The translations under genes were made by a program, and so were the position numbers. The notes beneath the pieces are model-generated. The model had not been told where the DNA came from, made no database searches, and was given only the letters and a program-made list of their open reading frames with translations. DNA of 64,000 bases from SAR202 cluster bacterium. GTDB taxonomy: Bacteria > Chloroflexota > Dehalococcoidia > Lucifugimonadales > UBA2962. The stretch lies in contig JAKUTS010000004.1 in assembly GCA_022447925.1 (NCBI GenBank), forward strand, positions 1 through 64,000, written 5' to 3'. Positions 1 through 64,000 of the stretch are shown here, piece after piece. The first letter of the stretch is position 1. Every line of letters begins with the position of its first letter.

Positions 1-56
1 TCAAAGCCGAGAGAGGGGGTTTTTTGGGGGGGGGTGGTGGGGGGGGGGGGGCGGGG
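1..56. other. Low-complexity poly-G segment at window edge
   Basis: The first ~56 bases are almost pure G interrupted by single T or C bases after a short T run. This is unlike the AT-rich sequence that follows. G runs of this kind are a common short-read or assembly-end artefact, so bases here, and the glycines they would encode at the start of the next gene, should not be trusted. Confidence 0.7.
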
Positions 57-602
57 AGGGAGGAGCTGATTGGAGGAACAGTGAAAGGCACCGCGGAGAG
101 GATTTGTGCGAAGTATGGCATCCAAGATGTAGAGAGTTTCTTCATCGAAAGAGAATCTGTGTTTCATAAACTGGTTGAATCAACATTAGAATTAATGCCA
201 GGTGCTCAATCTTTAATGGAAATTTTAGCTCACCACGGTGTTTTAATTGCTTTGGTAACTTCCGGCACGCCCAATTATGTACTTAGATTTCTAGATAAGC
301 ATCAAATTACCAAAAATTTCCAGTCGATTGTTACGATGGCAGATGTTGAACTGCATAAACCAGATGCTGCCCCGTACTTAAAAGCTCTGGAACTGACATC
401 ATTAAACCCTAATGAAAGCATTGCAATTGAAGATTCCCCACCTGGTGTTACATCTGCACGCAATGCAAATATTCCATGCATATTTATAGATGATGGAAAC
501 ACAAAATTATCTTCGGAATCAGGTAGTATCTTAAAGGTTGCTAACTTAAATAGTGTAAACATGAAATTACTGAATGAACTGTATCAAAAGCACAATGCTT
601 AA
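24..602 (+). CDS. HAD-family hydrolase, beta-phosphoglucomutase-like, 5' partial
   Basis: This is the C-terminal part of a haloacid-dehalogenase-superfamily phosphatase or phosphomutase. Motif II (VTSG, about residues 78-81), the motif III lysine (HKPDAAPY) and the acidic motif IV (EDSPPGV) follow in the usual order and spacing. The catalytic DxD motif I, which should lie about 70 residues earlier, is missing because the gene runs into the window edge. The frame stays open to base 3, and the TTG at 24 plus the poly-glycine start come from the suspect G-rich edge. Reliable coding begins near base 60. The substrate cannot be told; small phosphorylated sugars are typical for this subgroup. Confidence 0.8.
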   Translation: MGGGGGGGGAGREELIGGTVKGTAERICAKYGIQDVESFFIERESVFHKLVESTLELMPGAQSLMEILAHHGVLIALVTSGTPNYVLRFLDKHQITKNFQSIVTMADVELHKPDAAPYLKALELTSLNPNESIAIEDSPPGVTSARNANIPCIFIDDGNTKLSSESGSILKVANLNSVNMKLLNELYQKHNA

Positions 603-656
603 GTTTCATTTGTTTAACAATTAATATATTTACGTATATCGAAACCTTATAAATCT

Positions 657-1463
657 ATGGAAATTTTTGGAATTACATCAATAGCCAATCTTTGGGAAAC
701 GCTCGTATTAATTTTGATTTCTTTTATGGTTGGACTCCTAGGTGGATTTGTTGGCCTTGCGTTAGGAACGATAAGGTTGCCATTTTTTTTTCTGTTTGGA
801 TTTCCAGTACCTGTGTCAGCTGGTACAAATATAATAATTAGCACTTTAAGCGCCGCCACCGGCTCTATTAGAAACGTGCGTGAAGGCAGAATTGATTGGC
901 GAATAGTCATAATAATGGGCATTCCAACTATTATTGGTGCATTTGCAGGTAGCTTTTTCAGTACGCTTATTCATGAATCTCTTTTAATTGGCTTAGCTGG
1001 CATACTCGTATTTTGGCAAGGTATTGAATTTCTTTTTAGATCTAAAATGTTCGAACTAACAAATGAATCTACGTCGAGAAGTTTCACTTTTTATAAAGCC
1101 GCTACTGGGGCTGGAATAGGAGCAGCTATAGGATTATATGGCGGAGCGGTTGGTCTTATAGCTGGCAGCATTCGCCTACCCGCTATAATTAGAATTCTCG
1201 GACTAAACCCTAGGATAGCTTCAGGAACCAATCTTTTTATCGGCTTCCTGCTAGGCACTTTTGGTTTTGCCGGACATGGAGTACGGGGGGAAATAGATAT
1301 ACCGCTTGTAATATTCCTTGGAATCGCCGCGATGATAGGAAGTTTCATAGGAGCAAAATTTACTGGTAAAGTTAAACTGAATTTACTTCTCTCCAGTATC
1401 GGAGTAGTTTTTATAGTTGTAGGCGCACTTCTATTGGTAAATGCATTTTATCGATTTAACTAG
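657..1463 (+). CDS. Sulfite exporter TauE/SafE family membrane protein
   Basis: This 268-residue protein has about eight hydrophobic segments and two copies of the glycine-rich TauE/SafE signature: one in the first 45 residues (GGFVGLALGTIRLP) and a second near residue 160 (GGAVGLIAGSIRLP). The internal duplication is typical of the family. Members export sulfite, sulfoacetate or related organosulfur anions across the cytoplasmic membrane, but the substrate here cannot be assigned. It lies 54 bases after the HAD gene on the same strand and ends 13 bases before the convergent msrB. No clear Shine-Dalgarno precedes the ATG. Confidence 0.85.
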   Translation: MEIFGITSIANLWETLVLILISFMVGLLGGFVGLALGTIRLPFFFLFGFPVPVSAGTNIIISTLSAATGSIRNVREGRIDWRIVIIMGIPTIIGAFAGSFFSTLIHESLLIGLAGILVFWQGIEFLFRSKMFELTNESTSRSFTFYKAATGAGIGAAIGLYGGAVGLIAGSIRLPAIIRILGLNPRIASGTNLFIGFLLGTFGFAGHGVRGEIDIPLVIFLGIAAMIGSFIGAKFTGKVKLNLLLSSIGVVFIVVGALLLVNAFYRFN

Positions 1464-1476
1464 ACTGATTAATATT

Positions 1477-1854
1477 TTAATTTTCACGGTTTTCTATAAA
1501 CTTAATTGAAAGAGAATTAACGCAGTGTCGAGTATTTGTAGATGTAAATTGTTCACCAACAAATACATGTCCTAGATGACCATCACAATTAGTGCATGTG
1601 ATCTCGGTTCTGAATCCATCAGGGTCTGGAGTTCTTTTTACAGAACCTGGTACCTCTTTATCGAATGCCGGCCAGCCACATCTCGCATCAAATTTATTAA
1701 CCGAATCATACAAAGCTGCATTACATCTTCTACATATATAAGTTCCATTTGCATAAAAATCATCATACTCCCCAGCGAATGGGGGCTCTGTTCCCTTCAT
1801 TTCTATTACAAATTTTTCTTCCGGACTTAAATTGTTGTAATTCGCGTTTGTCAT
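1477..1854 (-). CDS. msrB: Peptide-methionine (R)-S-oxide reductase MsrB
   Basis: This 125-residue protein is a complete single-domain MsrB, which reduces methionine-R-sulfoxide in damaged proteins. The structural zinc site is present as two CxxC pairs (CRRC near residue 41, CTNC near residue 87), and the catalytic cysteine lies in RHCVNSLSIKF near the C-terminus. The GWPAF motif of the substrate pocket is also present. It starts 19 bases after the end of priA and is probably the last gene of the minus-strand run mogA-trmD-rplS-priA-msrB. No MsrA domain is fused. Confidence 0.95.
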   Translation of the reverse strand: MTNANYNNLSPEEKFVIEMKGTEPPFAGEYDDFYANGTYICRRCNAALYDSVNKFDARCGWPAFDKEVPGSVKRTPDPDGFRTEITCTNCDGHLGHVFVGEQFTSTNTRHCVNSLSIKFIENREN

Positions 1855-1873
1855 ATCATCACCATATCAGATT

Positions 1874-4345
1874 CTATGGCCCCACAGGATCAACGTCCAC
1901 ATACCATCCGCGAGGCAGTGGTAAGTCTTCCAAAAATTTATTAGGTTCAATTCCAGCAATATTTATGTTCCATCTATATTTACCCCGCAATTTAAATGGG
2001 TAGCTTGGGGTTGGACCCATGATCCTCAGATTTGAAATTCCACGAATATCTCTTTGATATCGCAGAAAATCAGCCACTCTCAAAGCTTCTTTCTCTGAAA
2101 AAGAACTGTTCGAATGGGAATAATTTAACTTTACTATCTGGCTAAATGGGGGTGTTTTTAGATTTCTTCGATATTGAATCTCGGTATTATAGAAAGATTC
2201 GAAATCCTGGCTTGCAGCACATGAGATAGCATAGTTGTCTGGCTGATACGTCTGAATAATTACCCTGCCAGGACGTTCACCTCTTCCAGCCCTGCCTGCC
2301 ACTTGGCAAATTAACTGGAAGGTTCTTTCACTTGCCCGAAAATCTGGAATCGATAGCCCTAAATCAGCTGAAACAACACCAACGAGAGTGATTTCAGGGA
2401 AATGTAGGCCTTTAGCGATTATTTGCGTCCCAATTAAGACCGCAGGACCAGGAGTTTCAAAATCATCGAGTATGCTTTGAACATCAACTGCCTTTTTAGA
2501 AGTATCCCTATCCCAAGTAATTACTTTAGTCCCTGGAAATAAGGACTTTACAGATGATGCGATTCCCTGCGTACCGATCCCATACTTATTTAATTTACCT
2601 TCTTTGCACCCTAAACACTTATCAGGCACATTGCGTCTATTATTACAATGGTGACATATCAAAGCTTCCCTGTGCTGCTGATTTTTATACTTGTAAGTCT
2701 CATGGTATGTCATGTGAATATCACAACGCCTGCACTTGACACCAAGCCCGCAACTTTCACAACGTAAAAAAGACGCCGAGCCCCGTCTGTTCATAAAAAG
2801 TAACGCTTTGCTACCAGATTCAAGGCACTCTTTTAGAGAGTTAAGAAGTTTTCTGCTTAAAAAATGATCGTGCCCCTGCTTCAACTCTTCTTTGACATCT
2901 ACGATTTCAACCTCAGCTAAATTTCTAGATTCAGTTAAGCCATCGGCAGATTCTGAAATTCGGTCAGGCAGTAAAAGCAAATTATGCATGCCTGCGTCTG
3001 CCCGATATCGAGTATCGACATCGGGAGAAGCACTCCCCATCAACAAGGTTGCGTTTGTCAGCTTAGCCAATTTGATGGCAACATCTCTAGTATGATATCG
3101 CGGCTCTGGGTCAATTTGCTTATAAGTCCATTCATGCTCTTCATCTATAACTATTAATCCCAGTTCCATCTGTGGCGAAAAAATTGCACTCCGAGACCCA
3201 ACTACTATTGGATATTCTCCTCGGTTTATTTTCCACCACTGATCATATCGTTCTCCAGGTGTGAGGCCACTATGCAAAACGGCTACTTTATTAGGAAACC
3301 TACCGGCCAGTCGGTTTATTATTTGATGCGTCAGGGCTATTTCTGGAACTAAAACAATCGCCCTTCTGCCTTGAGAAATACACTTTTCGATCGCATTTAT
3401 ATAAACCTCTGTTTTGCCACTTCCAGTTACACCTTGTAACAAAAATGAGTGATACTTATGTGAATCAATAGAGCTGTTAATTTGTTGAGCGGCTATCTGC
3501 TGCGCTTTAGTTAAATTGATTTTACCTGGGTTTGGGAAATCTATACCTGCCAACGGGTCTCTATAAACAACCACTGAAAATATTTCTATATAACTTTTAC
3601 TCTTCAATCCATTTATTGCCGAATCCCCAAATGTGTTACGAGCTTCTGATAACTTGATACCATCATGCCCTGTCTTTAGTGCTTCAATTAACTTCAATTG
3701 CTTTGGAGCGTTTTGTAAGGCATGATTACCCGAAGCATCAAAAGACCTTCCATTGGGAGTCAGCCGAAGATGTTTTACTTTTAGCTCTCTAACAGTCTGC
3801 GATTCCCTGACCGGCTTGAGTACCAAATAACCTTTTCGCTCCAATGTTTTTATATGAGTACCAACGGATTCCCCAAAAGATTTTCTTAGTTGGGTGACAG
3901 TTAATGGGCTATTTTGTGATATGTAAGATAAAAGTTTTTGCTGTCTTTCATTGATATTATGATTTTTAAGTCCAGTCAATTCAGGGTTGATTGCAATCCT
4001 TAAGTTATTTCCAGTTCGTACTCCTGGTGGAAGCATTGGAGATACTGCTTGAAAAATTGGAGACAAGTAATTAGATGAGATCCAGTTAGCCAACTTTAAG
4101 TGAAGTTCATTTAAATATGGTTTTGGGTCAATTACCGAAATTACGTCCCTTGTCTGTGGCACTGATGGGACTGATGCCAAAGAACAGACTAATCCTTGCA
4201 GGCGTCTGGATCCAAAGGGTACTCTGACTAATTGTCCTGGCTTTAATGTAATGCCTTTAGGGACTGAGTAACTAAAGGTACCTAGTCGAGCTGACGGTAC
4301 ATCAACAGCGACTTCAACATACTGCTTTTGTTCTGAATATTGCAA
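1874..4345 (-). CDS. priA: Primosomal replication protein N' (PriA helicase)
   Basis: PriA is the 3'-5' superfamily 2 helicase that reloads the replisome at stalled forks. The 823 residues carry an N-terminal 3'-DNA-end-binding region (VDVPSARLGTFSYSVP), Walker A (GVTGSGKTEVY, about residue 307), the Walker B DEEH box, and a zinc-binding insert with eight cysteines (CESCG, CRRC, CHHC, CLGC). Motifs V and VI follow (GTQIIAKGLHFP; QVAGRAGRGERPG). The start is a TTG with only a weak Shine-Dalgarno. It follows rplS by 51 bases. Length and motif order are normal. Confidence 0.96.
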   Translation of the reverse strand: MQYSEQKQYVEVAVDVPSARLGTFSYSVPKGITLKPGQLVRVPFGSRRLQGLVCSLASVPSVPQTRDVISVIDPKPYLNELHLKLANWISSNYLSPIFQAVSPMLPPGVRTGNNLRIAINPELTGLKNHNINERQQKLLSYISQNSPLTVTQLRKSFGESVGTHIKTLERKGYLVLKPVRESQTVRELKVKHLRLTPNGRSFDASGNHALQNAPKQLKLIEALKTGHDGIKLSEARNTFGDSAINGLKSKSYIEIFSVVVYRDPLAGIDFPNPGKINLTKAQQIAAQQINSSIDSHKYHSFLLQGVTGSGKTEVYINAIEKCISQGRRAIVLVPEIALTHQIINRLAGRFPNKVAVLHSGLTPGERYDQWWKINRGEYPIVVGSRSAIFSPQMELGLIVIDEEHEWTYKQIDPEPRYHTRDVAIKLAKLTNATLLMGSASPDVDTRYRADAGMHNLLLLPDRISESADGLTESRNLAEVEIVDVKEELKQGHDHFLSRKLLNSLKECLESGSKALLFMNRRGSASFLRCESCGLGVKCRRCDIHMTYHETYKYKNQQHREALICHHCNNRRNVPDKCLGCKEGKLNKYGIGTQGIASSVKSLFPGTKVITWDRDTSKKAVDVQSILDDFETPGPAVLIGTQIIAKGLHFPEITLVGVVSADLGLSIPDFRASERTFQLICQVAGRAGRGERPGRVIIQTYQPDNYAISCAASQDFESFYNTEIQYRRNLKTPPFSQIVKLNYSHSNSSFSEKEALRVADFLRYQRDIRGISNLRIMGPTPSYPFKLRGKYRWNINIAGIEPNKFLEDLPLPRGWYVDVDPVGP

Positions 4346-4396
4346 TGCGACGCTTTCTACATACTAATTTAAGCGTCAGAAAAGACTTGCTTTAAT

Positions 4397-4735
4397 TTAA
4401 CGCTTCTCTTTAATTCTAGCTTTTTTACCTGATCTGCCTCTAAGGTAATAGAGTCGTGACCTTCGAACGTCGCCTCGACGAAGTAATTTTACAGCATCGA
4501 CATTAGGGCCATGGAGGTGGAATGTTCTCTCAACACCCACTTCTTGGGTTACCCTGCGAACAGTGAAAGTAGAGCTGGCGCCCCCACCCCTTTTCCGAAT
4601 AACAGCACCTTCAAAATTCTGAATTCTCGTTCTGTTACCTTCTGTAACTTTAACGCTAACTCGAACTGTATCCCCCGAGCTGAATTCTTCGATTTTTTCA
4701 TTTGGCTCAATTTCAATGAGCTGATTAAGATCCAT
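4397..4735 (-). CDS. rplS: 50S ribosomal protein L19
   Basis: This 112-residue protein matches L19 in length and in its conserved core ([23 protein letters not shown] and a basic C-terminus with [20 protein letters not shown]). L19 sits at the 30S-50S interface. It lies downstream of trmD, the usual order in bacteria, but rpsP and rimM, the other members of that operon, are not here and mogA stands in their place. The 113-base gap to trmD holds a 9-bp inverted repeat and could contain a separate promoter or a leader. No strong Shine-Dalgarno precedes the ATG. Confidence 0.97.
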
Positions 4736-4759
4736 AATAAATGTACGTTAAATAAAGAT

Positions 4760-4797
4760 TGAACCAAAATAATAACTACTAAATGAAATTTGGTTCA
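4760..4797 (-). promoter_or_regulatory. Hairpin in the rplS leader
   Basis: A perfect 9-bp inverted repeat (TGAACCAAA at 4760-4768, TTTGGTTCA at 4789-4797) with a 20-base loop lies 25 bases before the rplS start on the transcribed strand. No U run follows, so it is not a simple terminator. Ribosomal protein leaders often fold like this for autogenous control, so a leader role is plausible but unproven. Confidence 0.35.
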
Positions 4798-4848
4798 CGA
4801 ATATCTTATCCCTTATACACGTGTTAAGTCCACAGTTATTTAACTAAA

Positions 4849-5556
4849 CTAGTTAATATCTCTGCCATGGAATAAATCAGGGCGCCTCTGCAAAGTGCGC
4901 TTAATAGATTCCATCTCACGAAACTTTTTTATCTCTTTATGGTTGCCAGAAAGTAAAACATCAGGAACTTCCCAATCCCTATAAACCGACGGGCGTGTAT
5001 ATTGTGGGAACTGTAAAAGTCCACTTGTATGTGAGTCATCCTCAATGGACTCGGCGGACCCTAAAGCATCTTGCTGTAGTCTTGCGAGGCAATCAATAAG
5101 CACCATCGCAGCCAATTCTCCTCCACTTATCACGTAGTCTCCTATACTGATTTCATCAGTGACTAAATGTTTAACCACACGTTCATCTACACCATCATAC
5201 CTGCCACAAATTAAAACAATCCTTTCATTGTTTGATAAAATTTCAGCTTGCCGTTGATTCAATTTTCTGCCTTGAGGGCTTAGCAGAATAATAGGATCAG
5301 ACTCTTTCAAGCTCGATTTTTGCTTCAAATGATCAACTGCTTTGAAAATTGGTTCTGGCTTAAGGATCATGCCTCCTCCTCCTCCGAATGGATAATCATC
5401 AACACTTTTGTGATGATCTTCGGTGAACAGCCTTATATCGAGACAATTAACGTCAATTATTTGATTTTTTAATGCTCTACCAACAACGCCAGATGACAAT
5501 GGACTTTCAAACATCTCCGGAAATACAGTTAATATATCGAATCTTAACGCGCTCAT
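4849..5556 (-). CDS. trmD: tRNA (guanine-37-N1)-methyltransferase TrmD
   Basis: TrmD methylates G37 next to the anticodon and prevents +1 frameshifting. The protein has the SPOUT knot motifs LLSPQGRKLNQ, LICGRYDGVDERV and SIGDYVISGGELA. I place the start at 5556 (MSALRFDILTVFPEMF), where AAGGA lies 5 bases upstream, rather than at the in-frame ATG at 5592, which falls inside mogA. This gives 235 residues, the usual length, and leaves an 8-base gap to mogA. It is probably cotranscribed with mogA and perhaps with rplS. Confidence 0.96.
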   Translation of the reverse strand: MSALRFDILTVFPEMFESPLSSGVVGRALKNQIIDVNCLDIRLFTEDHHKSVDDYPFGGGGGMILKPEPIFKAVDHLKQKSSLKESDPIILLSPQGRKLNQRQAEILSNNERIVLICGRYDGVDERVVKHLVTDEISIGDYVISGGELAAMVLIDCLARLQQDALGSAESIEDDSHTSGLLQFPQYTRPSVYRDWEVPDVLLSGNHKEIKKFREMESIKRTLQRRPDLFHGRDIN

Positions 5557-5564
5557 TATTATCC

Positions 5565-6062
5565 TTAATGCATTTGATCCGTATCTTGGCAAAGGGCAAT
5601 GGTATGCCTTATCACTTGACTTATCACTTCCAAGCCTTGCTCCACACCCTTAGGGCTACCAGGTAGATTAATAATAAGGCATTTAGATCTAATCCCTGCT
5701 AATCCTCGTGTCAACATTGACATTTCAGTGAATTGTCGAGTGGAGATGCGGATAGCTTCAGGAATACCTGGTATCTCATAATCTAGTACTAGTCTTGTTG
5801 CCTCAGGAGTTCGGTCTCTTGGACTTACCCCTGTACCGCCAGTGGTAATTATGACATCAACTTCGCCGCTATCAGCCCATTCAATAAGCTTTGATGCTAT
5901 TAAATCAATCTGGTCAGGAACAATGTCTCTATAAACTGAATCATACCCAAGTTCGGTCATGGCTTTAATAGCTAAATCCCCAGAACTATCTTTTCTTAAG
6001 CCCGAATGCCCAGAATCACTTATTGTGAGCACGGCGAATTTATAGTCGTGATTAGATGTCAT
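5565..6062 (-). CDS. mogA: Molybdopterin adenylyltransferase, MogA/MoaB family
   Basis: This 165-residue single-domain protein has the MogA/MoaB fold signatures: TTGGTGVSPRDRTPEAT (MPT-binding loop) near residue 95 and LPGSPKGVEQGLE near the C-terminus. The family adenylylates molybdopterin before molybdenum insertion. It heads the minus-strand run with trmD, an unusual partner. A molybdenum-cofactor enzyme of the xanthine dehydrogenase family at the other end of the window would be a potential client. MogA and MoaB cannot be told apart from sequence alone. Confidence 0.9.
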   Translation of the reverse strand: MTSNHDYKFAVLTISDSGHSGLRKDSSGDLAIKAMTELGYDSVYRDIVPDQIDLIASKLIEWADSGEVDVIITTGGTGVSPRDRTPEATRLVLDYEIPGIPEAIRISTRQFTEMSMLTRGLAGIRSKCLIINLPGSPKGVEQGLEVISQVIRHTIALCQDTDQMH

Positions 6063-6086
6063 TTATTTATCTCAGTTTTTATTTTT

Positions 6087-6113
6087 TTCGAAAAAGTCTT
6101 AAACTTGTTCGAA
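6087..6113. promoter_or_regulatory. Pair of TTCGAA-centred palindromes 21 bp apart
   Basis: Two palindromes centred on TTCGAA (6087-6092 and 6108-6113) have A/T arms and are spaced exactly 21 bp, two helical turns. They lie in the divergent region between mogA and rsmH, a typical place for a dimeric regulator to bind. The regulator is unknown. Confidence 0.35.
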
Positions 6114-6167
6114 AACTGCTTGCGTCTACAGGTTTATCCTGAAAAACTATCGCTTAAGACAGGTTAG

Positions 6168-6180
6168 CACCAAATTGGTG
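6168..6180. promoter_or_regulatory. 13-bp palindrome upstream of rsmH
   Basis: The perfect odd-centred palindrome CACCAAATTGGTG lies 75 bases before the preferred rsmH start. It could be an operator for the rsmH-ftsA-ftsZ transcript. No MraZ-type TGGGN repeats were seen, and no mraZ gene is present. Confidence 0.3.
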
Positions 6181-6254
6181 TTGATCATGTCACGCGCATT
6201 TTAACAGAGAAATATTTGTCTCTAAACCTAATTAGAGACGTTCGAGGTATTTAT

Positions 6255-7190
6255 TTGACTCCGAAACACATTCCTGTGCTAACTAAAGAAGTAATAATCG
6301 CTTTAAACCTTAAAGCTAACGGGATATACATAGACAGCACTTTAGGTGAAGGTGGCCATACGCGCCAAATCCTTGAATCAACTGACATGCCAATATCTGT
6401 AATTGGTTTTGAGGTGGATTCAAGCGCTATAAAGTCAGCTGCTAAGGTCCTGCAGGATTACGACACTCAAGTCACCATAGTGAATGCTAGTTATATCGAT
6501 ATACCGAAAGAAATTATAAAGCTAGGTCTAAATAAAGTGGACGGTGTGGTTTTTGATCTGGGTTTATCCTCTCTGCAATTAGGCAGCTCCGACAGAGGAT
6601 TTAGTTTTCGATCTGAGTCACCTTTAGACATGAGGTTTAATCAAGCTCAAGAAATAGATGCATGGCAAATTGTGAATCTATCTACCGAGCAAGAGCTGGC
6701 CGACATGTTAAAACAACTAGGCGAAGAGCCTTATGCCAGACGTATATCGCGCTCAATAGTTAAGTCAAGGCCAATAAATACAACGAGGCAGCTGGCCAAA
6801 GTTATAGTTCAATCATCGGGACGGCGAATAGGAAAAGTACACCCCGCTACGCGAAGTTTTCAGGCAATAAGAATGAAGGTAAATGATGAGTTAAACAATA
6901 TAAGGAAAGGGTTAGGTCAAGCCATAAGCATTCTCCCAGAGGGAGGGAGGTTAGTGGTAATTAGCTATCACTCGATTGAAGATCGGATTGTAAAAAAGTA
7001 TATATCTGAAGCAAGTACCAACTGCATCTGTGACCATAAAATTATTGAATGTGTATGCAGCCATAAAGCTTATTTGAAAAGTATAAATAAAAAGGTAATA
7101 AAACCAAAACCTAATGAAATTGAACTTAATCCTAGAAGTAGAAGCGCACGACTTAGGGTGGCGGAAAAATTAAGTGATCAAAATTCTTAG
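6255..7190 (+). CDS. rsmH: 16S rRNA (cytosine-1402-N4)-methyltransferase RsmH
   Basis: RsmH (MraW) methylates C1402 in the 16S P site. The SAM-binding motif STLGEGGHT, the VFDLGLSSLQL segment and the C-terminal VISYHSIEDRIVKKY motif are intact. I prefer the TTG at 6255 (M-TPKHIPVLTKEV) because GAGGT lies 8 bases upstream and homologues begin just before HIPVL; an upstream TTG at 6216 has a poor ribosome site. This gives 311 residues, the normal size. It is the first gene of the reduced division cluster and is followed after 28 bases by ftsA. Confidence 0.95.
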   Translation: MTPKHIPVLTKEVIIALNLKANGIYIDSTLGEGGHTRQILESTDMPISVIGFEVDSSAIKSAAKVLQDYDTQVTIVNASYIDIPKEIIKLGLNKVDGVVFDLGLSSLQLGSSDRGFSFRSESPLDMRFNQAQEIDAWQIVNLSTEQELADMLKQLGEEPYARRISRSIVKSRPINTTRQLAKVIVQSSGRRIGKVHPATRSFQAIRMKVNDELNNIRKGLGQAISILPEGGRLVVISYHSIEDRIVKKYISEASTNCICDHKIIECVCSHKAYLKSINKKVIKPKPNEIELNPRSRSARLRVAEKLSDQNS

Positions 7191-7218
7191 GGTAAAGATT
7201 TAGAGCCTGGAGGCCAGA

Positions 7219-8511
7219 ATGAATAAATCAAAAACAATAGCAGCGATTGACGTAGGTACAACTAAAGTCTTTTCGTTAATTGCAGAGGTTTTTACTGATG
7301 AAAATCAAGTGAAAACACCTAGGATTATAGCTACTTCCACAGCTCCGTGTAATGGATTGAAGAAAGGTAATGTTGAAGATATCAAGCTTACCTCGGCAGC
7401 AATCAAACAAACTCTCCAAGATCTAGAATCCCAGTCAGGTATTAAAACCACATCAGCTTATGTTGGCATTACAGGGTCGCACGTAAGCTATGAAAATAAA
7501 AGAAGTCCTTTAAAAGACGTTGGTAATTACGGGGTAATAACTCCAGATGAATTAAAAGCATCTAGCGCTGACTGTAAATCTGAAGATGGGCGCATACTTC
7601 TTCATGCGATGCCTATTTCATACACGCTTGATGGAGCTGACGGCATTAGGAACCCTATCGGAATGCATAGCGATGCAGTGTCAGTAGACACTCATGTCAT
7701 AACTGCCGATGTCGAATTTTTAAATAAATTGACTGAAGCTTGTAAAGAGGCAGGGATAAATGTTGATGCTTTTGTAATGGAACCTTTTGCCAGCGCACTT
7801 TCAACTCTAACAGAGCAGGAACGAGAAAAGGGAACAATAATAATCGACATTGGTGGAGGCACAACGGACATTATTGCTTTCAAAGATAATCGCGTTATTT
7901 ACACTGGTGTTGTACCTGTGGGTGGGTTCCAATTTACCAATGACATTGCATACACCTATGATTCGACCTATGAGTCCGCTGAAAAAGCAAAAATGGATAT
8001 TGGGCATACTGAGCTTACCGCAATTGAAATTAGTGAGAACATATCCCTTAATTCGAACGAGGAATGCCAAACTACAGAGGTTCCTGCCAGAGAGATTGGG
8101 CGGTTACTTAGAGAAAGATCAATCGAATTAGCCCAAATGGTCCAGTTAAAGCTTGAGGATTTACGAATGGACAATTCTGAATCCATGAGAGTGGTAATGA
8201 CTGGAGGAGGCTCTAAATTACCAGGTATATCGCATTTATTCCAAAGACACCTCGGCAGAAGAGTTCGATTAGGTGAACCAAGCGTAAACTGGCTGAACGA
8301 GTCCGAGGAACTAAGTGACCCATCACAAGCAACGGTTTTAGGTATTTTGATTTGGGCACATGCAAACCTTCAAGACAGACCTGAAGTCAACGACAAAAAT
8401 AAGTACACAGAAAAAAACAATAAGTTTTTACAAAAATTATTAAATAACAAAACTCTTAGGTTGTCTCCCTGGATGCGACCTACGGCTCAGCAAATTAATA
8501 ACCATAGTTGA
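7219..8511 (+). CDS. ftsA: Cell division protein FtsA
   Basis: FtsA is the actin-like ATPase that tethers FtsZ to the membrane. The ATP-binding motifs are present: DVGTTKVF (phosphate 1) at the N-terminus, DIGGGTTDIIAF (phosphate 2) near residue 212 and MTGGGSKLPGI (adenosine) near residue 328. The C-terminus holds a short candidate amphipathic segment (KFLQKLLNN) that could be the membrane anchor. Length (430) is normal. GGAGG lies 6 bases before the ATG. The gene is 28 bases before ftsZ. No ftsQ, ftsI, ftsW or mur gene lies nearby. Confidence 0.95.
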   Translation: MNKSKTIAAIDVGTTKVFSLIAEVFTDENQVKTPRIIATSTAPCNGLKKGNVEDIKLTSAAIKQTLQDLESQSGIKTTSAYVGITGSHVSYENKRSPLKDVGNYGVITPDELKASSADCKSEDGRILLHAMPISYTLDGADGIRNPIGMHSDAVSVDTHVITADVEFLNKLTEACKEAGINVDAFVMEPFASALSTLTEQEREKGTIIIDIGGGTTDIIAFKDNRVIYTGVVPVGGFQFTNDIAYTYDSTYESAEKAKMDIGHTELTAIEISENISLNSNEECQTTEVPAREIGRLLRERSIELAQMVQLKLEDLRMDNSESMRVVMTGGGSKLPGISHLFQRHLGRRVRLGEPSVNWLNESEELSDPSQATVLGILIWAHANLQDRPEVNDKNKYTEKNNKFLQKLLNNKTLRLSPWMRPTAQQINNHS

Positions 8512-8538
8512 TCTTATATTCATTTTAGGAGGAATAAA

Positions 8539-9648
8539 ATGGTAGTAAATAGAAGAGAACCAGACGGGATAACGAGAATTAGGGTAGTTGGTGTTGGAGG
8601 CGGAGGTTCAAATGCGGTGTCTCGAATGTTCCATGAGAGGATAACTGGAATCGAGTATCAAATAGCAAATACTGATACTCAAGCGCTTTTAGCTTGTGAT
8701 GTGCCTTACAAGATATCCATAGGCGACGATTTAACAGCCGGTAAGGGAGTCGGTGGAGACCCAGAAAAAGGGGCTCGAGCAGCAGAGGAAAGCAAGGATG
8801 ACATTTATGAGGCCGTTCGTGATGCTGACATGGTGTTCATTGCTGCTGGTATGGGTGGAGGAACCGGTACAGGCGCTGCTCCGGTGATAGCTCAAATAGT
8901 AAAGGAAACAGGTGCCCTTACAGTAGGTGTAGTAACGAGGCCATTCGCATTTGAAGGTAACCAAAGAGCTAAACAGGCCGATGCAGGAATCAAAAAGCTC
9001 AAAGAACAAGTGGATACTTTATTGGTAATCCCAAATGAACGATTACACATAATCTGCGGGGATGATGTAACAGCGTCCAACGCATTTAAGCTAGCCGATG
9101 ATGTATTGAGGTTGGGTGTTCAATCGATAGCTGAACTTGTAACAGTACACGGTGAAATTAATCTAGATTTTGCGGATGCTCAAACAATAATGCGCAATGC
9201 AGGTCCGGCATGGATGTCGATCGGATTTGGTGAAGGGGAAGACAGGGTTAAAAAGGCTGCACAGCAAGCAATATCTAATCCATTATTAGATGTCACGATA
9301 GATGGAGCAACAGGCGTGCTCTTCAACATAACTGGTGGATCTGACCTTAAGTTATCTGAAGTACATCAGGCCGCGGAAGAGCTCCAAAGAGTTATACATC
9401 CTGATGCTAATATCATTTTTGGAATGACTACTGATCTAAAAATGGAGAATGAAATTAAGCTTACAGTGATAGCTACAGGGTTCGAGAATCCAGAAACTGA
9501 AGTTATGACGAATGGTGAGTTGAAAGAAATGTTAATGACTACAATGAGTGACGGCGCAATAGACGTTCCTCCATTCCTTCGAAGGTTAGCAAGAAGTAAT
9601 GGTCAAAGTGTCAGCAGGCAACTTACTTTCGACCAAGTAGAAGCCTAG
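8539..9648 (+). CDS. ftsZ: Cell division protein FtsZ
   Basis: This is the tubulin-like GTPase of the division ring. The tubulin signature GGGTGTGAAPVIA lies near residue 113, and the T7 catalytic loop (NLDFADAQTIM) near residue 210. The conserved C-terminal peptide that binds FtsA appears as DVPPFLRR only about 30 residues after the globular core, so the variable linker is very short. About 20 residues follow it. Length is 369. The start is supported by AGGAGGAA 7 bases upstream. A perfect-stem terminator closes the unit about 40 bases downstream. Confidence 0.97.
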   Translation: MVVNRREPDGITRIRVVGVGGGGSNAVSRMFHERITGIEYQIANTDTQALLACDVPYKISIGDDLTAGKGVGGDPEKGARAAEESKDDIYEAVRDADMVFIAAGMGGGTGTGAAPVIAQIVKETGALTVGVVTRPFAFEGNQRAKQADAGIKKLKEQVDTLLVIPNERLHIICGDDVTASNAFKLADDVLRLGVQSIAELVTVHGEINLDFADAQTIMRNAGPAWMSIGFGEGEDRVKKAAQQAISNPLLDVTIDGATGVLFNITGGSDLKLSEVHQAAEELQRVIHPDANIIFGMTTDLKMENEIKLTVIATGFENPETEVMTNGELKEMLMTTMSDGAIDVPPFLRRLARSNGQSVSRQLTFDQVEA

Positions 9649-9688
9649 AAACACTGCCTCCTAAGTTTTTAGATTTCTATCATTAAAC

Positions 9689-9730
9689 AAAGAAGAGTTG
9701 ATCGTACGGTGATCAACTCTTCTTTAATTT
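9689..9730 (+). terminator. Rho-independent terminator after ftsZ
   Basis: A perfect 15-bp stem (9689-9703 with 9711-9725) closes a 7-base loop and is followed by a T-rich tract. The left arm starts with an A run, so it may act in both directions. It separates the rsmH-ftsA-ftsZ unit from nrdR. Confidence 0.9.
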
Positions 9731-9825
9731 TATTATTATTCACCCCGACCCAGCTGTTAGATTAGTCCAATTTATTCCCCTACTAAATTAGTTTTATATT
9801 TTGTTTAAATTCATACAAAATTTTA

Positions 9826-9854
9826 TTGACATGCCCCATATATAGTGTTAATTT
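9826..9854 (+). promoter_or_regulatory. Sigma-70-type promoter of nrdR
   Basis: TTGACA (9826-9831) and TAATTT (9849-9854) are separated by 17 bases, close to the sigma-70 consensus. Transcription would begin near 9861 and give a leader of about 32 bases. NrdR box 1 fills the spacer, so binding would block RNA polymerase. Confidence 0.75.
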
Positions 9855-9879
9855 TTGTTCACTACACGATAAGTAGTGT
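9833..9879 (+). promoter_or_regulatory. Tandem NrdR boxes
   Basis: Two 16-base sites match the NrdR box consensus acacwatatwtwgtgt: gccccatatatagtgt at 9833-9848 and acacgataagtagtgt at 9864-9879. They are separated by 15 bases, so start-to-start distance is 31 bp, or three helical turns, the arrangement known for functional NrdR operators. The first lies between -35 and -10, the second covers the transcription start. This predicts ATP/dATP-dependent autorepression of nrdR and probably of the downstream nrdJ. Confidence 0.8.
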
Positions 9880-9892
9880 ACGTCCAAATTTA

Positions 9893-10435
9893 ATGCTATG
9901 TATTCAATGTGGTAAAGATCGAACTAAAGTTGTAGATTCACGCGAATCGCGAGCGGGTGTTAGACGACGACGCGAGTGTCTGTCTTGTGGAACCAGGTTT
10001 ACCACTTTAGAGAAAGTACAAAATCGGACACTTATGGTTATTAAACAGGATAACCGTCGCGAGGAATTTCAAAGAGGGAAATTGGCTGCAAGCTTGACAA
10101 AAGCCTGCGTTAAGCGGCCTTTACCGATTAACGCAATAAATAAATTAATTGACGATATAGAAAATAAATTAAATGAAGCAGGTAAGCAAGAATTAAGATC
10201 AGAATTAATAGGTGAACTTGTTATGGCCCGTTTGAAGGGCTTAGATAGAGTGGCTTATATAAGGTATGCAAGTGTTTACCGCGATTTTAGTGATATAGAA
10301 AAATTTAAAGAAGAAATTGAATCATTGTTACTGCCGGATGAATCTAACAAAGTAACAAATGCGCAATTATCGTTTTTAGGAGAAGGCACCGAGCCATCGC
10401 TAAAGCCTCGAAGGGGCAGGCCTCCTAAACTATAA
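9893..10435 (+). CDS. nrdR: Transcriptional repressor NrdR
   Basis: NrdR represses ribonucleotide reductase genes. The zinc ribbon (CIQCG and CLSCGTRFTT, four cysteines) begins at residue 3, followed by an ATP-cone (VIKQDNRREEFQRGKL onwards) that senses ATP/dATP. I start at the ATG at 9893 because homologues begin with M-x-C-x-x-C; the longer frame from 9845 would start inside the operator. Length is then 180, longer than the usual ~150 because of a basic tail ending in PRRGRPPKL, an AT-hook-like motif. Neighbour nrdJ is the expected target. Confidence 0.93.
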   Translation: MLCIQCGKDRTKVVDSRESRAGVRRRRECLSCGTRFTTLEKVQNRTLMVIKQDNRREEFQRGKLAASLTKACVKRPLPINAINKLIDDIENKLNEAGKQELRSELIGELVMARLKGLDRVAYIRYASVYRDFSDIEKFKEEIESLLLPDESNKVTNAQLSFLGEGTEPSLKPRRGRPPKL

Positions 10436-10575
10436 GAAAAGAATATATGTATGCAAAATACAGGTAAAATAATGTAGAATGTTTGTTCTTATTTTGGTAA
10501 ATTGTATTTTGTTAGCTTGGACCGAGATATTATAAAAGTAAGAGAAAAGAGTAATTCACTGAAGGGAGCCCATAT

Positions 10576-13098
10576 ATGGCAAAAGGGGAACGTAAAAACA
10601 ATAGCAGGTCAAACCAGCAGAATAACGGCAACGATATAAAGGAGGTTATATCCAAGCTAAAAGAGCTTGGTATATCTGAAGATAAAATATCGGATGTTAT
10701 GTCTAAGTCAACACCAAATAAAACTACTAAAAGCAAATCTAATGGAGCAAATGTTGACTCGATATTGAACGAAAATGCTATTGTAGTTCTTCGCAAACGG
10801 TATCTTCGCAAGAATGATCAGGGTAAAGTGATTGAAACCCCAGATGAAATGTTTTCAAGGGTAGCTAGAGCCATATCTCAACCAGAATTAACATATGGAA
10901 CTGAATTAGAGAGAGCTAAAGTAGAATCAGATTTCTACAAAATAATGTCATCCCTTGAATATGTGCCCAACTCCCCTACTCTAATGAATGCAGGAACCGG
11001 AGCTGGAACATTATCAGCCTGCTTCGTGATGGGCCTCGAAGATAGTATGGAAGGAATTATGACGACCGCCAAAGAGGCGGCTTTGGTACAAAAGTTTGGA
11101 GGAGGTACAGGGTTTGCTTTATCACCTATACGACCGAAAGGCTCACCTATATCTACTACACATGGCAAGGCATGTGGAGCTGTTGCCGTACTAAAACACC
11201 TTTCATCTGTATCCACCTTAGTCACCCAGGGTGGCAAAAGAGATGGGGCAAATATGGCGGTTATGGATATTCACCACCCAGACATTGAAGAGTTCATTAA
11301 ATGTAAGACGGAAGAAGGGCAAATACATAATTTCAATATATCTGTCGGTGCATCAGACGAATTTATGGAAGCGGTCCGAGATGATAAAGATCTAGAGCTT
11401 AAGGATCCTGACACAAACGAGACTCTATCAAAAATTTCTGCTAGGGATTTATTCAACAATATAATTGTAGGAGCTTGGAAAAATGGTGAGCCTGGAATGA
11501 TATTCCTTGACGCTGTAAATAGAGATAATCCTACTCTTCACCTTGGAAGGATGACTGCCACTAATCCATGTGGGGAACAGCCACTTCTACCTTACGAATC
11601 TTGCAACCTAGGTTCTATCAATTTATCACTGTTTGTAAAAGAAACTGACGGGCTTAAAACAGTCGATTACCAACGATTAAAGAAAGTAGTTCGAATAACT
11701 ACTAGATTCCTAGACAATGTAATTGACGCGAATACGTACTCTGTAGACAAAATAGCTGACATGACAAGGTCAACTAGAAAAATAGGCCTTGGAATTATGG
11801 GCTTTGCAGATATGTTAATGGACATGAGTATTGCATATGATTCAACTGAAGGCGTTGAACTCGGTAGAAACATAATGCAGTTCATAAGAAAAGAATCAGA
11901 CCAGATGTCTGAGGAGCTTGCAAAAATTAGGGGGAGTTTCCCAGAGTGGGAAAAGAGTAAGTATGGTCCAGATGGTGAAAATAGGCCAATGAGAAACGCA
12001 TGCAGATTAACAGTGGCACCAACTGGAACAATATCAATGATAGCTGGATGTTCCTCTGGATGTGAGCCAGCTTTTGCTCTAAGTTACCACAAACACAACA
12101 TTCTCGAGGGAGAAAGTCTAGTATATGTAGATAAAACATTTGAAAAAACAGCAAAGGAACATGGATTCTACTCTGATGAGTTAATGAGATATCTAGCAGA
12201 TGGTGGTTCGATTCAAAATAGAGAAGATGTTCCTGAATGGGCGAGGAAAGTGTTTGTTACTGCATCTGAAATATCTCCTGAGTGGCATGTGCGTATGCAA
12301 GGTGCATTCCAGGAAAGTGTTGACTCAGGAATTTCCAAAACCATAAACTTCCCTAACTCTGCAACCGAAGATGATGTGCGCAAAGCTTATATGTTAGCTT
12401 GGGAATTAGGATGCAAAGGAATAACTGTATACAGGGCTGGAAGCAGAGAATTTGAAGTGTTGACTGCAGGAAGCCAAGACTCCGCAACAATCGTCGATTC
12501 AAAAGAGGCTTCAGAAGAGATAGAGAACGTATCTCCAACGCCAAGAAACCGACCTGCAGTAATGAATGGCATAACTGAGAGAGTCAAAACTGGCCAAGGC
12601 AACATATACGTTACAGTAAATTTCGATGAAAAAGGCAGGCCTTTCGAACTTTTTACGACACTAGGGAAAGCTGGAAGTATAGAGTCGGCGCAATTAGAAG
12701 CGATCTCAAGACTTATATCATTGGCTTTACGATCAGGGATTTCTCCCGAGCAAATTGTGGATAATTTAAGAGGAATTACAAGCGATCCTGTATGGGATTC
12801 AGGCAGGCTTGTAAGGTCTGCTCCAGACGCGGTAGCGTTTGTGCTGTACCAACACATGCATGATGGAGCAGAAATGACTTATAGAAATATAGAAACAGGA
12901 AATGATGACCAATCCAGCATACAACTTGGCATGATACCTCCTTCCACAGATAGTGTGGCAGAGGAAGTCGTAGATAGTACAGCACCTGTACAAGTGCCAA
13001 CAGTTAATGGAGTTACATGCCCTGAATGCTCAGGATTCCTAATCTTCCAAGAAGGCTGTCAGCGCTGCGCCAGTTGTGGCTATAATAAATGTGAGTAA
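10576..13098 (+). CDS. nrdJ: Vitamin B12-dependent ribonucleoside-diphosphate reductase (class II)
   Basis: Class II reductase makes deoxynucleotides using adenosylcobalamin, so it works with or without oxygen. The active-site segment NPCGEQPLLPYESCNLGSINL (catalytic Cys and Glu) and the APTGTISMIAGCSSGCEP loop are intact. The C-terminus ends in a cysteine-rich region (CPECSGF, CQRCASCGYNKC) that should supply the redox-active cysteines. The first ~55 residues are polar and low in complexity. AGGGAG precedes the ATG. It lies 140 bases after nrdR and no second NrdR box pair is clear in that gap, so control may be by read-through from the nrdR promoter. No cobalamin riboswitch was seen. Confidence 0.95.
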   Translation: MAKGERKNNSRSNQQNNGNDIKEVISKLKELGISEDKISDVMSKSTPNKTTKSKSNGANVDSILNENAIVVLRKRYLRKNDQGKVIETPDEMFSRVARAISQPELTYGTELERAKVESDFYKIMSSLEYVPNSPTLMNAGTGAGTLSACFVMGLEDSMEGIMTTAKEAALVQKFGGGTGFALSPIRPKGSPISTTHGKACGAVAVLKHLSSVSTLVTQGGKRDGANMAVMDIHHPDIEEFIKCKTEEGQIHNFNISVGASDEFMEAVRDDKDLELKDPDTNETLSKISARDLFNNIIVGAWKNGEPGMIFLDAVNRDNPTLHLGRMTATNPCGEQPLLPYESCNLGSINLSLFVKETDGLKTVDYQRLKKVVRITTRFLDNVIDANTYSVDKIADMTRSTRKIGLGIMGFADMLMDMSIAYDSTEGVELGRNIMQFIRKESDQMSEELAKIRGSFPEWEKSKYGPDGENRPMRNACRLTVAPTGTISMIAGCSSGCEPAFALSYHKHNILEGESLVYVDKTFEKTAKEHGFYSDELMRYLADGGSIQNREDVPEWARKVFVTASEISPEWHVRMQGAFQESVDSGISKTINFPNSATEDDVRKAYMLAWELGCKGITVYRAGSREFEVLTAGSQDSATIVDSKEASEEIENVSPTPRNRPAVMNGITERVKTGQGNIYVTVNFDEKGRPFELFTTLGKAGSIESAQLEAISRLISLALRSGISPEQIVDNLRGITSDPVWDSGRLVRSAPDAVAFVLYQHMHDGAEMTYRNIETGNDDQSSIQLGMIPPSTDSVAEEVVDSTAPVQVPTVNGVTCPECSGFLIFQEGCQRCASCGYNKCE

Positions 13099-13173
13099 AT
13101 TATAATCAATCCAGGATTTGAACACTGGAACTCATCATAATTCTTCGCTTGTCAAGTTCACTTTTTAGGAATC

Positions 13174-14235
13174 ATGGAGGTTAGGCGATCGGTCATGGAT
13201 AAAAACCCCATAATAGCAATCACAATGGGTGACCCATCGGGAGTAGGTCCTGAAGTTATAGCTAAAGCATTAATATCAGATCGCTTGCCTAATTGCGATT
13301 TCGTGGTGATTGGCAGTGCTGTTGAACTCGAAAAGGCTCTCACCATGATTGGCAGTTCATATCAAGTACATTCAATATCATCTTTGGATGAACAGAACGG
13401 ATCAATGCAATCCGCGCCCACGAAAAAATCTATATGTGTCATGAATCCAATGGGGACTGAAATAAGCGACTTGCCTTACGGACGTGTATCCAAAGAAGCC
13501 GGAAAGGCTTCCATAGAGTGGGTTTTATCTGCCGCTAAATTAGCTAGCGATAAAAAAGTCGACGCAATAGTTACTGGCCCGATTCATAAAGAAGCATGTG
13601 TTTTAGCTGGATATGAAGACATTGGGCATATGGAAATACTCCAAAAATACGCTAATTCCCCCTTGGTAGCAACCATGCTTGTGGCGAACAATTTAAGAGT
13701 TGTCCACATGTCAACTCATAAATCTTTAGCTAAAGCCGTTGAATTCTGCACTAAAGAAAATGTTTTAGCAAAGATTCAACTTACAGACACATATTTCAAG
13801 AAATGGGGGTTTAAATCCCCGAGGATAGGGGTAGCTGCATTGAATCCTCATGCTAGTGATGGAGGGCTTATTGGAAACGACGAGGAATTAGAGTTAACTC
13901 CTGCTGTCGAAGATGCACGATCAAATGGAATAAATGTAGAAGGGCCTATACCGGCTGACACCATCTTTAACAGAGCTATAAAAGGTGAATATGATGCGGT
14001 ACTAGCAATGTATCATGACCAAGGACACATAGCGATAAAAGTCTATAACTGGGCCAAAAGTATTAGTGTTAATCTAGGCCTGCCATTCATAAGAACTAGT
14101 GTAGACCATGGAACGGCATTTGATATCGCTGGCAAAGGTATTGCAGACCCTACAAACATGTTAGAGGCAATTCTCGTTGCCTCTAGTATCGCCGGCAAAG
14201 GCATATTACCAAATAAGATGCGTACAGAAAATTGA
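13174..14235 (+). CDS. pdxA: 4-hydroxythreonine-4-phosphate dehydrogenase PdxA
   Basis: PdxA oxidises 4-phosphohydroxy-L-threonine in the DXP-dependent route to pyridoxal phosphate. The N-terminal TMGDPSGVGPEV motif, the TGPIHKEA segment, and metal-binding histidines in GYEDIGHMEIL and YHDQGHIAIK are present. Length is 353, slightly long; a second in-frame ATG at 13195 (MDKNPIIAI) is an equally good start, since GGAGG lies 14 bases before it while the first ATG has AGGA only 3 bases away. PdxA-like paralogues also act on other hydroxyacid phosphates, so the exact substrate is inferred. The next gene is proC. Confidence 0.9.
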   Translation: MEVRRSVMDKNPIIAITMGDPSGVGPEVIAKALISDRLPNCDFVVIGSAVELEKALTMIGSSYQVHSISSLDEQNGSMQSAPTKKSICVMNPMGTEISDLPYGRVSKEAGKASIEWVLSAAKLASDKKVDAIVTGPIHKEACVLAGYEDIGHMEILQKYANSPLVATMLVANNLRVVHMSTHKSLAKAVEFCTKENVLAKIQLTDTYFKKWGFKSPRIGVAALNPHASDGGLIGNDEELELTPAVEDARSNGINVEGPIPADTIFNRAIKGEYDAVLAMYHDQGHIAIKVYNWAKSISVNLGLPFIRTSVDHGTAFDIAGKGIADPTNMLEAILVASSIAGKGILPNKMRTEN

Positions 14236-14281
14236 ATTACCGGTATCTGGATTTCATCGCAGTAATATATTGGAGAATAAG

Positions 14282-15088
14282 ATGATCATTTCATTTATAG
14301 GAGGAGGTGCCATGTGTGAGGCCATCCTCAAAGGAATTTTATCTGCCAAAAGTGCGAATAATACAGACATTACCATAGCTGAGCCAAACAACGATAGGCG
14401 ACTCAAGTTAGAAAAACAATATGGAATCAATACTACTTCGAGTAATGTTGAAGCATTGCAGAATAAAGCAGACATAGTTGTTTTATCAATTAAACCTCAA
14501 GTACTATCGATAGTTCTCAATGAAATAAAAGGTGTGCTTAGTCCGGAACAGCTCTTATTATCAATAGTTGCCGGCGCCAAACTAGACACCCTGATCAAAG
14601 TTACAAACCATGAATCTGTGATTCGAGTCATGCCAAACACACCTGCGCAAATAGGGTCTGGCGTGTCAGTGTGGACTGCAACACCAAGGGTAAATAAAAG
14701 AAACAAAGAGATGACCGCCAATCTGCTAAAACCACTAGGAATAGAGATATACGTAAAGGATGAATCTTTGATAGATATGTCAACCGCACTTAGTGGTAGT
14801 GGGCCAGCATATGTATTTGCTTTTATCGAATCACTGATTGAAGCCGGAGTTAAATTGGGCATGCCACAGGAACTATCTAGTGAATTAGTGATCCATACCG
14901 TGCTTGGTAGTGCAAAAATGCTTGATGAAACTGGTATCGATCCGTCTGAATTGAGAAAGCTGGTTACTTCCCCGGGGGGAACAACAGCTGCTGCTTTGCT
15001 TAAACTCGAGGAAGAGGAACTTGGTCAAGCACTAATAAAAGCAGTTCAAGCTGCGTATGAAAGATCTATAGAACTTGGAAAACTATAG
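14282..15088 (+). CDS. proC: Pyrroline-5-carboxylate reductase
   Basis: ProC catalyses the last step of proline synthesis with NAD(P)H. The Rossmann motif is IGGGAMCEAIL at the N-terminus, followed by VVLSIKPQVL, RVMPNTPAQIGSG and the C-terminal signature region SGSGPAYVFAFIE and VTSPGGTTAAAL. I start at the ATG at 14282, preceded by GGAG 6 bases upstream; an upstream in-frame start would lie inside pdxA and add an unrelated 35 residues. Length is 268, typical. It probably belongs to one transcript with pdxA and yggT. Confidence 0.95.
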   Translation: MIISFIGGGAMCEAILKGILSAKSANNTDITIAEPNNDRRLKLEKQYGINTTSSNVEALQNKADIVVLSIKPQVLSIVLNEIKGVLSPEQLLLSIVAGAKLDTLIKVTNHESVIRVMPNTPAQIGSGVSVWTATPRVNKRNKEMTANLLKPLGIEIYVKDESLIDMSTALSGSGPAYVFAFIESLIEAGVKLGMPQELSSELVIHTVLGSAKMLDETGIDPSELRKLVTSPGGTTAAALLKLEEEELGQALIKAVQAAYERSIELGKL

Positions 15089-15166
15089 AAATTACCAAAA
15101 CAACCACTGCTGATTAAGTACATAAAAACATTAAGCGGGGTAAAATGATGACTGGAGTATTAATCA

Positions 15167-15445
15167 TTGTCTTTCGCCCTTGAATTCATACGAATATTAG
15201 CCATCGCGTTAAATATAGTAATTATAGCCAGGGTAATTCTATCTTGGGTAAAATTGAGCCCTACTAATCCCATAGCAATAATAATTTATGGAGTTAGTGA
15301 GCCTATGCTTAAACCAGTAAGAAGGTTGCTTCCCAACACTGGAGGATTAGATTTCTCGCCAATTGTAGTAATCATATTAATAATGGTGGTACAGAGACTC
15401 CTAAACTGGATTCTGGCAGCACTCAGCACTTCAGGAACAGCTTGA
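15167..15445 (+). CDS. YggT family membrane protein
   Basis: This 92-residue protein has two hydrophobic helices flanking a polar loop with the family hallmark SEPMLKPVRRLLP near residue 45. YggT proteins are small integral membrane proteins often found beside proC and division genes, as here; a role in cell shape or osmotic tolerance has been proposed for some members. The start is a TTG with GGAG 9 bases upstream; nearby ATGs are out of frame. It lies 78 bases after proC. Confidence 0.85.
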   Translation: MSFALEFIRILAIALNIVIIARVILSWVKLSPTNPIAIIIYGVSEPMLKPVRRLLPNTGGLDFSPIVVIILIMVVQRLLNWILAALSTSGTA

Positions 15446-15547
15446 CCATCCTGTATATTTGGTCACCCTGAAACATCTGTAAATCTTAAATTGAATCCGC
15501 AATCCGATTAATTTGATTCAGGCAACATAAAATAAGGAAGGCTTCTC

Positions 15548-15649
15548 ATGCGGTTTCAAAATAGTTCAGCCTCCATTGATAACTTGGCATTTAATGATTG
15601 GAATAAAACCCTCGATTTCAACCTAAGAGGAACTTTTATATTAAAGTAA
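15548..15649 (+). pseudogene. Possible short-chain dehydrogenase remnant (33 codons)
   Basis: An ATG with AAGGAAG about 7 bases upstream opens a 33-codon frame whose second half, NDWNKTLDFNLRGTFIL, resembles the SDR segment just after the NNAG motif (usually DWDRxLxVNLxGTF). Nothing upstream in any frame looks like the Rossmann part, and the frame stops where the convergent birA begins to overlap by 14 bases. It is either a decayed fragment or a chance small ORF. The same segment of the intact SDR at 23581 reads DDWQNTFDVNVRGV. Confidence 0.35.
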
Positions 15650-16418
15650 CGTCTCCGGAGGAAACCGTAATTTTTTCTTCATTAGTTTCTATTATGAGGT
15701 TCCCAACAGAGTCTACCCCCACAGCATAACCCAAAATTATATTTTTCCCATTTGATACTTTAACTTGAGCACCAATAGTACTGAGGTTAGACGACCATTC
15801 AATGCATAGGTCTATTCCTTGCTGGAGCAACTGATAATGCTTATCAATCATGTTTAGTAGTATCGATAAGACTTCATATTTGTCAGTTATGCTGCCCTTA
15901 ATCAGACTAATACTTGTAGCAGAGTCTTTTATCATGTCCATTTCAGCAAGGTCAAGATTTACATTTAACCCAATACCAACTACAGCAAAATCTACCTCAT
16001 TTGCATTAGACATGACGGTTTCTATTAAGATCCCGGATACCTTTTTACCTTTAACAAGAACATCATTGGGCCATTTAATTTCAGCCTTTTCTTTAGTTAT
16101 TTCATATATCGTCTTTTGAATAGCTAAGGAAGCTACCATATTGAGCATATGCAATTTATTTAAGCTGGGCTTAAATAGAATCGATATAGTCACATCCTGA
16201 CCAGCTGTTGTTAACCATTCCCTATTAAATCTTCCCCTGCCCTTACTCTGATGATCAGCAATTACAACAAGTCCTTCCCGCGCGCCCTGGCTAGCTAATG
16301 CCCTAGTGTCATCCATCGTGGATTCAGCAAATGCTAGATTGAGAACCTGCTTGCCAACCAGTTTATTTTGCGAAGTTGTCAACTGCGTAAGATCAGATAT
16401 AAATTGTTTAATATTCAA
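15636..16418 (-). CDS. birA: Biotin-[acetyl-CoA-carboxylase] ligase
   Basis: This 260-residue enzyme attaches biotin to carboxylase carrier domains. The biotinyl-AMP loop appears as SKGRGRFNREW (about residue 68) and the catalytic lysine segment as KWPNDVLVKGKKVSGILIE (about residue 115). There is no N-terminal helix-turn-helix, so this is a group I ligase without the repressor function of E. coli BirA. The start is a TTG preceded by a weak GAGAT. It follows the 2-hydroxyacid dehydrogenase by 35 bases on the same strand. Confidence 0.93.
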   Translation of the reverse strand: MNIKQFISDLTQLTTSQNKLVGKQVLNLAFAESTMDDTRALASQGAREGLVVIADHQSKGRGRFNREWLTTAGQDVTISILFKPSLNKLHMLNMVASLAIQKTIYEITKEKAEIKWPNDVLVKGKKVSGILIETVMSNANEVDFAVVGIGLNVNLDLAEMDMIKDSATSISLIKGSITDKYEVLSILLNMIDKHYQLLQQGIDLCIEWSSNLSTIGAQVKVSNGKNIILGYAVGVDSVGNLIIETNEEKITVSSGDVTLI

Positions 16419-16453
16419 AGATATCTCTTTTTTATAAGGTCATATTCCTTCAA

Positions 16454-17419
16454 CTAATTTACTGGCGACGGTATTTGTTTGTCTTGTAACGCAGCAACAA
16501 TATTTTTCGCAGCAGCGACTCCCATAGCAGTAAATGTTGCTTTACTAGCGCTACCGATGTGCGGTGTAATAACAATATTTTCATTATGTACTATAGGATG
16601 ATCCATTGGAACGGGCTCAGGATCGGTTACATCTATTGCTGCACCAGCTATCTGGCCGGATTCAAGCGCTGCATGCAAATCATCCAAATCAACCGTCGGC
16701 CCTCTCGACATGTTGATCAAAAAAGAATCTTCTCTCATAAGCGCTAACTCTCTACTACTGATCATTTTTTCGGTTTCTGGACTTAAGGGAACGTGGAGCG
16801 AAATATAATCACAAGTTGATAATATATCTTCAAAACCCAATCTAGTTATTCGATACTTTTCTTCTATTTCAGCTTTCGCCGTTCGCGAGTGATAAAACAC
16901 ATCCATTTCAAATCCGATAGATCTTTTTATCACTTTTTCTCCTATATCACCTAGCCCAATGATTCCTAATTTCTTCCCATAGACGTCCGTCCCCAAATAT
17001 GGGCTCTGATCAAAAACTGTCCATTTACCGTTTCGAATCGCTCTATCTCCAAATGTAACCTTCCTTGCGATTGAAAGTATTAAGGCAAAGGTCATATCAG
17101 CACAAGCTTCGGCTAAAATACCCGGAGTATTTGTTATAGTCACATTACGCGCTGTAGCAGCTTCCACATCAATATTGTTATAGCCGACTGCTCTGTTAGC
17201 AATAATTTTCAATTTACCTTTCCCTGATTCCAGTATCTCTTCATCAATTAGATCATCAACCTCTGTCATAATTGCATCGCTTATAGATGCTTTTTCGATT
17301 AATACGTCTTTAGGAGGTGGGGTGTTCTCGGACCAAACCTCGACATCAAATAAAGTTTGCAGGAGTTCGATAGCAGTTGGAACCCTAGCTCTAGTCACAT
17401 ATACTTTTTGTTTGGGCAT
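16454..17419 (-). CDS. D-isomer-specific 2-hydroxyacid dehydrogenase (glyoxylate reductase-like)
   Basis: This 321-residue NAD(P)-dependent enzyme interconverts 2-keto acids and D-2-hydroxyacids. The nucleotide-binding motif LGIIGLGDIGEKV lies near residue 150. The catalytic triad is visible as the arginine in INMSRGP, the glutamate in DVTDPEPVP and the histidine in ITPHIGSAS. The overall form is closest to glyoxylate/hydroxypyruvate reductases, but phosphoglycerate-type or other substrates cannot be excluded. The ACT domain of SerA is absent. It has its own upstream region, shared divergently with the 16S promoter. Confidence 0.88.
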   Translation of the reverse strand: MPKQKVYVTRARVPTAIELLQTLFDVEVWSENTPPPKDVLIEKASISDAIMTEVDDLIDEEILESGKGKLKIIANRAVGYNNIDVEAATARNVTITNTPGILAEACADMTFALILSIARKVTFGDRAIRNGKWTVFDQSPYLGTDVYGKKLGIIGLGDIGEKVIKRSIGFEMDVFYHSRTAKAEIEEKYRITRLGFEDILSTCDYISLHVPLSPETEKMISSRELALMREDSFLINMSRGPTVDLDDLHAALESGQIAGAAIDVTDPEPVPMDHPIVHNENIVITPHIGSASKATFTAMGVAAAKNIVAALQDKQIPSPVN

Positions 17420-17606
17420 TATTTTGTCCTATTATCTTTTGATCTATACTGAATATCTATTGAACCAATAGTGTAAGGCATATCGGTATATTAGCAATCT
17501 ATTTCGTCGTTTCGAAATACTTCGTGCTACAGATTGACTAAGCTTTCCAAAAGGATGAAAAACTGTTTTTGTTCGATTTACGTTTTTCGATTGCGTCATA
17601 TATGCC

Positions 17607-17635
17607 TTGACTATCAGAAGCGAGCACACTATAGT
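17607..17635 (+). promoter_or_regulatory. Promoter of the 16S rRNA unit
   Basis: TTGACT (17607-17612), a 17-base spacer and TATAGT (17630-17635) form a near-consensus sigma-70 promoter. Start of transcription would be near 17642, giving a leader of about 140 bases before mature 16S. The 364-base gap 17420-17783 otherwise holds only this leader and AT-rich sequence upstream, with no gene. Confidence 0.75.
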
Positions 17636-17696
17636 TGAGTGTCTGGCTCTAACTTATTGGAGCTTTATTTGTGCCTTAGAGCTACACAGATTTTTA

Positions 17697-17759
17697 ACCT
17701 GTACATCTTCAAGTACAGGTAGTCTAAAAAACTCTATCGTCGCAATTGGTACTTTAACA
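17697..17759 (+). promoter_or_regulatory. rrn leader hairpin and boxA-like antitermination site
   Basis: An 8-bp hairpin (ACCTGTAC at 17697-17704, GTACAGGT at 17713-17720) is followed by TACTTTAACA (17750-17759), close to the boxA core of bacterial rrn leaders (GCTCTTTAACA). The order hairpin (boxB-like) then boxA matches rrn antitermination sites bound by NusB/S10. It lies just before the processing stem. Confidence 0.5.
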
Positions 17760-17781
17760 TTTGGATAGTAGAAGGAAACGT
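17760..17781 (+). other. 5' arm of the pre-16S processing stem
   Basis: Bases 17760-17781 pair with 19560-19581 to form a 22-bp helix with one G-U pair, including an uninterrupted 19-bp perfect core (17763-17781). Helices like this bracket 16S in rRNA precursors and are cut by RNase III. Confidence 0.85.
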
Positions 17782-17783
17782 CA

Positions 17784-19289
<1,506 letters not shown>

Positions 19290-19460
19290 GGGAGTTATGA
19301 GGATCTTTAAGTAAAGTCTCACGATGAGCTTAAAGAGAATCAAGGTCGGTCTATAGGTGGATGTACTTACTCCAATAGTGATTGAGTATGACTTAAGTGT
19401 TTGCTTAAGGGAACTCTCATTAAAAGACAAGTACATTCTAAATAGCCTATAGCCTAATCA

Positions 19461-19525
19461 GATGTAAGTAATTACATCTCGGATGTAAGCAATTACATCC
19501 GAAAACCGGTGCAAGTAATTGCACC
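19461..19525 (+). ncRNA. Three tandem GNRA-tetraloop hairpins in the 16S trailer
   Basis: Three perfect stem-loops follow one another: 19461-19478 (7 bp, loop GTAA), 19481-19500 (8 bp, loop GCAA) and 19508-19525 (7 bp, loop GTAA). All loops are GNRA tetraloops and the stems share the pattern (G)GATGTAA / GGTGCAA, so the units look duplicated from one another. They lie inside the pre-16S processing helix, 173 bases after the 16S 3' end. The rest of the spacer 19288-19632 holds no gene. Confidence 0.75.
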
Positions 19526-19559
19526 AAGCAAATTGAATAATTTGTTAAATCAGTAAATA

Positions 19560-19581
19560 ACGTTTCCTTCTACTATCCAGA
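19560..19581 (+). other. 3' arm of the pre-16S processing stem
   Basis: Partner of 17760-17781. Because this arm lies about 270 bases after the mature 16S end and before tRNA-Ala, cleavage would release 16S with its hairpin-bearing trailer separately from the tRNA. Confidence 0.85.
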
Positions 19582-19590
19582 CGTTAAAGG

Positions 19591-19623
19591 TTTAAAGGGT
19601 CCACATGCGACCCTTTAAATTTT
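19591..19623 (+). terminator. Terminator-like hairpin between 16S and tRNA-Ala
   Basis: A perfect 11-bp stem (19591-19601 with 19609-19619) with a 7-base loop is followed by four T bases. It resembles an intrinsic terminator or attenuator, but the T run is short and the tRNA 10 bases later has no obvious promoter of its own, so partial termination or a processing role are alternatives. Confidence 0.45.
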
Positions 19624-19632
19624 AATGAAAGT

Positions 19633-19708
19633 GGGGCTGTAGCTCAGTTGGGAGAGCACCTGCTTTGCAAGCAGGGGGTCAGGAGTTCGAGCCTCCTCAG
19701 CTCCACCA
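19633..19708 (+). tRNA. tRNA-Ala (TGC)
   Basis: A 76-base cloverleaf with a 7-bp acceptor stem (GGGGCTG with CAGCTCC), the D-arm AGCTCAGTTGGGAGAGC, anticodon loop CTTTGCAAG with TGC, the T-arm GGAGTTCGAGCCTCC and an encoded CCA end. In many bacteria this tRNA lies between 16S and 23S, and here it is the only part of that spacer arrangement left. Confidence 0.97.
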
Positions 19709-20038
19709 AACCTTTGCTTATAGAAACCAACAACCCATGTATGGAGATTATGGTAAAACCTAAGCGTTCACCATAGAACACCTTTAATAACGAAACGACT
19801 TATGGGACCAGATAATAATTAAATCGGCTATATTGAACACATAGATAGGATTAAAGGCTTAATTAAAGTGTCCTGCTCTGGCATGCATGATCAACATGAT
19901 TACCAAAAGCCTGTTAACCCAGTTACTCATCTAGCCAAAAAAACAAGCCGATAAATTCATGTACTTATCAATCTTATAAGCATTCTGTTTGCTCATTACA
20001 TATGAGATCATTTTGTATCTAAATAACATTTAAGGATT
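19709..20038. other. Intergenic region between tRNA-Ala and typA with no gene seen
   Basis: These 330 bases hold no open frame of note, no 23S 5' end and no second tRNA. A weak inverted repeat (TATGGT and ACCATA around 19753-19780) is the only structure I see. It should contain the typA promoter, but no clear -35/-10 pair stands out. Confidence 0.6.
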
Positions 20039-21889
20039 TTGAAACCTTTGTCCACAACGAATTTTCGTAACATAACCATAATTGCACATGTAGACCATGG
20101 TAAAACAACACTTGTAGATGCACTACTGAAACAAAACAATGCTTTTAGTGATCGAGAAGAGCCTGGCGAACTGATAATGGATAGCAATCCTCTAGAAAAA
20201 GAAAAAGGGATAACTATTCTAGCTAAGAACACATCAATACGGTATAAGGACGTAAAGGTTAATATTATTGACACTCCAGGCCATGCTGATTTCAGTGGAG
20301 AGGTTGAACGTGTAATGAACATGGCTGACGGATGCATACTACTGGTTGATGCAGTTGACGGTCCTATGCCTCAAACCCGGTACGTTCTTCAGCAAGCAAT
20401 TAACTATGGACTGACTACAATAGTTGTCATCAACAAAATAGACAGACCACAACGCAGGCCTAAGGATGTACTGAATCAAATTGATGATCTTTTCCTTGAT
20501 TTGGCGACCAACGATTCTCAACTTGATTATCCTGTTTTATACGCTTCTGCTAGAGATGGATACGCAGTACTAAACATCGATGACCAGACAGATGATGGTA
20601 TCAGCCCGCTTTTAGATGTAATATTAGATCGTGTCCCCTCTCCAACAGGATCAGATTCAGATCCATTTCAAATACTAGTTACAGCTCTTGACCATGATGA
20701 TTATGCTGGTCAGATCGCAATTGGCAAAATATCAAGAGGGACGGTTTCACAAAAATCCAAAGCTGCCTTAATAGGAACAAATGGGTCAATTGCAAACCAC
20801 ACTATAGAAAACACTTTTATATTTGACGGAATGCATAAAGTAAAAGTTCCAAAAGCATCTGCGGGAGAAATAGTTGCAATAACTGGGTTAGAAAATGTTC
20901 ATATAGGAGACACCATCACCGACCACGCTAATCCTGAACCTTTGCCCCCGATACATGTAGATGAACCAACTGTAAAAATGACCTTTGGAGTGAATACATC
21001 TCCACTTATGGGGAAAGAGGGAGATTATCACACTACACGTGAGCTATATAAAAGGTTAAACGACGAGCTCCGCACAAATGTAGGGCTAAGAGTTTCACCA
21101 ACCGATAATACGGATGAGTTTAACGTTAGCGGAAGAGGAGAATTACACCTTTCTATTTTAGCTGAAACCATGCGAAGAGAAGGGTATGAATTCCAGGTTT
21201 CCCAAGCAAAGCCTATATTCAAAACAGTTGATGGTAAGACACATGAGCCTTTTGAGAATTTACATATAGAAACTAATGAATCTCATTATGGTGTTTTAAC
21301 TGAAAACTTAAATCGCAGGCTGGCTGTGCTAGAAGACGTCGTTAATGATGGTTCAGGGATTTTACGTTTACGTTTTCTGATTCCTACTCGAGGTTTGATT
21401 GGATTTCGTTCTTTTTTCCAGAATGCCACTCGTGGCGACGGGATAATGTCCAGCACGTTCGCCGGTTATCAAATCAAGACAGGTAATGTAAGTCGATCTA
21501 CCCAAGGTTTTTTAGTAGCTTCTCAATCGGGTATATCGGTAGCATTTGGACTAACTAACGCGCAAGATAGAGGAAAAACAATGATCGGCGCTGGAAAGCA
21601 AGTTTATGAAGGAATGATTGTTGGCCTACACACGAGACCTGCTGATCTTGCAGTTAACGTATGTAAGGAAAAAAAATTAACGAATATGCGTTCCTCAACT
21701 GCCGATATAATCACAAAACTAATTAAGCCTTTAGAATTGTCTTTAGAAGAGTCGTTAGACATTATTTCTGAAGACGAATTGATTGAAATTACACCTGGCC
21801 ACCTGAGGCTTCGCAAGAGAATTCTGTCAACCACAGAGCGCCTTAGGTTTGAAAAACGATCAAAACAAACGGCTTCAGTTATTAAATAA
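20039..21889 (+). CDS. typA: Translational GTPase TypA/BipA
   Basis: TypA is a ribosome-binding GTPase related to EF-G, involved in 50S assembly and stress adaptation. The G motifs are AHVDHGKTT (G1), GITI (G2), DTPGHADF (G3) and NKID (G4), followed by the EF-Tu-like beta barrel and the C-terminal domain with RGLIGFRS near residue 447. The 616 residues match the family length. Start is either TTG at 20039 (AAGGA only 2 bases away) or TTG at 20048 (11 bases away); both give the same protein apart from three residues. It is convergent with the FMN oxidase gene. Confidence 0.96.
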   Translation: MKPLSTTNFRNITIIAHVDHGKTTLVDALLKQNNAFSDREEPGELIMDSNPLEKEKGITILAKNTSIRYKDVKVNIIDTPGHADFSGEVERVMNMADGCILLVDAVDGPMPQTRYVLQQAINYGLTTIVVINKIDRPQRRPKDVLNQIDDLFLDLATNDSQLDYPVLYASARDGYAVLNIDDQTDDGISPLLDVILDRVPSPTGSDSDPFQILVTALDHDDYAGQIAIGKISRGTVSQKSKAALIGTNGSIANHTIENTFIFDGMHKVKVPKASAGEIVAITGLENVHIGDTITDHANPEPLPPIHVDEPTVKMTFGVNTSPLMGKEGDYHTTRELYKRLNDELRTNVGLRVSPTDNTDEFNVSGRGELHLSILAETMRREGYEFQVSQAKPIFKTVDGKTHEPFENLHIETNESHYGVLTENLNRRLAVLEDVVNDGSGILRLRFLIPTRGLIGFRSFFQNATRGDGIMSSTFAGYQIKTGNVSRSTQGFLVASQSGISVAFGLTNAQDRGKTMIGAGKQVYEGMIVGLHTRPADLAVNVCKEKKLTNMRSSTADIITKLIKPLELSLEESLDIISEDELIEITPGHLRLRKRILSTTERLRFEKRSKQTASVIK

Positions 21890-21906
21890 GTAAATACTAC
21901 TTCTCA

Positions 21907-23010
21907 TCAAAGTATCCGGTTCTTGTACGGATGGTCCACATGATTACCAAAAGGCATATTTACCCATGTACTCATTTCGTGTGGTAGAACCACGGGGTCA
22001 GCCTGGCACACAAAATTGTCGCTCAGATCTGAAACTGATGGTGCTCCCAATAACCCCATTGCCACAATCATTTCATCCTCTAAAATCTCCAATACTCTAA
22101 CCAACCCAGCTGCTCCATTTGCAGATAACCCCCAGGCTTGGAGCTTACCAATAGCAACAGCACTGACACCAGATGCTACCGCTTTTACTATATCTGAACC
22201 TCTAAGTATTCCCCCGTCCACTATTATTTCTGCTTTATCCTGAACAACATTTCTTATCTCTGGCAACATATCCATCGTCCCTAAACAGTGATCTAGTTGA
22301 CGGCCTCCATGGTTTGATATCCATATAAAATCCACTCCATGCTCTACAGCTAATTTTGCATCCTCTGCTGTAGCAATACCTTTAACCATAAACGGCAATC
22401 CAGATCGTTCTTTAATTTTTGCCATGGTTTCCCAAGTCAATGCAGCTTGATGAAACCTATCATTTGGCCTACGCTGAGTAGGCGGTTGCCATCGCATTAA
22501 TAATGGTCGTTCCCTGCGACTATAATGTGCTGTATCCACTGTTACGCATAGGGATTCATAACCAGCCTCCACTACCCTGTCAACAATATCTTGAGTCCAT
22601 TCCCAATCCCCATGAACATACAGTTGAAAAATTTTTGGACTATTTGTGCTTTGACTTATATCTTCGAGCGAAGGTAATGTTACAGAGCTTACAGTTTGAA
22701 TAATTCCAAATTTATCAGCAGCTTTTGCAGAAGCAACACCTCCTTCTGGTTCAAACACTTGTAATGACCCTATTGGAGCAAGGATTACCGGAATTCGTAA
22801 TTTGTGTCCTAGCAAAGATGAAGAAGGATCTATTTTTGACACGTCAACCAATACTCTTGGCCTGAATCCGACTTTATCAAAAGATAATCTATTTCGGCGC
22901 ATTGAAGTCTCTGACTCTGAGGCACCAACCAAATAATTCCATGCCCCTTGATTTAGAGCTTTTTTAGCAGCTTGTACAACTTCTTCGTTAGTTTCAAATC
23001 TTGAATCCAA
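21907..23010 (-). CDS. FMN-dependent alpha-hydroxyacid oxidase/dehydrogenase
   Basis: This 367-residue TIM-barrel flavoprotein belongs to the glycolate oxidase/lactate oxidase/L-lactate dehydrogenase family, which oxidises L-2-hydroxyacids. The active-site histidine lies in ISNHGGRQLD near residue 233, and the LAPIGS and MVKGIATAEDA strands are present. The phosphate-binding segment, usually DGGxRRG and later IGRP, reads DGGILRG and IGKLQ, so two commonly conserved arginines differ. TTG start with GGAG 7 bases upstream. The substrate is unknown; lactate, glycolate or mandelate-type acids are options. Confidence 0.85.
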   Translation of the reverse strand: MDSRFETNEEVVQAAKKALNQGAWNYLVGASESETSMRRNRLSFDKVGFRPRVLVDVSKIDPSSSLLGHKLRIPVILAPIGSLQVFEPEGGVASAKAADKFGIIQTVSSVTLPSLEDISQSTNSPKIFQLYVHGDWEWTQDIVDRVVEAGYESLCVTVDTAHYSRRERPLLMRWQPPTQRRPNDRFHQAALTWETMAKIKERSGLPFMVKGIATAEDAKLAVEHGVDFIWISNHGGRQLDHCLGTMDMLPEIRNVVQDKAEIIVDGGILRGSDIVKAVASGVSAVAIGKLQAWGLSANGAAGLVRVLEILEDEMIVAMGLLGAPSVSDLSDNFVCQADPVVLPHEMSTWVNMPFGNHVDHPYKNRIL

Positions 23011-23247
23011 TTAAATTCTCCAGAATTATAATCATTAACTATTTATAAATAGCTTATAACCATCCTAAAATTTGTTAATAGAAATCGCAAGATAGAGCTA
23101 AGTATAAATTGCGAAAAACGTGAAATTTGCCATAACAAGCCAAAATTTAGTTCAAATAAGGCTAAATTTTATATATACCACTACCTAAAACGAGCCATTT
23201 TATTGTAAGCTGAACAGATCAATTTTATGTTTATATAGGGAGTTACA

Positions 23248-23430
23248 ATGGCATATACAGCATATAGTGTGAAACTAAAGAAAATTGTTGAGATCAAAGA
23301 CCCTGAGCTCGTAACAATGAAAAACGGCCGAAAAGCTATTAAAGGTGTCGCAGCTGAAGATACTTCTCAGAAGGTATTTCGAATTCTTAGCGCTGCTGAT
23401 GCTGAAAAGGCCGCTAAAGAACTAGGATAA
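23248..23430 (+). CDS. Small DUF5679-like protein lacking the zinc cysteines
   Basis: This 60-residue protein starts MAYTAYSVKLKK and contains IKDPELVTMKNGRKAIKGV and a FRIL segment. These correspond to the core of DUF5679 proteins, which normally read like CVKCRxK ... NPxxVTxKNGRPAxxGxCPVCGTKxFRI. Here the four cysteines are replaced (SVKL, AAED), so the zinc ribbon is gone and the C-terminus continues as an alanine-rich helix (SAADAEKAAKELG). The family function is unknown. GGGAG lies 6 bases before the ATG. Two structured intergenic elements follow. Family assignment is from memory of the motif. Confidence 0.7.
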   Translation: MAYTAYSVKLKKIVEIKDPELVTMKNGRKAIKGVAAEDTSQKVFRILSAADAEKAAKELG

Positions 23431-23437
23431 ATAAACT

Positions 23438-23500
23438 TAAGAGTTTTCGCTGGCCGATACTGATCGTAAAAAGTTGAGGAGCCACCAGTGAAAACTCTTA
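23438..23500 (+). ncRNA. Long hairpin after the DUF5679-like gene
   Basis: Bases 23438-23453 pair with 23485-23500 in a 16-bp stem with one G-U, including TAAGAGTTTTC with GAAAACTCTTA. The loop is 31 bases (23454-23484). No strong T run follows, so it is not a clear terminator. It could be a 3' UTR stability element or a small RNA. Confidence 0.5.
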
Positions 23501-23522
23501 GTTATCTTAAAACCCTCAATTA

Positions 23523-23550
23523 ATACGAAGCCTTAAATAAAGGCTCGTAT
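23523..23550 (+). other. Second hairpin before the SDR gene
   Basis: ATACG, one bulged A, and AGCCTT pair with AAGGCT and CGTAT around a 5-base loop, giving 11 base pairs. It lies 30 bases before the SDR start, so it could act on the SDR leader or end the upstream transcript. Confidence 0.4.
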
Positions 23551-23580
23551 CTGCTATTACCAAAGACGGATAGATTAACC

Positions 23581-24384
23581 ATGATAGCCGACCTCACAGG
23601 AAAAATAGCAATCGTCACGGGCGGAGCCCAAGGAATTGGTGCTGGAATATGCTCAGTTCTTGATCAACAAGGTGCTACGGTAGTTGTGGCTGACCAGAAT
23701 GAAGATGCTGCCATGTCCACATTTAAACAACTTTCAAATAAGCAATCAAGTCACCTCGGTGTCGATGTCACTGATGATCAATCAGTGAATGCTATGACCA
23801 AATACGTGATCTCTAAGTACGGATCAATTGATATTCTAGTTAATAATGCTGGAATAATTGGAGCTGATGAATGGTGGACTCGGGAACACGGAAATGATGA
23901 TGACTGGCAAAACACTTTTGACGTAAATGTTCGCGGGGTTGTCAGGTGCTCAGAGGCAGTTACCCCGTACATGCTTGAAAGAAAATATGGCAAACAAGTC
24001 AATATTGCATCAATAGCTGCCAGAAGAGGAGGAACATTACCATTCTATTGCGTTACTAAAGCTGCTGTAGTTAACTGGACTCAATCTAAAGCCGCAGCGC
24101 TAGCTTCATCAGGCATTAACGTTAACGCAATTTGTCCAGGCTTAGTTTGGACTCCGATGACCCAACGTATAACGGATCATAGAGGTAATTTCAATCCGGG
24201 CACATTAAAAAGTGGATATAAAGACAAGGATGAATTTGACGCCTTAGTCAAAGCTTGGGTTCCAATGGGTCGCGAACAAACCCCTATCGATATTGGAAAG
24301 GTCGCAGCATTTTTGGCATCTGATGATGCTAAAAACATAACGGGACAAGCATTCAATGTTGATGGTGGCATTTACATGAACTAA
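23581..24384 (+). CDS. SDR family NAD(P)-dependent oxidoreductase
   Basis: This 267-residue classical short-chain dehydrogenase has the cofactor motif TGGAQGIGAG (residues 13-22), LVNNAG near residue 87, the catalytic serine in NIASIAAR and the catalytic YCVTK tetrad motif near residue 155. The C-terminal GQAFNVDGGIYM is the usual end of the fold. The start codon ATG gives a standard N-terminus (ADLTGKIAIVTGG). Substrate cannot be assigned; sugar or hydroxyacid dehydrogenases of this type are common in catabolic gene sets. It stands apart from other metabolic genes. Confidence 0.88.
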   Translation: MIADLTGKIAIVTGGAQGIGAGICSVLDQQGATVVVADQNEDAAMSTFKQLSNKQSSHLGVDVTDDQSVNAMTKYVISKYGSIDILVNNAGIIGADEWWTREHGNDDDWQNTFDVNVRGVVRCSEAVTPYMLERKYGKQVNIASIAARRGGTLPFYCVTKAAVVNWTQSKAAALASSGINVNAICPGLVWTPMTQRITDHRGNFNPGTLKSGYKDKDEFDALVKAWVPMGREQTPIDIGKVAAFLASDDAKNITGQAFNVDGGIYMN

Positions 24385-24389
24385 AAGCC

Positions 24390-24488
24390 ATGATTAAGGC
24401 GAAAGTTACTTGGAAGGTAGTTCTTCTTCCCACTTTGTTGATATGGGGAGCATTTCAAGTGGTAGCGTTGATAGTGAGTGTATTTTGA
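24390..24488 (+). CDS. Candidate 32-residue single-helix membrane protein
   Basis: An ATG 5 bases after the SDR stop opens 32 codons: a basic start (MIKAKVTWK) followed by one hydrophobic stretch (VVLLPTLLIWGAF and VVALIVSVF), as in small membrane proteins. No good Shine-Dalgarno is visible. Coding by termination-reinitiation from the SDR gene is possible, but chance cannot be excluded at this length. Confidence 0.3.
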   Translation: MIKAKVTWKVVLLPTLLIWGAFQVVALIVSVF

Positions 24489-24499
24489 GAGTTATGAAA

Positions 24500-24805
24500 T
24501 TACAGACTAGCTTTGCGAACACCTGGAAGCAGGCCTTTTAATGCCATTTCCCGGAATGTAATCCTTGATAGGCCAAAAAATCGGATGTACCCTCTTGGTC
24601 TACCAGTAGCTTCGCATCGATTCACGATTCTATTAGGATTGGCATTTACGGGTAATTTAGCTAACTCTCTTCTAGCATCCATGCGAGTCTCGTGCGTAGC
24701 ATTTTTATCTTTAGCTATAGCTAAAAGACTATTTCTTTTTTCAGCATATTTTTTTACCGTTCTTTGACGCTTAAGATTTTTTTGAACGACTGATTTTTTT
24801 GCCAA
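24500..24805 (-). CDS. rpsN: 30S ribosomal protein S14, long cysteine-free type
   Basis: This 101-residue S14 is the long (E. coli-like) form. The region that in the short type carries CxxC...CxxC reads [25 protein letters not shown], with only one of the four zinc cysteines, so it does not bind zinc. It is encoded alone, away from the ribosomal protein operons. In many bacteria such a solitary C-minus copy backs up a zinc-binding S14 when zinc is scarce, but I see no Zur-type operator here and cannot tell whether a second rpsN exists. Confidence 0.93.
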
Positions 24806-25055
24806 CTATTTCCTCTTATTTATCAATTATTTTAATTTATAGAAACTACGAACACTCGATTTCTAATAAGTTATGACTAACTATTATATTTCCACTGAGT
24901 TAATTTTAACAGACAAATCATAACTCGTTAATTGAGTATAATGTACCAGTTTTATGCAGACTAATCATATACTTATACTGTATCCTGAGTAAATCAATTG
25001 TAAGCTGAGCAAGTTTGATGTCGAGTTGTTACATGCTCAGACTAGGAGGTTACAA

Positions 25056-25253
25056 ATGACAACATACACATGTAGCACCACTGATTGCGACATGGGAGTG
25101 ACAGGGCTCACCTGCGGGAAATGCGGGATAGAGCTTGAACATGCCATTTTGGAAAAAGATGATGGCTCTACAGTTGGAGTTAGCAGATGCCCAAAAGGAT
25201 GCGGTAAGATTAAATCTCCGATGTGCTGTGGCGCAGATATGGCTAATAGTTAA
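25056..25253 (+). CDS. Small cysteine-rich zinc-binding protein
   Basis: I start at the ATG at 25056, with AGGAGG 7 bases upstream; the longer frame from 25026 would include this ribosome site. The 65 residues hold eight cysteines: CSTTDC, then CGKC, then CPKGC, then CC near the end. This suggests one or two zinc knuckles or a rubredoxin-like site. The central segment is ELEHAILEKDDGSTVGVSRCP. I recognise no named family. It has a long AT-rich upstream region with a TATAAT at 24938-24943, and is followed by tatA after 55 bases. Confidence 0.75.
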   Translation: MTTYTCSTTDCDMGVTGLTCGKCGIELEHAILEKDDGSTVGVSRCPKGCGKIKSPMCCGADMANS

Positions 25254-25308
25254 TCACACTATAATCATCGCATGAAATTTACCCTAAGTAATAATTGGAG
25301 TTTCTCAA

Positions 25309-25524
25309 ATGCCATTTAGGTTAGGACCAACAGAATTAATAATAATATTGGTAATAGTTTTACTGATTTTTGGAGCAGGTAAAATGCCCCAAATTGGCGG
25401 AGCTATGGGAAAAGCTATTAGAAACTTTAAATCGGGAATCTCAGGTAAAGATGATGGATCTGATGATCTAACTCAGGATTTAAAGATTGAGGAACAATCC
25501 GAGGAATCGAAGTCTAAGAAGTAA
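25309..25524 (+). CDS. tatA: Sec-independent protein translocase TatA
   Basis: This 71-residue protein has the TatA layout: a short N-terminus, one membrane helix (ELIIILVIVLLIFGAGKMPQ), the FG-hinge, an amphipathic helix (IGGAMGKAIRNFKSGI) and an acidic/basic soluble tail. TatA oligomers form the pore for export of folded, twin-arginine proteins such as cofactor-containing oxidoreductases. GGAG lies about 10 bases before the ATG. TatC is not in this window, so the Tat genes are split. TatA and TatB/E subtypes are hard to separate, but the short tail favours TatA. Confidence 0.92.
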   Translation: MPFRLGPTELIIILVIVLLIFGAGKMPQIGGAMGKAIRNFKSGISGKDDGSDDLTQDLKIEEQSEESKSKK

Positions 25525-25578
25525 TCATTCATCACTTAATATTTAGTTACTAAAATACATCATTATGCTGTAAGAATA

Positions 25579-26157
25579 TTACGATTTAAACGTGATTCTG
25601 CTCAATATAGGTAATGAAATAGTGCCTAGGACATCCAATATAACAAGAGTGATTAAAATTCTAAAAAGTGGATCTGGCATTTCCTCAACCCATATCGTTC
25701 CTATCAAAATGCATGCTACAAAACAGATGACAACCGAAGTGCACTTCTGGACTAATTGCAGTACTTTAGCTCCAGGTTTAACTATAAAAAGCAACAAAAT
25801 ATGATTAAGCCCAAATGCAACTACTCCCGCAGTAAAAGTTGATTTGCCGATTATCTCATTACCAAAATCATCCGAACCCCAAATAATAATTAAAATCAAT
25901 AAGAAAAAAATAAGGGCCGAAAATATTCCCGGCCTTGCAGCAAGTTGATACTGTCGTCTTTCTAAATTAAAAAGACTGGGCAAAGAAATCAGGCTAAATG
26001 CAGCTAGTGCTGCAACCGTACCTAGAATTTTAATTTGTCTCTCTCCGAAATCTCCAATAAGCACGATCATTATACCTATCGCTGCACTAGCAATAAGGCA
26101 TAAGACTAAAGTTATTAACGCTATTCGAGTGGGCTTAATGTTTTTTGAAACAGACAT
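25579..26157 (-). CDS. Uncharacterised six-helix membrane protein
   Basis: This 192-residue protein is mostly hydrophobic, with about six predicted membrane helices arranged in pairs (starting near residues 13, 45, 76, 106, 137 and 165) and short, weakly charged loops. A basic N-terminus (SVSKNIKPTR) suggests the start lies in the cytoplasm. I recognise no domain. It begins 25 bases after the end of the DadA-like gene on the same strand, so they may be cotranscribed. It converges with tatA with 54 bases between them. Confidence 0.7.
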   Translation of the reverse strand: MSVSKNIKPTRIALITLVLCLIASAAIGIMIVLIGDFGERQIKILGTVAALAAFSLISLPSLFNLERRQYQLAARPGIFSALIFFLLILIIIWGSDDFGNEIIGKSTFTAGVVAFGLNHILLLFIVKPGAKVLQLVQKCTSVVICFVACILIGTIWVEEMPDPLFRILITLVILDVLGTISLPILSRITFKS

Positions 26158-26181
26158 ATGAAATTCATATTTTAGTTTAAA

Positions 26182-27441
26182 CTAATTAAAGCGATTAGGG
26201 TCGAACATTTCGGTTGGCATAAATTGTTTTTCTTCATTAATTTCTTGAGCAACTAGTAAACCAGTACCAGGTCCCGTAGAAATACCCATCATTGAGTGTC
26301 CTGCGGCGATGACTAGATTATCAAATCCTTTTGGCCGACCTACTAATGGCAATCCATCAGGGGTGGTAGGCCTTAAACCAGCCCAGGTTTTAATGATAGG
26401 AAGGCTATCGAATTCAATTTTTGGGAAAAAAGTTTTAGCCGCTTGCACAAGAGATTCCACTCGTTTTTGATTAATTGATAAATCCATACCAACAAGCTCT
26501 AAGGTGCCTCCCACACGCAGTATATTCCCCATTGGAGTTACTGCAGTTTTTGCCTCAGAAAGCATTACGGGCATATTTAATGATTTCTCGGGTCGCGGAT
26601 AACTTACACTGTATCCTTTAGCAGGTTGTATCGGAATGCTTAAGCCCAGAGTATTTGCTATTTCAGGAGACCATGACCCAGCAGCTAATACAAATTGATC
26701 TGCATATATCATGCCATGGTTAGTGTTGGCCGCAACAATTTTCCTACCTTTTGTTTGAAAACTATTCACTTGTGTATCAGTCTTAATCTCAACGCCAACA
26801 CTTTTAGCTTTAGATGCCAATCCTTTAACAAAATCAGCTGGAGCCAAATGAGCGTCCCCAGGAAAATAAGTTCCTCCTATTGCCGTTGTATCTACTCCTC
26901 CTAGCTTTTCAGCAACTTGGTTTCTATCCATATCCACGACTTCCAGACCGATGTCACGAAGTAATCCAATATCTTCTATGCCATGCTGATAACCATCTTG
27001 AGTGGCATATAAAAAAATGATGCCTTTACGCTCTAAGTGAAACTCAAAATCGCCCAAATCATCAAATGAATTATATAGCTCCATACTCTTTTCACTAATT
27101 TCACGAAGAACCACAGCTCCTTCTCTTTGATGTTTAGCTGTACATGCCGCCCTAAACTTCCACAACCATAACCACAAAGATAAACTAAATCTGGCCTTCA
27201 CATAAAACGGGCTTTTAGCATTAAACATCCATCTAAGTCCTTGAGAAATAACTCCAGGAGATGCTAGAGGAAGACTGTGACTAGGAACTAGAAGACCCGC
27301 ATTACCCCAAGAAGTGGATGCGCAAACATCATCTTTATCTAATAGCGTTACCTTCAATCCTCTTTCAGCAAGAAAATAAGCACTATTTACTCCTATGGAG
27401 CCTGCTCCGATAACGAGAATATCGGTTTTAGTACCCACCAT
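26182..27441 (-). CDS. FAD-dependent oxidoreductase, D-amino acid dehydrogenase (DadA)-like
   Basis: This 419-residue DAO-family flavoprotein has the FAD dinucleotide motif VIGAGSIGVNSAYFLAERG at residues 11-29, with the acidic residue in LLDKDD. The C-terminal VIAAGHSMMGISTGPGTG closes the FAD site and the segment KTWAGLRPTTPDGLPLVG is typical of DadA/glycine oxidase relatives. The likely reaction is oxidative deamination of a D-amino acid or related amine, with electrons passed to the respiratory chain. D-aminoacylase at 44231 could supply D-amino acids, but the genes are far apart. Other amine substrates are possible. Confidence 0.85.
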   Translation of the reverse strand: MVGTKTDILVIGAGSIGVNSAYFLAERGLKVTLLDKDDVCASTSWGNAGLLVPSHSLPLASPGVISQGLRWMFNAKSPFYVKARFSLSLWLWLWKFRAACTAKHQREGAVVLREISEKSMELYNSFDDLGDFEFHLERKGIIFLYATQDGYQHGIEDIGLLRDIGLEVVDMDRNQVAEKLGGVDTTAIGGTYFPGDAHLAPADFVKGLASKAKSVGVEIKTDTQVNSFQTKGRKIVAANTNHGMIYADQFVLAAGSWSPEIANTLGLSIPIQPAKGYSVSYPRPEKSLNMPVMLSEAKTAVTPMGNILRVGGTLELVGMDLSINQKRVESLVQAAKTFFPKIEFDSLPIIKTWAGLRPTTPDGLPLVGRPKGFDNLVIAAGHSMMGISTGPGTGLLVAQEINEEKQFMPTEMFDPNRFN

Positions 27442-27471
27442 AGATCCTTATTACATTACCGAAGTAAACTA

Positions 27472-29145
27472 TTACCGGAGTAAACTGGATAAAAATACTA
27501 CTACAGTAACTTTAGCATCTTCTGCTGTGGTTACTGGATCAGGTTCTATTGATAGTAATCCTACGGAGTATTTACCAAATTTCTTATATGACGGTTTCTT
27601 TTGGCCGCTTTCTAAAGACATTTCGGCGCCGCCAAGAGGTCCAGCCGGAGTAAATAATTCTAACCTAACGGTAGCTACACCACCTGTTGCGCGATTATCC
27701 TCAATTAATTCGGTGAACTGAACGATTATACCGTTGATTCCTGTTGGGCTATTCATTTTCTGAGTCAAACCCATTCGTACCGGAATTTCCGTAGCTACAT
27801 GGAAGTTGGAACTACCATCATGGTCAATAGTTGGCTTAAACTCTAAATCTGCTGTAGTTAGGACGTCCGGAGTAGGCGTTGGCATTGGAGTTGCGGTTGG
27901 TATTGGAGTCGCTTCAGCAGCAGCTGATGGGTCAACATTTAAAATAGTTGCTTCTATTTCCTCTCCTATGTCCAAGCTAAAAGCTTCTGTAGCTGCAAGG
28001 ATTCCTTCAAGCGCTTGTCCGCCAATTAATAGTATTCTTCCATCATTTAATAAAGCTGAATTAAACCTATATCTTCCCATCAACATATCACCCACAATAG
28101 CCCAACTATTTGTGCTCGGATCATATATTTCAAGGTTATCCCTGCTACCTGTCCCTCCTGCAACTATTACCCGTCCATCAGGCAAAAGTTCCTCTATATG
28201 TTCAGCTCTCGGAATATTTAGATCAGACTTTGAACCCCAGGTATTGTTCGATGGATCATAGATTTCTGCAGTCATTCTTTTTCCTCTTCCACCAACTACT
28301 AATACTCTTCCATCTTTTAATAATGTGGCGCTATGCTGAGCTCTACTTACACTCATCTCCCCTGCTGAGCTCCACAACCCACTCTCAGGATCAAATATTT
28401 CGGCAGTCTTAATCCATGGGCCGTCAGGCTTTCCTCCACCGGTAACTAAAATCCTTCCATCACTTAATAATGTTGCGGTATGCCAAATCCTTTTCTCAGA
28501 CATCGGGTCGATTTCTACCCAGCCGTTTGTTGCAGGGTCATATACTTCTACCGTAGTTACAGGTGCATATGTATCATCTGCGCCACCAATTACCATCACT
28601 CTTCCATCACCAAGGGATACCATTGGCATGGTCTCATGTGCTTGGTTCATTGGTAAAGTTGGTGTCCACAGTCCTGTTTCTGGATCCCATATTTCAGCTG
28701 TGTCTATAGCTCTATTTTCAATACTTCTTCCACCGGCTACTATAACTCTTCCATCGGGCAATTTAGTCATAGCATTTTGAAATCGAGCATCCGTCATCGC
28801 TTCGGTCCATTCCCAAACATTAGAGTTGGGGTTATACACCTCAGCTGTATCCGCTGCTCCTGCAGCCCATTTCGGGCTTTTACCACCAGCGACTAGCACT
28901 CTTCCATCATCCAATACCACTGCTGGAAACCACGCACGTTGTTCTCCCATATCGCCTACTGGTGCGGATGTTCCTGTAGTAGCAGCCACTTCTTTCTCGG
29001 TGCCGGCAGATGGATCAAACCTATTTTCATCTGAGCTTACATCTGTCTCACTTCCGGTAGAAGCTTCATTTGAATCACCTCCACTGCCACAAGACACGGA
29101 TATTAAAACAAGAGCAAAAAGTAAAGTTAGGGCTAGAATTTTCAT
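27472..29145 (-). CDS. Large kelch-repeat lipoprotein
   Basis: The 557-residue protein starts with a signal peptide ending in a lipobox-like ISVSC (cysteine at residue 19), then a Ser/Glu/Asp-rich linker. Residues about 60-400 form kelch-type repeats, each with a pattern such as LPDGRVIVAGG followed by TAEIWDPETGLW, enough for a six- or seven-bladed beta propeller. A Pro/Thr linker (TPIPTATPMPTPTPD) leads to a C-terminal beta-rich domain of unknown type. It should sit on the outer surface. Bound ligand or partner is unknown. Related kelch proteins lie at 38106 and 39297. Confidence 0.85.
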   Translation of the reverse strand: MKILALTLLFALVLISVSCGSGGDSNEASTGSETDVSSDENRFDPSAGTEKEVAATTGTSAPVGDMGEQRAWFPAVVLDDGRVLVAGGKSPKWAAGAADTAEVYNPNSNVWEWTEAMTDARFQNAMTKLPDGRVIVAGGRSIENRAIDTAEIWDPETGLWTPTLPMNQAHETMPMVSLGDGRVMVIGGADDTYAPVTTVEVYDPATNGWVEIDPMSEKRIWHTATLLSDGRILVTGGGKPDGPWIKTAEIFDPESGLWSSAGEMSVSRAQHSATLLKDGRVLVVGGRGKRMTAEIYDPSNNTWGSKSDLNIPRAEHIEELLPDGRVIVAGGTGSRDNLEIYDPSTNSWAIVGDMLMGRYRFNSALLNDGRILLIGGQALEGILAATEAFSLDIGEEIEATILNVDPSAAAEATPIPTATPMPTPTPDVLTTADLEFKPTIDHDGSSNFHVATEIPVRMGLTQKMNSPTGINGIIVQFTELIEDNRATGGVATVRLELFTPAGPLGGAEMSLESGQKKPSYKKFGKYSVGLLSIEPDPVTTAEDAKVTVVVFLSSLLR

Positions 29146-29236
29146 TTTGACAAGTTTCTCACATATATAGATTTGATTACATAAATATAACTTATGTCTC
29201 TACGAATTATACTGTTTATTAAACTTAAATGACTAG

Positions 29237-29270
29237 CATAAGCCGCCTCATAGTTTTGACGCGGCTTATG
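29237..29270. other. Inverted repeat between the kelch and GYD genes
   Basis: A perfect 10-bp stem (CATAAGCCGC with GCGGCTTATG) closes a 14-base loop. Neither side is followed by a clear T run, so an intrinsic terminator for the minus-strand GYD transcript is possible but weak. Confidence 0.4.
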
Positions 29271-29311
29271 TTGCATACATAAAAACTTTGTATGAATTGA
29301 TTTAAGTGATA

Positions 29312-29632
29312 TTAGCTACCAGCCGGCTTATAGTTCACCACCACTTTACTAGCAGCATCTATTTCCTCTGGCGTTATTAACGGCATAACACTTACTTTTA
29401 CTACGCCACTAGCATTAACCGCCAATGACATTGCAGTAGCTGTTATTCTATCCGGCATATCTGCAAAACCAACGACATCATCTTCACCATGTGAAAAATA
29501 CGCCGATTCAAGCGTGCAACCATGATCAGCAAACAACTTTGAGATGTGCTTAATTCTAGATGAGCCTCCTTCTTTCAGAAGACCTCTTACACCTTCAGCA
29601 GCATAGCTACCTTTAAACATATATTTAGCCAT
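29312..29632 (-). CDS. GYD domain protein
   Basis: This 106-residue protein has the small alpha/beta layout of the GYD family: an N-terminal strand (YMFKGSYAAEGV), a helix with SRIKHISKLFADHGCTLESAYFSHGEDDVVGFADMP, and a second beta-alpha unit ending in MPLITPEEID. The middle, where GYD proteins read FGxYD, is GEDDVVG here. Family members are small, of unknown function, and common in Chloroflexota and Actinobacteria. AGGAGG precedes the ATG closely. It stands alone, divergent from an MFS transporter. Confidence 0.75.
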   Translation of the reverse strand: MAKYMFKGSYAAEGVRGLLKEGGSSRIKHISKLFADHGCTLESAYFSHGEDDVVGFADMPDRITATAMSLAVNASGVVKVSVMPLITPEEIDAASKVVVNYKPAGS

Positions 29633-29776
29633 TTTACGACCTCCTCAGTAATTAAATTATCGTATTGGGCTGTATTGTAAATCATTATTACAAATCTACT
29701 CAAAATAAGTCATTTATTTGACTCTTTTTTAATAAAATCAATTTACTTATAAGAACATTCATGTAACCTAGGCTGA

Positions 29777-31045
29777 ATGCTTTCTAATACTGTACTGAAT
29801 ATCTGCCGGCCTTTATATTCGAAGTTATCAAACCTTGGTGGTAAAGATTCAAGCTTTTTATATTGGATTACATTCGGCCATATCGTAATGCATTGGTATC
29901 AAAACCTATTCCCCTTAATACTCCCTTACTTCAAAAGTGAGTTCGGTCTATCTGCAGTTCAATTAGGGTCACTAAATACAATACAGATGGGGATTGCCAG
30001 TGGATTAATGGTAGTAGTGGCATACTTTGCAGACACCCGCAGGCACCTGCAAATAATTATATTGGTTTCAGCTATTTTAATTTTGGGAATATGTTATTTC
30101 GGAATAAGCCTTCTACCAACATATGCTTGGACCCTAATCTGGTCTGGACTAATAGGGTTATCTGTCGCTCTATGGCACCCTACAGCTATGGGAGGACTAT
30201 CATTGAAGTTCCCAAAGAAACGAGGGATGGCTCTGGGAGTGCATGGTGTCGGAGCCAGTATCGGTGATTCATTAAGTCCAATAATTGTTGGTGCTTTCAT
30301 AATGACATTCGCGTGGCGCACCGTACTTCAGTTTCATTTAATTCCAATAGCTATTATCTCTATAATCATGTGGCGTGTGCTTAGTAAAAATGAAGTTGAT
30401 GGTCAAAATGCGAAAAAGAATTCAGACAAAAATAAAGTTGATTTTTATACCTACTGGACCGACCTGAAAACATTAATAAAAAATCCACAGGCTTTATCAG
30501 TAACAATATCTAATGCTCTTATATCAGGCGCCAGAGTAGCTGTACTTACGTTTCTACCTATATATCTTTTCGATACTTTAGGTTTTTCATCGTTAAAAAT
30601 GGGGGTATACCTAGCATTACTGTTTGCCATGGGTGCTATATCCCAACCAATCATGGGGATATTGTCAGACAGGGTCGGACGCAAAGTAATTCTTGTTCCG
30701 AGTTTCTTAATACTAGGGGTGCTGTATTTATTGATAGGATCAACCCAAAATGACATTTTGCTCGGAATAATAATTGGGATCTTAGGTGCTTTTTTCTATC
30801 CAATACTAAATATTGCACAGGCAGCGATCATGGATGTCGGAAGCAAAGATATTCAATCTACGACAATGGGTGTCTCTGGCTTAGTTGGCTGGCCAGCCAT
30901 TTTAGTATCGCCAATTATTGCTGGCCTTTTAGTTGACAAATTTAACATTGAAATGGCCTTCATATTCGCAGGTGTGATATCTCTTGTATCAACCCTTATA
31001 TTGGTGCCCATCAAATTTACGCCACCAGCAGATTTTAAGGATTAA
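29777..31045 (+). CDS. MFS transporter, fosmidomycin-resistance-like
   Basis: This 422-residue protein has about 12 membrane helices in two halves separated by a charged cytoplasmic loop (residues about 205-230). The first half contains WHPTAMGGLSLKFPKKRGMALGVHGVGASIGD, similar to the FHP motif region of Fsr-type efflux pumps, and the A-loop ADTRRH; the second half has the MFS signature GILSDRVGRKV. It may export a small organic or antibiotic-like molecule. The substrate is unknown. It is separated from the second MFS gene by tRNA-Ser on the opposite strand. Confidence 0.82.
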   Translation: MLSNTVLNICRPLYSKLSNLGGKDSSFLYWITFGHIVMHWYQNLFPLILPYFKSEFGLSAVQLGSLNTIQMGIASGLMVVVAYFADTRRHLQIIILVSAILILGICYFGISLLPTYAWTLIWSGLIGLSVALWHPTAMGGLSLKFPKKRGMALGVHGVGASIGDSLSPIIVGAFIMTFAWRTVLQFHLIPIAIISIIMWRVLSKNEVDGQNAKKNSDKNKVDFYTYWTDLKTLIKNPQALSVTISNALISGARVAVLTFLPIYLFDTLGFSSLKMGVYLALLFAMGAISQPIMGILSDRVGRKVILVPSFLILGVLYLLIGSTQNDILLGIIIGILGAFFYPILNIAQAAIMDVGSKDIQSTTMGVSGLVGWPAILVSPIIAGLLVDKFNIEMAFIFAGVISLVSTLILVPIKFTPPADFKD

Positions 31046-31066
31046 ACTAGAAGTGAAATTACAGTA

Positions 31067-31156
31067 CGGAGAGGGCGGGATTCGAACCCGCGAGCCAGCT
31101 ATACACCGGCTACTCCCTTAGCAGGGGAGCGCATTCGACCACTCTGCCACCTCTCC
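31067..31156 (-). tRNA. tRNA-Ser (GCT)
   Basis: On the minus strand a 90-base tRNA with acceptor GGAGAGG/CCTCTCC and discriminator G, anticodon loop CTGCTAA (GCT, decoding AGC and AGT), a long variable arm (GGCTCGC region preceded by TAGCCGGTGTATAGCT) and T-arm GCGGGTTCGAATCCCGC. The long variable arm is typical of serine tRNAs. The CCA end is not encoded, which fits the CCA-adding enzyme at 51586. Confidence 0.95.
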
Positions 31157-31243
31157 ATATTTAGTTACATTCTACAGTAAAGCGGTAAACTACTGATAAT
31201 CAAAATATAAATTTTATAAAGATAAAACACAAGGAATTATAAA

Positions 31244-32701
31244 ATTCTTTCAACCCTTAAACCATTATTAACTACTGCTGATAAAAAAAGAGTGCTAATA
31301 ACTGTATCGTTTGGTTACATGTTGGTACAACTTTCAAGCTTACCTATAGCTATAGCCATCCCTACTTTAGCATCACAATTTGATGTAGGCGTCGAAGACG
31401 TAGCATTAATGGTCGTTGCTTATCTGACAACATTAGGAAGTTTTGTTTTACTCTCCGCACGTATAGGCGACTATATAGGCCACAATAAAGTATTTATGTT
31501 TGGATTAATAACATTAACCGTGGCCTCAGGAGTTATTTGCACAGCAACAGATCTATGGCAGATAATCGGTTACAGGGCGGTGGCAGGCTTAGGTTCAGCC
31601 ATGATTATGGGTAACGCAAATGCTATGGTTGCAGCTTCATTTAACCCAGAAGAAAGAGGCAGGGCTTTCGGGTTTTTAATAATAGGGGCCAGGCTTGGAA
31701 CATTCATCGGACTGGCTTTATTTGGACTAATGTTGCAATTTATTGGCTGGAGGCCAGTTTTTGCTACGTTTATTCCTCTCGGAATTATTGCAATATGGTT
31801 AGCATTTAATTTGATCAAATCAGATCCTGAATCTGATAAATCTGTGAACATTGCGAAGGTGGGTAAAGCGATTGATTGGACAGGGGCTCTATTCCTGGCC
31901 AGCGGAGCCATAGTACTAATTCTTGGAGGAAATCATCTTCACCAAGGTGAGGAGTCTTTTACCAGTACAGACGGACTTACTTATCATGTTCCTATGCATA
32001 TTGTAGGCCTTCTTTTAATAGTTGGTTTTGTTTTTGTAGAAAAATTTGCGAAAAACCCTGTAATTGATTTAAGTCACTTCAAGAATCGTGCTTTTTCTTC
32101 ATCTTTGGTAACTAACACTATCTACCATTTTTCAATGTTAGGTGCTTTCACCTTAATTCCTATTTTAGTTGAGCAAGGTTTTGGACGATCACCTTTATGG
32201 GTCACAGTGGTTTTACTACCTAGTCAGGCTCTAGGTCTGTTTCTACCCGTGATTGCCGGGGCAATTTATGACAAATATAAGCCAGATTGGCTCCGCCCTA
32301 TAACTCTAATAGCCATAGCAGTTGGGTTTCTAACGATTGGGTTAGTAGCTAACCAAATACCTTTTTGGGCTCTACCACTTCTAATGTTTATAATCTCAAT
32401 CGGGACTAATATGTTTAACCCTATAAATAATGCCACAGTGATGAATTCATTAATTTTAGAGCACCGGGGAATTGCATCTGGCATGCTTGAAACAACAAGA
32501 GAGCTGGGCCATGCATTGGGTGCTACTGCAGCTGCAGCAACCCTTGCTTTAATGCTTCCAAAAAAGCTGGGCTTCATGACTCAAGAAATAATACAAAGCT
32601 CTTACATTGATGGATTTCAACTCGCTGCATTAATGGTTGCTGGAGTGTTGGTGTTTGGCTCACTGATAGCCAGTCTCCATCCAAGAACTAAAATCACTTA
32701 A
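31244..32701 (+). CDS. MFS transporter, DHA2-like, with a probable AUU start
   Basis: This drug/H+ antiporter-type transporter has about 14 hydrophobic helices, with motif A as SARIGDYIGHNKV near residue 60 and an antiporter-type motif C region (GARLGTFIGLALFG). The usual GTG start at 31292 would place the first helix at the very N-terminus and has no usable ribosome site. An AUU at 31244 lies 8 bases after AAGGA and adds LSTLKPLLTTADKKR, a cytoplasmic lead-in like those of homologues. An in-frame stop at 31223 limits the choice. Length is 485 with AUU, 469 with GTG. Substrate unknown. Confidence 0.75.
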   Translation: MLSTLKPLLTTADKKRVLITVSFGYMLVQLSSLPIAIAIPTLASQFDVGVEDVALMVVAYLTTLGSFVLLSARIGDYIGHNKVFMFGLITLTVASGVICTATDLWQIIGYRAVAGLGSAMIMGNANAMVAASFNPEERGRAFGFLIIGARLGTFIGLALFGLMLQFIGWRPVFATFIPLGIIAIWLAFNLIKSDPESDKSVNIAKVGKAIDWTGALFLASGAIVLILGGNHLHQGEESFTSTDGLTYHVPMHIVGLLLIVGFVFVEKFAKNPVIDLSHFKNRAFSSSLVTNTIYHFSMLGAFTLIPILVEQGFGRSPLWVTVVLLPSQALGLFLPVIAGAIYDKYKPDWLRPITLIAIAVGFLTIGLVANQIPFWALPLLMFIISIGTNMFNPINNATVMNSLILEHRGIASGMLETTRELGHALGATAAAATLALMLPKKLGFMTQEIIQSSYIDGFQLAALMVAGVLVFGSLIASLHPRTKIT

Positions 32702-32718
32702 ATAAAATTATTGTTTTC

Positions 32719-33918
32719 CTATAGGTGAATTAAGTTATTTGATCGATCATATATTGACTGGACCACAGGATTACCATTACTTACACCGGTTATGGTTGCA
32801 ATATGAGCTGATCTGGTCATAAACACCTGTGGTCTAAAAAAGTAGACTGCAGTATCGCCTGGTTTTACTTTTTGTTTTGCAGTCGGGTATAGCCAAGCAT
32901 AGTAATCCATCCACTGAGGTATGGGCGCTTCGGCATCTACTTCGTTATTAAGTATGGTGTCTGATCTATCACCAACAAAAGCTTTGTTTATGCTCATCAT
33001 CTCGTGGCCAGCTCCATCAGCATAAAACCCTCCTCCTAAAACTTGAGCTGTATCTCCGGACCAATGAGATACTTCAGTCACATAAACCTGTGCAGGAGTG
33101 CCAACGTCATTTCCATAAATCTGCTGCATCGCCATTCCCCAAAGGGCGCTACCAGGCTCAGCGTCAGTAGCTCCATAGGAAGCAATTAATTCCATGGTTT
33201 CACAAGATGAGCTACCTGGAGCATTTATATGTTTAACATCTAGTCCAAGCTTTGAGTCTAATAACTCAGCTGCTTTGATAATGGTATGCAAATTAGGGCT
33301 TGCGTTCATTGTATGTTTTTCAAAATCATATAAAGCACAAGGAAAGCCAGTGACTCCCACTATGTTTAGATTGTCGAATCCTGATATAAAATCGGCGGTC
33401 TGCAGGACATCGTCAATTAATATCCCTCCCTCTTGCGCAGGGTACGCCATATCATCCTTATCAATGACTTTCAATATAATATCCTGCTTAACATTCAGTT
33501 CAGTCGCAGCCTGAGAAATAAAGCTCGCATGGTCCTTATGATGAACCGTCCATATCTCAGGTTCCATTTTTAGAGCTTCTTTCATGCGGTTTCTTGGAAT
33601 TTGCGATAGATGGCCGACATGGCCAACTTTACAATTTTGTTCATAGAGCACATAAGCACACTCCATATCTACTGCAACGAATGATTCGAATCCAGATTTA
33701 ATAATAGTCTCGATCATAGATGGGTTACGATTAATCTGTTTGGTCATTACATATGTTCTTAGCCCGAGTCGTTTAGCACATTCATATATCTCACGGGCGT
33801 TGCTTTCAACCAGATCTAAGTCAACAACATAACAATCACTTGGTATGCTGCCTTTACGATGCAGTTCTGTTGCTGCCATTACTAAATTTGGGTTTTGCTC
33901 TTTAATTACGTCAAGCAT
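32719..33918 (-). CDS. YhfX-like PLP-dependent enzyme (alanine racemase-type fold)
   Basis: This 399-residue protein resembles the YhfX group, which has an N-terminal alanine-racemase TIM barrel. The PLP lysine is probably in LRTYVMTKQINRNP near residue 60, and the conserved AYPAQEGG and GGGFYADGAGHE segments are present. YhfX proteins are linked to metabolism of amino acids or phosphonates, but no reaction is firmly assigned. It is transcribed divergently from the SnoaL gene at 33988 and converges with the MFS gene, with 17 bases between. Related functions include D-threonine aldolase or amino acid racemase. Confidence 0.75.
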   Translation of the reverse strand: MLDVIKEQNPNLVMAATELHRKGSIPSDCYVVDLDLVESNAREIYECAKRLGLRTYVMTKQINRNPSMIETIIKSGFESFVAVDMECAYVLYEQNCKVGHVGHLSQIPRNRMKEALKMEPEIWTVHHKDHASFISQAATELNVKQDIILKVIDKDDMAYPAQEGGILIDDVLQTADFISGFDNLNIVGVTGFPCALYDFEKHTMNASPNLHTIIKAAELLDSKLGLDVKHINAPGSSSCETMELIASYGATDAEPGSALWGMAMQQIYGNDVGTPAQVYVTEVSHWSGDTAQVLGGGFYADGAGHEMMSINKAFVGDRSDTILNNEVDAEAPIPQWMDYYAWLYPTAKQKVKPGDTAVYFFRPQVFMTRSAHIATITGVSNGNPVVQSIYDRSNNLIHL

Positions 33919-33987
33919 AGGGTATAACCTTTTATAATTTATCCATAAACTGTTAAGTCATTAAGTTATTTATTTAGGGAGAAAGTA

Positions 33988-34389
33988 ATGTTATCACCAG
34001 ATGAAATAAGAGCCATAAACGAAAACTACAGGCAAGATTTCAACAGGCATGATGCAGGTGCCTTGCAAAATTATTATGCAGAGTCAATCTTATGGACTAA
34101 CTCTAGTGTAGAGGGAGAAGTCACTGACCCTAAAGAAGTCTCCAAGCAGTATGAAGATTTTTTTATAACTTTCCCGGATGTTTATCTAGAATTCCTTGAC
34201 GATTTTTCAGAAAATTTTCACAACGCTCACCGATGGATAATGAAAGCAACACATAAAAACGACAGCGGTGAAACTAATGATATAGAGATAGAGGGTTTCT
34301 CGATGTTAATTGTGGATGAGAAAGGTAAGATTGTAAGAGATCACACATATTTTGATGTTCAAAATCTGAATGCCCAATTAGGAACATAG
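33988..34389 (+). CDS. SnoaL-like/NTF2 fold protein
   Basis: This 133-residue protein has the cone-shaped NTF2/SnoaL layout: N-terminal helix (INENYRQDFNRHDAGALQNYYAES), then ILWTNSS, the helix VSKQYEDFFITFPDVYLEF, and a beta-sheet ending with IVRDHTYFDVQNLNAQLG. Such proteins are cyclases, isomerases or ligand-binding proteins, and the role is often unknown. AGGGAG lies about 7 bases before the ATG. The stop is one base before the TTG start of the downstream isomerase gene, so they are very likely translationally coupled. Confidence 0.78.
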   Translation: MLSPDEIRAINENYRQDFNRHDAGALQNYYAESILWTNSSVEGEVTDPKEVSKQYEDFFITFPDVYLEFLDDFSENFHNAHRWIMKATHKNDSGETNDIEIEGFSMLIVDEKGKIVRDHTYFDVQNLNAQLGT

Positions 34390-34390
34390 C

Positions 34391-35995
34391 TTGTCATCTG
34401 AATTTGATATTAAGGAACACATCAAAGAACTCGATAAGAAATCCACGATAAGTCGTCTCTGGAAAAGAGATTATACTTTGTGGGATGATCAAGACGCTGA
34501 AATCAATAACCGTCTTGGTTGGCTTACTGCTGCTGCACAGATGAAAACTAAACTTGAGGAAATTGAAGCCTTTTCCGATGAAATCAAGTCAGAAAACCTT
34601 AAGTATTTCGTATTACTCGGCATGGGAGGTAGTAGTAGGGCAGCAAAAGTCATTCATCGAACGATTGGAGGGAATAACGAATTCCCCACAATGGTACCCC
34701 TTGAGTCAACGGTTCCTTCAACTATCGGAAAAGCATTAAAAGAGATAGATTTAAAAAGTACTTTAGTAATAGTTGCTTCCAAATCAGGTAATACAATGGA
34801 GCCGCTACTAACGTACGAATTATTTAAGAGCGAAATTGTCAAAGCGATCGGTAATGACGAGGCTATGAACCGGTTTGTGGCAATAACAGATGAACACTCT
34901 CCCCTACACGAACTTTCTGTAAAAGAGAATTTCAGGAAAGTGTTTTTAAATCCAAAAGATATAGGCGGGCGGTTTTCTGGCATTACTTATTTTGGCTTAG
35001 TGCCAGCTGCATTGTTAGGTGCGAATATTGGTGCAATGATTGATTCAGGGGAAAACATGAGATCCTTATGCACGCCAGAAAATCCAACTACTGAAAATCC
35101 TGGAGCCCTGCTTGGTGCCACAATAGGCTATCTGGCTAAATGCGGTCAGGACAAACTCACTTTAATCACATCACCTTCCGTATTTGGTTACGGATTATGG
35201 GTAGTTCAGTTGATTGCTGAAAGCCTGGGTAAGTCAGGTAAAGGGGTAATACCTATAGCTGGAGAGCCTTTAATGAAACCAGATCATTACGGAGACGACA
35301 GATTCTTTGTGTACCTTAGGCTAGATACTGACGACAATAAGCAGACTGATAACGGGATCGCTGAAATCAGAAGTAATGGCCATCCAGTAACCACAATTAA
35401 CATGTCAGATATCAACTCTTTCGGCGCTGAAATATTCAGGTGGGAGGTTGCAATTTCTATTGCTGCTTCTATATTGGAGGTCAACCCATTTAATCAACCA
35501 GATGTCCAGCTATCAAAAACTAGCACGCATAAAATTCTGTCGGATTTATCAACTAGTAAATTAATTGCTAATATTGAATCTGACCAAGTAAGTAAGCTTA
35601 ATAGTTATTTAAAATCATGCAGACCTAATGACTATTTTGGCCTACTTGCATATCTACCTCATAACACAAGTATTGATCAGGCTCTAAGGTCAATGCGTGA
35701 GAAAGTAGCAAGAAAATATAAAATCGCCACTACTTTAGGCCATGGGCCAAGCTACCTACACTCAACAGGTCAATTACATAAAGGTGGTCCTAACTCAGGG
35801 ATTTTTCTTATGTTAACCGCCCCTCATACAGATGACATTTCAATTCCTACTAAATCATATACATTCGGACAAGTTACTGATGCTGATGCAATTGGAGATT
35901 TGCAAACTTTAAAGAAACTAAACAGGCGAGTCGTTCATATCAAACTTGCGAACGACTCTTCAGATGCAATATCCTGCTTAACGGAGCATCTATAG
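34391..35995 (+). CDS. Phosphoglucose isomerase-like protein of the TAL-PGI type
   Basis: This 534-residue protein carries both glucose-6-phosphate isomerase signatures: DIGGRFSGITYFGL near residue 195 and NPFNQPDVQLSK near residue 370, plus LLGMGGSSRAAKV and ASKSGNTMEPLLT, which bind the sugar phosphate. The C-terminal HSTGQLHKGGPNSG is typical of the isomerase half of fused transaldolase-PGI enzymes. The transaldolase half is absent, so this is a free-standing PGI of that subfamily, catalysing glucose-6-phosphate to fructose-6-phosphate if active. TTG start, AGGA 8 bases upstream, coupled to the SnoaL gene. Confidence 0.85.
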   Translation: MSSEFDIKEHIKELDKKSTISRLWKRDYTLWDDQDAEINNRLGWLTAAAQMKTKLEEIEAFSDEIKSENLKYFVLLGMGGSSRAAKVIHRTIGGNNEFPTMVPLESTVPSTIGKALKEIDLKSTLVIVASKSGNTMEPLLTYELFKSEIVKAIGNDEAMNRFVAITDEHSPLHELSVKENFRKVFLNPKDIGGRFSGITYFGLVPAALLGANIGAMIDSGENMRSLCTPENPTTENPGALLGATIGYLAKCGQDKLTLITSPSVFGYGLWVVQLIAESLGKSGKGVIPIAGEPLMKPDHYGDDRFFVYLRLDTDDNKQTDNGIAEIRSNGHPVTTINMSDINSFGAEIFRWEVAISIAASILEVNPFNQPDVQLSKTSTHKILSDLSTSKLIANIESDQVSKLNSYLKSCRPNDYFGLLAYLPHNTSIDQALRSMREKVARKYKIATTLGHGPSYLHSTGQLHKGGPNSGIFLMLTAPHTDDISIPTKSYTFGQVTDADAIGDLQTLKKLNRRVVHIKLANDSSDAISCLTEHL

Positions 35996-36028
35996 TATTA
36001 TATTGTCCAGCATATACATGAGGTATTA

Positions 36029-37726
36029 ATGAACCCAGAAGTTTTTAAGCCGGATGGCACAAGGATTGAATACGATGTTGGTACCATTATGCCTGATGGA
36101 ACAAGACTATCATCGGACATATATTTCCCTTCTAAAAGCCGACCTGGTCCATATCCAGTAATATTGTATAGAACTCCATACAGTAACCAGATGGATTACT
36201 TAGTTGAAAGAGGTAAATATTTCTCACAGAACGGGTACGTTGTAGTTTGCCAAGATGTAAGGGGAAGACACGACTCTGCCGGTGAATTCATAAGATGGAA
36301 ACATGAGTTTACTGATGGCAACGAAACTATTAATTGGATAGGAAACCAGGAGTGGTGTGACGGAAACGTAGGAATGGCAGGGCCTTCTTACCTAGGTTAT
36401 GTGCAGTGGCAAGCAGCCTGTATGGAAAATGATTTTCTTAAATGCATAATACCAACTGTAATGAGCGGAGATTTGCATGAGGCGCCTCACTATCAGGGAG
36501 GAGCTTTCCAGCTAGCACTTAATACAACTTGGTCGTTCAGGACAGACGGTAAAACCATGCAGACAATCGATGATTATGACTGGGAAAGACTTTTTTACCA
36601 TCTGCCCATTAGAGATATACCATCCGCTGCAGGGAAAAATATTCCAGACTTTGTCGAATGGGTTGATAATCCAGATTTCAGTGATTACTGGGATGAAATA
36701 AACGTAATAAACAAACTAGAGGCTATTAAAATTCCGTGCCTTCACATAGGTGGTTGGTACGATCTATATCCACAAGGCACCTTGAACCTATTTAAAGGTA
36801 TGCAAGAACGTGGAGGTTCTAAATTTGCCCGTGAAAACCAACATGTAATAATCGGTCCCTGGGTCCATAACGCCAGTGAAACTACAACGGCAGGCGATAT
36901 AGACTTTGGTGTTGATTCAATACTAGATCTAAAAGAAATCGAACTTTCATGGTTCGACAAGTGGTTAAAAGGTATACCGGACAGTTTTGAACAATCATCC
37001 CACGTAAAAATTTTCATGATGGGAAGCAACGAGTGGCGTACCGAGGAATCTTGGCCGCCAAAAGACATAACAAACACCCCTATATTCCTACACAGTAATG
37101 GAAATTCAAATTCTGCTTCCGGAGATGGATTTCTATCTTTTGATAAACCCGGTAAAGAAAAGACAGATGGTTTTACGTACAACCCTATGTTTCCGGTACC
37201 AACCAAAGGCGGAGGCAATTGTTGTGATCCACATATAGTAAATTGGGGAGCATTCGATCAAAGAGAGGTAGAGGCCAGAGCCGATATTCTCGTATACACA
37301 AGCAAAACTCTGACTTCGGAAATGGAAATCAGTGGGCCAATAATACTCAAATTATTTGCGTCCACAGATTGTCGTGACACCGACTTCACGGCAAAATTGG
37401 TAGATGTTTTTCCAGATGGTAAGGCTATCAATTTATGCGACGGGATAATTAGAGGCAGGTATAGAGATAGCACTAAGCAACAATCTCTTTTGAATCCAGG
37501 CGAGGTTTATGAATTCACGATAGATTTATACCCTACTAGCAATGTATTCCTACCAGGTCATAAAATTCGATTAGATATATCAAGTTCTAATTTCCCAAGA
37601 TTCGACCGTAATCCCAACACTGGCAATGAATTCGGTAAGGACTGTGAATTAAAGACAGCAAACCAGACTATATATCATGATGAGAAATTTGCTTCTCACT
37701 TATTATTACCACTAAAGAAAAAATGA
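36029..37726 (+). CDS. CocE/NonD family hydrolase
   Basis: This 565-residue alpha/beta hydrolase belongs to the S15/CocE group (X-Pro dipeptidyl peptidase, cocaine esterase, glutaryl acylase). The nucleophile elbow is GMAGPSYLGYVQW near residue 117 (serine in GPSYLG), the oxyanion tyrosine region is LYRTPYS, and the histidine is likely in IIGPWVHNAS. The C-terminal jelly-roll domain (from about residue 340) is complete. It hydrolyses esters or amides; substrate unknown. AGGT precedes the ATG. It follows the isomerase by 33 bases on the same strand. Confidence 0.88.
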   Translation: MNPEVFKPDGTRIEYDVGTIMPDGTRLSSDIYFPSKSRPGPYPVILYRTPYSNQMDYLVERGKYFSQNGYVVVCQDVRGRHDSAGEFIRWKHEFTDGNETINWIGNQEWCDGNVGMAGPSYLGYVQWQAACMENDFLKCIIPTVMSGDLHEAPHYQGGAFQLALNTTWSFRTDGKTMQTIDDYDWERLFYHLPIRDIPSAAGKNIPDFVEWVDNPDFSDYWDEINVINKLEAIKIPCLHIGGWYDLYPQGTLNLFKGMQERGGSKFARENQHVIIGPWVHNASETTTAGDIDFGVDSILDLKEIELSWFDKWLKGIPDSFEQSSHVKIFMMGSNEWRTEESWPPKDITNTPIFLHSNGNSNSASGDGFLSFDKPGKEKTDGFTYNPMFPVPTKGGGNCCDPHIVNWGAFDQREVEARADILVYTSKTLTSEMEISGPIILKLFASTDCRDTDFTAKLVDVFPDGKAINLCDGIIRGRYRDSTKQQSLLNPGEVYEFTIDLYPTSNVFLPGHKIRLDISSSNFPRFDRNPNTGNEFGKDCELKTANQTIYHDEKFASHLLLPLKKK

Positions 37727-37799
37727 TCAGTCTATTCAATTACCCTGATCCTCTATGTATTATTACAGTTGAAAAATTACGAAATATAAAGGCGGTCTT

Positions 37800-38072
37800 A
37801 TGAGTATAAAAGTTGTTGTATCAATGGATGTAAAAGACTTTGAAAGTTTTGGTAAAGTATTCAACGGCGAAGGGGCAAAGAATGCCCGTGAATCAGTTGG
37901 GTTGATGGCACAGGCACACAAGAACTTAGATGATCCTAGTAATGCGGTAGTGATAGGCACTGCTCCATCCAAAGAAGCATTTATTGGGTTTTTAACTACT
38001 CCCGAACAAGCTGAACGAATGAAATCTGCAGGCGTGGTTTCAAAACCTACTGTCACGTTTTTGGAAAATTAA
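37800..38072 (+). CDS. Small alpha/beta protein of unknown function
   Basis: This 90-residue protein begins MSIKVVVSMDVKDFESFGKVF and alternates strands and helices (VGLMAQAHKNLDDPSNAVVIGTAPSKEAFIGFLT, then a helix and TVTFLEN). The pattern resembles a dimeric alpha-beta barrel (monooxygenase or DUF3764-like), but I cannot assign it. GGCGG lies 4 bases upstream of the ATG. It stands between the CocE gene and the convergent kelch gene, 73 bases after the former. Confidence 0.6.
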   Translation: MSIKVVVSMDVKDFESFGKVFNGEGAKNARESVGLMAQAHKNLDDPSNAVVIGTAPSKEAFIGFLTTPEQAERMKSAGVVSKPTVTFLEN

Positions 38073-38105
38073 TTTTTATATGAATGAGGTTTAAGTGGAT
38101 TAGAT

Positions 38106-39272
38106 TTATTCTCCAGGAGAATATATCTCTATTAAGTTAGACAACTCACGCCTATCAGCGTCTTCTGTTTCTGCTTGACCACCTATAACCATCACATTAC
38201 CATCGTTCATTTTTACGGATGTGTGTTGATGACGCCCGAAAGTAAGGGAAGGACCGATCGACCATTGCCCTGATTCAATATCGTACACTTCAGTCTCCGA
38301 CAATGTATTTGAACCGCCTATAACGATCAACGTGCCATTATCTAATAGATGAGCTGTATGAAGTTGCCTGCCCATCGACAAATCGCCTGTCAAAGTCCAT
38401 GTATCTTCCGACGGATCATAAATTTCAGCGCTAGCTAAAGGACCCGTCCCTCCAACAACTAACACCCGGCCATCCTCAAGTAAGCTGGCTGTGTGAGAAG
38501 CTCTCGCGGTGGTCATAGGTGATACAAGAGTCCATTCACCTGTAGCCTGATCCCATATTTCAGCAGATGTTCGATTCAGTTCTGCTGAATCCATATCTTG
38601 TGTATTTTTGGAGGACCCGCCGGCAGCAAGCACCTTACCATCAGATAAAACGGTCAAAGTAAATAACGCTCTAGATTCGTTCATTTCTCCAGTGAGAGTA
38701 AATTCATCCAGTGATGGACCAGATATTTCAACTGTAGCTACGACGCCTATATCCGCACCACCAGCAACGATAACCGTTCCGTCATTCAGGGTAGCGCATG
38801 AATGCTTATATCGTCCCTTTTTCATTTTTGGACCTTTAATCCACTCTCCACTAGATGAATCTAAGATTTCTGTTGTTTTTAGGCTAACTCTGCGTGTATC
38901 TGCACCACCAATTATCATAGCTCTACCATCTGCTAGAGTGACCCCGCATAGAACTTCGCGCTTTGAGGACATTTCATTAACAGATTTCCATTGACCGGTA
39001 GCAATTTCAAAAATCTCTGCAGTAGCCAACCTCGGGACTCTTTCAGTCGCCCCTCTACCACGTCCTCCAGCAGAAACAACATCTCCATTACCTAGTACCA
39101 AGCTTACAAAATCCATCCTTGCATCAGTCATGTTTGCACCATCACTGAAAGAGCCTAAATCTCTATCTGATTGATCCACGGCTTGAGTTTCAGTTTCTTG
39201 ACTTTCATTAGAACAAAAAACGGTACTTATGATTAGAAGACCTAGGAAAAGTACTTTTAGCATTGTTTTCAT
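38106..39272 (-). CDS. Kelch-repeat secreted protein, copy A
   Basis: The 388 residues start with a signal peptide (MKTMLKVLFLGLLIISTVFC); the cysteine at 20 suggests a lipoprotein, although F at -1 is unusual for a lipobox. A short Gln/Glu/Asp linker leads to six to seven kelch repeats with the recurring LxDGxxxVxGG and TAEIxDxxxGxW pattern, forming a beta propeller that should face outward. It lies 24 bases after copy B, with about 28 substitutions over the shared propeller by eye, so the pair is a recent tandem duplication. The ligand is unknown. Confidence 0.85.
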   Translation of the reverse strand: MKTMLKVLFLGLLIISTVFCSNESQETETQAVDQSDRDLGSFSDGANMTDARMDFVSLVLGNGDVVSAGGRGRGATERVPRLATAEIFEIATGQWKSVNEMSSKREVLCGVTLADGRAMIIGGADTRRVSLKTTEILDSSSGEWIKGPKMKKGRYKHSCATLNDGTVIVAGGADIGVVATVEISGPSLDEFTLTGEMNESRALFTLTVLSDGKVLAAGGSSKNTQDMDSAELNRTSAEIWDQATGEWTLVSPMTTARASHTASLLEDGRVLVVGGTGPLASAEIYDPSEDTWTLTGDLSMGRQLHTAHLLDNGTLIVIGGSNTLSETEVYDIESGQWSIGPSLTFGRHQHTSVKMNDGNVMVIGGQAETEDADRRELSNLIEIYSPGE

Positions 39273-39296
39273 CTTGTGCCTTCCTTTGAATTAGAT

Positions 39297-40505
39297 TTAT
39301 TGCCCAGGAGAATATATCTCTATTAAGTTAGACATCTCCCGTCTATCAGCGTCTTCTGTTTCTGCTTGACCACCTATAACCATCACATTGCCATCGTCCA
39401 TTTTTACGGATGTGTGTTGATGACGCCCGAAAGTAAGTGAAGGTCCAACCAACCATTGACCTGATTCAATATCGTACACCTCAGTCTCTGCTAACGTATT
39501 TGAACCGCCTATAACAATCAACGTGCCATTATCTAATAGATGAGCTGTATGAAGTTGCCTGCCCATTGATAAGTCACCTGTCAAAGTCCATGTATCTGCC
39601 GATGGATCATAAATTTCAGCGCTAGCTAAAGGACCCGTCCCTCCAACAACTAGTACCCTGCCGTCCTCAAGTAAGTTAGCTGTGTGAGAAGCTCTCGCGG
39701 TGTTCATAGGTGATACAAGAGTCCATTCTCCTGTGGCCGGATCCCATATTTCAGCAGATTTTCTATTTAGGTCTGCTAAATCTGTATCTTGTGTATTTTT
39801 GGACGACCCTCCGGCAGCCAAGACCTTACCATCAGATAAAACGGTCAAAGTAAATAACGCTCTAGATTCGTTCATTTCTCCAGTGAGAGTAAATTCATCC
39901 AGTGATGGACCGGATATTTCAGCAGTAGCTACGACACCTATATCCGCACCACCTGCAACGATAACCGTTCCGTCATCAAGACTGGCACATGAATGCTTAT
40001 ATCGTTTCTTTTTCATTTTTGGACCTTTGATCCACTCTCCACTAGATGAATCTAAGATTTCTGTTGTTTTCAGATTAACTCTGCGTTCATCTGCACCACC
40101 AATTATCATAGCCCTACCGTCTGCTAGAGTGACCCCGCAGAGAATTTCACGTTTTGAAGACATTTCATTAACAGATTTCCATTCACCTGTAGATAGTTCA
40201 AATACCTCTGCAGTAGCTAATCTCGGCGGTCTTTGGGTCATCCCTCTACCACGTCCTCCAGCAGAAACAACATCTCCATTACCTAGTACCAAGCTTACAA
40301 AATCCATCCTTGCATCAGTCATGTTTGCTCCATCACTAAAAGAGCCTAAATCTCTATCTGATGTATCTGCTTTGGCTTGAGACTGAGACGCATCTGAAGT
40401 AGATTCTGATTGATCCATGGTTTCAGTTTCTTGACTTTCATTAGAACAAAAAACGGTACTTATGATTAGAAGACCTAGGAAAAGTACTTTTAGCATTGTT
40501 TTCAT
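39297..40505 (-). CDS. Kelch-repeat secreted protein, copy B
   Basis: This 402-residue copy has the same signal peptide as copy A (first 20 residues identical) and the same propeller, but its acid/Ser/Gln linker is about 14 residues longer (MDQSESTSDASQSQAKADTSD). Most substitutions are conservative and spread over the blades, so both copies look functional. It is the first of the two on the minus strand and has its own leader; the downstream GNAT gene lies on the same strand further upstream. Function is unknown; surface ligand binding or adhesion are the usual roles of such propellers. Confidence 0.85.
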   Translation of the reverse strand: MKTMLKVLFLGLLIISTVFCSNESQETETMDQSESTSDASQSQAKADTSDRDLGSFSDGANMTDARMDFVSLVLGNGDVVSAGGRGRGMTQRPPRLATAEVFELSTGEWKSVNEMSSKREILCGVTLADGRAMIIGGADERRVNLKTTEILDSSSGEWIKGPKMKKKRYKHSCASLDDGTVIVAGGADIGVVATAEISGPSLDEFTLTGEMNESRALFTLTVLSDGKVLAAGGSSKNTQDTDLADLNRKSAEIWDPATGEWTLVSPMNTARASHTANLLEDGRVLVVGGTGPLASAEIYDPSADTWTLTGDLSMGRQLHTAHLLDNGTLIVIGGSNTLAETEVYDIESGQWLVGPSLTFGRHQHTSVKMDDGNVMVIGGQAETEDADRREMSNLIEIYSPGQ

Positions 40506-40530
40506 ATTGTGCCTTCCTTAATAAACGCCC

Positions 40531-41097
40531 TCAATTAGTGCCAGTGTTATCAATCTTTAACTTCACATAAGTTACATAACCATCTGATTTATCGCAACTT
40601 TTTCCATTTATTTGCATACATTCGTAATCTATGAAATCCAATTTCTGTGCAACTCGTTGACTAGGGTAATTTTTTTGCTCGCACTTTATAAATACCTTTT
40701 CGAAAATATCCATATTAAATAAAGTTGATATTAGTCCGTTACAACTTCGAGTCGCTAATCCCCTACCACGATGATCCGGGGATACCCAGTAACCTAAATA
40801 TGCACTACTTTCTTTCCAATCCGTAGAGTACACGGTAATTAAGGCTGCCAACACTTTAGATATCCATACACCCAATGTTAAAGATTCCCCCTTTACTTTT
40901 TGTGATTCAAAGTTTCGGATGAGCTCACGGGTATCCGAAATACTTTCAGGGGTATTCCGCCAGGTGGTCCATTTTAAAATATCAGTTTTATTGGCCTTCA
41001 AAAGAGCATTGAGTTCTTCCGAATGGTATACATGCAACGGCATCATATATACGATGTCGTCTACTTTTAAATTTTTTACAGATTCAAATTTATTCAT
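40531..41097 (-). CDS. GNAT family N-acetyltransferase (RimJ/RimL-like)
   Basis: This 188-residue protein has the GNAT fold: LHVYHSEELNALLKAN at the N-terminus is RimJ/RimL-like, and the acetyl-CoA-binding loop is YWVSPDHRGRGLATRSCNGLI (motif A, RGRGLA) near residue 105. The following VFIKCEQKNYPSQRVAQKLDF contains the usual N-x-x-S helix. Targets are probably ribosomal protein or small-molecule amines; none can be named. It ends 25 bases before the kelch copy B start and could lead that transcript. Confidence 0.85.
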   Translation of the reverse strand: MNKFESVKNLKVDDIVYMMPLHVYHSEELNALLKANKTDILKWTTWRNTPESISDTRELIRNFESQKVKGESLTLGVWISKVLAALITVYSTDWKESSAYLGYWVSPDHRGRGLATRSCNGLISTLFNMDIFEKVFIKCEQKNYPSQRVAQKLDFIDYECMQINGKSCDKSDGYVTYVKLKIDNTGTN

Positions 41098-41161
41098 TTA
41101 AAAACCTGAATATATAATATTAGACTTAGGTTAACCAAGCTTCATAAATAAGGAAATTTCA

Positions 41162-42073
41162 ATTAATACCGAAAAGTTTAGTGTAGTTTTAGGTGCTAGT
41201 GGATCACTTGGCCTGTCGCTAGTATCTCATCTGGTAGAAAAAGGCGAAAAAGTAAGAGCTGTAACAAGAACACCTGCCTCATATTGGAATAATCCGGCAG
41301 AAATAGTTCTAGCAGACATATCAACTCTAAGCGGTGCTGAGAAAGCATGCAAAGATGCTTCAGTTGTGTATAACTGTGTTTTCCCGCCAGAAATCGAGCA
41401 TGTTATTAAAGTATGTCTAAAAAATCGATCAAAACTAATATTCGCTGACTGTCTTTCAATCTATGACTGTGGCAGCGGGCCAATGAATGAAAACACCCCG
41501 TATTTAGTCAATAATCGAGAAACTGCAAAAAGACGTGTATTGCTTGAAAATCTCCTGATATCAACTCGGAAATCACATAATTTAAATTTTGTGATAGCTA
41601 GAGGCAGCGACATGTTCGGCCCAGGGGTGATTGTGTCCACTATGGGCTCTACCATTTTCAGAAATGCTCTTGCTGGACGTTCCTCCACTTTAATGGGCGA
41701 CATAGACTTGCCTCATACATACACATATAGCAAAGATTTCGCTTATGCAATGGAGCAATTGGGAACAAGTGATAAAGAAACTGGTGGTGTTTGGCACGTT
41801 CCAAGTGCACCAACCTTAACGACAAATCAATTTTTAGATTTAATATATACCCAGGCAGGAACGCTTAAAAAAGTTAGGCGTTTAGGAAAATCAACTTTGA
41901 ATTTTATGGGTATATTTAACCCTCAAATTCGAGCAGCAAAACGAGAGAAGTTGTATCAATTTGAAAACCCTTTTGTATCAGACCACTCAAAGTTTTCGAA
42001 AACGTTTACAGAAAATATAACCCCGCATGAAATTGCGATCAAAGAGACATTAGATTGGTTTAGTAGTTATTAG
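41162..42073 (+). CDS. NAD-dependent epimerase/dehydratase-like protein with a probable AUU start
   Basis: The nearest ordinary start (GTG at 41366) begins after the cofactor fold. Upstream in the same frame the sequence reads VVLGASGSLGLSLVSHL, the nucleotide-binding GxxGxxG, then an acceptor strand with VLADISTLSGAEKA. An in-frame stop at 41132 and absence of ATG, GTG or TTG before 41366 leave AUU at 41162, 7 bases after AGGA, as the best start (303 residues). The usual YxxxK is not clear: NNRETAKRRVLLE stands at that place. It opens a plus-strand run with LLM, AKR and D-aminoacylase genes. Confidence 0.75.
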   Translation: MNTEKFSVVLGASGSLGLSLVSHLVEKGEKVRAVTRTPASYWNNPAEIVLADISTLSGAEKACKDASVVYNCVFPPEIEHVIKVCLKNRSKLIFADCLSIYDCGSGPMNENTPYLVNNRETAKRRVLLENLLISTRKSHNLNFVIARGSDMFGPGVIVSTMGSTIFRNALAGRSSTLMGDIDLPHTYTYSKDFAYAMEQLGTSDKETGGVWHVPSAPTLTTNQFLDLIYTQAGTLKKVRRLGKSTLNFMGIFNPQIRAAKREKLYQFENPFVSDHSKFSKTFTENITPHEIAIKETLDWFSSY

Positions 42074-42117
42074 CAAAACGCTTAGTAAATATTCTATTAA
42101 AAACATAGGTGGCTAAA

Positions 42118-43086
42118 ATGAAATATGCTTTCGGGGCACTTGCCCAAGGATTATTTGGTAAACCAGAAAACCTTAAATTGCTTGCTAATAACGGCGAGGC
42201 TCTCGGGTTTGACATTATGTGGGTTAATGATCACATCATTATGCCGTCCGACATTAAACCTAATTATCCATATACCAAGACTGGAGAATTCAACGAGTTT
42301 GGAGATCAAGGCGATTATTTAGAACAACTAACTGTCTTATCCTTCTTAGCCGGAATCACTAAAAAAGTTGGACTATTAACATCTGTGATGGTGGTGCCTT
42401 ATCGAGAACCTATAGTAACTGCAAAGGCAATAGCGTCAATAGATGTGCTTTCAAACGGACGTGTAATACTTGGATGTGGTGCCGGCTGGATGAAAGAGGA
42501 ATTTGAGGCACTAAATAGACCGCCATTTAATGAAAGAGGTTCAATTACAGAGGAATACATTAAAATATTCAAGAACCTCTGGATCGATAGTAGTCCTAGT
42601 TTTGAAGGAAAATACGCCTCATATAACGATATAGTATTTGCACCTAAGCCTAAACAACAACCTCATCCGCCGATCTGGATGGGTGGAGAAAGCAAACCTG
42701 CACTAAGAAGAGCTGCCCGACTGGCTGACGTATGGTTTCCAATCATAGATAACCCTCGTAACCCACTTGATACACCCCAAAGATTTGCCGATGGGATTAA
42801 CCAAATGAAAGAAATAGCAGAACTTGAAGGTCGAAACTCAGATGAAATCGGTGTATCCTTCGCGATCAATTTATACGACGACACCAAAGAGCATCAAACC
42901 GCCGATGACAAGCGTAGAGTATTCACAGGCTCACCTGAGCAAATAGCGTCAGATATATCTGAATATAAAGCTCTGGGAGCTGAATGTCTTATGATCGGGT
43001 TCGTAGTTGATCCAAATTCTACTGATGCCACGATTGAGCAAATGCATAGATTTGCGGATGAGATTCGGCCTATGGTCGGCGATTAA
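42118..43086 (+). CDS. LLM class (luciferase-like) flavin/F420-dependent oxidoreductase
   Basis: This 322-residue protein is a luciferase-like TIM barrel. FDIMWVNDHIIMP lies near the N-terminus, followed by VGLLTSVMVVPYREP, RVILGCGAGWMKEEFEALN and HPPIWMGGESKPALRRAARLADVW, all typical of the F420-dependent Class F group. I start at ATG 42118 (GGTGG 6 bases upstream) instead of GTG 42109, which overlaps that site. It probably oxidises or reduces an organic substrate with F420 or FMN. It lies 44 bases after the epimerase-like gene and 46 before the aldo/keto reductase. Confidence 0.9.
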   Translation: MKYAFGALAQGLFGKPENLKLLANNGEALGFDIMWVNDHIIMPSDIKPNYPYTKTGEFNEFGDQGDYLEQLTVLSFLAGITKKVGLLTSVMVVPYREPIVTAKAIASIDVLSNGRVILGCGAGWMKEEFEALNRPPFNERGSITEEYIKIFKNLWIDSSPSFEGKYASYNDIVFAPKPKQQPHPPIWMGGESKPALRRAARLADVWFPIIDNPRNPLDTPQRFADGINQMKEIAELEGRNSDEIGVSFAINLYDDTKEHQTADDKRRVFTGSPEQIASDISEYKALGAECLMIGFVVDPNSTDATIEQMHRFADEIRPMVGD

Positions 43087-43132
43087 GATATTGATAAGAT
43101 AGGTAAATAATAAAAAAGTCGTAGGGAAATAA

Positions 43133-44182
43133 TTGAAATATAGACAATTCGGAAATACTGGATTAGAAGTGTCAGCAATAACTTTTGGAGGCTGGCCTAT
43201 GGGTGGGACACAATACGGGCCCACCGATGACGATTCGACTATTCAAGCAATACATGAAGCAATAGATCATGGAATTACATGTTTTGATACAGCTGCTGCC
43301 TATGGATTAGGGCATTCTGAAAAACTAATGGGGCAGGCAATTAAAAACAAACGCCAAGACATCATTCTCGTCACCAAGGGGGGGCTAACATTTGATCCAG
43401 ACAAACGAAGATTATTTAGAGATAGTTCTGAAAAAGCAATCATCGAAGGTTGTGATGATAGCCTGCAAAGGTTAAATACAGACTATATAGATTTGTATTT
43501 AATTCATTGGCCTGATCCTACGACGCCATTCGAAGAGACTATGAACGCATTAGATCAATTAAGAATGGCAGGCAAAATACGTCACATTGGTGTATCAAAT
43601 TTCATGCCATCAATGATGGAAGACTCTTTAAAATATGTAGACCTAGCTACAAACCAGGTTGGCTATAGTTTATTTGAAAGGCGCGTAGAAAGAGACGTTA
43701 AAGATTTTTGCGAAAAACATGATGTTGGGATAATGGCTTATGGTTCTCTAGCTCATGGAATACTAGCTGAGAAGATGAACTTGAAAACTGAATTTGTAAA
43801 CTGGGATTGGCGCTCTACAAAAAATGTATTCGGCATGCCTTTCTTTAAACCTGATTATTTTGAAAAAAACTTAAACACTGTTGATGACCTCAATACTTTA
43901 GCAAAAGAACATAATGTCACTGTACAAAACATGGCTGTTTCTTGGCTTTTAAGCAATAAGATAGTAACGACAGCGTTAATCGGATTCCGAACTCCTTCAG
44001 AGGTGAGAAACACTATATCAAAAATGAATTTTGAATTAGACGCGGATATGATCGAAAAAGTTGACAAAATTTCTGAAGAAGCATACAAATTTAACGTTGC
44101 TGGCGAAGATATGTCTCCAGCAGTGGGCACATGGAATCCTTGGGATCCTAAACCAAGTAAATTTGGAACTACAAGTAAATAA
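43133..44182 (+). CDS. Aldo/keto reductase
   Basis: This 349-residue AKR has the full catalytic tetrad: D in CFDTAAAYG, Y in the same segment, K in LVTKGG and H in DLYLIHWPD. The NADPH-binding C-terminal part (TALIGFRTPSEVRNTI) is intact. It begins with KYRQFGNTGLEVSAITFGGWPMGG, typical of this group. TTG start, AGGGA 7 bases upstream. AKRs reduce aldehydes and ketones or oxidise sugars; here it is likely to act with the neighbouring LLM oxidoreductase and amidohydrolase. Confidence 0.9.
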   Translation: MKYRQFGNTGLEVSAITFGGWPMGGTQYGPTDDDSTIQAIHEAIDHGITCFDTAAAYGLGHSEKLMGQAIKNKRQDIILVTKGGLTFDPDKRRLFRDSSEKAIIEGCDDSLQRLNTDYIDLYLIHWPDPTTPFEETMNALDQLRMAGKIRHIGVSNFMPSMMEDSLKYVDLATNQVGYSLFERRVERDVKDFCEKHDVGIMAYGSLAHGILAEKMNLKTEFVNWDWRSTKNVFGMPFFKPDYFEKNLNTVDDLNTLAKEHNVTVQNMAVSWLLSNKIVTTALIGFRTPSEVRNTISKMNFELDADMIEKVDKISEEAYKFNVAGEDMSPAVGTWNPWDPKPSKFGTTSK

Positions 44183-44230
44183 TCACGGGGTAGATAATTA
44201 ATTTAATAAATCCCGGCTTTGGAGGGCAAT

Positions 44231-45826
44231 ATGTTTGATCTATTGATAAAAAATGGTTTGATAATAGATGGAACAGGAAACCCTGGCTTTTTTGGGTCAG
44301 TAGGAATAAAAGATAACACGGTAACTATCGTTAGATCTGACTCCGGTCAAAACGCAAAAAAGACTATCGACGCAACTGATAGAGTAGTTTCGCCTGGCTT
44401 CATAGACGTTCATGCTCACTCTGCTTTAATGATTTTGAATGACCCCGATCACTTACCAAAAGTGCATCAAGGTGTGACAACTGAACTTATCGGCATAGAC
44501 GGGAATTCATATGCACCTTTTACTAACCTAGAAGACTTGAAACGAATGATTCAAATCAACTCTGGGCTTGAAGGAACCCCAGACCTGCCCGGTTTTTGGT
44601 CTTCAGTACCTGAATACTTAGACATGTATGATCGCAAAGTATCAGTGAATATTGCGTACATTGTGGGAAATTCTCCTTTAAGAGTCGGAGCTATGGGTTG
44701 GGACCAGAGAGCTCCAACGACTAAAGAGATGGACAAGCAGAAAGGCATACTCAAAGAAAGTATGGATGCAGGAGCAGTCGGTATGTCGACTGGACTAGAT
44801 TACCCACCCGGAAGTTATGCTGACACAGATGAATTAATTTCCCTATCGAAAGAAGTAGCCAATATGGGTGGCATATACCACACTCACGTTAGATTTCCTT
44901 TAGGCGACGGATACCTTGACCCGAATAAAGAAGCGATAGAAATAGGGAGAAAAAGTGGAGTTCCGGTTCACATCACACATTTACTACCATCAGATAATAA
45001 AGGGAAATATAAAGGTGCAAAACCTATATTGGATCTCGTCGAAGACGCACGAGAAAAAGAAGGCATAGATGTAACTTTCGATTGCTTCCCTTATTCCCAT
45101 GGTGGCACACGATTGACATATTTCTTGCCGCAATGGACTGCGGACGGCGGACCAGAGCAAATAATGAAGTGCCTGAAAGATCCTGAGATCAGAAAAAAGA
45201 TGCGAGCAGATATGGATGTCGGGTTTGCTCGTTTAGGGGGAGGTTGGGATGCAGTTATGATCACGTATTTCAAGAAACCTCATAATCAACAGTTTGAAGG
45301 CAAAACGTTAACTCAAGCTGCTGAAATAATGAATACTGACCCGATTGAAGCTTTATTCGACCTACTACTTGATGAAGACTTACAAGTATCATTTCATGCC
45401 CAAGGTATCGACGCTGAAACCCTTCCTTTATTTGTACAACATCCATTGCAAATGGTAGGCAGCGATGCCTTGCTACTAGGAGACTTTCCTCCTGCAATGG
45501 CATACGGCACATTCCCTGTAATAATCGCCAAATATGTACGAGAGGAAAAAAGAATGTCATTGCCAGAAGCAATTAGAAAGATGACATCCTACCCTGCTCA
45601 ACGCCTTGATATACCAGACCGTGGAATACTACGTGACGGAATGCGCGGCGATGTGGTGGTCTTTGACTTTGATAATATTTCAGCGCCAGCAACTAGGTAT
45701 AATCCTAAACAGTTCTCAACGGGAATAGACTATGTGATAGTTAACGGAGAAATAGTAGTTGATCACGGTAAACATACCGGAATACATGCTGGCAGAGCTT
45801 TAAAGAGATCCCAATCTGGCCCGTAA
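44231..45826 (+). CDS. N-acyl-D-amino-acid deacylase (D-aminoacylase) family amidohydrolase
   Basis: This 531-residue amidohydrolase has the metal-binding VHAHS motif near residue 62, YHTHVRFP near 215, VPVHITHLLPS near 245 and a late SDALLLGD aspartate motif, as in D-aminoacylases and related dihydroorotase-like enzymes. It would hydrolyse N-acyl-D-amino acids or similar amides. I use ATG 44231 with GGAGG 5 bases upstream; TTG 44219 is a less likely start. It closes the plus-strand run beginning at 41162; the next gene is convergent, 8 bases away. Confidence 0.87.
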   Translation: MFDLLIKNGLIIDGTGNPGFFGSVGIKDNTVTIVRSDSGQNAKKTIDATDRVVSPGFIDVHAHSALMILNDPDHLPKVHQGVTTELIGIDGNSYAPFTNLEDLKRMIQINSGLEGTPDLPGFWSSVPEYLDMYDRKVSVNIAYIVGNSPLRVGAMGWDQRAPTTKEMDKQKGILKESMDAGAVGMSTGLDYPPGSYADTDELISLSKEVANMGGIYHTHVRFPLGDGYLDPNKEAIEIGRKSGVPVHITHLLPSDNKGKYKGAKPILDLVEDAREKEGIDVTFDCFPYSHGGTRLTYFLPQWTADGGPEQIMKCLKDPEIRKKMRADMDVGFARLGGGWDAVMITYFKKPHNQQFEGKTLTQAAEIMNTDPIEALFDLLLDEDLQVSFHAQGIDAETLPLFVQHPLQMVGSDALLLGDFPPAMAYGTFPVIIAKYVREEKRMSLPEAIRKMTSYPAQRLDIPDRGILRDGMRGDVVVFDFDNISAPATRYNPKQFSTGIDYVIVNGEIVVDHGKHTGIHAGRALKRSQSGP

Positions 45827-45833
45827 TAGTTCT

Positions 45834-46829
45834 TTAGTTTTTATGCCCAAAAACAACTTTAGGGTTGAGTTTCTCGGCCACATTAACAAAGTCATTTAGT
45901 CTCGGTAATAGCAAGGGACTCTGAATCCCTGCATCAATATATTCGTTAATACGTTTAATACAGTGAGCCTGGTCGCCTATCACATAATATTGGTCTACCA
46001 TATCATCGTTAATCAACTTATATATCTCCGCCCTATTTTGATCATGAACAAATTGCCTCAACATAGATAGGTACTTAGTGGGTTTTACTTCATCTATCAA
46101 TAATTCCCCTACAAACTTTTCGCTGAGGATACGAGCTATTCTATATTTACATTCATTAATCAAAGAGTCTGATACTTCGTCAGTTAAACGAATAGGCAAC
46201 ATGCAAGCTATATTAAATAACTTTGGATCCCTTTCATTTTCAGCTAAAGAAATATTTATAATTTCTATTGAGCGATTTATATATGATATTGGCGAATAAG
46301 TATTCAGTATGACCCCATCGGCTTCCTTAGACGCCAGCTTGAGGGCTGTTGGTCCTATTGCAGCCATGTACAAAGGTAATGAATTTTGAACAGGTCGCAC
46401 CGATAAATTTATTGACTTTAAATCATCTCTAATAACATGAGATGTAGATTCAAGCATCTCTCGAATCGCAATCATCGAATGATTTAGCTTTAGTAATGAA
46501 TTCTCGTAGTCTATTCCTAAAATACCAGTGATTAATTGTTTATCACTTCTACCTAAACCCAAGATAAATCTGCCACCGCTTAACCTATCTAAAGTTGCTG
46601 TTCCCATAGCAATAAGGCTTGGCGATCTTGTGAACGGATTAATAACTCCGACTCCCAAGTTAATGCCATTAGTTACTGCAGATAAAAAACCTAGAATAGA
46701 GAGGGTCTCCTCATGAAAATATCTCTCTGTTACCCATAAAGAATCAAATCCTGATTTCTCAGCAGCTCTTGCATATTGCTTTAATTCATCACCTGTCTGG
46801 ACACCATGATGTAATACTATTCCAATCAG
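45834..46829 (-). CDS. LLM class flavin-dependent oxidoreductase with a probable CUG start
   Basis: In this frame the ordinary start (TTG at 46658) lies well inside the protein; upstream sequence still reads as the first strands of the barrel (IGIVLHHGVQTGDELKQYA, then KSGFDSLWVTERYFHEE, which is the conserved FDSLWVTER motif). An in-frame TGA at 46833 sets a limit, and the only start behind the GGGAGG is CUG at 46829, 7 bases later. That CUG overlaps the TGA of the zinc-ribbon gene as CTGA. Length is then 331, normal for LLM proteins. Substrate unknown. Confidence 0.8.
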   Translation of the reverse strand: MIGIVLHHGVQTGDELKQYARAAEKSGFDSLWVTERYFHEETLSILGFLSAVTNGINLGVGVINPFTRSPSLIAMGTATLDRLSGGRFILGLGRSDKQLITGILGIDYENSLLKLNHSMIAIREMLESTSHVIRDDLKSINLSVRPVQNSLPLYMAAIGPTALKLASKEADGVILNTYSPISYINRSIEIINISLAENERDPKLFNIACMLPIRLTDEVSDSLINECKYRIARILSEKFVGELLIDEVKPTKYLSMLRQFVHDQNRAEIYKLINDDMVDQYYVIGDQAHCIKRINEYIDAGIQSPLLLPRLNDFVNVAEKLNPKVVFGHKN

Positions 46830-47059
46830 TTTTCATCCTCCCAGTTTAATTCGTTTAAAAGTTTATTCGCCCACTGCATATATAGATCTTCTAGATCAAA
46901 GCCACAGTGAGGACAATCTATATCACCAAACCTGATCCTAGTATCACAATCGGTACAAAACCTGGATTCACTTAAGAAGGCTAGTACTTTTGACATATTT
47001 GATTGATTATTCATATCATTAAATTTGGCCGTTAAAGTCTCTAATAAACCATTAGCCAA
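46826..47059 (-). CDS. Small zinc-ribbon protein
   Basis: This 77-residue protein has a helical N-terminus (ANGLLETLTAKFNDMNNQSN, SKVLAFLSE) followed by one rubrerythrin-like zinc ribbon, CTDCDTRIRFGDIDCPHCGF, and a helical end. The four cysteines are complete. It is encoded between the VIT transporter (8-base overlap) and the LLM oxidoreductase (CTGA overlap), so the three form a tight translationally coupled unit. TTG start. The ribbon may bind iron or zinc and mediate protein contact; no family name fits. Confidence 0.7.
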   Translation of the reverse strand: MANGLLETLTAKFNDMNNQSNMSKVLAFLSESRFCTDCDTRIRFGDIDCPHCGFDLEDLYMQWANKLLNELNWEDEN

Positions 47060-47735
47060 TTAGCTCTACACCAATTAACCTACCGATTCCAAATGTCACT
47101 GCAGCTGCTGCCGAACCAATCAATAGCATTCTAATGCTACCTATTATCATCGACCGACCTGAAACTAATGCCACTATCCCTCCAACCAAAATTAATGCAA
47201 TTGCACTCAATACCAAACTTGTAATAAAAGATTGTGATCCAAGTCCAATTATATATGGCAATAAAGGAACTATAGCCCCCGCCACAAAACTGAAAAACGA
47301 TGATAGAGCAGCTTTATATGGCGATCCTAGTTGTCCGCTGGATAAACCTAATTTATCCAAAACAATAGTTTCTAGCACATAATCCGGATTACGCATCATG
47401 TGACCCGACAACCTATCCGCTTCTACTAAAGGCACCCCTTTGTCCACGTAAAATTTGGTTAGATAACTTTTACCTTCAACAGCACTTGATAATATATTTT
47501 GTCTCAACTTAGAAATTTGATTTTCATAAATTTCTCGCTGGGAACGCATCGATATGTATTCTCCGGCAGCCATAGAAAAAGCTCCAGCCAGTAACCCAGC
47601 AAATCCGGCAATAGTGACTATCTCAGAACTAACAGTACTACCAGCAACTCCCATAACAAGACTAAAGTTTGATACTAAACCATCATTTATAGCTAATACT
47701 GCTGCTCGTATAGCACCTTCATCTTTATTAAACAT
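47052..47735 (-). CDS. VIT1/CCC1 family iron/manganese transporter
   Basis: This 227-residue membrane protein has the VIT1/CCC1 layout: IRAAVLAINDGLVSNFSLVMGV (helix 1 with the conserved NDG), GAFSMAAGEYISMRSQRE (helix 2 region) with the metal-binding cytoplasmic segment, then three further helices near the C-terminus. It is about the usual size for bacterial members, which export or sequester iron or manganese. It lies in a coupled unit with a zinc-ribbon protein and an LLM oxidoreductase, downstream of nfo. Metal choice is not visible from sequence. Confidence 0.9.
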   Translation of the reverse strand: MFNKDEGAIRAAVLAINDGLVSNFSLVMGVAGSTVSSEIVTIAGFAGLLAGAFSMAAGEYISMRSQREIYENQISKLRQNILSSAVEGKSYLTKFYVDKGVPLVEADRLSGHMMRNPDYVLETIVLDKLGLSSGQLGSPYKAALSSFFSFVAGAIVPLLPYIIGLGSQSFITSLVLSAIALILVGGIVALVSGRSMIIGSIRMLLIGSAAAAVTFGIGRLIGVELIG

Positions 47736-47753
47736 AAGTCACTGAATTATTTA

Positions 47754-48590
47754 CTATTTACAGTTCTCCCTGATGTCTTTTAATCGATTTATGTTTGCAA
47801 GATCAGGTCCATTACCCTGAATGCCTGGCACCTCGAGTATAAAAGGGGTTTCTTTGAACAATTCATGGCTCAAAATGTTACGAAAACCATTATCACCGAT
47901 ATATCCATGACCTATATTTTCATGCCTGTCCTTACCCGAACCCAGATCAGTTTTTGAGTCGTTTGCATGCACAGCAACCAGACGACCTGTTCCTATTTCA
48001 TTCTCAAACTCTTCTGCAAATACATCAAGAATTTCCGGTTTACTAATGTCATAACCTGATGCAATCGCGTGCTGAGTATCGATACACACCTTTAATCTAG
48101 GATTTTCTACTCTCGATATTAATTGACCGATCTCAGATAAGTTTGATCCTATTTGCCCTCCGGCACCGGCACTATTTTCTATTATCAGTAGCGAATCTTC
48201 CGGTGTCTTATCTAGTACAGTCTCTAAACAGTTCAATGCTTGATCTAAAATAGCTTCAAAACCTGCACCTTTGTGGCTGCCACAATGAAATATTACACCG
48301 TTTGCCTTAAGTTGGTGGGCAGCATTCATATGTTCAATTAATGATTTAACAGACTTTTCCAATAAGTCGGCTTCACCTCCTAAATTAACTAGATAGCTTC
48401 CATGAAGAAAAACGGGTATGTTATTTATTTCTTTCAGAAATTTATCTACCGAATCCGACTTCTGTGATTTAAATGCCCATGCCCGTGGCGACGACGCAAA
48501 TATTTGTATGCACTCAGCCTCTATTGCCATAGCGTTAGTGACTGCGTTGTGCACGCCTCCAGAAGTGGATACATGTGCTCCGATCTTCAT
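47754..48590 (-). CDS. nfo: Endonuclease IV
   Basis: Nfo cleaves abasic sites and other damaged 3' ends in base excision repair. The 278-residue TIM-barrel enzyme has the expected zinc ligands: HGSY, FHCGSHKG, LIIENSAGAGG, CIDTQHAIASGYD, VHANDSKTDLGSGKDRHENIGHG and LEVPG. GAGGAG lies close before the ATG. It is in the same direction as secF, 113 bases downstream of its end. The start ATG gives the standard MKIGAHVSTSGG N-terminus. Confidence 0.96.
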   Translation of the reverse strand: MKIGAHVSTSGGVHNAVTNAMAIEAECIQIFASSPRAWAFKSQKSDSVDKFLKEINNIPVFLHGSYLVNLGGEADLLEKSVKSLIEHMNAAHQLKANGVIFHCGSHKGAGFEAILDQALNCLETVLDKTPEDSLLIIENSAGAGGQIGSNLSEIGQLISRVENPRLKVCIDTQHAIASGYDISKPEILDVFAEEFENEIGTGRLVAVHANDSKTDLGSGKDRHENIGHGYIGDNGFRNILSHELFKETPFILEVPGIQGNGPDLANINRLKDIRENCK

Positions 48591-48703
48591 AAATTACTCC
48601 TCAAAGAAACATAGGATAGTACTCTTCCAATTTTAAACTGAAATGAATAAAAGTAACAAAGAACAGAAGTTTTTAGTGAAGCAAATTGAAAATATTTGTA
48701 AAC

Positions 48704-49633
48704 TTATTCCGAGGCAGGCAATCTACGCTTAGTTATTCTAGAGAAAATTCTAGGAAAATCTTGTTTCTCCCATGCAACAACAATTTGTGTAGCTACAGCA
48801 ATAGAACTGTATGTGCCAACTAGTACGCCAATAATTAAGACCAAAAGGAAGGACTTTAACGTTGGTCCTCCAAACAGCATTAATGCCAGCAAAGTCAACA
48901 ATAGAGTGAGGCTTGTATTTATTGATCTACCGATTGTCTCTCCGATACTCAAATTAACATTAGCCTCAAGAGATCTGTTTGGTGCCGAAATAATGTTTTC
49001 TCGCACTCTATCAAACACAACGATAGTGTCATTCACGCTGTACCCAATTACAGTTAACAGAGCAATTAAGAACATGGTATTAACTTCAACATCTGCTACG
49101 AAACCTAATATGGCAAATATGCCGATTATTACTCCAGCGTCATGCAAGAGAGCAATTATCGCAGCAGTACCATATCTGAATGGCTTCGGAATGTTTCGAA
49201 ACGCCCACCATACATAAAAGAATATGCCGATAGCCGCTGCAAACAAAGCCCAAAACGCTGCCACAATAGTCTCTTGAGCAACCAATGGAGAAACAATATC
49301 AAATGATAAAACGTCATACCCATTTGGAGATACTTCCATCTCTAATTTCGACAGCAACTCATCTTTTTCACTTTCACTTAACTCTTTAGTCCGAATAAAA
49401 AATGTGTTCTCTCCAAAATTTTGTACAGTTGCATCAGATACATTCAGAGACTCTAAGGATGTTCGGATCTCTTGCTGTTCTGTTGGGTCCGCAAATTTTA
49501 CAGTCATGGTACTGCCACCTGTAAAATCAATTCCAGGATTAAGCCCCGGTGCTATTATCAAAAAAACTATTCCAGGTATTAATAATATGGCGGAGATCAG
49601 AAAACACCATCCTCTTTTTGCAGCTATATTCAA
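48704..49633 (-). CDS. secF: Protein translocase subunit SecF
   Basis: SecF, with SecD, uses the proton gradient to help pull secreted proteins through SecYEG. The 309 residues hold six membrane helices, the conserved P4 region and GIDFTGGSTMTVKF at the periplasmic loop, and the RND-type segments VFDRVREN and IGETIGRSINTSLTLLLTLL. TTG start, downstream of GGAG. It begins 18 bases after the end of secD, so the pair is an operon. Length is typical. Confidence 0.95.
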   Translation of the reverse strand: MNIAAKRGWCFLISAILLIPGIVFLIIAPGLNPGIDFTGGSTMTVKFADPTEQQEIRTSLESLNVSDATVQNFGENTFFIRTKELSESEKDELLSKLEMEVSPNGYDVLSFDIVSPLVAQETIVAAFWALFAAAIGIFFYVWWAFRNIPKPFRYGTAAIIALLHDAGVIIGIFAILGFVADVEVNTMFLIALLTVIGYSVNDTIVVFDRVRENIISAPNRSLEANVNLSIGETIGRSINTSLTLLLTLLALMLFGGPTLKSFLLVLIIGVLVGTYSSIAVATQIVVAWEKQDFPRIFSRITKRRLPASE

Positions 49634-49651
49634 CCTCTATCTCCTTCGTAT

Positions 49652-51550
49652 TTAACCATTATTCTTCGGTAGAAATTTCTTACCTACTGGCACAAACCAA
49701 TCGGTCCTGCGGGATATTGCTAAAGTGGCAACCAATCTCAAAAACGTCCTGCTTATTGTGATCGCAGAGAACATGCTGATCAATACTCCGATCGCTAGTG
49801 TCGCAGCAAACCCTTGTACTATTGATGCTCCTAGGGTATCTGCAAACCAAAACAAGATAACGCAAGTAATCAAAGTGGAAACATTACCGTCTCTTATAGC
49901 AGGCCAGGCTCTATTAAATCCAACATTTATTGATGTTAATAATGTACGACCAGATCGCAACTCATCTTTCATACGTTCAAAAATTAAAATGTTAGCATCC
50001 ACTGCCATGCCGACCGACAAGATAGCTGCAGAAACTCCTGATAGAGTCAAAGTAACTGGGATTAATTTAAATACAGTAATCAAGAAGCTTGCATACAGAA
50101 TTAGAGTGATCCCTGCAATTAAACCCGGGATACGATAATACAAAACCATGAAAATAATAACCAACAATAAGCCTATTGAACCGGCTAACACGCTTTTCTT
50201 TAACGAGTCTGCACCCAATATTGCATCTACATCCCTCTCTTGTATTAATTCAATAGGAATCGGTAATCTACCTGCCTCAAGAAGTTGAGATATATCTCTA
50301 ACTCTATCTGGGGTAAAATCTCGACCTTCTATATAAGCAGATCCTCCGGTTATCACTTGATTAACACCAGGAGCAATCAATTCTTCTTCATCCAAGAAGA
50401 TTGCCAATCGATCATCTGTATTTAAGAGGTCCCGCGTAAGTTCACCAAATCGTTTAGCTCCTTGAGCGTTAAATTCTATATTAACGATCGGTGCTCCAGT
50501 GGTCTGATGTGTACCAGCATAGGCTCTAGATAAGTCATCTCCAGTTAACCCAACATCTTCATCAATAGCTCCTATGATTTCAACCAGTTCGAACTCGATA
50601 TCAGGACCAAATAATTGATTAGTTTTATCAATTGAAGGTGCTACGGGCTGCCCAATACCAGTAATCAATGCCATAGCAAACATGTTAGTATCTGGAACTC
50701 TCGCAACTAATTGAAGTGGCAGTTCAACGGTTCGAACTTCATTTCCACCGCTAATAGATACTTGCAATCGATTAACTGTATATTGACTCTTCAGTCCTGA
50801 TGCATATGCCAATGTTGACTCAATCATTCTTCGTATCACTAAATCTAAAGTTTCTGCAGCTTCATCATCAAGTTCTATAACTAGAAAAGATATTTCCTGA
50901 AAATTATCCTCTCCCGATGATTCCGGGTCAGGTTTAATTGCACTATCCACTTCGTCAGTTACAAATGTGTCAGCAGTTGAAGTAGTCACAATCTGCTCCA
51001 TCTCGGTAGATGATTTAGGAAGATCAGCCATGGGATTGTCGGTAATTTCTAACACTTCACCTTCATCACCCATTACAGTTTCCGGGAATTTTCCAATGTA
51101 TGAATCTAAAATGGATGATAAATTTAAATCAATAGGCACTGAAACATCAACTTGCCTGTGTTTAAACTCCAATCGTGCAGTCTCTCCGATGATAGTCTTT
51201 GCTCTGGCAGGATCTGAAACTCCAGGTAATTGAACCAGTAAGCGATCCTCTCCTAATAATTGAATGACAGGTTCTCCCAAGCCGGTCTCATTGACCCTGC
51301 GATCTATAATTCTTCTTAAAGAATCCATCTGGTCTTCAGTTGGCTGTATTCGTTCACCTAAGGCGTCTTCCAGGCTCGCTTGGTACACAAGATGACTGCC
51401 GCCTTGCAAATCCAAGCCAAGTTGAAGCCCAAGTGGATTATCACTTACTCTTTCAAATCCACCTAGTCTGATGTTTTGAAACCCAAGTGTTAGGCCCGAA
51501 ATAACTATTAACGCTGTTATAACTAAAATTGTTACGAGATATCTACGCAA
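49652..51550 (-). CDS. secD: Protein translocase subunit SecD
   Basis: SecD has one N-terminal helix, a large extracytoplasmic region and five C-terminal helices. The GLDLQGGSHLVY motif follows the first helix, and the C-terminal region has LSVGMAVDANILIFERMKDELR, typical of SecD. The 632 residues are longer than usual; residues about 160-220 hold an acid-rich insertion (MTDNPMADL and STADTFVTDEVDS areas) in the P1 domain. TTG start, GGAG 6 bases upstream. It is followed by secF and preceded by the cca gene on the same strand. Confidence 0.95.
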   Translation of the reverse strand: MRRYLVTILVITALIVISGLTLGFQNIRLGGFERVSDNPLGLQLGLDLQGGSHLVYQASLEDALGERIQPTEDQMDSLRRIIDRRVNETGLGEPVIQLLGEDRLLVQLPGVSDPARAKTIIGETARLEFKHRQVDVSVPIDLNLSSILDSYIGKFPETVMGDEGEVLEITDNPMADLPKSSTEMEQIVTTSTADTFVTDEVDSAIKPDPESSGEDNFQEISFLVIELDDEAAETLDLVIRRMIESTLAYASGLKSQYTVNRLQVSISGGNEVRTVELPLQLVARVPDTNMFAMALITGIGQPVAPSIDKTNQLFGPDIEFELVEIIGAIDEDVGLTGDDLSRAYAGTHQTTGAPIVNIEFNAQGAKRFGELTRDLLNTDDRLAIFLDEEELIAPGVNQVITGGSAYIEGRDFTPDRVRDISQLLEAGRLPIPIELIQERDVDAILGADSLKKSVLAGSIGLLLVIIFMVLYYRIPGLIAGITLILYASFLITVFKLIPVTLTLSGVSAAILSVGMAVDANILIFERMKDELRSGRTLLTSINVGFNRAWPAIRDGNVSTLITCVILFWFADTLGASIVQGFAATLAIGVLISMFSAITISRTFLRLVATLAISRRTDWFVPVGKKFLPKNNG

Positions 51551-51585
51551 CTAATTCTCCAATCTAATTAATTAAAATATAAATT

Positions 51586-53082
51586 TTATTTACTATCATT
51601 TTTTATTAATGTCCTCGCAAAATCTATAGCTTGCCTGCGAGTATTAATCTCCCCTGCCGCATAAGACTCACCAATCAAATCAATAAGTTTACCAACAAAA
51701 GGGCCGGGCTCTAAACCCAATTCAGACATTAAATCATATCCGTTTACTATTCTAAGATACATATCTGGATCATCTTTTTGCTTATTATCTAAAATTACAG
51801 ACGCCACTTTGCAATGACGCTCCCAATCAGACAAGTCAAAACTTGATCCTAAAATCTTATCTCCTTTTGCAGCCATATAATCTGACAAGTTAAGGTAAAT
51901 AGTATCGATAGACACATCACCCAAATCTCGATAATATCGATAAATTGCTTTCTTCGATGGCATTGTGCCCTTAGGAGCTAATTGGCTTGGTCTAAGATGA
52001 TGTTTAACTATCATACTTACATATTCCGAAGCTTTTTTACTAAACCTCAACCGATCCATTATAGACTGTGATGTTTCCGCACCCAAGTTCCCATGACCTA
52101 AAAATCGTATTCTACCGTCAGTTTCGACGGTTTTTGTTTGAGGTTTAGCTATGTCATGTAACAATGCGGCGAACTTCAGAAAAGTTAGCCTAGAAGCACC
52201 GTCAGCTAAATTTTGCTGAAAAAAAGTTTGCATGTGATCAAATCTTGGCACTAACTTAACTGCTGAGCTATTGATGTTACTGCTTAAAATTAATTCCAGC
52301 ATCCCTGGTGTTTCTAACGAATGTCTAAAGACATCATAAAAATGTTCATTAGGTTGTGAAACGTCTTTACAGATATCTAATTCTGGCATTATTACTGAAA
52401 GTAAATTCAAGGACTCCAGCTTATAGAGAGAGGATGATATATTTGGTGATGCAAAAATTTTTAATAGCTCATCACGTATTCGTTCATTAGAAACATTTAA
52501 TAATAAACTGCTGTGTTTTCTAATCCATTCCTCGGTATTTTTATCTATTGAAAATCCTAGTTGGACTGAAAGTCTGATCCCTCTTAAAGCTCTAATCGGA
52601 TCAGATTTGAACACTTTTTCAGAGGTGGCTTTTATCAAACGATTTTTCAGATCAGCTAACCCGTCAGTAGGATCAATAAGTCTTGATTTAGTATCGCTTT
52701 CTGGTTGATTTAGACTAACTGCTATAGCATCAATTGTGAAATCCCTTTCAATTAAATCATGTTCAATGGGGTTTGAGTTATCTATATAAGTTATATCTAC
52801 CGTCAGAGTGTTTTTTTCAAAAACGATTCTGTCAATATTTCTTTGAGCGTCCAAAGAGATGCACTTGCCATTTAAAGCCTCAGCCAATTTTGAACTTATG
52901 CTTATGTCTGAGGATGCAACTATGACATCTAAATCATGAGACTCGCGATTTAGGAAAGCATCTCTAACTGCCCCTCCTACCAAATAAGCCTCTACTGCGT
53001 TCCCATTAAAAAAATGTTTTATATCCAAAACTTTAGCGCTAAGGGCAGAGGTTGGTATGTATATTTCTCTTATTTTGCTCAT
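51586..53082 (-). CDS. cca: CCA tRNA nucleotidyltransferase (class II, with HD domain)
   Basis: This enzyme adds or repairs the CCA 3' end of tRNAs. Motif A is LVGGAVRDAFLNRESHDLDVIV near residue 35, with the catalytic DLD; the RALRGIRLSVQLGF motif and ERIRDEL follow. An HD phosphohydrolase domain (FLKFAALLHDIAKP, near residue 300) and a C-terminal helical domain are attached, total 498 residues. tRNA-Ser in this window lacks an encoded CCA and needs this enzyme. It lies between def and secD on one strand. A poly(A) polymerase role is less likely. Confidence 0.92.
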   Translation of the reverse strand: MSKIREIYIPTSALSAKVLDIKHFFNGNAVEAYLVGGAVRDAFLNRESHDLDVIVASSDISISSKLAEALNGKCISLDAQRNIDRIVFEKNTLTVDITYIDNSNPIEHDLIERDFTIDAIAVSLNQPESDTKSRLIDPTDGLADLKNRLIKATSEKVFKSDPIRALRGIRLSVQLGFSIDKNTEEWIRKHSSLLLNVSNERIRDELLKIFASPNISSSLYKLESLNLLSVIMPELDICKDVSQPNEHFYDVFRHSLETPGMLELILSSNINSSAVKLVPRFDHMQTFFQQNLADGASRLTFLKFAALLHDIAKPQTKTVETDGRIRFLGHGNLGAETSQSIMDRLRFSKKASEYVSMIVKHHLRPSQLAPKGTMPSKKAIYRYYRDLGDVSIDTIYLNLSDYMAAKGDKILGSSFDLSDWERHCKVASVILDNKQKDDPDMYLRIVNGYDLMSELGLEPGPFVGKLIDLIGESYAAGEINTRRQAIDFARTLIKNDSK

Positions 53083-53170
53083 TAGGAATATTTAGTGAAA
53101 GTTTTCTGGAATACTTATATTAATCTGCCAAAACCTAAACAATATTAATTCATTAATCAGATCTAAATAT

Positions 53171-53740
53171 TTACGATGGCTGTATTTCTGATTGTGAGTG
53201 AGTATGAAACTTTGCCAGGTCATCATTCAGATTTGATCCTTGATCCGGACGAATCGTCGAACTGTACTCCTCAGAGCTTATTGGCCGAAGTTTCTCATGA
53301 TCTTCCAAGTGATCCATATAAAGAATGCCATTCAGATGATCTACTTCATGTTCTAGTACCTGGGCAAGCAATGAATCAGCTTTAATACGAACAGTTTTAG
53401 ACTCAAGATTTAATGCGCGAAACTTAACCCATATGGACCTCTCAACAGTCCCAATAAAACCTGGCACGCTAAGGCAACCTTCTTCGACCATTCGCGACCC
53501 TTCACGATAAATAATCTCAGGATTGACGTATATGCGCGGTTCTTCTTCAGGAAGCTGAACTACGATCAGCCTCTTAAGAACACCAACTTGGTTTGCAGCA
53601 AGTCCGATTCCACCTGCATCATTCATGGTATCAACCATATCGTATGACAAACGTTTTATAGAGCTGTCAATCGTCTTAATTTTCCGAGCTTTTTTACGTA
53701 AGATTTTGTCTGGAAACGTAATTATTGGAAGAATTGCCAT
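53171..53740 (-). CDS. def: Peptide deformylase
   Basis: Def removes the formyl group from nascent proteins. The three motifs are complete: GIGLAANQVGV (residues about 43-53), EEGCLSVPG (about 92) and HEVDHLNGILY (about 137), which bind the metal with Cys and two His. The 189 residues include a polar C-terminal tail of about 30 residues beyond the core. It heads the minus-strand run def-cca-secD-secF. A formyltransferase gene is not in view. Confidence 0.96.
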   Translation of the reverse strand: MAILPIITFPDKILRKKARKIKTIDSSIKRLSYDMVDTMNDAGGIGLAANQVGVLKRLIVVQLPEEEPRIYVNPEIIYREGSRMVEEGCLSVPGFIGTVERSIWVKFRALNLESKTVRIKADSLLAQVLEHEVDHLNGILYMDHLEDHEKLRPISSEEYSSTIRPDQGSNLNDDLAKFHTHSQSEIQPS

Positions 53741-53957
53741 TAATATTGTGTCCTCAATAATTTTGAGCGTCTATAAAAATTGATCATTTAATGAAGAACT
53801 GCTCAGCTGATTATAACAGTACGAAAGAAACCATATACATGAATTGCTAGTTTTCAAATTATCCTGGATGAATATGGGTTTAAATGCAATACAATAATCG
53901 GTATCCACTGTTAAAATAACTTTTCGTTAAGTAAATCATTGGGGAACACTATTTAGA

Positions 53958-55268
53958 ATGATCATCGCAGCAGTGATTTTTGGTATTACATACCTAGCAA
54001 TAGCTATGAGTCGTATACCAAGTGCGATTATAGCTATTATCGGTGCGACTGCAATGGTAACCGCATTAGCTATAAGTTCTGACTTCTCCCCTCATGAAGC
54101 TCTGCAATATGTTGATTTAGAAGTTATATTCTTGTTGGCTGGGATGATGGTATTAGCAGATGTGATGTCGCGCACCGGGGCATTCGAATGGGCAGCGCGC
54201 CATGGCGCTCGTGTGGTAAAAGGTAACGGATTTTTCCTGATCATTTTACTGTCTCTGTTGACTGCAGTCGGGTCTGCTTTGCTAGATAACGTAACAACGG
54301 TCGTTATTATGGTTCCGATTACACTGAGCTTGTGTAAAAGCCTGGATCTCAATCCTATTCCATTTCTGTTAGCCGAAGTATACGCCTCTAATATTGGTGG
54401 TACAGCTACAATAGTTGGCGACCCTCCTAATATTATTGTTGCTAGTCAAGCAAACATATCGTTCTCTGAATTTTTCATAAACATGGCTCCGGTATCTGCT
54501 TTGTCTTTATGCGCTCTATTTATATTGCTTTATTTATGGTTTAAAGACGGAGTTAAGGTCAATCCAATAAAACGAGATCAACTTCTCTCCGAACGTCAAT
54601 CCGATTTAATTAAAGATCCAAATTTATTGAAAAAAAGCTTGTTTGTTTTCACTTTGACAATAATTGGGTTTTTCTTTGCTGATCAAATCGGAATAAGCCC
54701 AGCATTTGTGGCAATGGGTGGGGCTGCATTAGTATTGCTGGTCAGTGGTTTAAACCCGGGAGAAGTACTTAAGGAAGTTGAATGGACAACACTTTGTTTT
54801 TTCGCTGGTCTTTTCATGCTGGTTGGAGGCCTAGAGCATGTAGGAATAATTGATCGCATAAGCGAGTGGATTGTGAGTTTATCTTCAAGTTCAGACGGAA
54901 CTATTACACGAGACTCTGAGCGCAATTTGAGTATTATCATGGTATGGCTTAGTGGTGGTCTTTCAGCATTTATAGACAATATTCCATTTGCAACTACAAT
55001 GGCTCCAGTAGTAAGTGATCTACTAAGCACCAACGAAGCAATAAACTCTGGTGGTTCAACCAACCCTTTGTGGTGGGCTTTAACATTAGGAGCAGACCTA
55101 GGAGGTAATTTCACAATAGTTGGTGCATCTGCAAACGTCGTTGTGTTCACAGTTGCGAGGGCTAGCGGCCATCCCATTAGTTTCTTTCAGTTTTTTAAGT
55201 ACGGAGCCTTAATTTCCATAGTCAGCTTATCTATATCATGCGGTTATATATTGCTTAGATATTATTAA
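53958..55268 (+). CDS. SLC13/ArsB/NhaD-type anion or cation permease
   Basis: This 436-residue protein has about 11-12 helices and two repeated ion-transporter signatures. The first half holds ALLDNVTTVVIMVPITL and GTATIVGDPPNII, and the second half AFIDNIPFATTMAPV and GGNFTIVGASANVV. This doubled arrangement is typical of the ArsB/NhaD/SLC13 superfamily. It may transport sodium, arsenite or dicarboxylate; no arsenic-resistance genes lie nearby, so an Na+/H+ or organic-anion role is equally likely. AGGA is not clear before the ATG, though GGGGAA lies 14 bases upstream. Confidence 0.85.
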   Translation: MIIAAVIFGITYLAIAMSRIPSAIIAIIGATAMVTALAISSDFSPHEALQYVDLEVIFLLAGMMVLADVMSRTGAFEWAARHGARVVKGNGFFLIILLSLLTAVGSALLDNVTTVVIMVPITLSLCKSLDLNPIPFLLAEVYASNIGGTATIVGDPPNIIVASQANISFSEFFINMAPVSALSLCALFILLYLWFKDGVKVNPIKRDQLLSERQSDLIKDPNLLKKSLFVFTLTIIGFFFADQIGISPAFVAMGGAALVLLVSGLNPGEVLKEVEWTTLCFFAGLFMLVGGLEHVGIIDRISEWIVSLSSSSDGTITRDSERNLSIIMVWLSGGLSAFIDNIPFATTMAPVVSDLLSTNEAINSGGSTNPLWWALTLGADLGGNFTIVGASANVVVFTVARASGHPISFFQFFKYGALISIVSLSISCGYILLRYY

Positions 55269-55377
55269 TTTAGTGTAAATATAAAAATGATACTAACGGT
55301 ATTGTTAGTTTAGAACCATGGACACTCTGACTGCACACACTATTTAAAAATATTGTTACCCACAACAAGAAGCAGGT

Positions 55378-57111
55378 CTACCTACGACCAAATTGACTCT
55401 CTAGGTAATTACTATTCAGATGAATCACAGTTGGCCTTCCATGAGCACAGGTCTGTGGCTGCTTACAAATTTCCAGTAATTTAATAAGTTCTTGCATTTC
55501 AGCCAAAGATAACGTCTGCCCCGCTCGAATAGCTGCATGACATGCAATAGTCTTAGATGCTGCATCCCGGCGATCATCAACATTTTCATTTAATAGATTT
55601 GTCACAACATCTACAAACCCATCCTTTGGGTCGCTGGAATGGAATGCATTCGGAACTCCTCGCAATATGTATGAAGAATCTCCAAAATGCTCGAAAATAA
55701 ACCCAATGTCAGCAAGTAAATCCTTAATGGAATCAATTGAATCGATTAAGTGTGAATCCAGTTCCACAACGACACTGTTCAGTAAGGCTTGAGAAGCGGA
55801 TTGGTTTATACCACTTAAAACCTGTTCATAAAGAACTCTTTCATGGGCTGCATGTTGGTCAATAACATATAGCCCATCGGGGCCTTCATTCACAATATAA
55901 GTATTTTGAATCTGACCTAAAACTCGTAATAATGGTAAAACTTTAACATGAGTAAACTGTCCTGGAGCCTGGAGTTGGAGATTCTCAATCATCGATTCTG
56001 GAATATTAGTGGTTCGATTTGTCGAGGATTTCAAATTAGAAGTCCAAAATGCACCGGATCCTAAAACAGCTTCAGTAAGTTTTTTATTTTTACCTTCGTA
56101 TGTTTGTGGTGCTGGAATACCAGATTCTTCAAGCAGAGTTTGTCTGATGCTTTGCTGAACAGTGCTAAAAACAGCTCCTGGGTCCAAAAACCTAACTTCA
56201 GTTTTAGCTGGATGAACGTTAACATCAACATCAGATGGTTTTAGTTCTATATCAATAACGCATACGGGAAACCTGCGCTCTTTTAACAAGCTATGGTATG
56301 CCTGGGCAACAGCCTGATTCAACAAATTACTTGAGATCCACCTTCCATTTACAAAAATGTTGATGTTAGTTCGATTTGATCTGCTGATTTTCGGAGAACT
56401 AATTAAACCTTTTACACTAATATCGCTGTTTAGGTAAGATTTTACTGGCAGCATATTTTCAGATAATTCCACACCATATATGCCAGCAAACGCATCAATT
56501 AATTGCCCATTACCTGGAGTGATAAACTTGTTTTTATCTCCTAGAGTTAAATTCCAAGCGACATCGGGATATGCCAGAGCATATTTTGAACATAAATTAA
56601 CGATCTTGGAAGATTCGGCTCCTGGCGACCTTAAGAATTTTCTTCTGGCAGGAAAATTCGCAAACAGATTTGACACTGTTATAGACGTTCCTAATGGAGA
56701 TCCCTGATCTGTAATATTTACAATATCTCCTTCAATCAAATGAATCTTTGTTCCTATATCTTGAGCAACCGGGCGTGAAATCATTGTGGTATCCGATACA
56801 GCTGATATGCTAGCTAGTGCCTCACCTCTAAAACCGAGTGTCCTTATCTGGTCTAGTCCTTCCACAGTTTGTAATTTACTGGTTGCAAACCTATGAAATG
56901 CTAATGCCATTTGGGCAGACGAAATTCCTTGGCCGTCATCAACAACTTGTATAGTCTGAATACCGCCATCCTGGACGATGACATCCACTCTTTTTGAGCC
57001 TGCATCAAGAGAGTTTTCAATTAACTCCTTAACTATAGATACGGGCCGTTCTACTACCTCACCTGCAGCTATTAGAGAAGATACACCTTTATCAAGAATA
57101 TTTATAATCAT
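55378..57111 (-). CDS. mutL: DNA mismatch repair protein MutL
   Basis: MutL is the mismatch repair matchmaker ATPase. The GHKL ATPase motifs are GEVVERPVSIVKELIENSLDAG (N-terminus), DDGQGI and TLGFRGEALASI; the endonuclease motif DQHAAHERVLYE matches DQHA(x)2E(x)4E, and the C-terminal zinc segments are ACHAAIRAGQ and CAHGRPTVIHL, so it has nuclease activity. The start is the ATG at 57111 (577 residues, normal); an in-frame start at 57216 would add 35 unrelated residues. No mutS is in the window. Confidence 0.95.
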   Translation of the reverse strand: MIINILDKGVSSLIAAGEVVERPVSIVKELIENSLDAGSKRVDVIVQDGGIQTIQVVDDGQGISSAQMALAFHRFATSKLQTVEGLDQIRTLGFRGEALASISAVSDTTMISRPVAQDIGTKIHLIEGDIVNITDQGSPLGTSITVSNLFANFPARRKFLRSPGAESSKIVNLCSKYALAYPDVAWNLTLGDKNKFITPGNGQLIDAFAGIYGVELSENMLPVKSYLNSDISVKGLISSPKISRSNRTNINIFVNGRWISSNLLNQAVAQAYHSLLKERRFPVCVIDIELKPSDVDVNVHPAKTEVRFLDPGAVFSTVQQSIRQTLLEESGIPAPQTYEGKNKKLTEAVLGSGAFWTSNLKSSTNRTTNIPESMIENLQLQAPGQFTHVKVLPLLRVLGQIQNTYIVNEGPDGLYVIDQHAAHERVLYEQVLSGINQSASQALLNSVVVELDSHLIDSIDSIKDLLADIGFIFEHFGDSSYILRGVPNAFHSSDPKDGFVDVVTNLLNENVDDRRDAASKTIACHAAIRAGQTLSLAEMQELIKLLEICKQPQTCAHGRPTVIHLNSNYLESQFGRR

Positions 57112-57175
57112 GTTAAGGCGATTATACTGAAAATTCCATGTATCAGTAAAAATGTTAATTTTGTAAAATACTTGA

Positions 57176-58150
57176 ATGAATAAAATACAAATGTATCGCC
57201 CAACACTTAATGACATTCAAGCAGCTCATAAAAGAATCGAGCGTTATGTAACAAGAACTCCTTTGCATCGCTATCGCACTTTAGAAAATTTAATCAATGC
57301 TGAAGTGTATGTGAAACACGAAAACCATCAGCCTCTGGGTGCATTTAAAATGCGTGGAGGTGTAAATCACTTAATGAAAATGTCATCTGAGCAAAAAAAG
57401 AAGGGTGTAGTCACAGCATCCTCGGGTAACCACGGCCAGTCTATTGCGTACGCTGCAAAACTTCATGAAATAGAAGCCGTGATCATTGTCCCGGAGAATG
57501 CCAACCCTGGGAAAGTTGCATCGATGAAATCTTTAGGTGCAGACGTCAGGTTTTATGGCAAAGATTTCGATGAATCGAGATCCGAAGTAGAAAGACTATC
57601 TAAAGAAGAGGGGTATACATATATTCATTCAGCAAACACTCCAGACTTAATAGAGGGCGTAGGCACCTACACTTTAGAAATATTAGAAGATCTACCGACA
57701 ACAGATGTAATCGTTGTCCCAGTCGGTGCCGGCAGCGGTGCTTGTGGAACAGCTATTGCTGCAAAATCAATTAATCCTAAAATAGAGGTTATCGGAGTTC
57801 AGTCGAAAGCTGCTCCTGCTGCATATTTGTCTTGGAAATCAGGTGATTTACAGTCTAATCCTAATAACACTATCGCCGAGGGCTTAGGAACAGCCCTTGG
57901 ATTTTCCTACACTATAGAAATTATGCGGGATTTAATGGATGATTTTATTTTGGTCTCAGATGAAGAACTGGAATCGGCTGTTTTATTACTGCTAGAACAC
58001 ACTCATAATCTTACAGAACATGCTGGTGCTGCCTCTTTAGCTGGTGCATTAAAAATAAAAGATCGTTTAGTAGACAAGCGGGTTGTTCTTATAATGAGTG
58101 GTGGAAATTTATCTATGCAACACCTGAGAAACATAATTAAGAAGAAATAG
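57176..58150 (+). CDS. Threonine/serine dehydratase (PLP fold type II)
   Basis: This 324-residue enzyme lacks the regulatory ACT domain of biosynthetic IlvA and so is of the catabolic type. The PLP lysine is in LGAFKMRGG near residue 60, the phosphate-binding loop is VGAGSGACG, and GVVTASSGNHGQSIAYAAK binds the substrate carboxylate. It makes 2-oxobutyrate from threonine, or pyruvate from serine, and ammonia. It is divergent from mutL and overlaps the 3' end of pyrD by 14 bases. Serine racemase-like activity is an alternative for the type. Confidence 0.9.
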   Translation: MNKIQMYRPTLNDIQAAHKRIERYVTRTPLHRYRTLENLINAEVYVKHENHQPLGAFKMRGGVNHLMKMSSEQKKKGVVTASSGNHGQSIAYAAKLHEIEAVIIVPENANPGKVASMKSLGADVRFYGKDFDESRSEVERLSKEEGYTYIHSANTPDLIEGVGTYTLEILEDLPTTDVIVVPVGAGSGACGTAIAAKSINPKIEVIGVQSKAAPAAYLSWKSGDLQSNPNNTIAEGLGTALGFSYTIEIMRDLMDDFILVSDEELESAVLLLLEHTHNLTEHAGAASLAGALKIKDRLVDKRVVLIMSGGNLSMQHLRNIIKKK

Positions 58151-59180
58151 AATCGACAGAATAAATATCCGCTACGTTCCCTATTCCTTCTCTCCTCATT
58201 CTTGTTAATAATTCTCTTTTAATCTGTCTTATTGCCAAAGGCCCTCTGTATACCAAGGCTGTGTAGAGCTGAGCGGTGTTTGCTCCAGCTCGCAAGGCAC
58301 TGAATACATCATCTCCTGTAAAAATACCTCCACATGCATTGATTATTGGTATATCCCCCAGGTGTGAGCGGAAATATGACACCATCTGCAAGGTAGATTT
58401 TAATAACGGCGCCCCACTTAACCCTCCCTGACCTACTGAAAGTCTGGGGTCTATAGTGGGATGGCTATTTGCTAATGTAATACCATCGGCCCCGGAATCA
58501 ATGCAAATTCTCGCCAATTTAAATGAATCTTCAATTTCATGGAGTTCGTCTATATGTGGAGGCAACTTTATTATTAACGGTTTTTCGGTTAAATCTCGTA
58601 TAGCATTTATCATTTCAGATAACTTGCCAGAGTCATGAAATGTTTTTAATCCAGAAGTGTTCGGAGAACTAATGTTGACCTCTAGCCCAGAGACGAATGG
58701 TGATAATTGAGCGCAAGACTTTTGCATACTAGTTATATCAGTTCCCGATATACTTCCAAAAACTGGTGACACCTTGCTGTCATTTAAAGATTTGAGTGAT
58801 TCGATTGCATATTTTATGCCCTTGCTAGGAAAACCCATACAATTTAATATCGCTTTTTGATCTACATCTCGAAGTAATCGAGGTTTAGGATGTCCTGGCT
58901 GAGGATCTAGTACAACTGTGCCAGCAGTAATATAACCAAAATCTAATTCAGATAATGCCCGGAGCATACGAAAATCCTTATCGAAACCAGCTGCAAGACC
59001 TATGGGACTCGATATAGAAATACCACTGATTTCAGTATTTAATTGAGGGTTGTCTGAATTGATATAATTACCAAACAAAATCCATGGGGAATTAAATCTC
59101 AGAATTGTTTCTGCAAGGTTTTGAGCCGTTTCCGGCGGCAAAAACAAAAGTAGCCGTAATATTAAATTGCGATATAACAT
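58137..59180 (-). CDS. pyrD: Dihydroorotate dehydrogenase, class 2 (quinone)
   Basis: PyrD oxidises dihydroorotate to orotate in pyrimidine synthesis. Class 2 features are the N-terminal membrane-contact helix region (LLLFLPPETAQNLAETIL), the catalytic serine in EVNISSPNTSGLK (about residue 172), and the FMN segments PIGLAAGFDKD, IIKLPPHI and INACGGIFTGDD. Electrons go to quinone. It runs opposite to the dehydratase and ends within that gene's last 14 bases. Length (347) is usual. Confidence 0.94.
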   Translation of the reverse strand: MLYRNLILRLLLFLPPETAQNLAETILRFNSPWILFGNYINSDNPQLNTEISGISISSPIGLAAGFDKDFRMLRALSELDFGYITAGTVVLDPQPGHPKPRLLRDVDQKAILNCMGFPSKGIKYAIESLKSLNDSKVSPVFGSISGTDITSMQKSCAQLSPFVSGLEVNISSPNTSGLKTFHDSGKLSEMINAIRDLTEKPLIIKLPPHIDELHEIEDSFKLARICIDSGADGITLANSHPTIDPRLSVGQGGLSGAPLLKSTLQMVSYFRSHLGDIPIINACGGIFTGDDVFSALRAGANTAQLYTALVYRGPLAIRQIKRELLTRMRREGIGNVADIYSVDSISS

Positions 59181-59240
59181 TAACCAAATTATAAAATAGT
59201 TATTACAATAAGAACTAGTAATGGATCACAAAACGAAAAA

Positions 59241-59993
59241 ATGAATTTAGATTTTGAGCGTGGAGAACCTCAGAAACCCAAAGGACACGCATTTATATAC
59301 TTTACAGGTAGTGAGTCTGATTCCACATATTTTGCAACCTACCTAATGGTGCAGCCAATAAATGTGGATGTTTCTAAATACGTACCACCTTTTTTAATGA
59401 ACCAGATGGGTGAATTAGAAAAAGATTTATCAGCTTTCGCATTTCCTCCTTCTCCAGAACAGATTGATAGCTTAGATGATATAAAATATTTAGCCGAAAT
59501 CAGAGAGGATGATTTAATTTACGGCGGAAAAATCCAAAGCAACGATCCAACGGCTGCGTTAATTAAAGTAAATGAAATTCTTGAGTGGTATTCAAGTATT
59601 TACGAATCCAATAATAAACTCCTATCAGATAAAACGATCGACTCCGAAAATGGTACAAATGTTAACGAAGTTGTATATAGCCTAATGAATGATCGAGACA
59701 AGCTTGAAGAACTTACCAAGTTGATAGGTAAACTTCGATACGATGTTGATGTCACAGAAGAGAGACTATCTCAAGAAACTGAAGAACAAATTAAACTGCT
59801 TTCGAAACATCTTCCAGAAAGTCACGAGATATCAAAAATAATATCAGCTGCAAAGGGAGCACAGAGTACTGACCACAAGCTGGCTGATCTATACCTTCAA
59901 CGATCATTTCATTTAATAAACGAGGCTTTTGATGATTTAACTAATATCGACAGGGAAATTAAAAAGCTGGAGGAGATGGGCCCTGTTAACTAA
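59241..59993 (+). CDS. Hypothetical protein with C-terminal helical region
   Basis: This 250-residue protein begins MNLDFERGEPQKPKGHAFIYF and has an alpha/beta N-terminal third with FATYLMVQPINVDVSKYVPPFLM, then acid-rich segments. Residues about 150-245 form long helices rich in Leu/Glu/Lys (LEELTKLIGKLRYDVDV, ERLSQETEEQIKLLSKH, ADLYLQRSFHLINEAFDDL), compatible with coiled coils or helical hairpins. I recognise no family and no catalytic motif. It lies divergent from pyrD, with a 60-base gap, and overlaps the end of the ribokinase gene by 8 bases. Confidence 0.65.
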   Translation: MNLDFERGEPQKPKGHAFIYFTGSESDSTYFATYLMVQPINVDVSKYVPPFLMNQMGELEKDLSAFAFPPSPEQIDSLDDIKYLAEIREDDLIYGGKIQSNDPTAALIKVNEILEWYSSIYESNNKLLSDKTIDSENGTNVNEVVYSLMNDRDKLEELTKLIGKLRYDVDVTEERLSQETEEQIKLLSKHLPESHEISKIISAAKGAQSTDHKLADLYLQRSFHLINEAFDDLTNIDREIKKLEEMGPVN

Positions 59994-60936
59994 TTAAAGA
60001 GTCAACTTGAGACCTTGCAGGCATCGATATTTGTGCACCTGATTTAGACACAGCTATCGAACCAGCCGCACAGCCCTTTTTAACTGCTTCACGTAATGAT
60101 AATTTTTCAGCAATTGACACAGTAAACGCCGCTCCAAACGCGTCTCCAGCAGCGACTGAATCTACAACATCTGTTGGTACAGAAGACACGAAACCAGATT
60201 CACCAGCGCTTTCATAATAAGCCCCTAGTTCTCCCATTTTGATCACTACTGTCGACACCCCTGACTTGAGCAAAATTGCAGATGCCTTTCTTGCTGAAAC
60301 CTGATCTACAACTTTAATTCCAGTCAAAAATTCTGCTTCATTTTGATTGGGCATAATGACATCTGCAAACGGTATTATCTCTTTTATGTTATTGTCAGAT
60401 GGAGCCGGGTCAAATATAACAGGAATTCCCAAAACATTGGCATCTTTAGCAACCTTTATCGTTACTTTTAATGGCAACTCGTTTTGTATCATTAACGCAT
60501 CTACATCCGGCAAGCATTCTTGCGCAGCCTTGATTTCACAAGTGTCCGCCAACATATTTGCGCCCCTGACTTGAATTATGTAGTTTTGACCATTTTTATC
60601 TAATAGGATTATTGCTATTCCAGACTTTGCATCAGAATCTTTATAAACACATCTGACGTCAATCCCCTCTGCAAGCAGATTTGCAAGTAATTGTTCTCCA
60701 TATTGATCGTCTCCAATACGGCCTATTAAAGATACTCTTGCTCCCATCCTCGATGCGCCAACTGCTTGGTTAGCGCCTTTGCCTCCTGGAGTTATATTAA
60801 GATTGTTTCCAGTAACTGTCTGGCCAGGCTCAGGTATCAAATCAGTTGATGTGATTAAATTAATATTAATCCCGCCCACAACCAATATTAACGGTGAGTA
60901 TTCCAGTATTTCATGAACAGTTTCCACGTCAGCCAA
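59986..60936 (-). CDS. Ribokinase-like PfkB family sugar kinase
   Basis: This 316-residue PfkB-family kinase has the family signatures GGKGANQAVGASRMGARVSLIGRIGDD near residue 50 and DSVAAGDAFGAAFT near residue 255 with the catalytic aspartate in GDAF. The pattern (NITPGGKGANQA) is ribokinase-like, so ribose is the first guess, but other pentoses or nucleosides are possible. It starts with a TTG 8 bases inside the end of the Cof-type HAD gene, so the two are coupled. Confidence 0.88.
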   Translation of the reverse strand: MADVETVHEILEYSPLILVVGGININLITSTDLIPEPGQTVTGNNLNITPGGKGANQAVGASRMGARVSLIGRIGDDQYGEQLLANLLAEGIDVRCVYKDSDAKSGIAIILLDKNGQNYIIQVRGANMLADTCEIKAAQECLPDVDALMIQNELPLKVTIKVAKDANVLGIPVIFDPAPSDNNIKEIIPFADVIMPNQNEAEFLTGIKVVDQVSARKASAILLKSGVSTVVIKMGELGAYYESAGESGFVSSVPTDVVDSVAAGDAFGAAFTVSIAEKLSLREAVKKGCAAGSIAVSKSGAQISMPARSQVDSLIS

Positions 60937-61738
60937 TTAATCCTTTTTCCAGAAATGATGTCAATAAAATTGCAGGTCCATCTGATTCCACAGTCCCACA
61001 CAAACTATCAGCTGACTTAATCACTTCTTCAGGAGAACCCTGTACAGCAACGCCTAGACCGGCCCATTTCAACATATGTATGTCATTGTATCCATTTCCG
61101 AAAGCCAATACGGATTCATTTGAAATACCTAGCCTAGTGCAGATAACCTCTAATGCTCTATGTTTACCAGAAAATGGATGCAAGATCTCACAAAAGTTGG
61201 GCAATGAACGTGTTATATGAAGTCCATCTTGAAAGTTACCTATCAATTGTTTTTCTATCTCGGCTATTTCATTTTCGGCATCAACCAAAACAAAGCGGGT
61301 GGGTTTTTTATTCGCTATAGATTTTAAATCGTCAACTCTGACTATCTCTATGCCATTTCGATCTACATAGGATTCGGTCCACTGAGTTATTTTATTGACA
61401 TATATTTTATGTTTAACAAAAACTAAAATCTCACCTGGCCAATTTTCGAGATAGTATAGTAAATCTAATGTCATTTTCTCTGTTAATGGCATATGCCAAA
61501 TAACCCGAGATGTTATGGGATCTCCAATATGCGCCCCTTGAAATGAAACTATTGGAGAATCTAGATTTAACAAACGAGTAGCTGTTATAGCAGAATTAAA
61601 CGACCGGCCGGTCGCTATTGTAACTAATGCTCCAGCTTCACGGGTTCTACTCAAGGACCGTTGAGTGATCTCCGTAATTTCTTTATTTAAGTTTTTTATC
61701 GTGCCATCGATGTCTAATGCGATTAGTTTATACGTCAT
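60929..61738 (-). CDS. Cof-type HAD-IIB family hydrolase
   Basis: This 269-residue phosphatase has motif I ALDIDGTI near residue 7, motif II TIATGRSFNS near residue 41, an insertion-type cap of the IIB class, and the C-terminal motif III/IV SVLAFGNGYNDIHMLKWAG with the metal-binding aspartates. Such enzymes dephosphorylate sugar phosphates, FMN or PLP and are often moonlighting. It is coupled with the ribokinase-like gene (8-base overlap), suggesting sugar phosphate metabolism. Confidence 0.9.
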   Translation of the reverse strand: MTYKLIALDIDGTIKNLNKEITEITQRSLSRTREAGALVTIATGRSFNSAITATRLLNLDSPIVSFQGAHIGDPITSRVIWHMPLTEKMTLDLLYYLENWPGEILVFVKHKIYVNKITQWTESYVDRNGIEIVRVDDLKSIANKKPTRFVLVDAENEIAEIEKQLIGNFQDGLHITRSLPNFCEILHPFSGKHRALEVICTRLGISNESVLAFGNGYNDIHMLKWAGLGVAVQGSPEEVIKSADSLCGTVESDGPAILLTSFLEKGLIG

Positions 61739-61831
61739 ATAAAATCTATTACCTATGGAGTTGCTGTGATATTTTGCCCGTTATATATAATATTATCTAA
61801 CTCCATCAAAGATAGTGTTAATAAAAAAATT

Positions 61832-61918
61832 ATGAATATAGGGCCACGACAAATACTTTGGTTAATAACTGTACCAATTGTAATAGCCATACTGTTTCTG
61901 TCTATACGTGGAGTTTAA
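61832..61918 (+). CDS. Candidate 28-residue single-helix membrane protein
   Basis: The ATG at 61832 opens 28 codons with a polar start (MNIGPRQILW) and one hydrophobic helix (LITVPIVIAILFLSI) followed by RGV, a sensible small-membrane-protein layout. It ends 22 bases before the dehydrogenase ATG on the same strand. There is no Shine-Dalgarno, so evidence is weak. Confidence 0.35.
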   Translation: MNIGPRQILWLITVPIVIAILFLSIRGV

Positions 61919-61940
61919 TTAAGAAATTAAATTGATACAC

Positions 61941-64000
61941 ATGAAAAACAACTCAGGTTTCAAATATGTCGGTAAGCGACCTCTTAGACCAGACGGTGTT
62001 GAAAAAGTCACTGGTAAGGCTCTCTATGGAGCTGATGTAAATCTCCCGAGTACTATTTATGGAAAAATATTGCGAAGCCCTCATGCTCATGCCAGGATTT
62101 TATCAATCGACACTGATAAAGCTATAAAACTACCAGGTGTCCATGCGATAGTCACTTCAAATGATTTAGCGAAAAAGACTGATCAAATATACAAGGATCT
62201 AGAAGGCACTCTATCGAGCTTACGATATCTAAGCAATAATGTGCTGGCTGAAGACAAAGTTCTATACGCCGGCCATGCTGTTGCAGCTGTGGCAGCTAAC
62301 AGTCCTTATGTCGCTTTGGAAGCATTATCACTGATAACAGTCGAATATGAGGTTCTAACTGCGGTAACAGATGTTCAATCCTCTATGAGTCATGATGCGC
62401 CGCTTTTACATGATAATCCAACTACTGGATCTCCAAGACATAAAAAGTTTGAAAATACTAACGTAGTCGGGCACTGTGAGTTTTCAAGAGGTGACGTGGA
62501 AATCGGTTTGAGTAAAGCTGAAGTAGTTGTAGAAACTGAGTACAAAACTAACACCGTACATCAAGGATATATAGAGCCTCAATCAGCGACAGCTTTATGG
62601 TCAAGAGATGACCGCCAATTAAAAATTTGGTGCAGCAATCAAGGCCATTTCAGCGTAAGACATGAAGTGTCTGCAATATTAGATATTCCAGTATCTCAAA
62701 TTAAAGTTATTCCTATGGAAATCGGCGGAGGGTTCGGTGGGAAGATCACTGCTCATATAGAACCGATAGCAGCATTACTTTCAAGAAAAACTGGAAGGCC
62801 AGTTAAAATCTCTCTAGATAGATCTGAAGTGCTCCAATGTACCGGTCCTACTTCAGGAGGTCTTGTTAAAGCAAAAATAGGAGCTAGCAAAGACGGCAAG
62901 ATAACCGCTGCTACCTGTGATATCTACCTTGAAGCCGGTGCATATCCTGGTTCATTTATTGAAAATGGCTGTAATACTGCATTTGCACCCTATGATATTT
63001 CCAACTTTAATATAAGTGGCTACGACATAGTTACTAATAAACCAAAAACTGGAGCTTATCGTGCCCCAGGGACACCTAACTCTGCTCTTGCTGTTGAGAC
63101 GGCCATAGACGAAATCTCAAGAAAGTTGAATATTGACCCAGTAGATCTGAGATTAAAAAATGCTGCCCAAAAAGGTACTAGAAAAGCTGATGGAACTATT
63201 TATCCTGACATCGGCATGGTACAAACAGCACAATCGGTACTTGATCATCCACACTATTTGCAGCCTAAACCCAAGCCATCAAACAAATCCATGAAAGTTG
63301 GTAGAGGAATAGCTTTTGGATACAGTGGAAACATTAATGGAGCATCAACAGTAATAGCAAACGTTGTGCCAGATGGAACAATTAGTTTAATAATCGGTTC
63401 AGTGGATATAGGAGGAACGAGGATATCTATAGCTCAACAATTCGCTGAGGTTTTGGGGATCAACCCAGAAATAGTACATGTAACAGTCGCTGATACTGAC
63501 TCTATCGGATACACGTCTGCCAGCGTAGGCAGCAGCGCATCTCATAAAAGTGGATGGGCCGCTTACCTATGTGCATTAGATATAAAAAATCAACTAGAAA
63601 CACGAATATCAACTATTTGGGATGTGTCTAAAGCAACAGTGGTCTTTGAAAATGGTAATGCGACATCCACTAGTGGACCGGAACAGGATATTTCATTTAA
63701 AGAATTATCATCAATGCTGGAAGATACTGGTGGACCCATAACAGGTAGGGGCAATGTGACTGCTGCTGGGTCAGCAGGTTCATTCAGTGCAAATATAGTG
63801 GATTTGGAAGTCGATATAGAAACAGGCAAAGTTAATGTAATAAAATATACAGCGTTCCAAGATGCCGGTAAAGCTATTCACCCTAGCTATGTTGAAGGAC
63901 AAATACAAGGAGGAACGGTGCAAGGAATCGGCTGGGCACTACATGAAGAATACGTATTCGATAATCAAGGTAAAATGACTAATGCTTCCCTGTTAGACTA
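61941..64000 (+). CDS. Xanthine dehydrogenase-family molybdopterin-binding subunit, 3' partial
   Basis: This is the large subunit of a xanthine/CO/aldehyde dehydrogenase-type enzyme, cut by the window end after 686 codons with no internal stop seen. The N-terminal domain (KRPLRPDGVEKVTGKALYGADV) leads to the molybdopterin region with EIGGGFGGKI near residue 266 and GAYRAPGTPNS near residue 373, plus GSVDIGGTRISIAQQFAEV. It hydroxylates purines, aldehydes or N-heterocycles with molybdenum cofactor, FeS and FAD partners that would lie beyond the window. mogA at 5565 may serve it. Confidence 0.92.
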   Translation, partial: MKNNSGFKYVGKRPLRPDGVEKVTGKALYGADVNLPSTIYGKILRSPHAHARILSIDTDKAIKLPGVHAIVTSNDLAKKTDQIYKDLEGTLSSLRYLSNNVLAEDKVLYAGHAVAAVAANSPYVALEALSLITVEYEVLTAVTDVQSSMSHDAPLLHDNPTTGSPRHKKFENTNVVGHCEFSRGDVEIGLSKAEVVVETEYKTNTVHQGYIEPQSATALWSRDDRQLKIWCSNQGHFSVRHEVSAILDIPVSQIKVIPMEIGGGFGGKITAHIEPIAALLSRKTGRPVKISLDRSEVLQCTGPTSGGLVKAKIGASKDGKITAATCDIYLEAGAYPGSFIENGCNTAFAPYDISNFNISGYDIVTNKPKTGAYRAPGTPNSALAVETAIDEISRKLNIDPVDLRLKNAAQKGTRKADGTIYPDIGMVQTAQSVLDHPHYLQPKPKPSNKSMKVGRGIAFGYSGNINGASTVIANVVPDGTISLIIGSVDIGGTRISIAQQFAEVLGINPEIVHVTVADTDSIGYTSASVGSSASHKSGWAAYLCALDIKNQLETRISTIWDVSKATVVFENGNATSTSGPEQDISFKELSSMLEDTGGPITGRGNVTAAGSAGSFSANIVDLEVDIETGKVNVIKYTAFQDAGKAIHPSYVEGQIQGGTVQGIGWALHEEYVFDNQGKMTNASLLD

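Follow-up and report, generated by a model that had tools for sequence, protein, structure and literature searches.

The window analysed here, 64,000 nucleotides in all (contig C34:1-64000), comes from a metagenome-assembled genome of the SAR202 group (Dehalococcoidia, Chloroflexota), here called G000, which comprises 1.58 Mb in 44 contigs. An earlier note had read three genes of this window (genes A, B and C) as starting at AUU, AUU and CUG, each with a Shine-Dalgarno sequence (SD) at 7-8 nt, a reading that the sequence and the orthologs from congeneric genomes confirm. The features are as follows:

31231-31235, plus strand: SD of gene A (AAGGA), seen in the sequence and kept in congeners
31244-32701, plus strand: gene A, MFS transporter (PF07690), ATT start at 31244; ATT in 5/5 congeneric genomes
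41150-41154, plus strand: SD of gene B (AAGGA), with a spacer of 7 nt (8 nt in G003)
41162-42073, plus strand: gene B, NAD-dependent epimerase (PF01370 from residue 8), ATT start at 41162; ATT in 4/4 congeners
45834-46829, minus strand: gene C, luciferase-like monooxygenase (PF00296 from residue 10), CTG start at 46829-46827; CTG in 5/5 congeners
46837-46841, minus strand: SD of gene C (GGAGG), purine-rich and kept in congeners
46826-47014, minus strand: 62-aa zinc-ribbon-like ORF; its TGA and the start codon CTG of gene C overlap (CTGA); last codon AAC followed by TGA in 5/5 species

In gene A, a spacer of 8 nt separates the SD from the ATT, and the canonical alternative is GTG 31292, 16 codons into the frame. 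Coding similarity to other families extends as far as ATT 31244, and in one congener (G003) a stop codon lies immediately 5' of the ATT. Both the ATT and the SD are present in all five congeneric genomes that have the gene; against the most distant congener (G002), identity at fourfold sites is 35%. For gene B, the nearest downstream ATG, GTG or TTG is at +68 codons, within the Rossmann domain. The ATT and SD occur in all four congeneric genomes with this gene, and in G003 the spacer has changed in length by one base while the SD and ATT are intact. The conservation of gene B carries less weight because three of the genomes are nearly identical there.

Gene C has a spacer of 7 nt between SD and CTG, and runs without a canonical codon until 57 codons in. 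The CTG and SD are found in 5/5 congeneric genomes, with a fourfold-site identity of 31% to G002. In two outgroup homologs (L107 and L108) the corresponding codon is clearly an in-frame ATG, and in a third (L109) an ATG lies just upstream; the CTG therefore appears to be derived. The overlapping 62-aa ORF, whose match to PF12773 is weak and below the cut-off, ends in the codon AAC in all five species. The synonymous AAT is about twice as common genome-wide, and at this position it would give gene C a UUG start.

The frequent TTG starts described earlier for this window are also present: TTG is the first in-frame start codon of priA, birA, typA, secD and secF. Between genes A and B lie two tandem Kelch-repeat lipoprotein-type genes (38106-39272 and 39297-40505, minus strand), about 90% similar and with identical signal sequences; this pair is a recent tandem duplication.

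Near-cognate starts across the genome

The genome-wide scan proposed in the earlier note was run on 1.57 Mb of G000 with a simple gene finder and an SD model. The first criterion, free of SD information, was coding sequence running clearly 5' of the first ATG/GTG/TTG; it flagged gene B, gene C, a second MFS gene (MFS2), a lipoprotein gene and recG. SD-aware scoring, the second criterion, added infC, a fabG-like gene, trmI, map, ham1, a DEAD helicase, a secreted protein and others; most candidates were chosen partly by SD strength. Raw near-cognate calls were noisy unless a conservation filter was applied, and an EM procedure allowing any codon as a start drifted and was not used. Ortholog start contexts were retrieved from the congeneric genomes via chimeric queries, and the scan and ortholog check together yielded about ten further genes with maintained AUU, AUA, AUC or CUG starts:

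infC: ATA in 4/4 congeners
trmI: ATT in 5/5 congeners; Pfam TrmI-like_N from residue 3 of the ATT-started protein
map: ATC in 4/4 congeners; downstream ATG missing in G002
fabG-like gene: ATA in 5/5 congeners
MFS2: ATT in 5/5 congeners
DEAD helicase: CTG in 4/4 congeners
ham1 (Ham1/rdgB): ATA in four congeners, ATT in one
lipoprotein: ATT in 3/3 congeners
recG: ATC in 3/5 congeners
secreted protein: ATC, ATA and ATA among congeners

Where the start codon has changed, as in ham1 and the secreted protein, the change is mostly a swap of one near-cognate for another, and no replacement by ATG, GTG or TTG at the same site was seen among the orthologs checked. In ham1 the start codon shares bases with the stop of an upstream ORF, as ATAG. 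The cases are spread over many contigs of G000, so that the pattern is not a trait of one segment: the 16-kb segment that contains genes A, B and C is not special, and any clustering of cases within it is post hoc.

The scan is supported by a codon null and by an E. coli control. For the null, the 255 G000 genes with an ortholog in G004, the two-species sample on which the comparative rate is based, were examined with each non-canonical sense codon successively treated as a start. A conserved codon with an SD was found in five independent genes, all at ATT, ATA or ATC, and the matches at other codons adjoin those same sites, save for one spurious ACA. The qualifying genes amount to 5/255, or 2.0% (95% CI 0.6-4.5%), and about 98% of starts in this sample are canonical. 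All five genes found by the SD-free criterion have a strong SD, compared with 52% of ATG starts and 64% of TTG starts (p∼0.05). Run on 450 kb of E. coli K-12, the same scan recovered the known AUU genes pcnB and infC among eight calls; about six calls were false, and the conservation filter is therefore needed. Because start codons are generally conserved between close genomes, we placed weight on the distant comparisons.

These comparisons show, as far as sequence can, that the near-cognate starts are real: the reading frame reaches the codons, and codon and SD are retained together across species. In this SAR202 genus, starts at AUU, AUA, AUC or CUG would thus be used by at least a dozen or so genes, probably 1-2% of the gene complement.

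Several candidates were set aside. Two genes, at C12:28036 and C42:53401 (a lipoprotein), were dropped since their frames are not conserved in orthologs, and a CTG-started trHb gene without a congeneric ortholog was not counted. Differences of ATG to ATA between G000 and G004 proved to be low-posterior internal start calls. The prfB gene (RF2; C23:38629-39669, plus strand), also flagged by the SD-free criterion, was excluded for its CTTTGA site, as expected from the programmed +1 frameshift known for this gene. An rnhA-moaC candidate was dropped, its conserved start being a downstream GTG; the single frame itself (C41:47354-48283, plus strand; four congeners similar) joins RNase HI (PF00075) to MoaC (PF01967), so that an enzyme of DNA/RNA metabolism is, unusually, fused to one of molybdopterin synthesis. 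A ROK kinase gene was ambiguous, with GTC in G004, and was not counted. Its strong SD (GGGAGGTG or GAGAGGTG) is conserved (G000 C1:2882, minus strand; L246, L234, L248 and L236) and is followed by ATC in three species and in one by GTC, the start codon of Streptomyces sigR. In G004, a UDP-glucose-dehydrogenase-like gene (L207:3416, plus strand) has an apparent ATA start after AGGAG; G000 has no close ortholog.

Initiation machinery and alternative readings

By the gene finder's estimate, ATG accounts for 71% of starts in the whole of G000, TTG for about 23% and GTG for about 6%; the identical method gives 5.5% TTG and 5.7% GTG in E. coli, unlike G000. Two parts of the initiation machinery can be placed directly:

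19273-19288 of the window, plus strand: 3' end of the 16S rRNA, read from the sequence, with a normal anti-SD (GGATCACCTCCTTTCT)
G000 C9:8603-9169, minus strand: infC, AUA start, SD AAGGAG

The earlier note had raised altered IF3 or altered discrimination by the initiator tRNA as possible causes, and the two fared differently. The single initiator tRNA gene in the genome is normal, showing both the C1xA72 mismatch and the GGG/CCC anticodon stem that are usual for this tRNA, and lends no support to the second suggestion. IF3 matches other bacteria at most compared positions, and the position of E. coli R112 is Asn in 4/4 genus members (including L286-L288), whereas the nearest SAR202/Dehalococcoidia relatives (L289, L290 and L328) have Arg. 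This genus-specific Asn makes a mild relaxation, with weaker discrimination, possible. The AUA start of infC recurs in other Dehalococcoidia in a search of genome contigs with a pattern that had Ile at the start position, which biases its apparent spread upward. The retention of this AUA would make no sense unless IF3 were still discriminating.

These observations bear on the strongest alternative, relaxed start selection, whereby near-cognates become nearly equal to ATG through an alteration of IF3 or of some other initiation component, and ATG drifts to AUU, AUA or CUG without regulatory meaning. The Asn in IF3, the 23% share of TTG and the occurrence of several such genes in a single genus all lend it some weight. 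We nevertheless consider it unlikely: infC retains AUA, the initiator tRNA and anti-SD are normal, about 98% of starts are still canonical, and even at saturated divergence the near-cognate codon is still the same one, without a return to ATG, GTG or TTG at the site. The last of these points, in particular, is better explained by selection for weak starts than by a general relaxation.

It is less probable still that translation starts elsewhere, at downstream canonical codons or, for gene C, in the upstream ORF with a -1 frameshift into the gene. Canonical codons do occur 5-16 codons downstream in trmI, map, the DEAD helicase, the fabG-like gene and gene A, but the one in map is lost in G002, the TrmI-like_N domain begins almost at the ATT of trmI, and gene B, gene C, MFS2, infC, recG and the lipoprotein gene run for 43-96 codons before a canonical one appears. 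Similarly, G001 and G003 have A-AAA-AAC, which could act as a slippery site, in the overlap at gene C, but among the five species compared this heptamer is absent from G000, G002 and G004, and the outgroup homologs have their own in-frame ATG. Finally, base errors that changed ATG into ATT or CTG, a suggestion of the earlier note that the metagenomic origin of the assembly might favor, have a negligible chance of accounting for the data and are excluded by comparison with the orthologs, the same codons being present in 4-5 separate assemblies whose flanking sequences have diverged.

Probable weak starts and proposed control by IF3

Bacteria almost never use start codons of the AUU/AUA/AUC/CUG type, and the non-canonical starts known in bacteria concern single genes or small sets of genes. 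For the SAR202 genus we favor, over relaxed fidelity and with a probability of roughly 0.7, the reading that these are selected weak starts, probably repressed by IF3. The near-cognate codons appear to be placed a few nucleotides, mostly 7-8, 3' of a strong SD. From the known biology of initiation, the initiator tRNA(fMet) is expected to mispair at AUU, AUA, AUC and CUG, and IF3 would destabilise the mispaired initiation complexes; a strong SD would partly offset the weak codon, giving a low level of protein that may rise when IF3 falls. Re-initiation is likely at gene C (CUGA) and at Ham1/rdgB (AUAG): in each, the stop codon of an upstream ORF overlaps the start codon, and ribosomes ending that ORF probably re-initiate at the overlap. 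The AUA of infC would subject IF3 to autoregulation and tie the gene set to the level of IF3. We infer low expression, control by IF3, re-initiation and a joint response of the genes. A more tentative extension, to which we give appreciably less than even odds, is that the IF3 regulon has expanded in SAR202 group II to some 10-60 genes (point estimate ∼28), which would move together with the IF3 level and couple methionine aminopeptidase, RecG, tRNA methylation, Ham1 and transporters to the growth state in this deep-sea lineage.

Among the papers covered by our literature search, none relevant to start codons in SAR202 was found, and the closest parallels come from other bacteria. IF3 represses starts other than AUG/GUG/UUG, and infC itself has a start of this kind, AUU in the E. 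coli gene and ATC in that of Streptomyces (PMC5472188). The SAR202 infC (AUA) shares with this autoregulated system a near-cognate start behind a strong SD, but in the SAR202 genus the feature extends to some dozen or more genes besides infC. E. coli pcnB (AUU) and Streptomyces sigR (GTC) are limited by an inefficient start codon, as the SAR202 genes would be, but they are one gene each; the sigR start is conserved in related species and its repression by IF3 was established by experiment (PMC5472188), whereas in SAR202 we infer such control. In S. aureus, ribosome profiling identified four non-canonical sites including infC (AUA); conserved AUU and AUA starts with an extended SD give about 10% of the AUG output, and the named genes are cvfC1 (AUU), ccpN (AUA) and citZ (AUA), of which cvfC1 and ccpN are conserved between species (PMC13009471). 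The SAR202 starts likewise combine non-canonical codons with a strong SD, while there is no CUG among the named S. aureus cases. Listeria likewise has fixed non-canonical starts, in six conserved genes of about 2,270, including infC (ATT) and rnhC (ATC) (PMC13068326); the difference from 5/255 in SAR202 is nominally significant, but the methods differ.

For this marine group, a gene caller restricted to ATG, GTG and TTG would remove 5-96 codons or choose an unrelated upstream codon, and such restricted calling would misassign N-termini, with effects on signal peptides and cofactor-binding motifs. A dozen or more of these starts kept across species in one lineage, housekeeping genes among them, would offer a test of IF3 as a regulator of a gene set, beyond its role as a proofreader.
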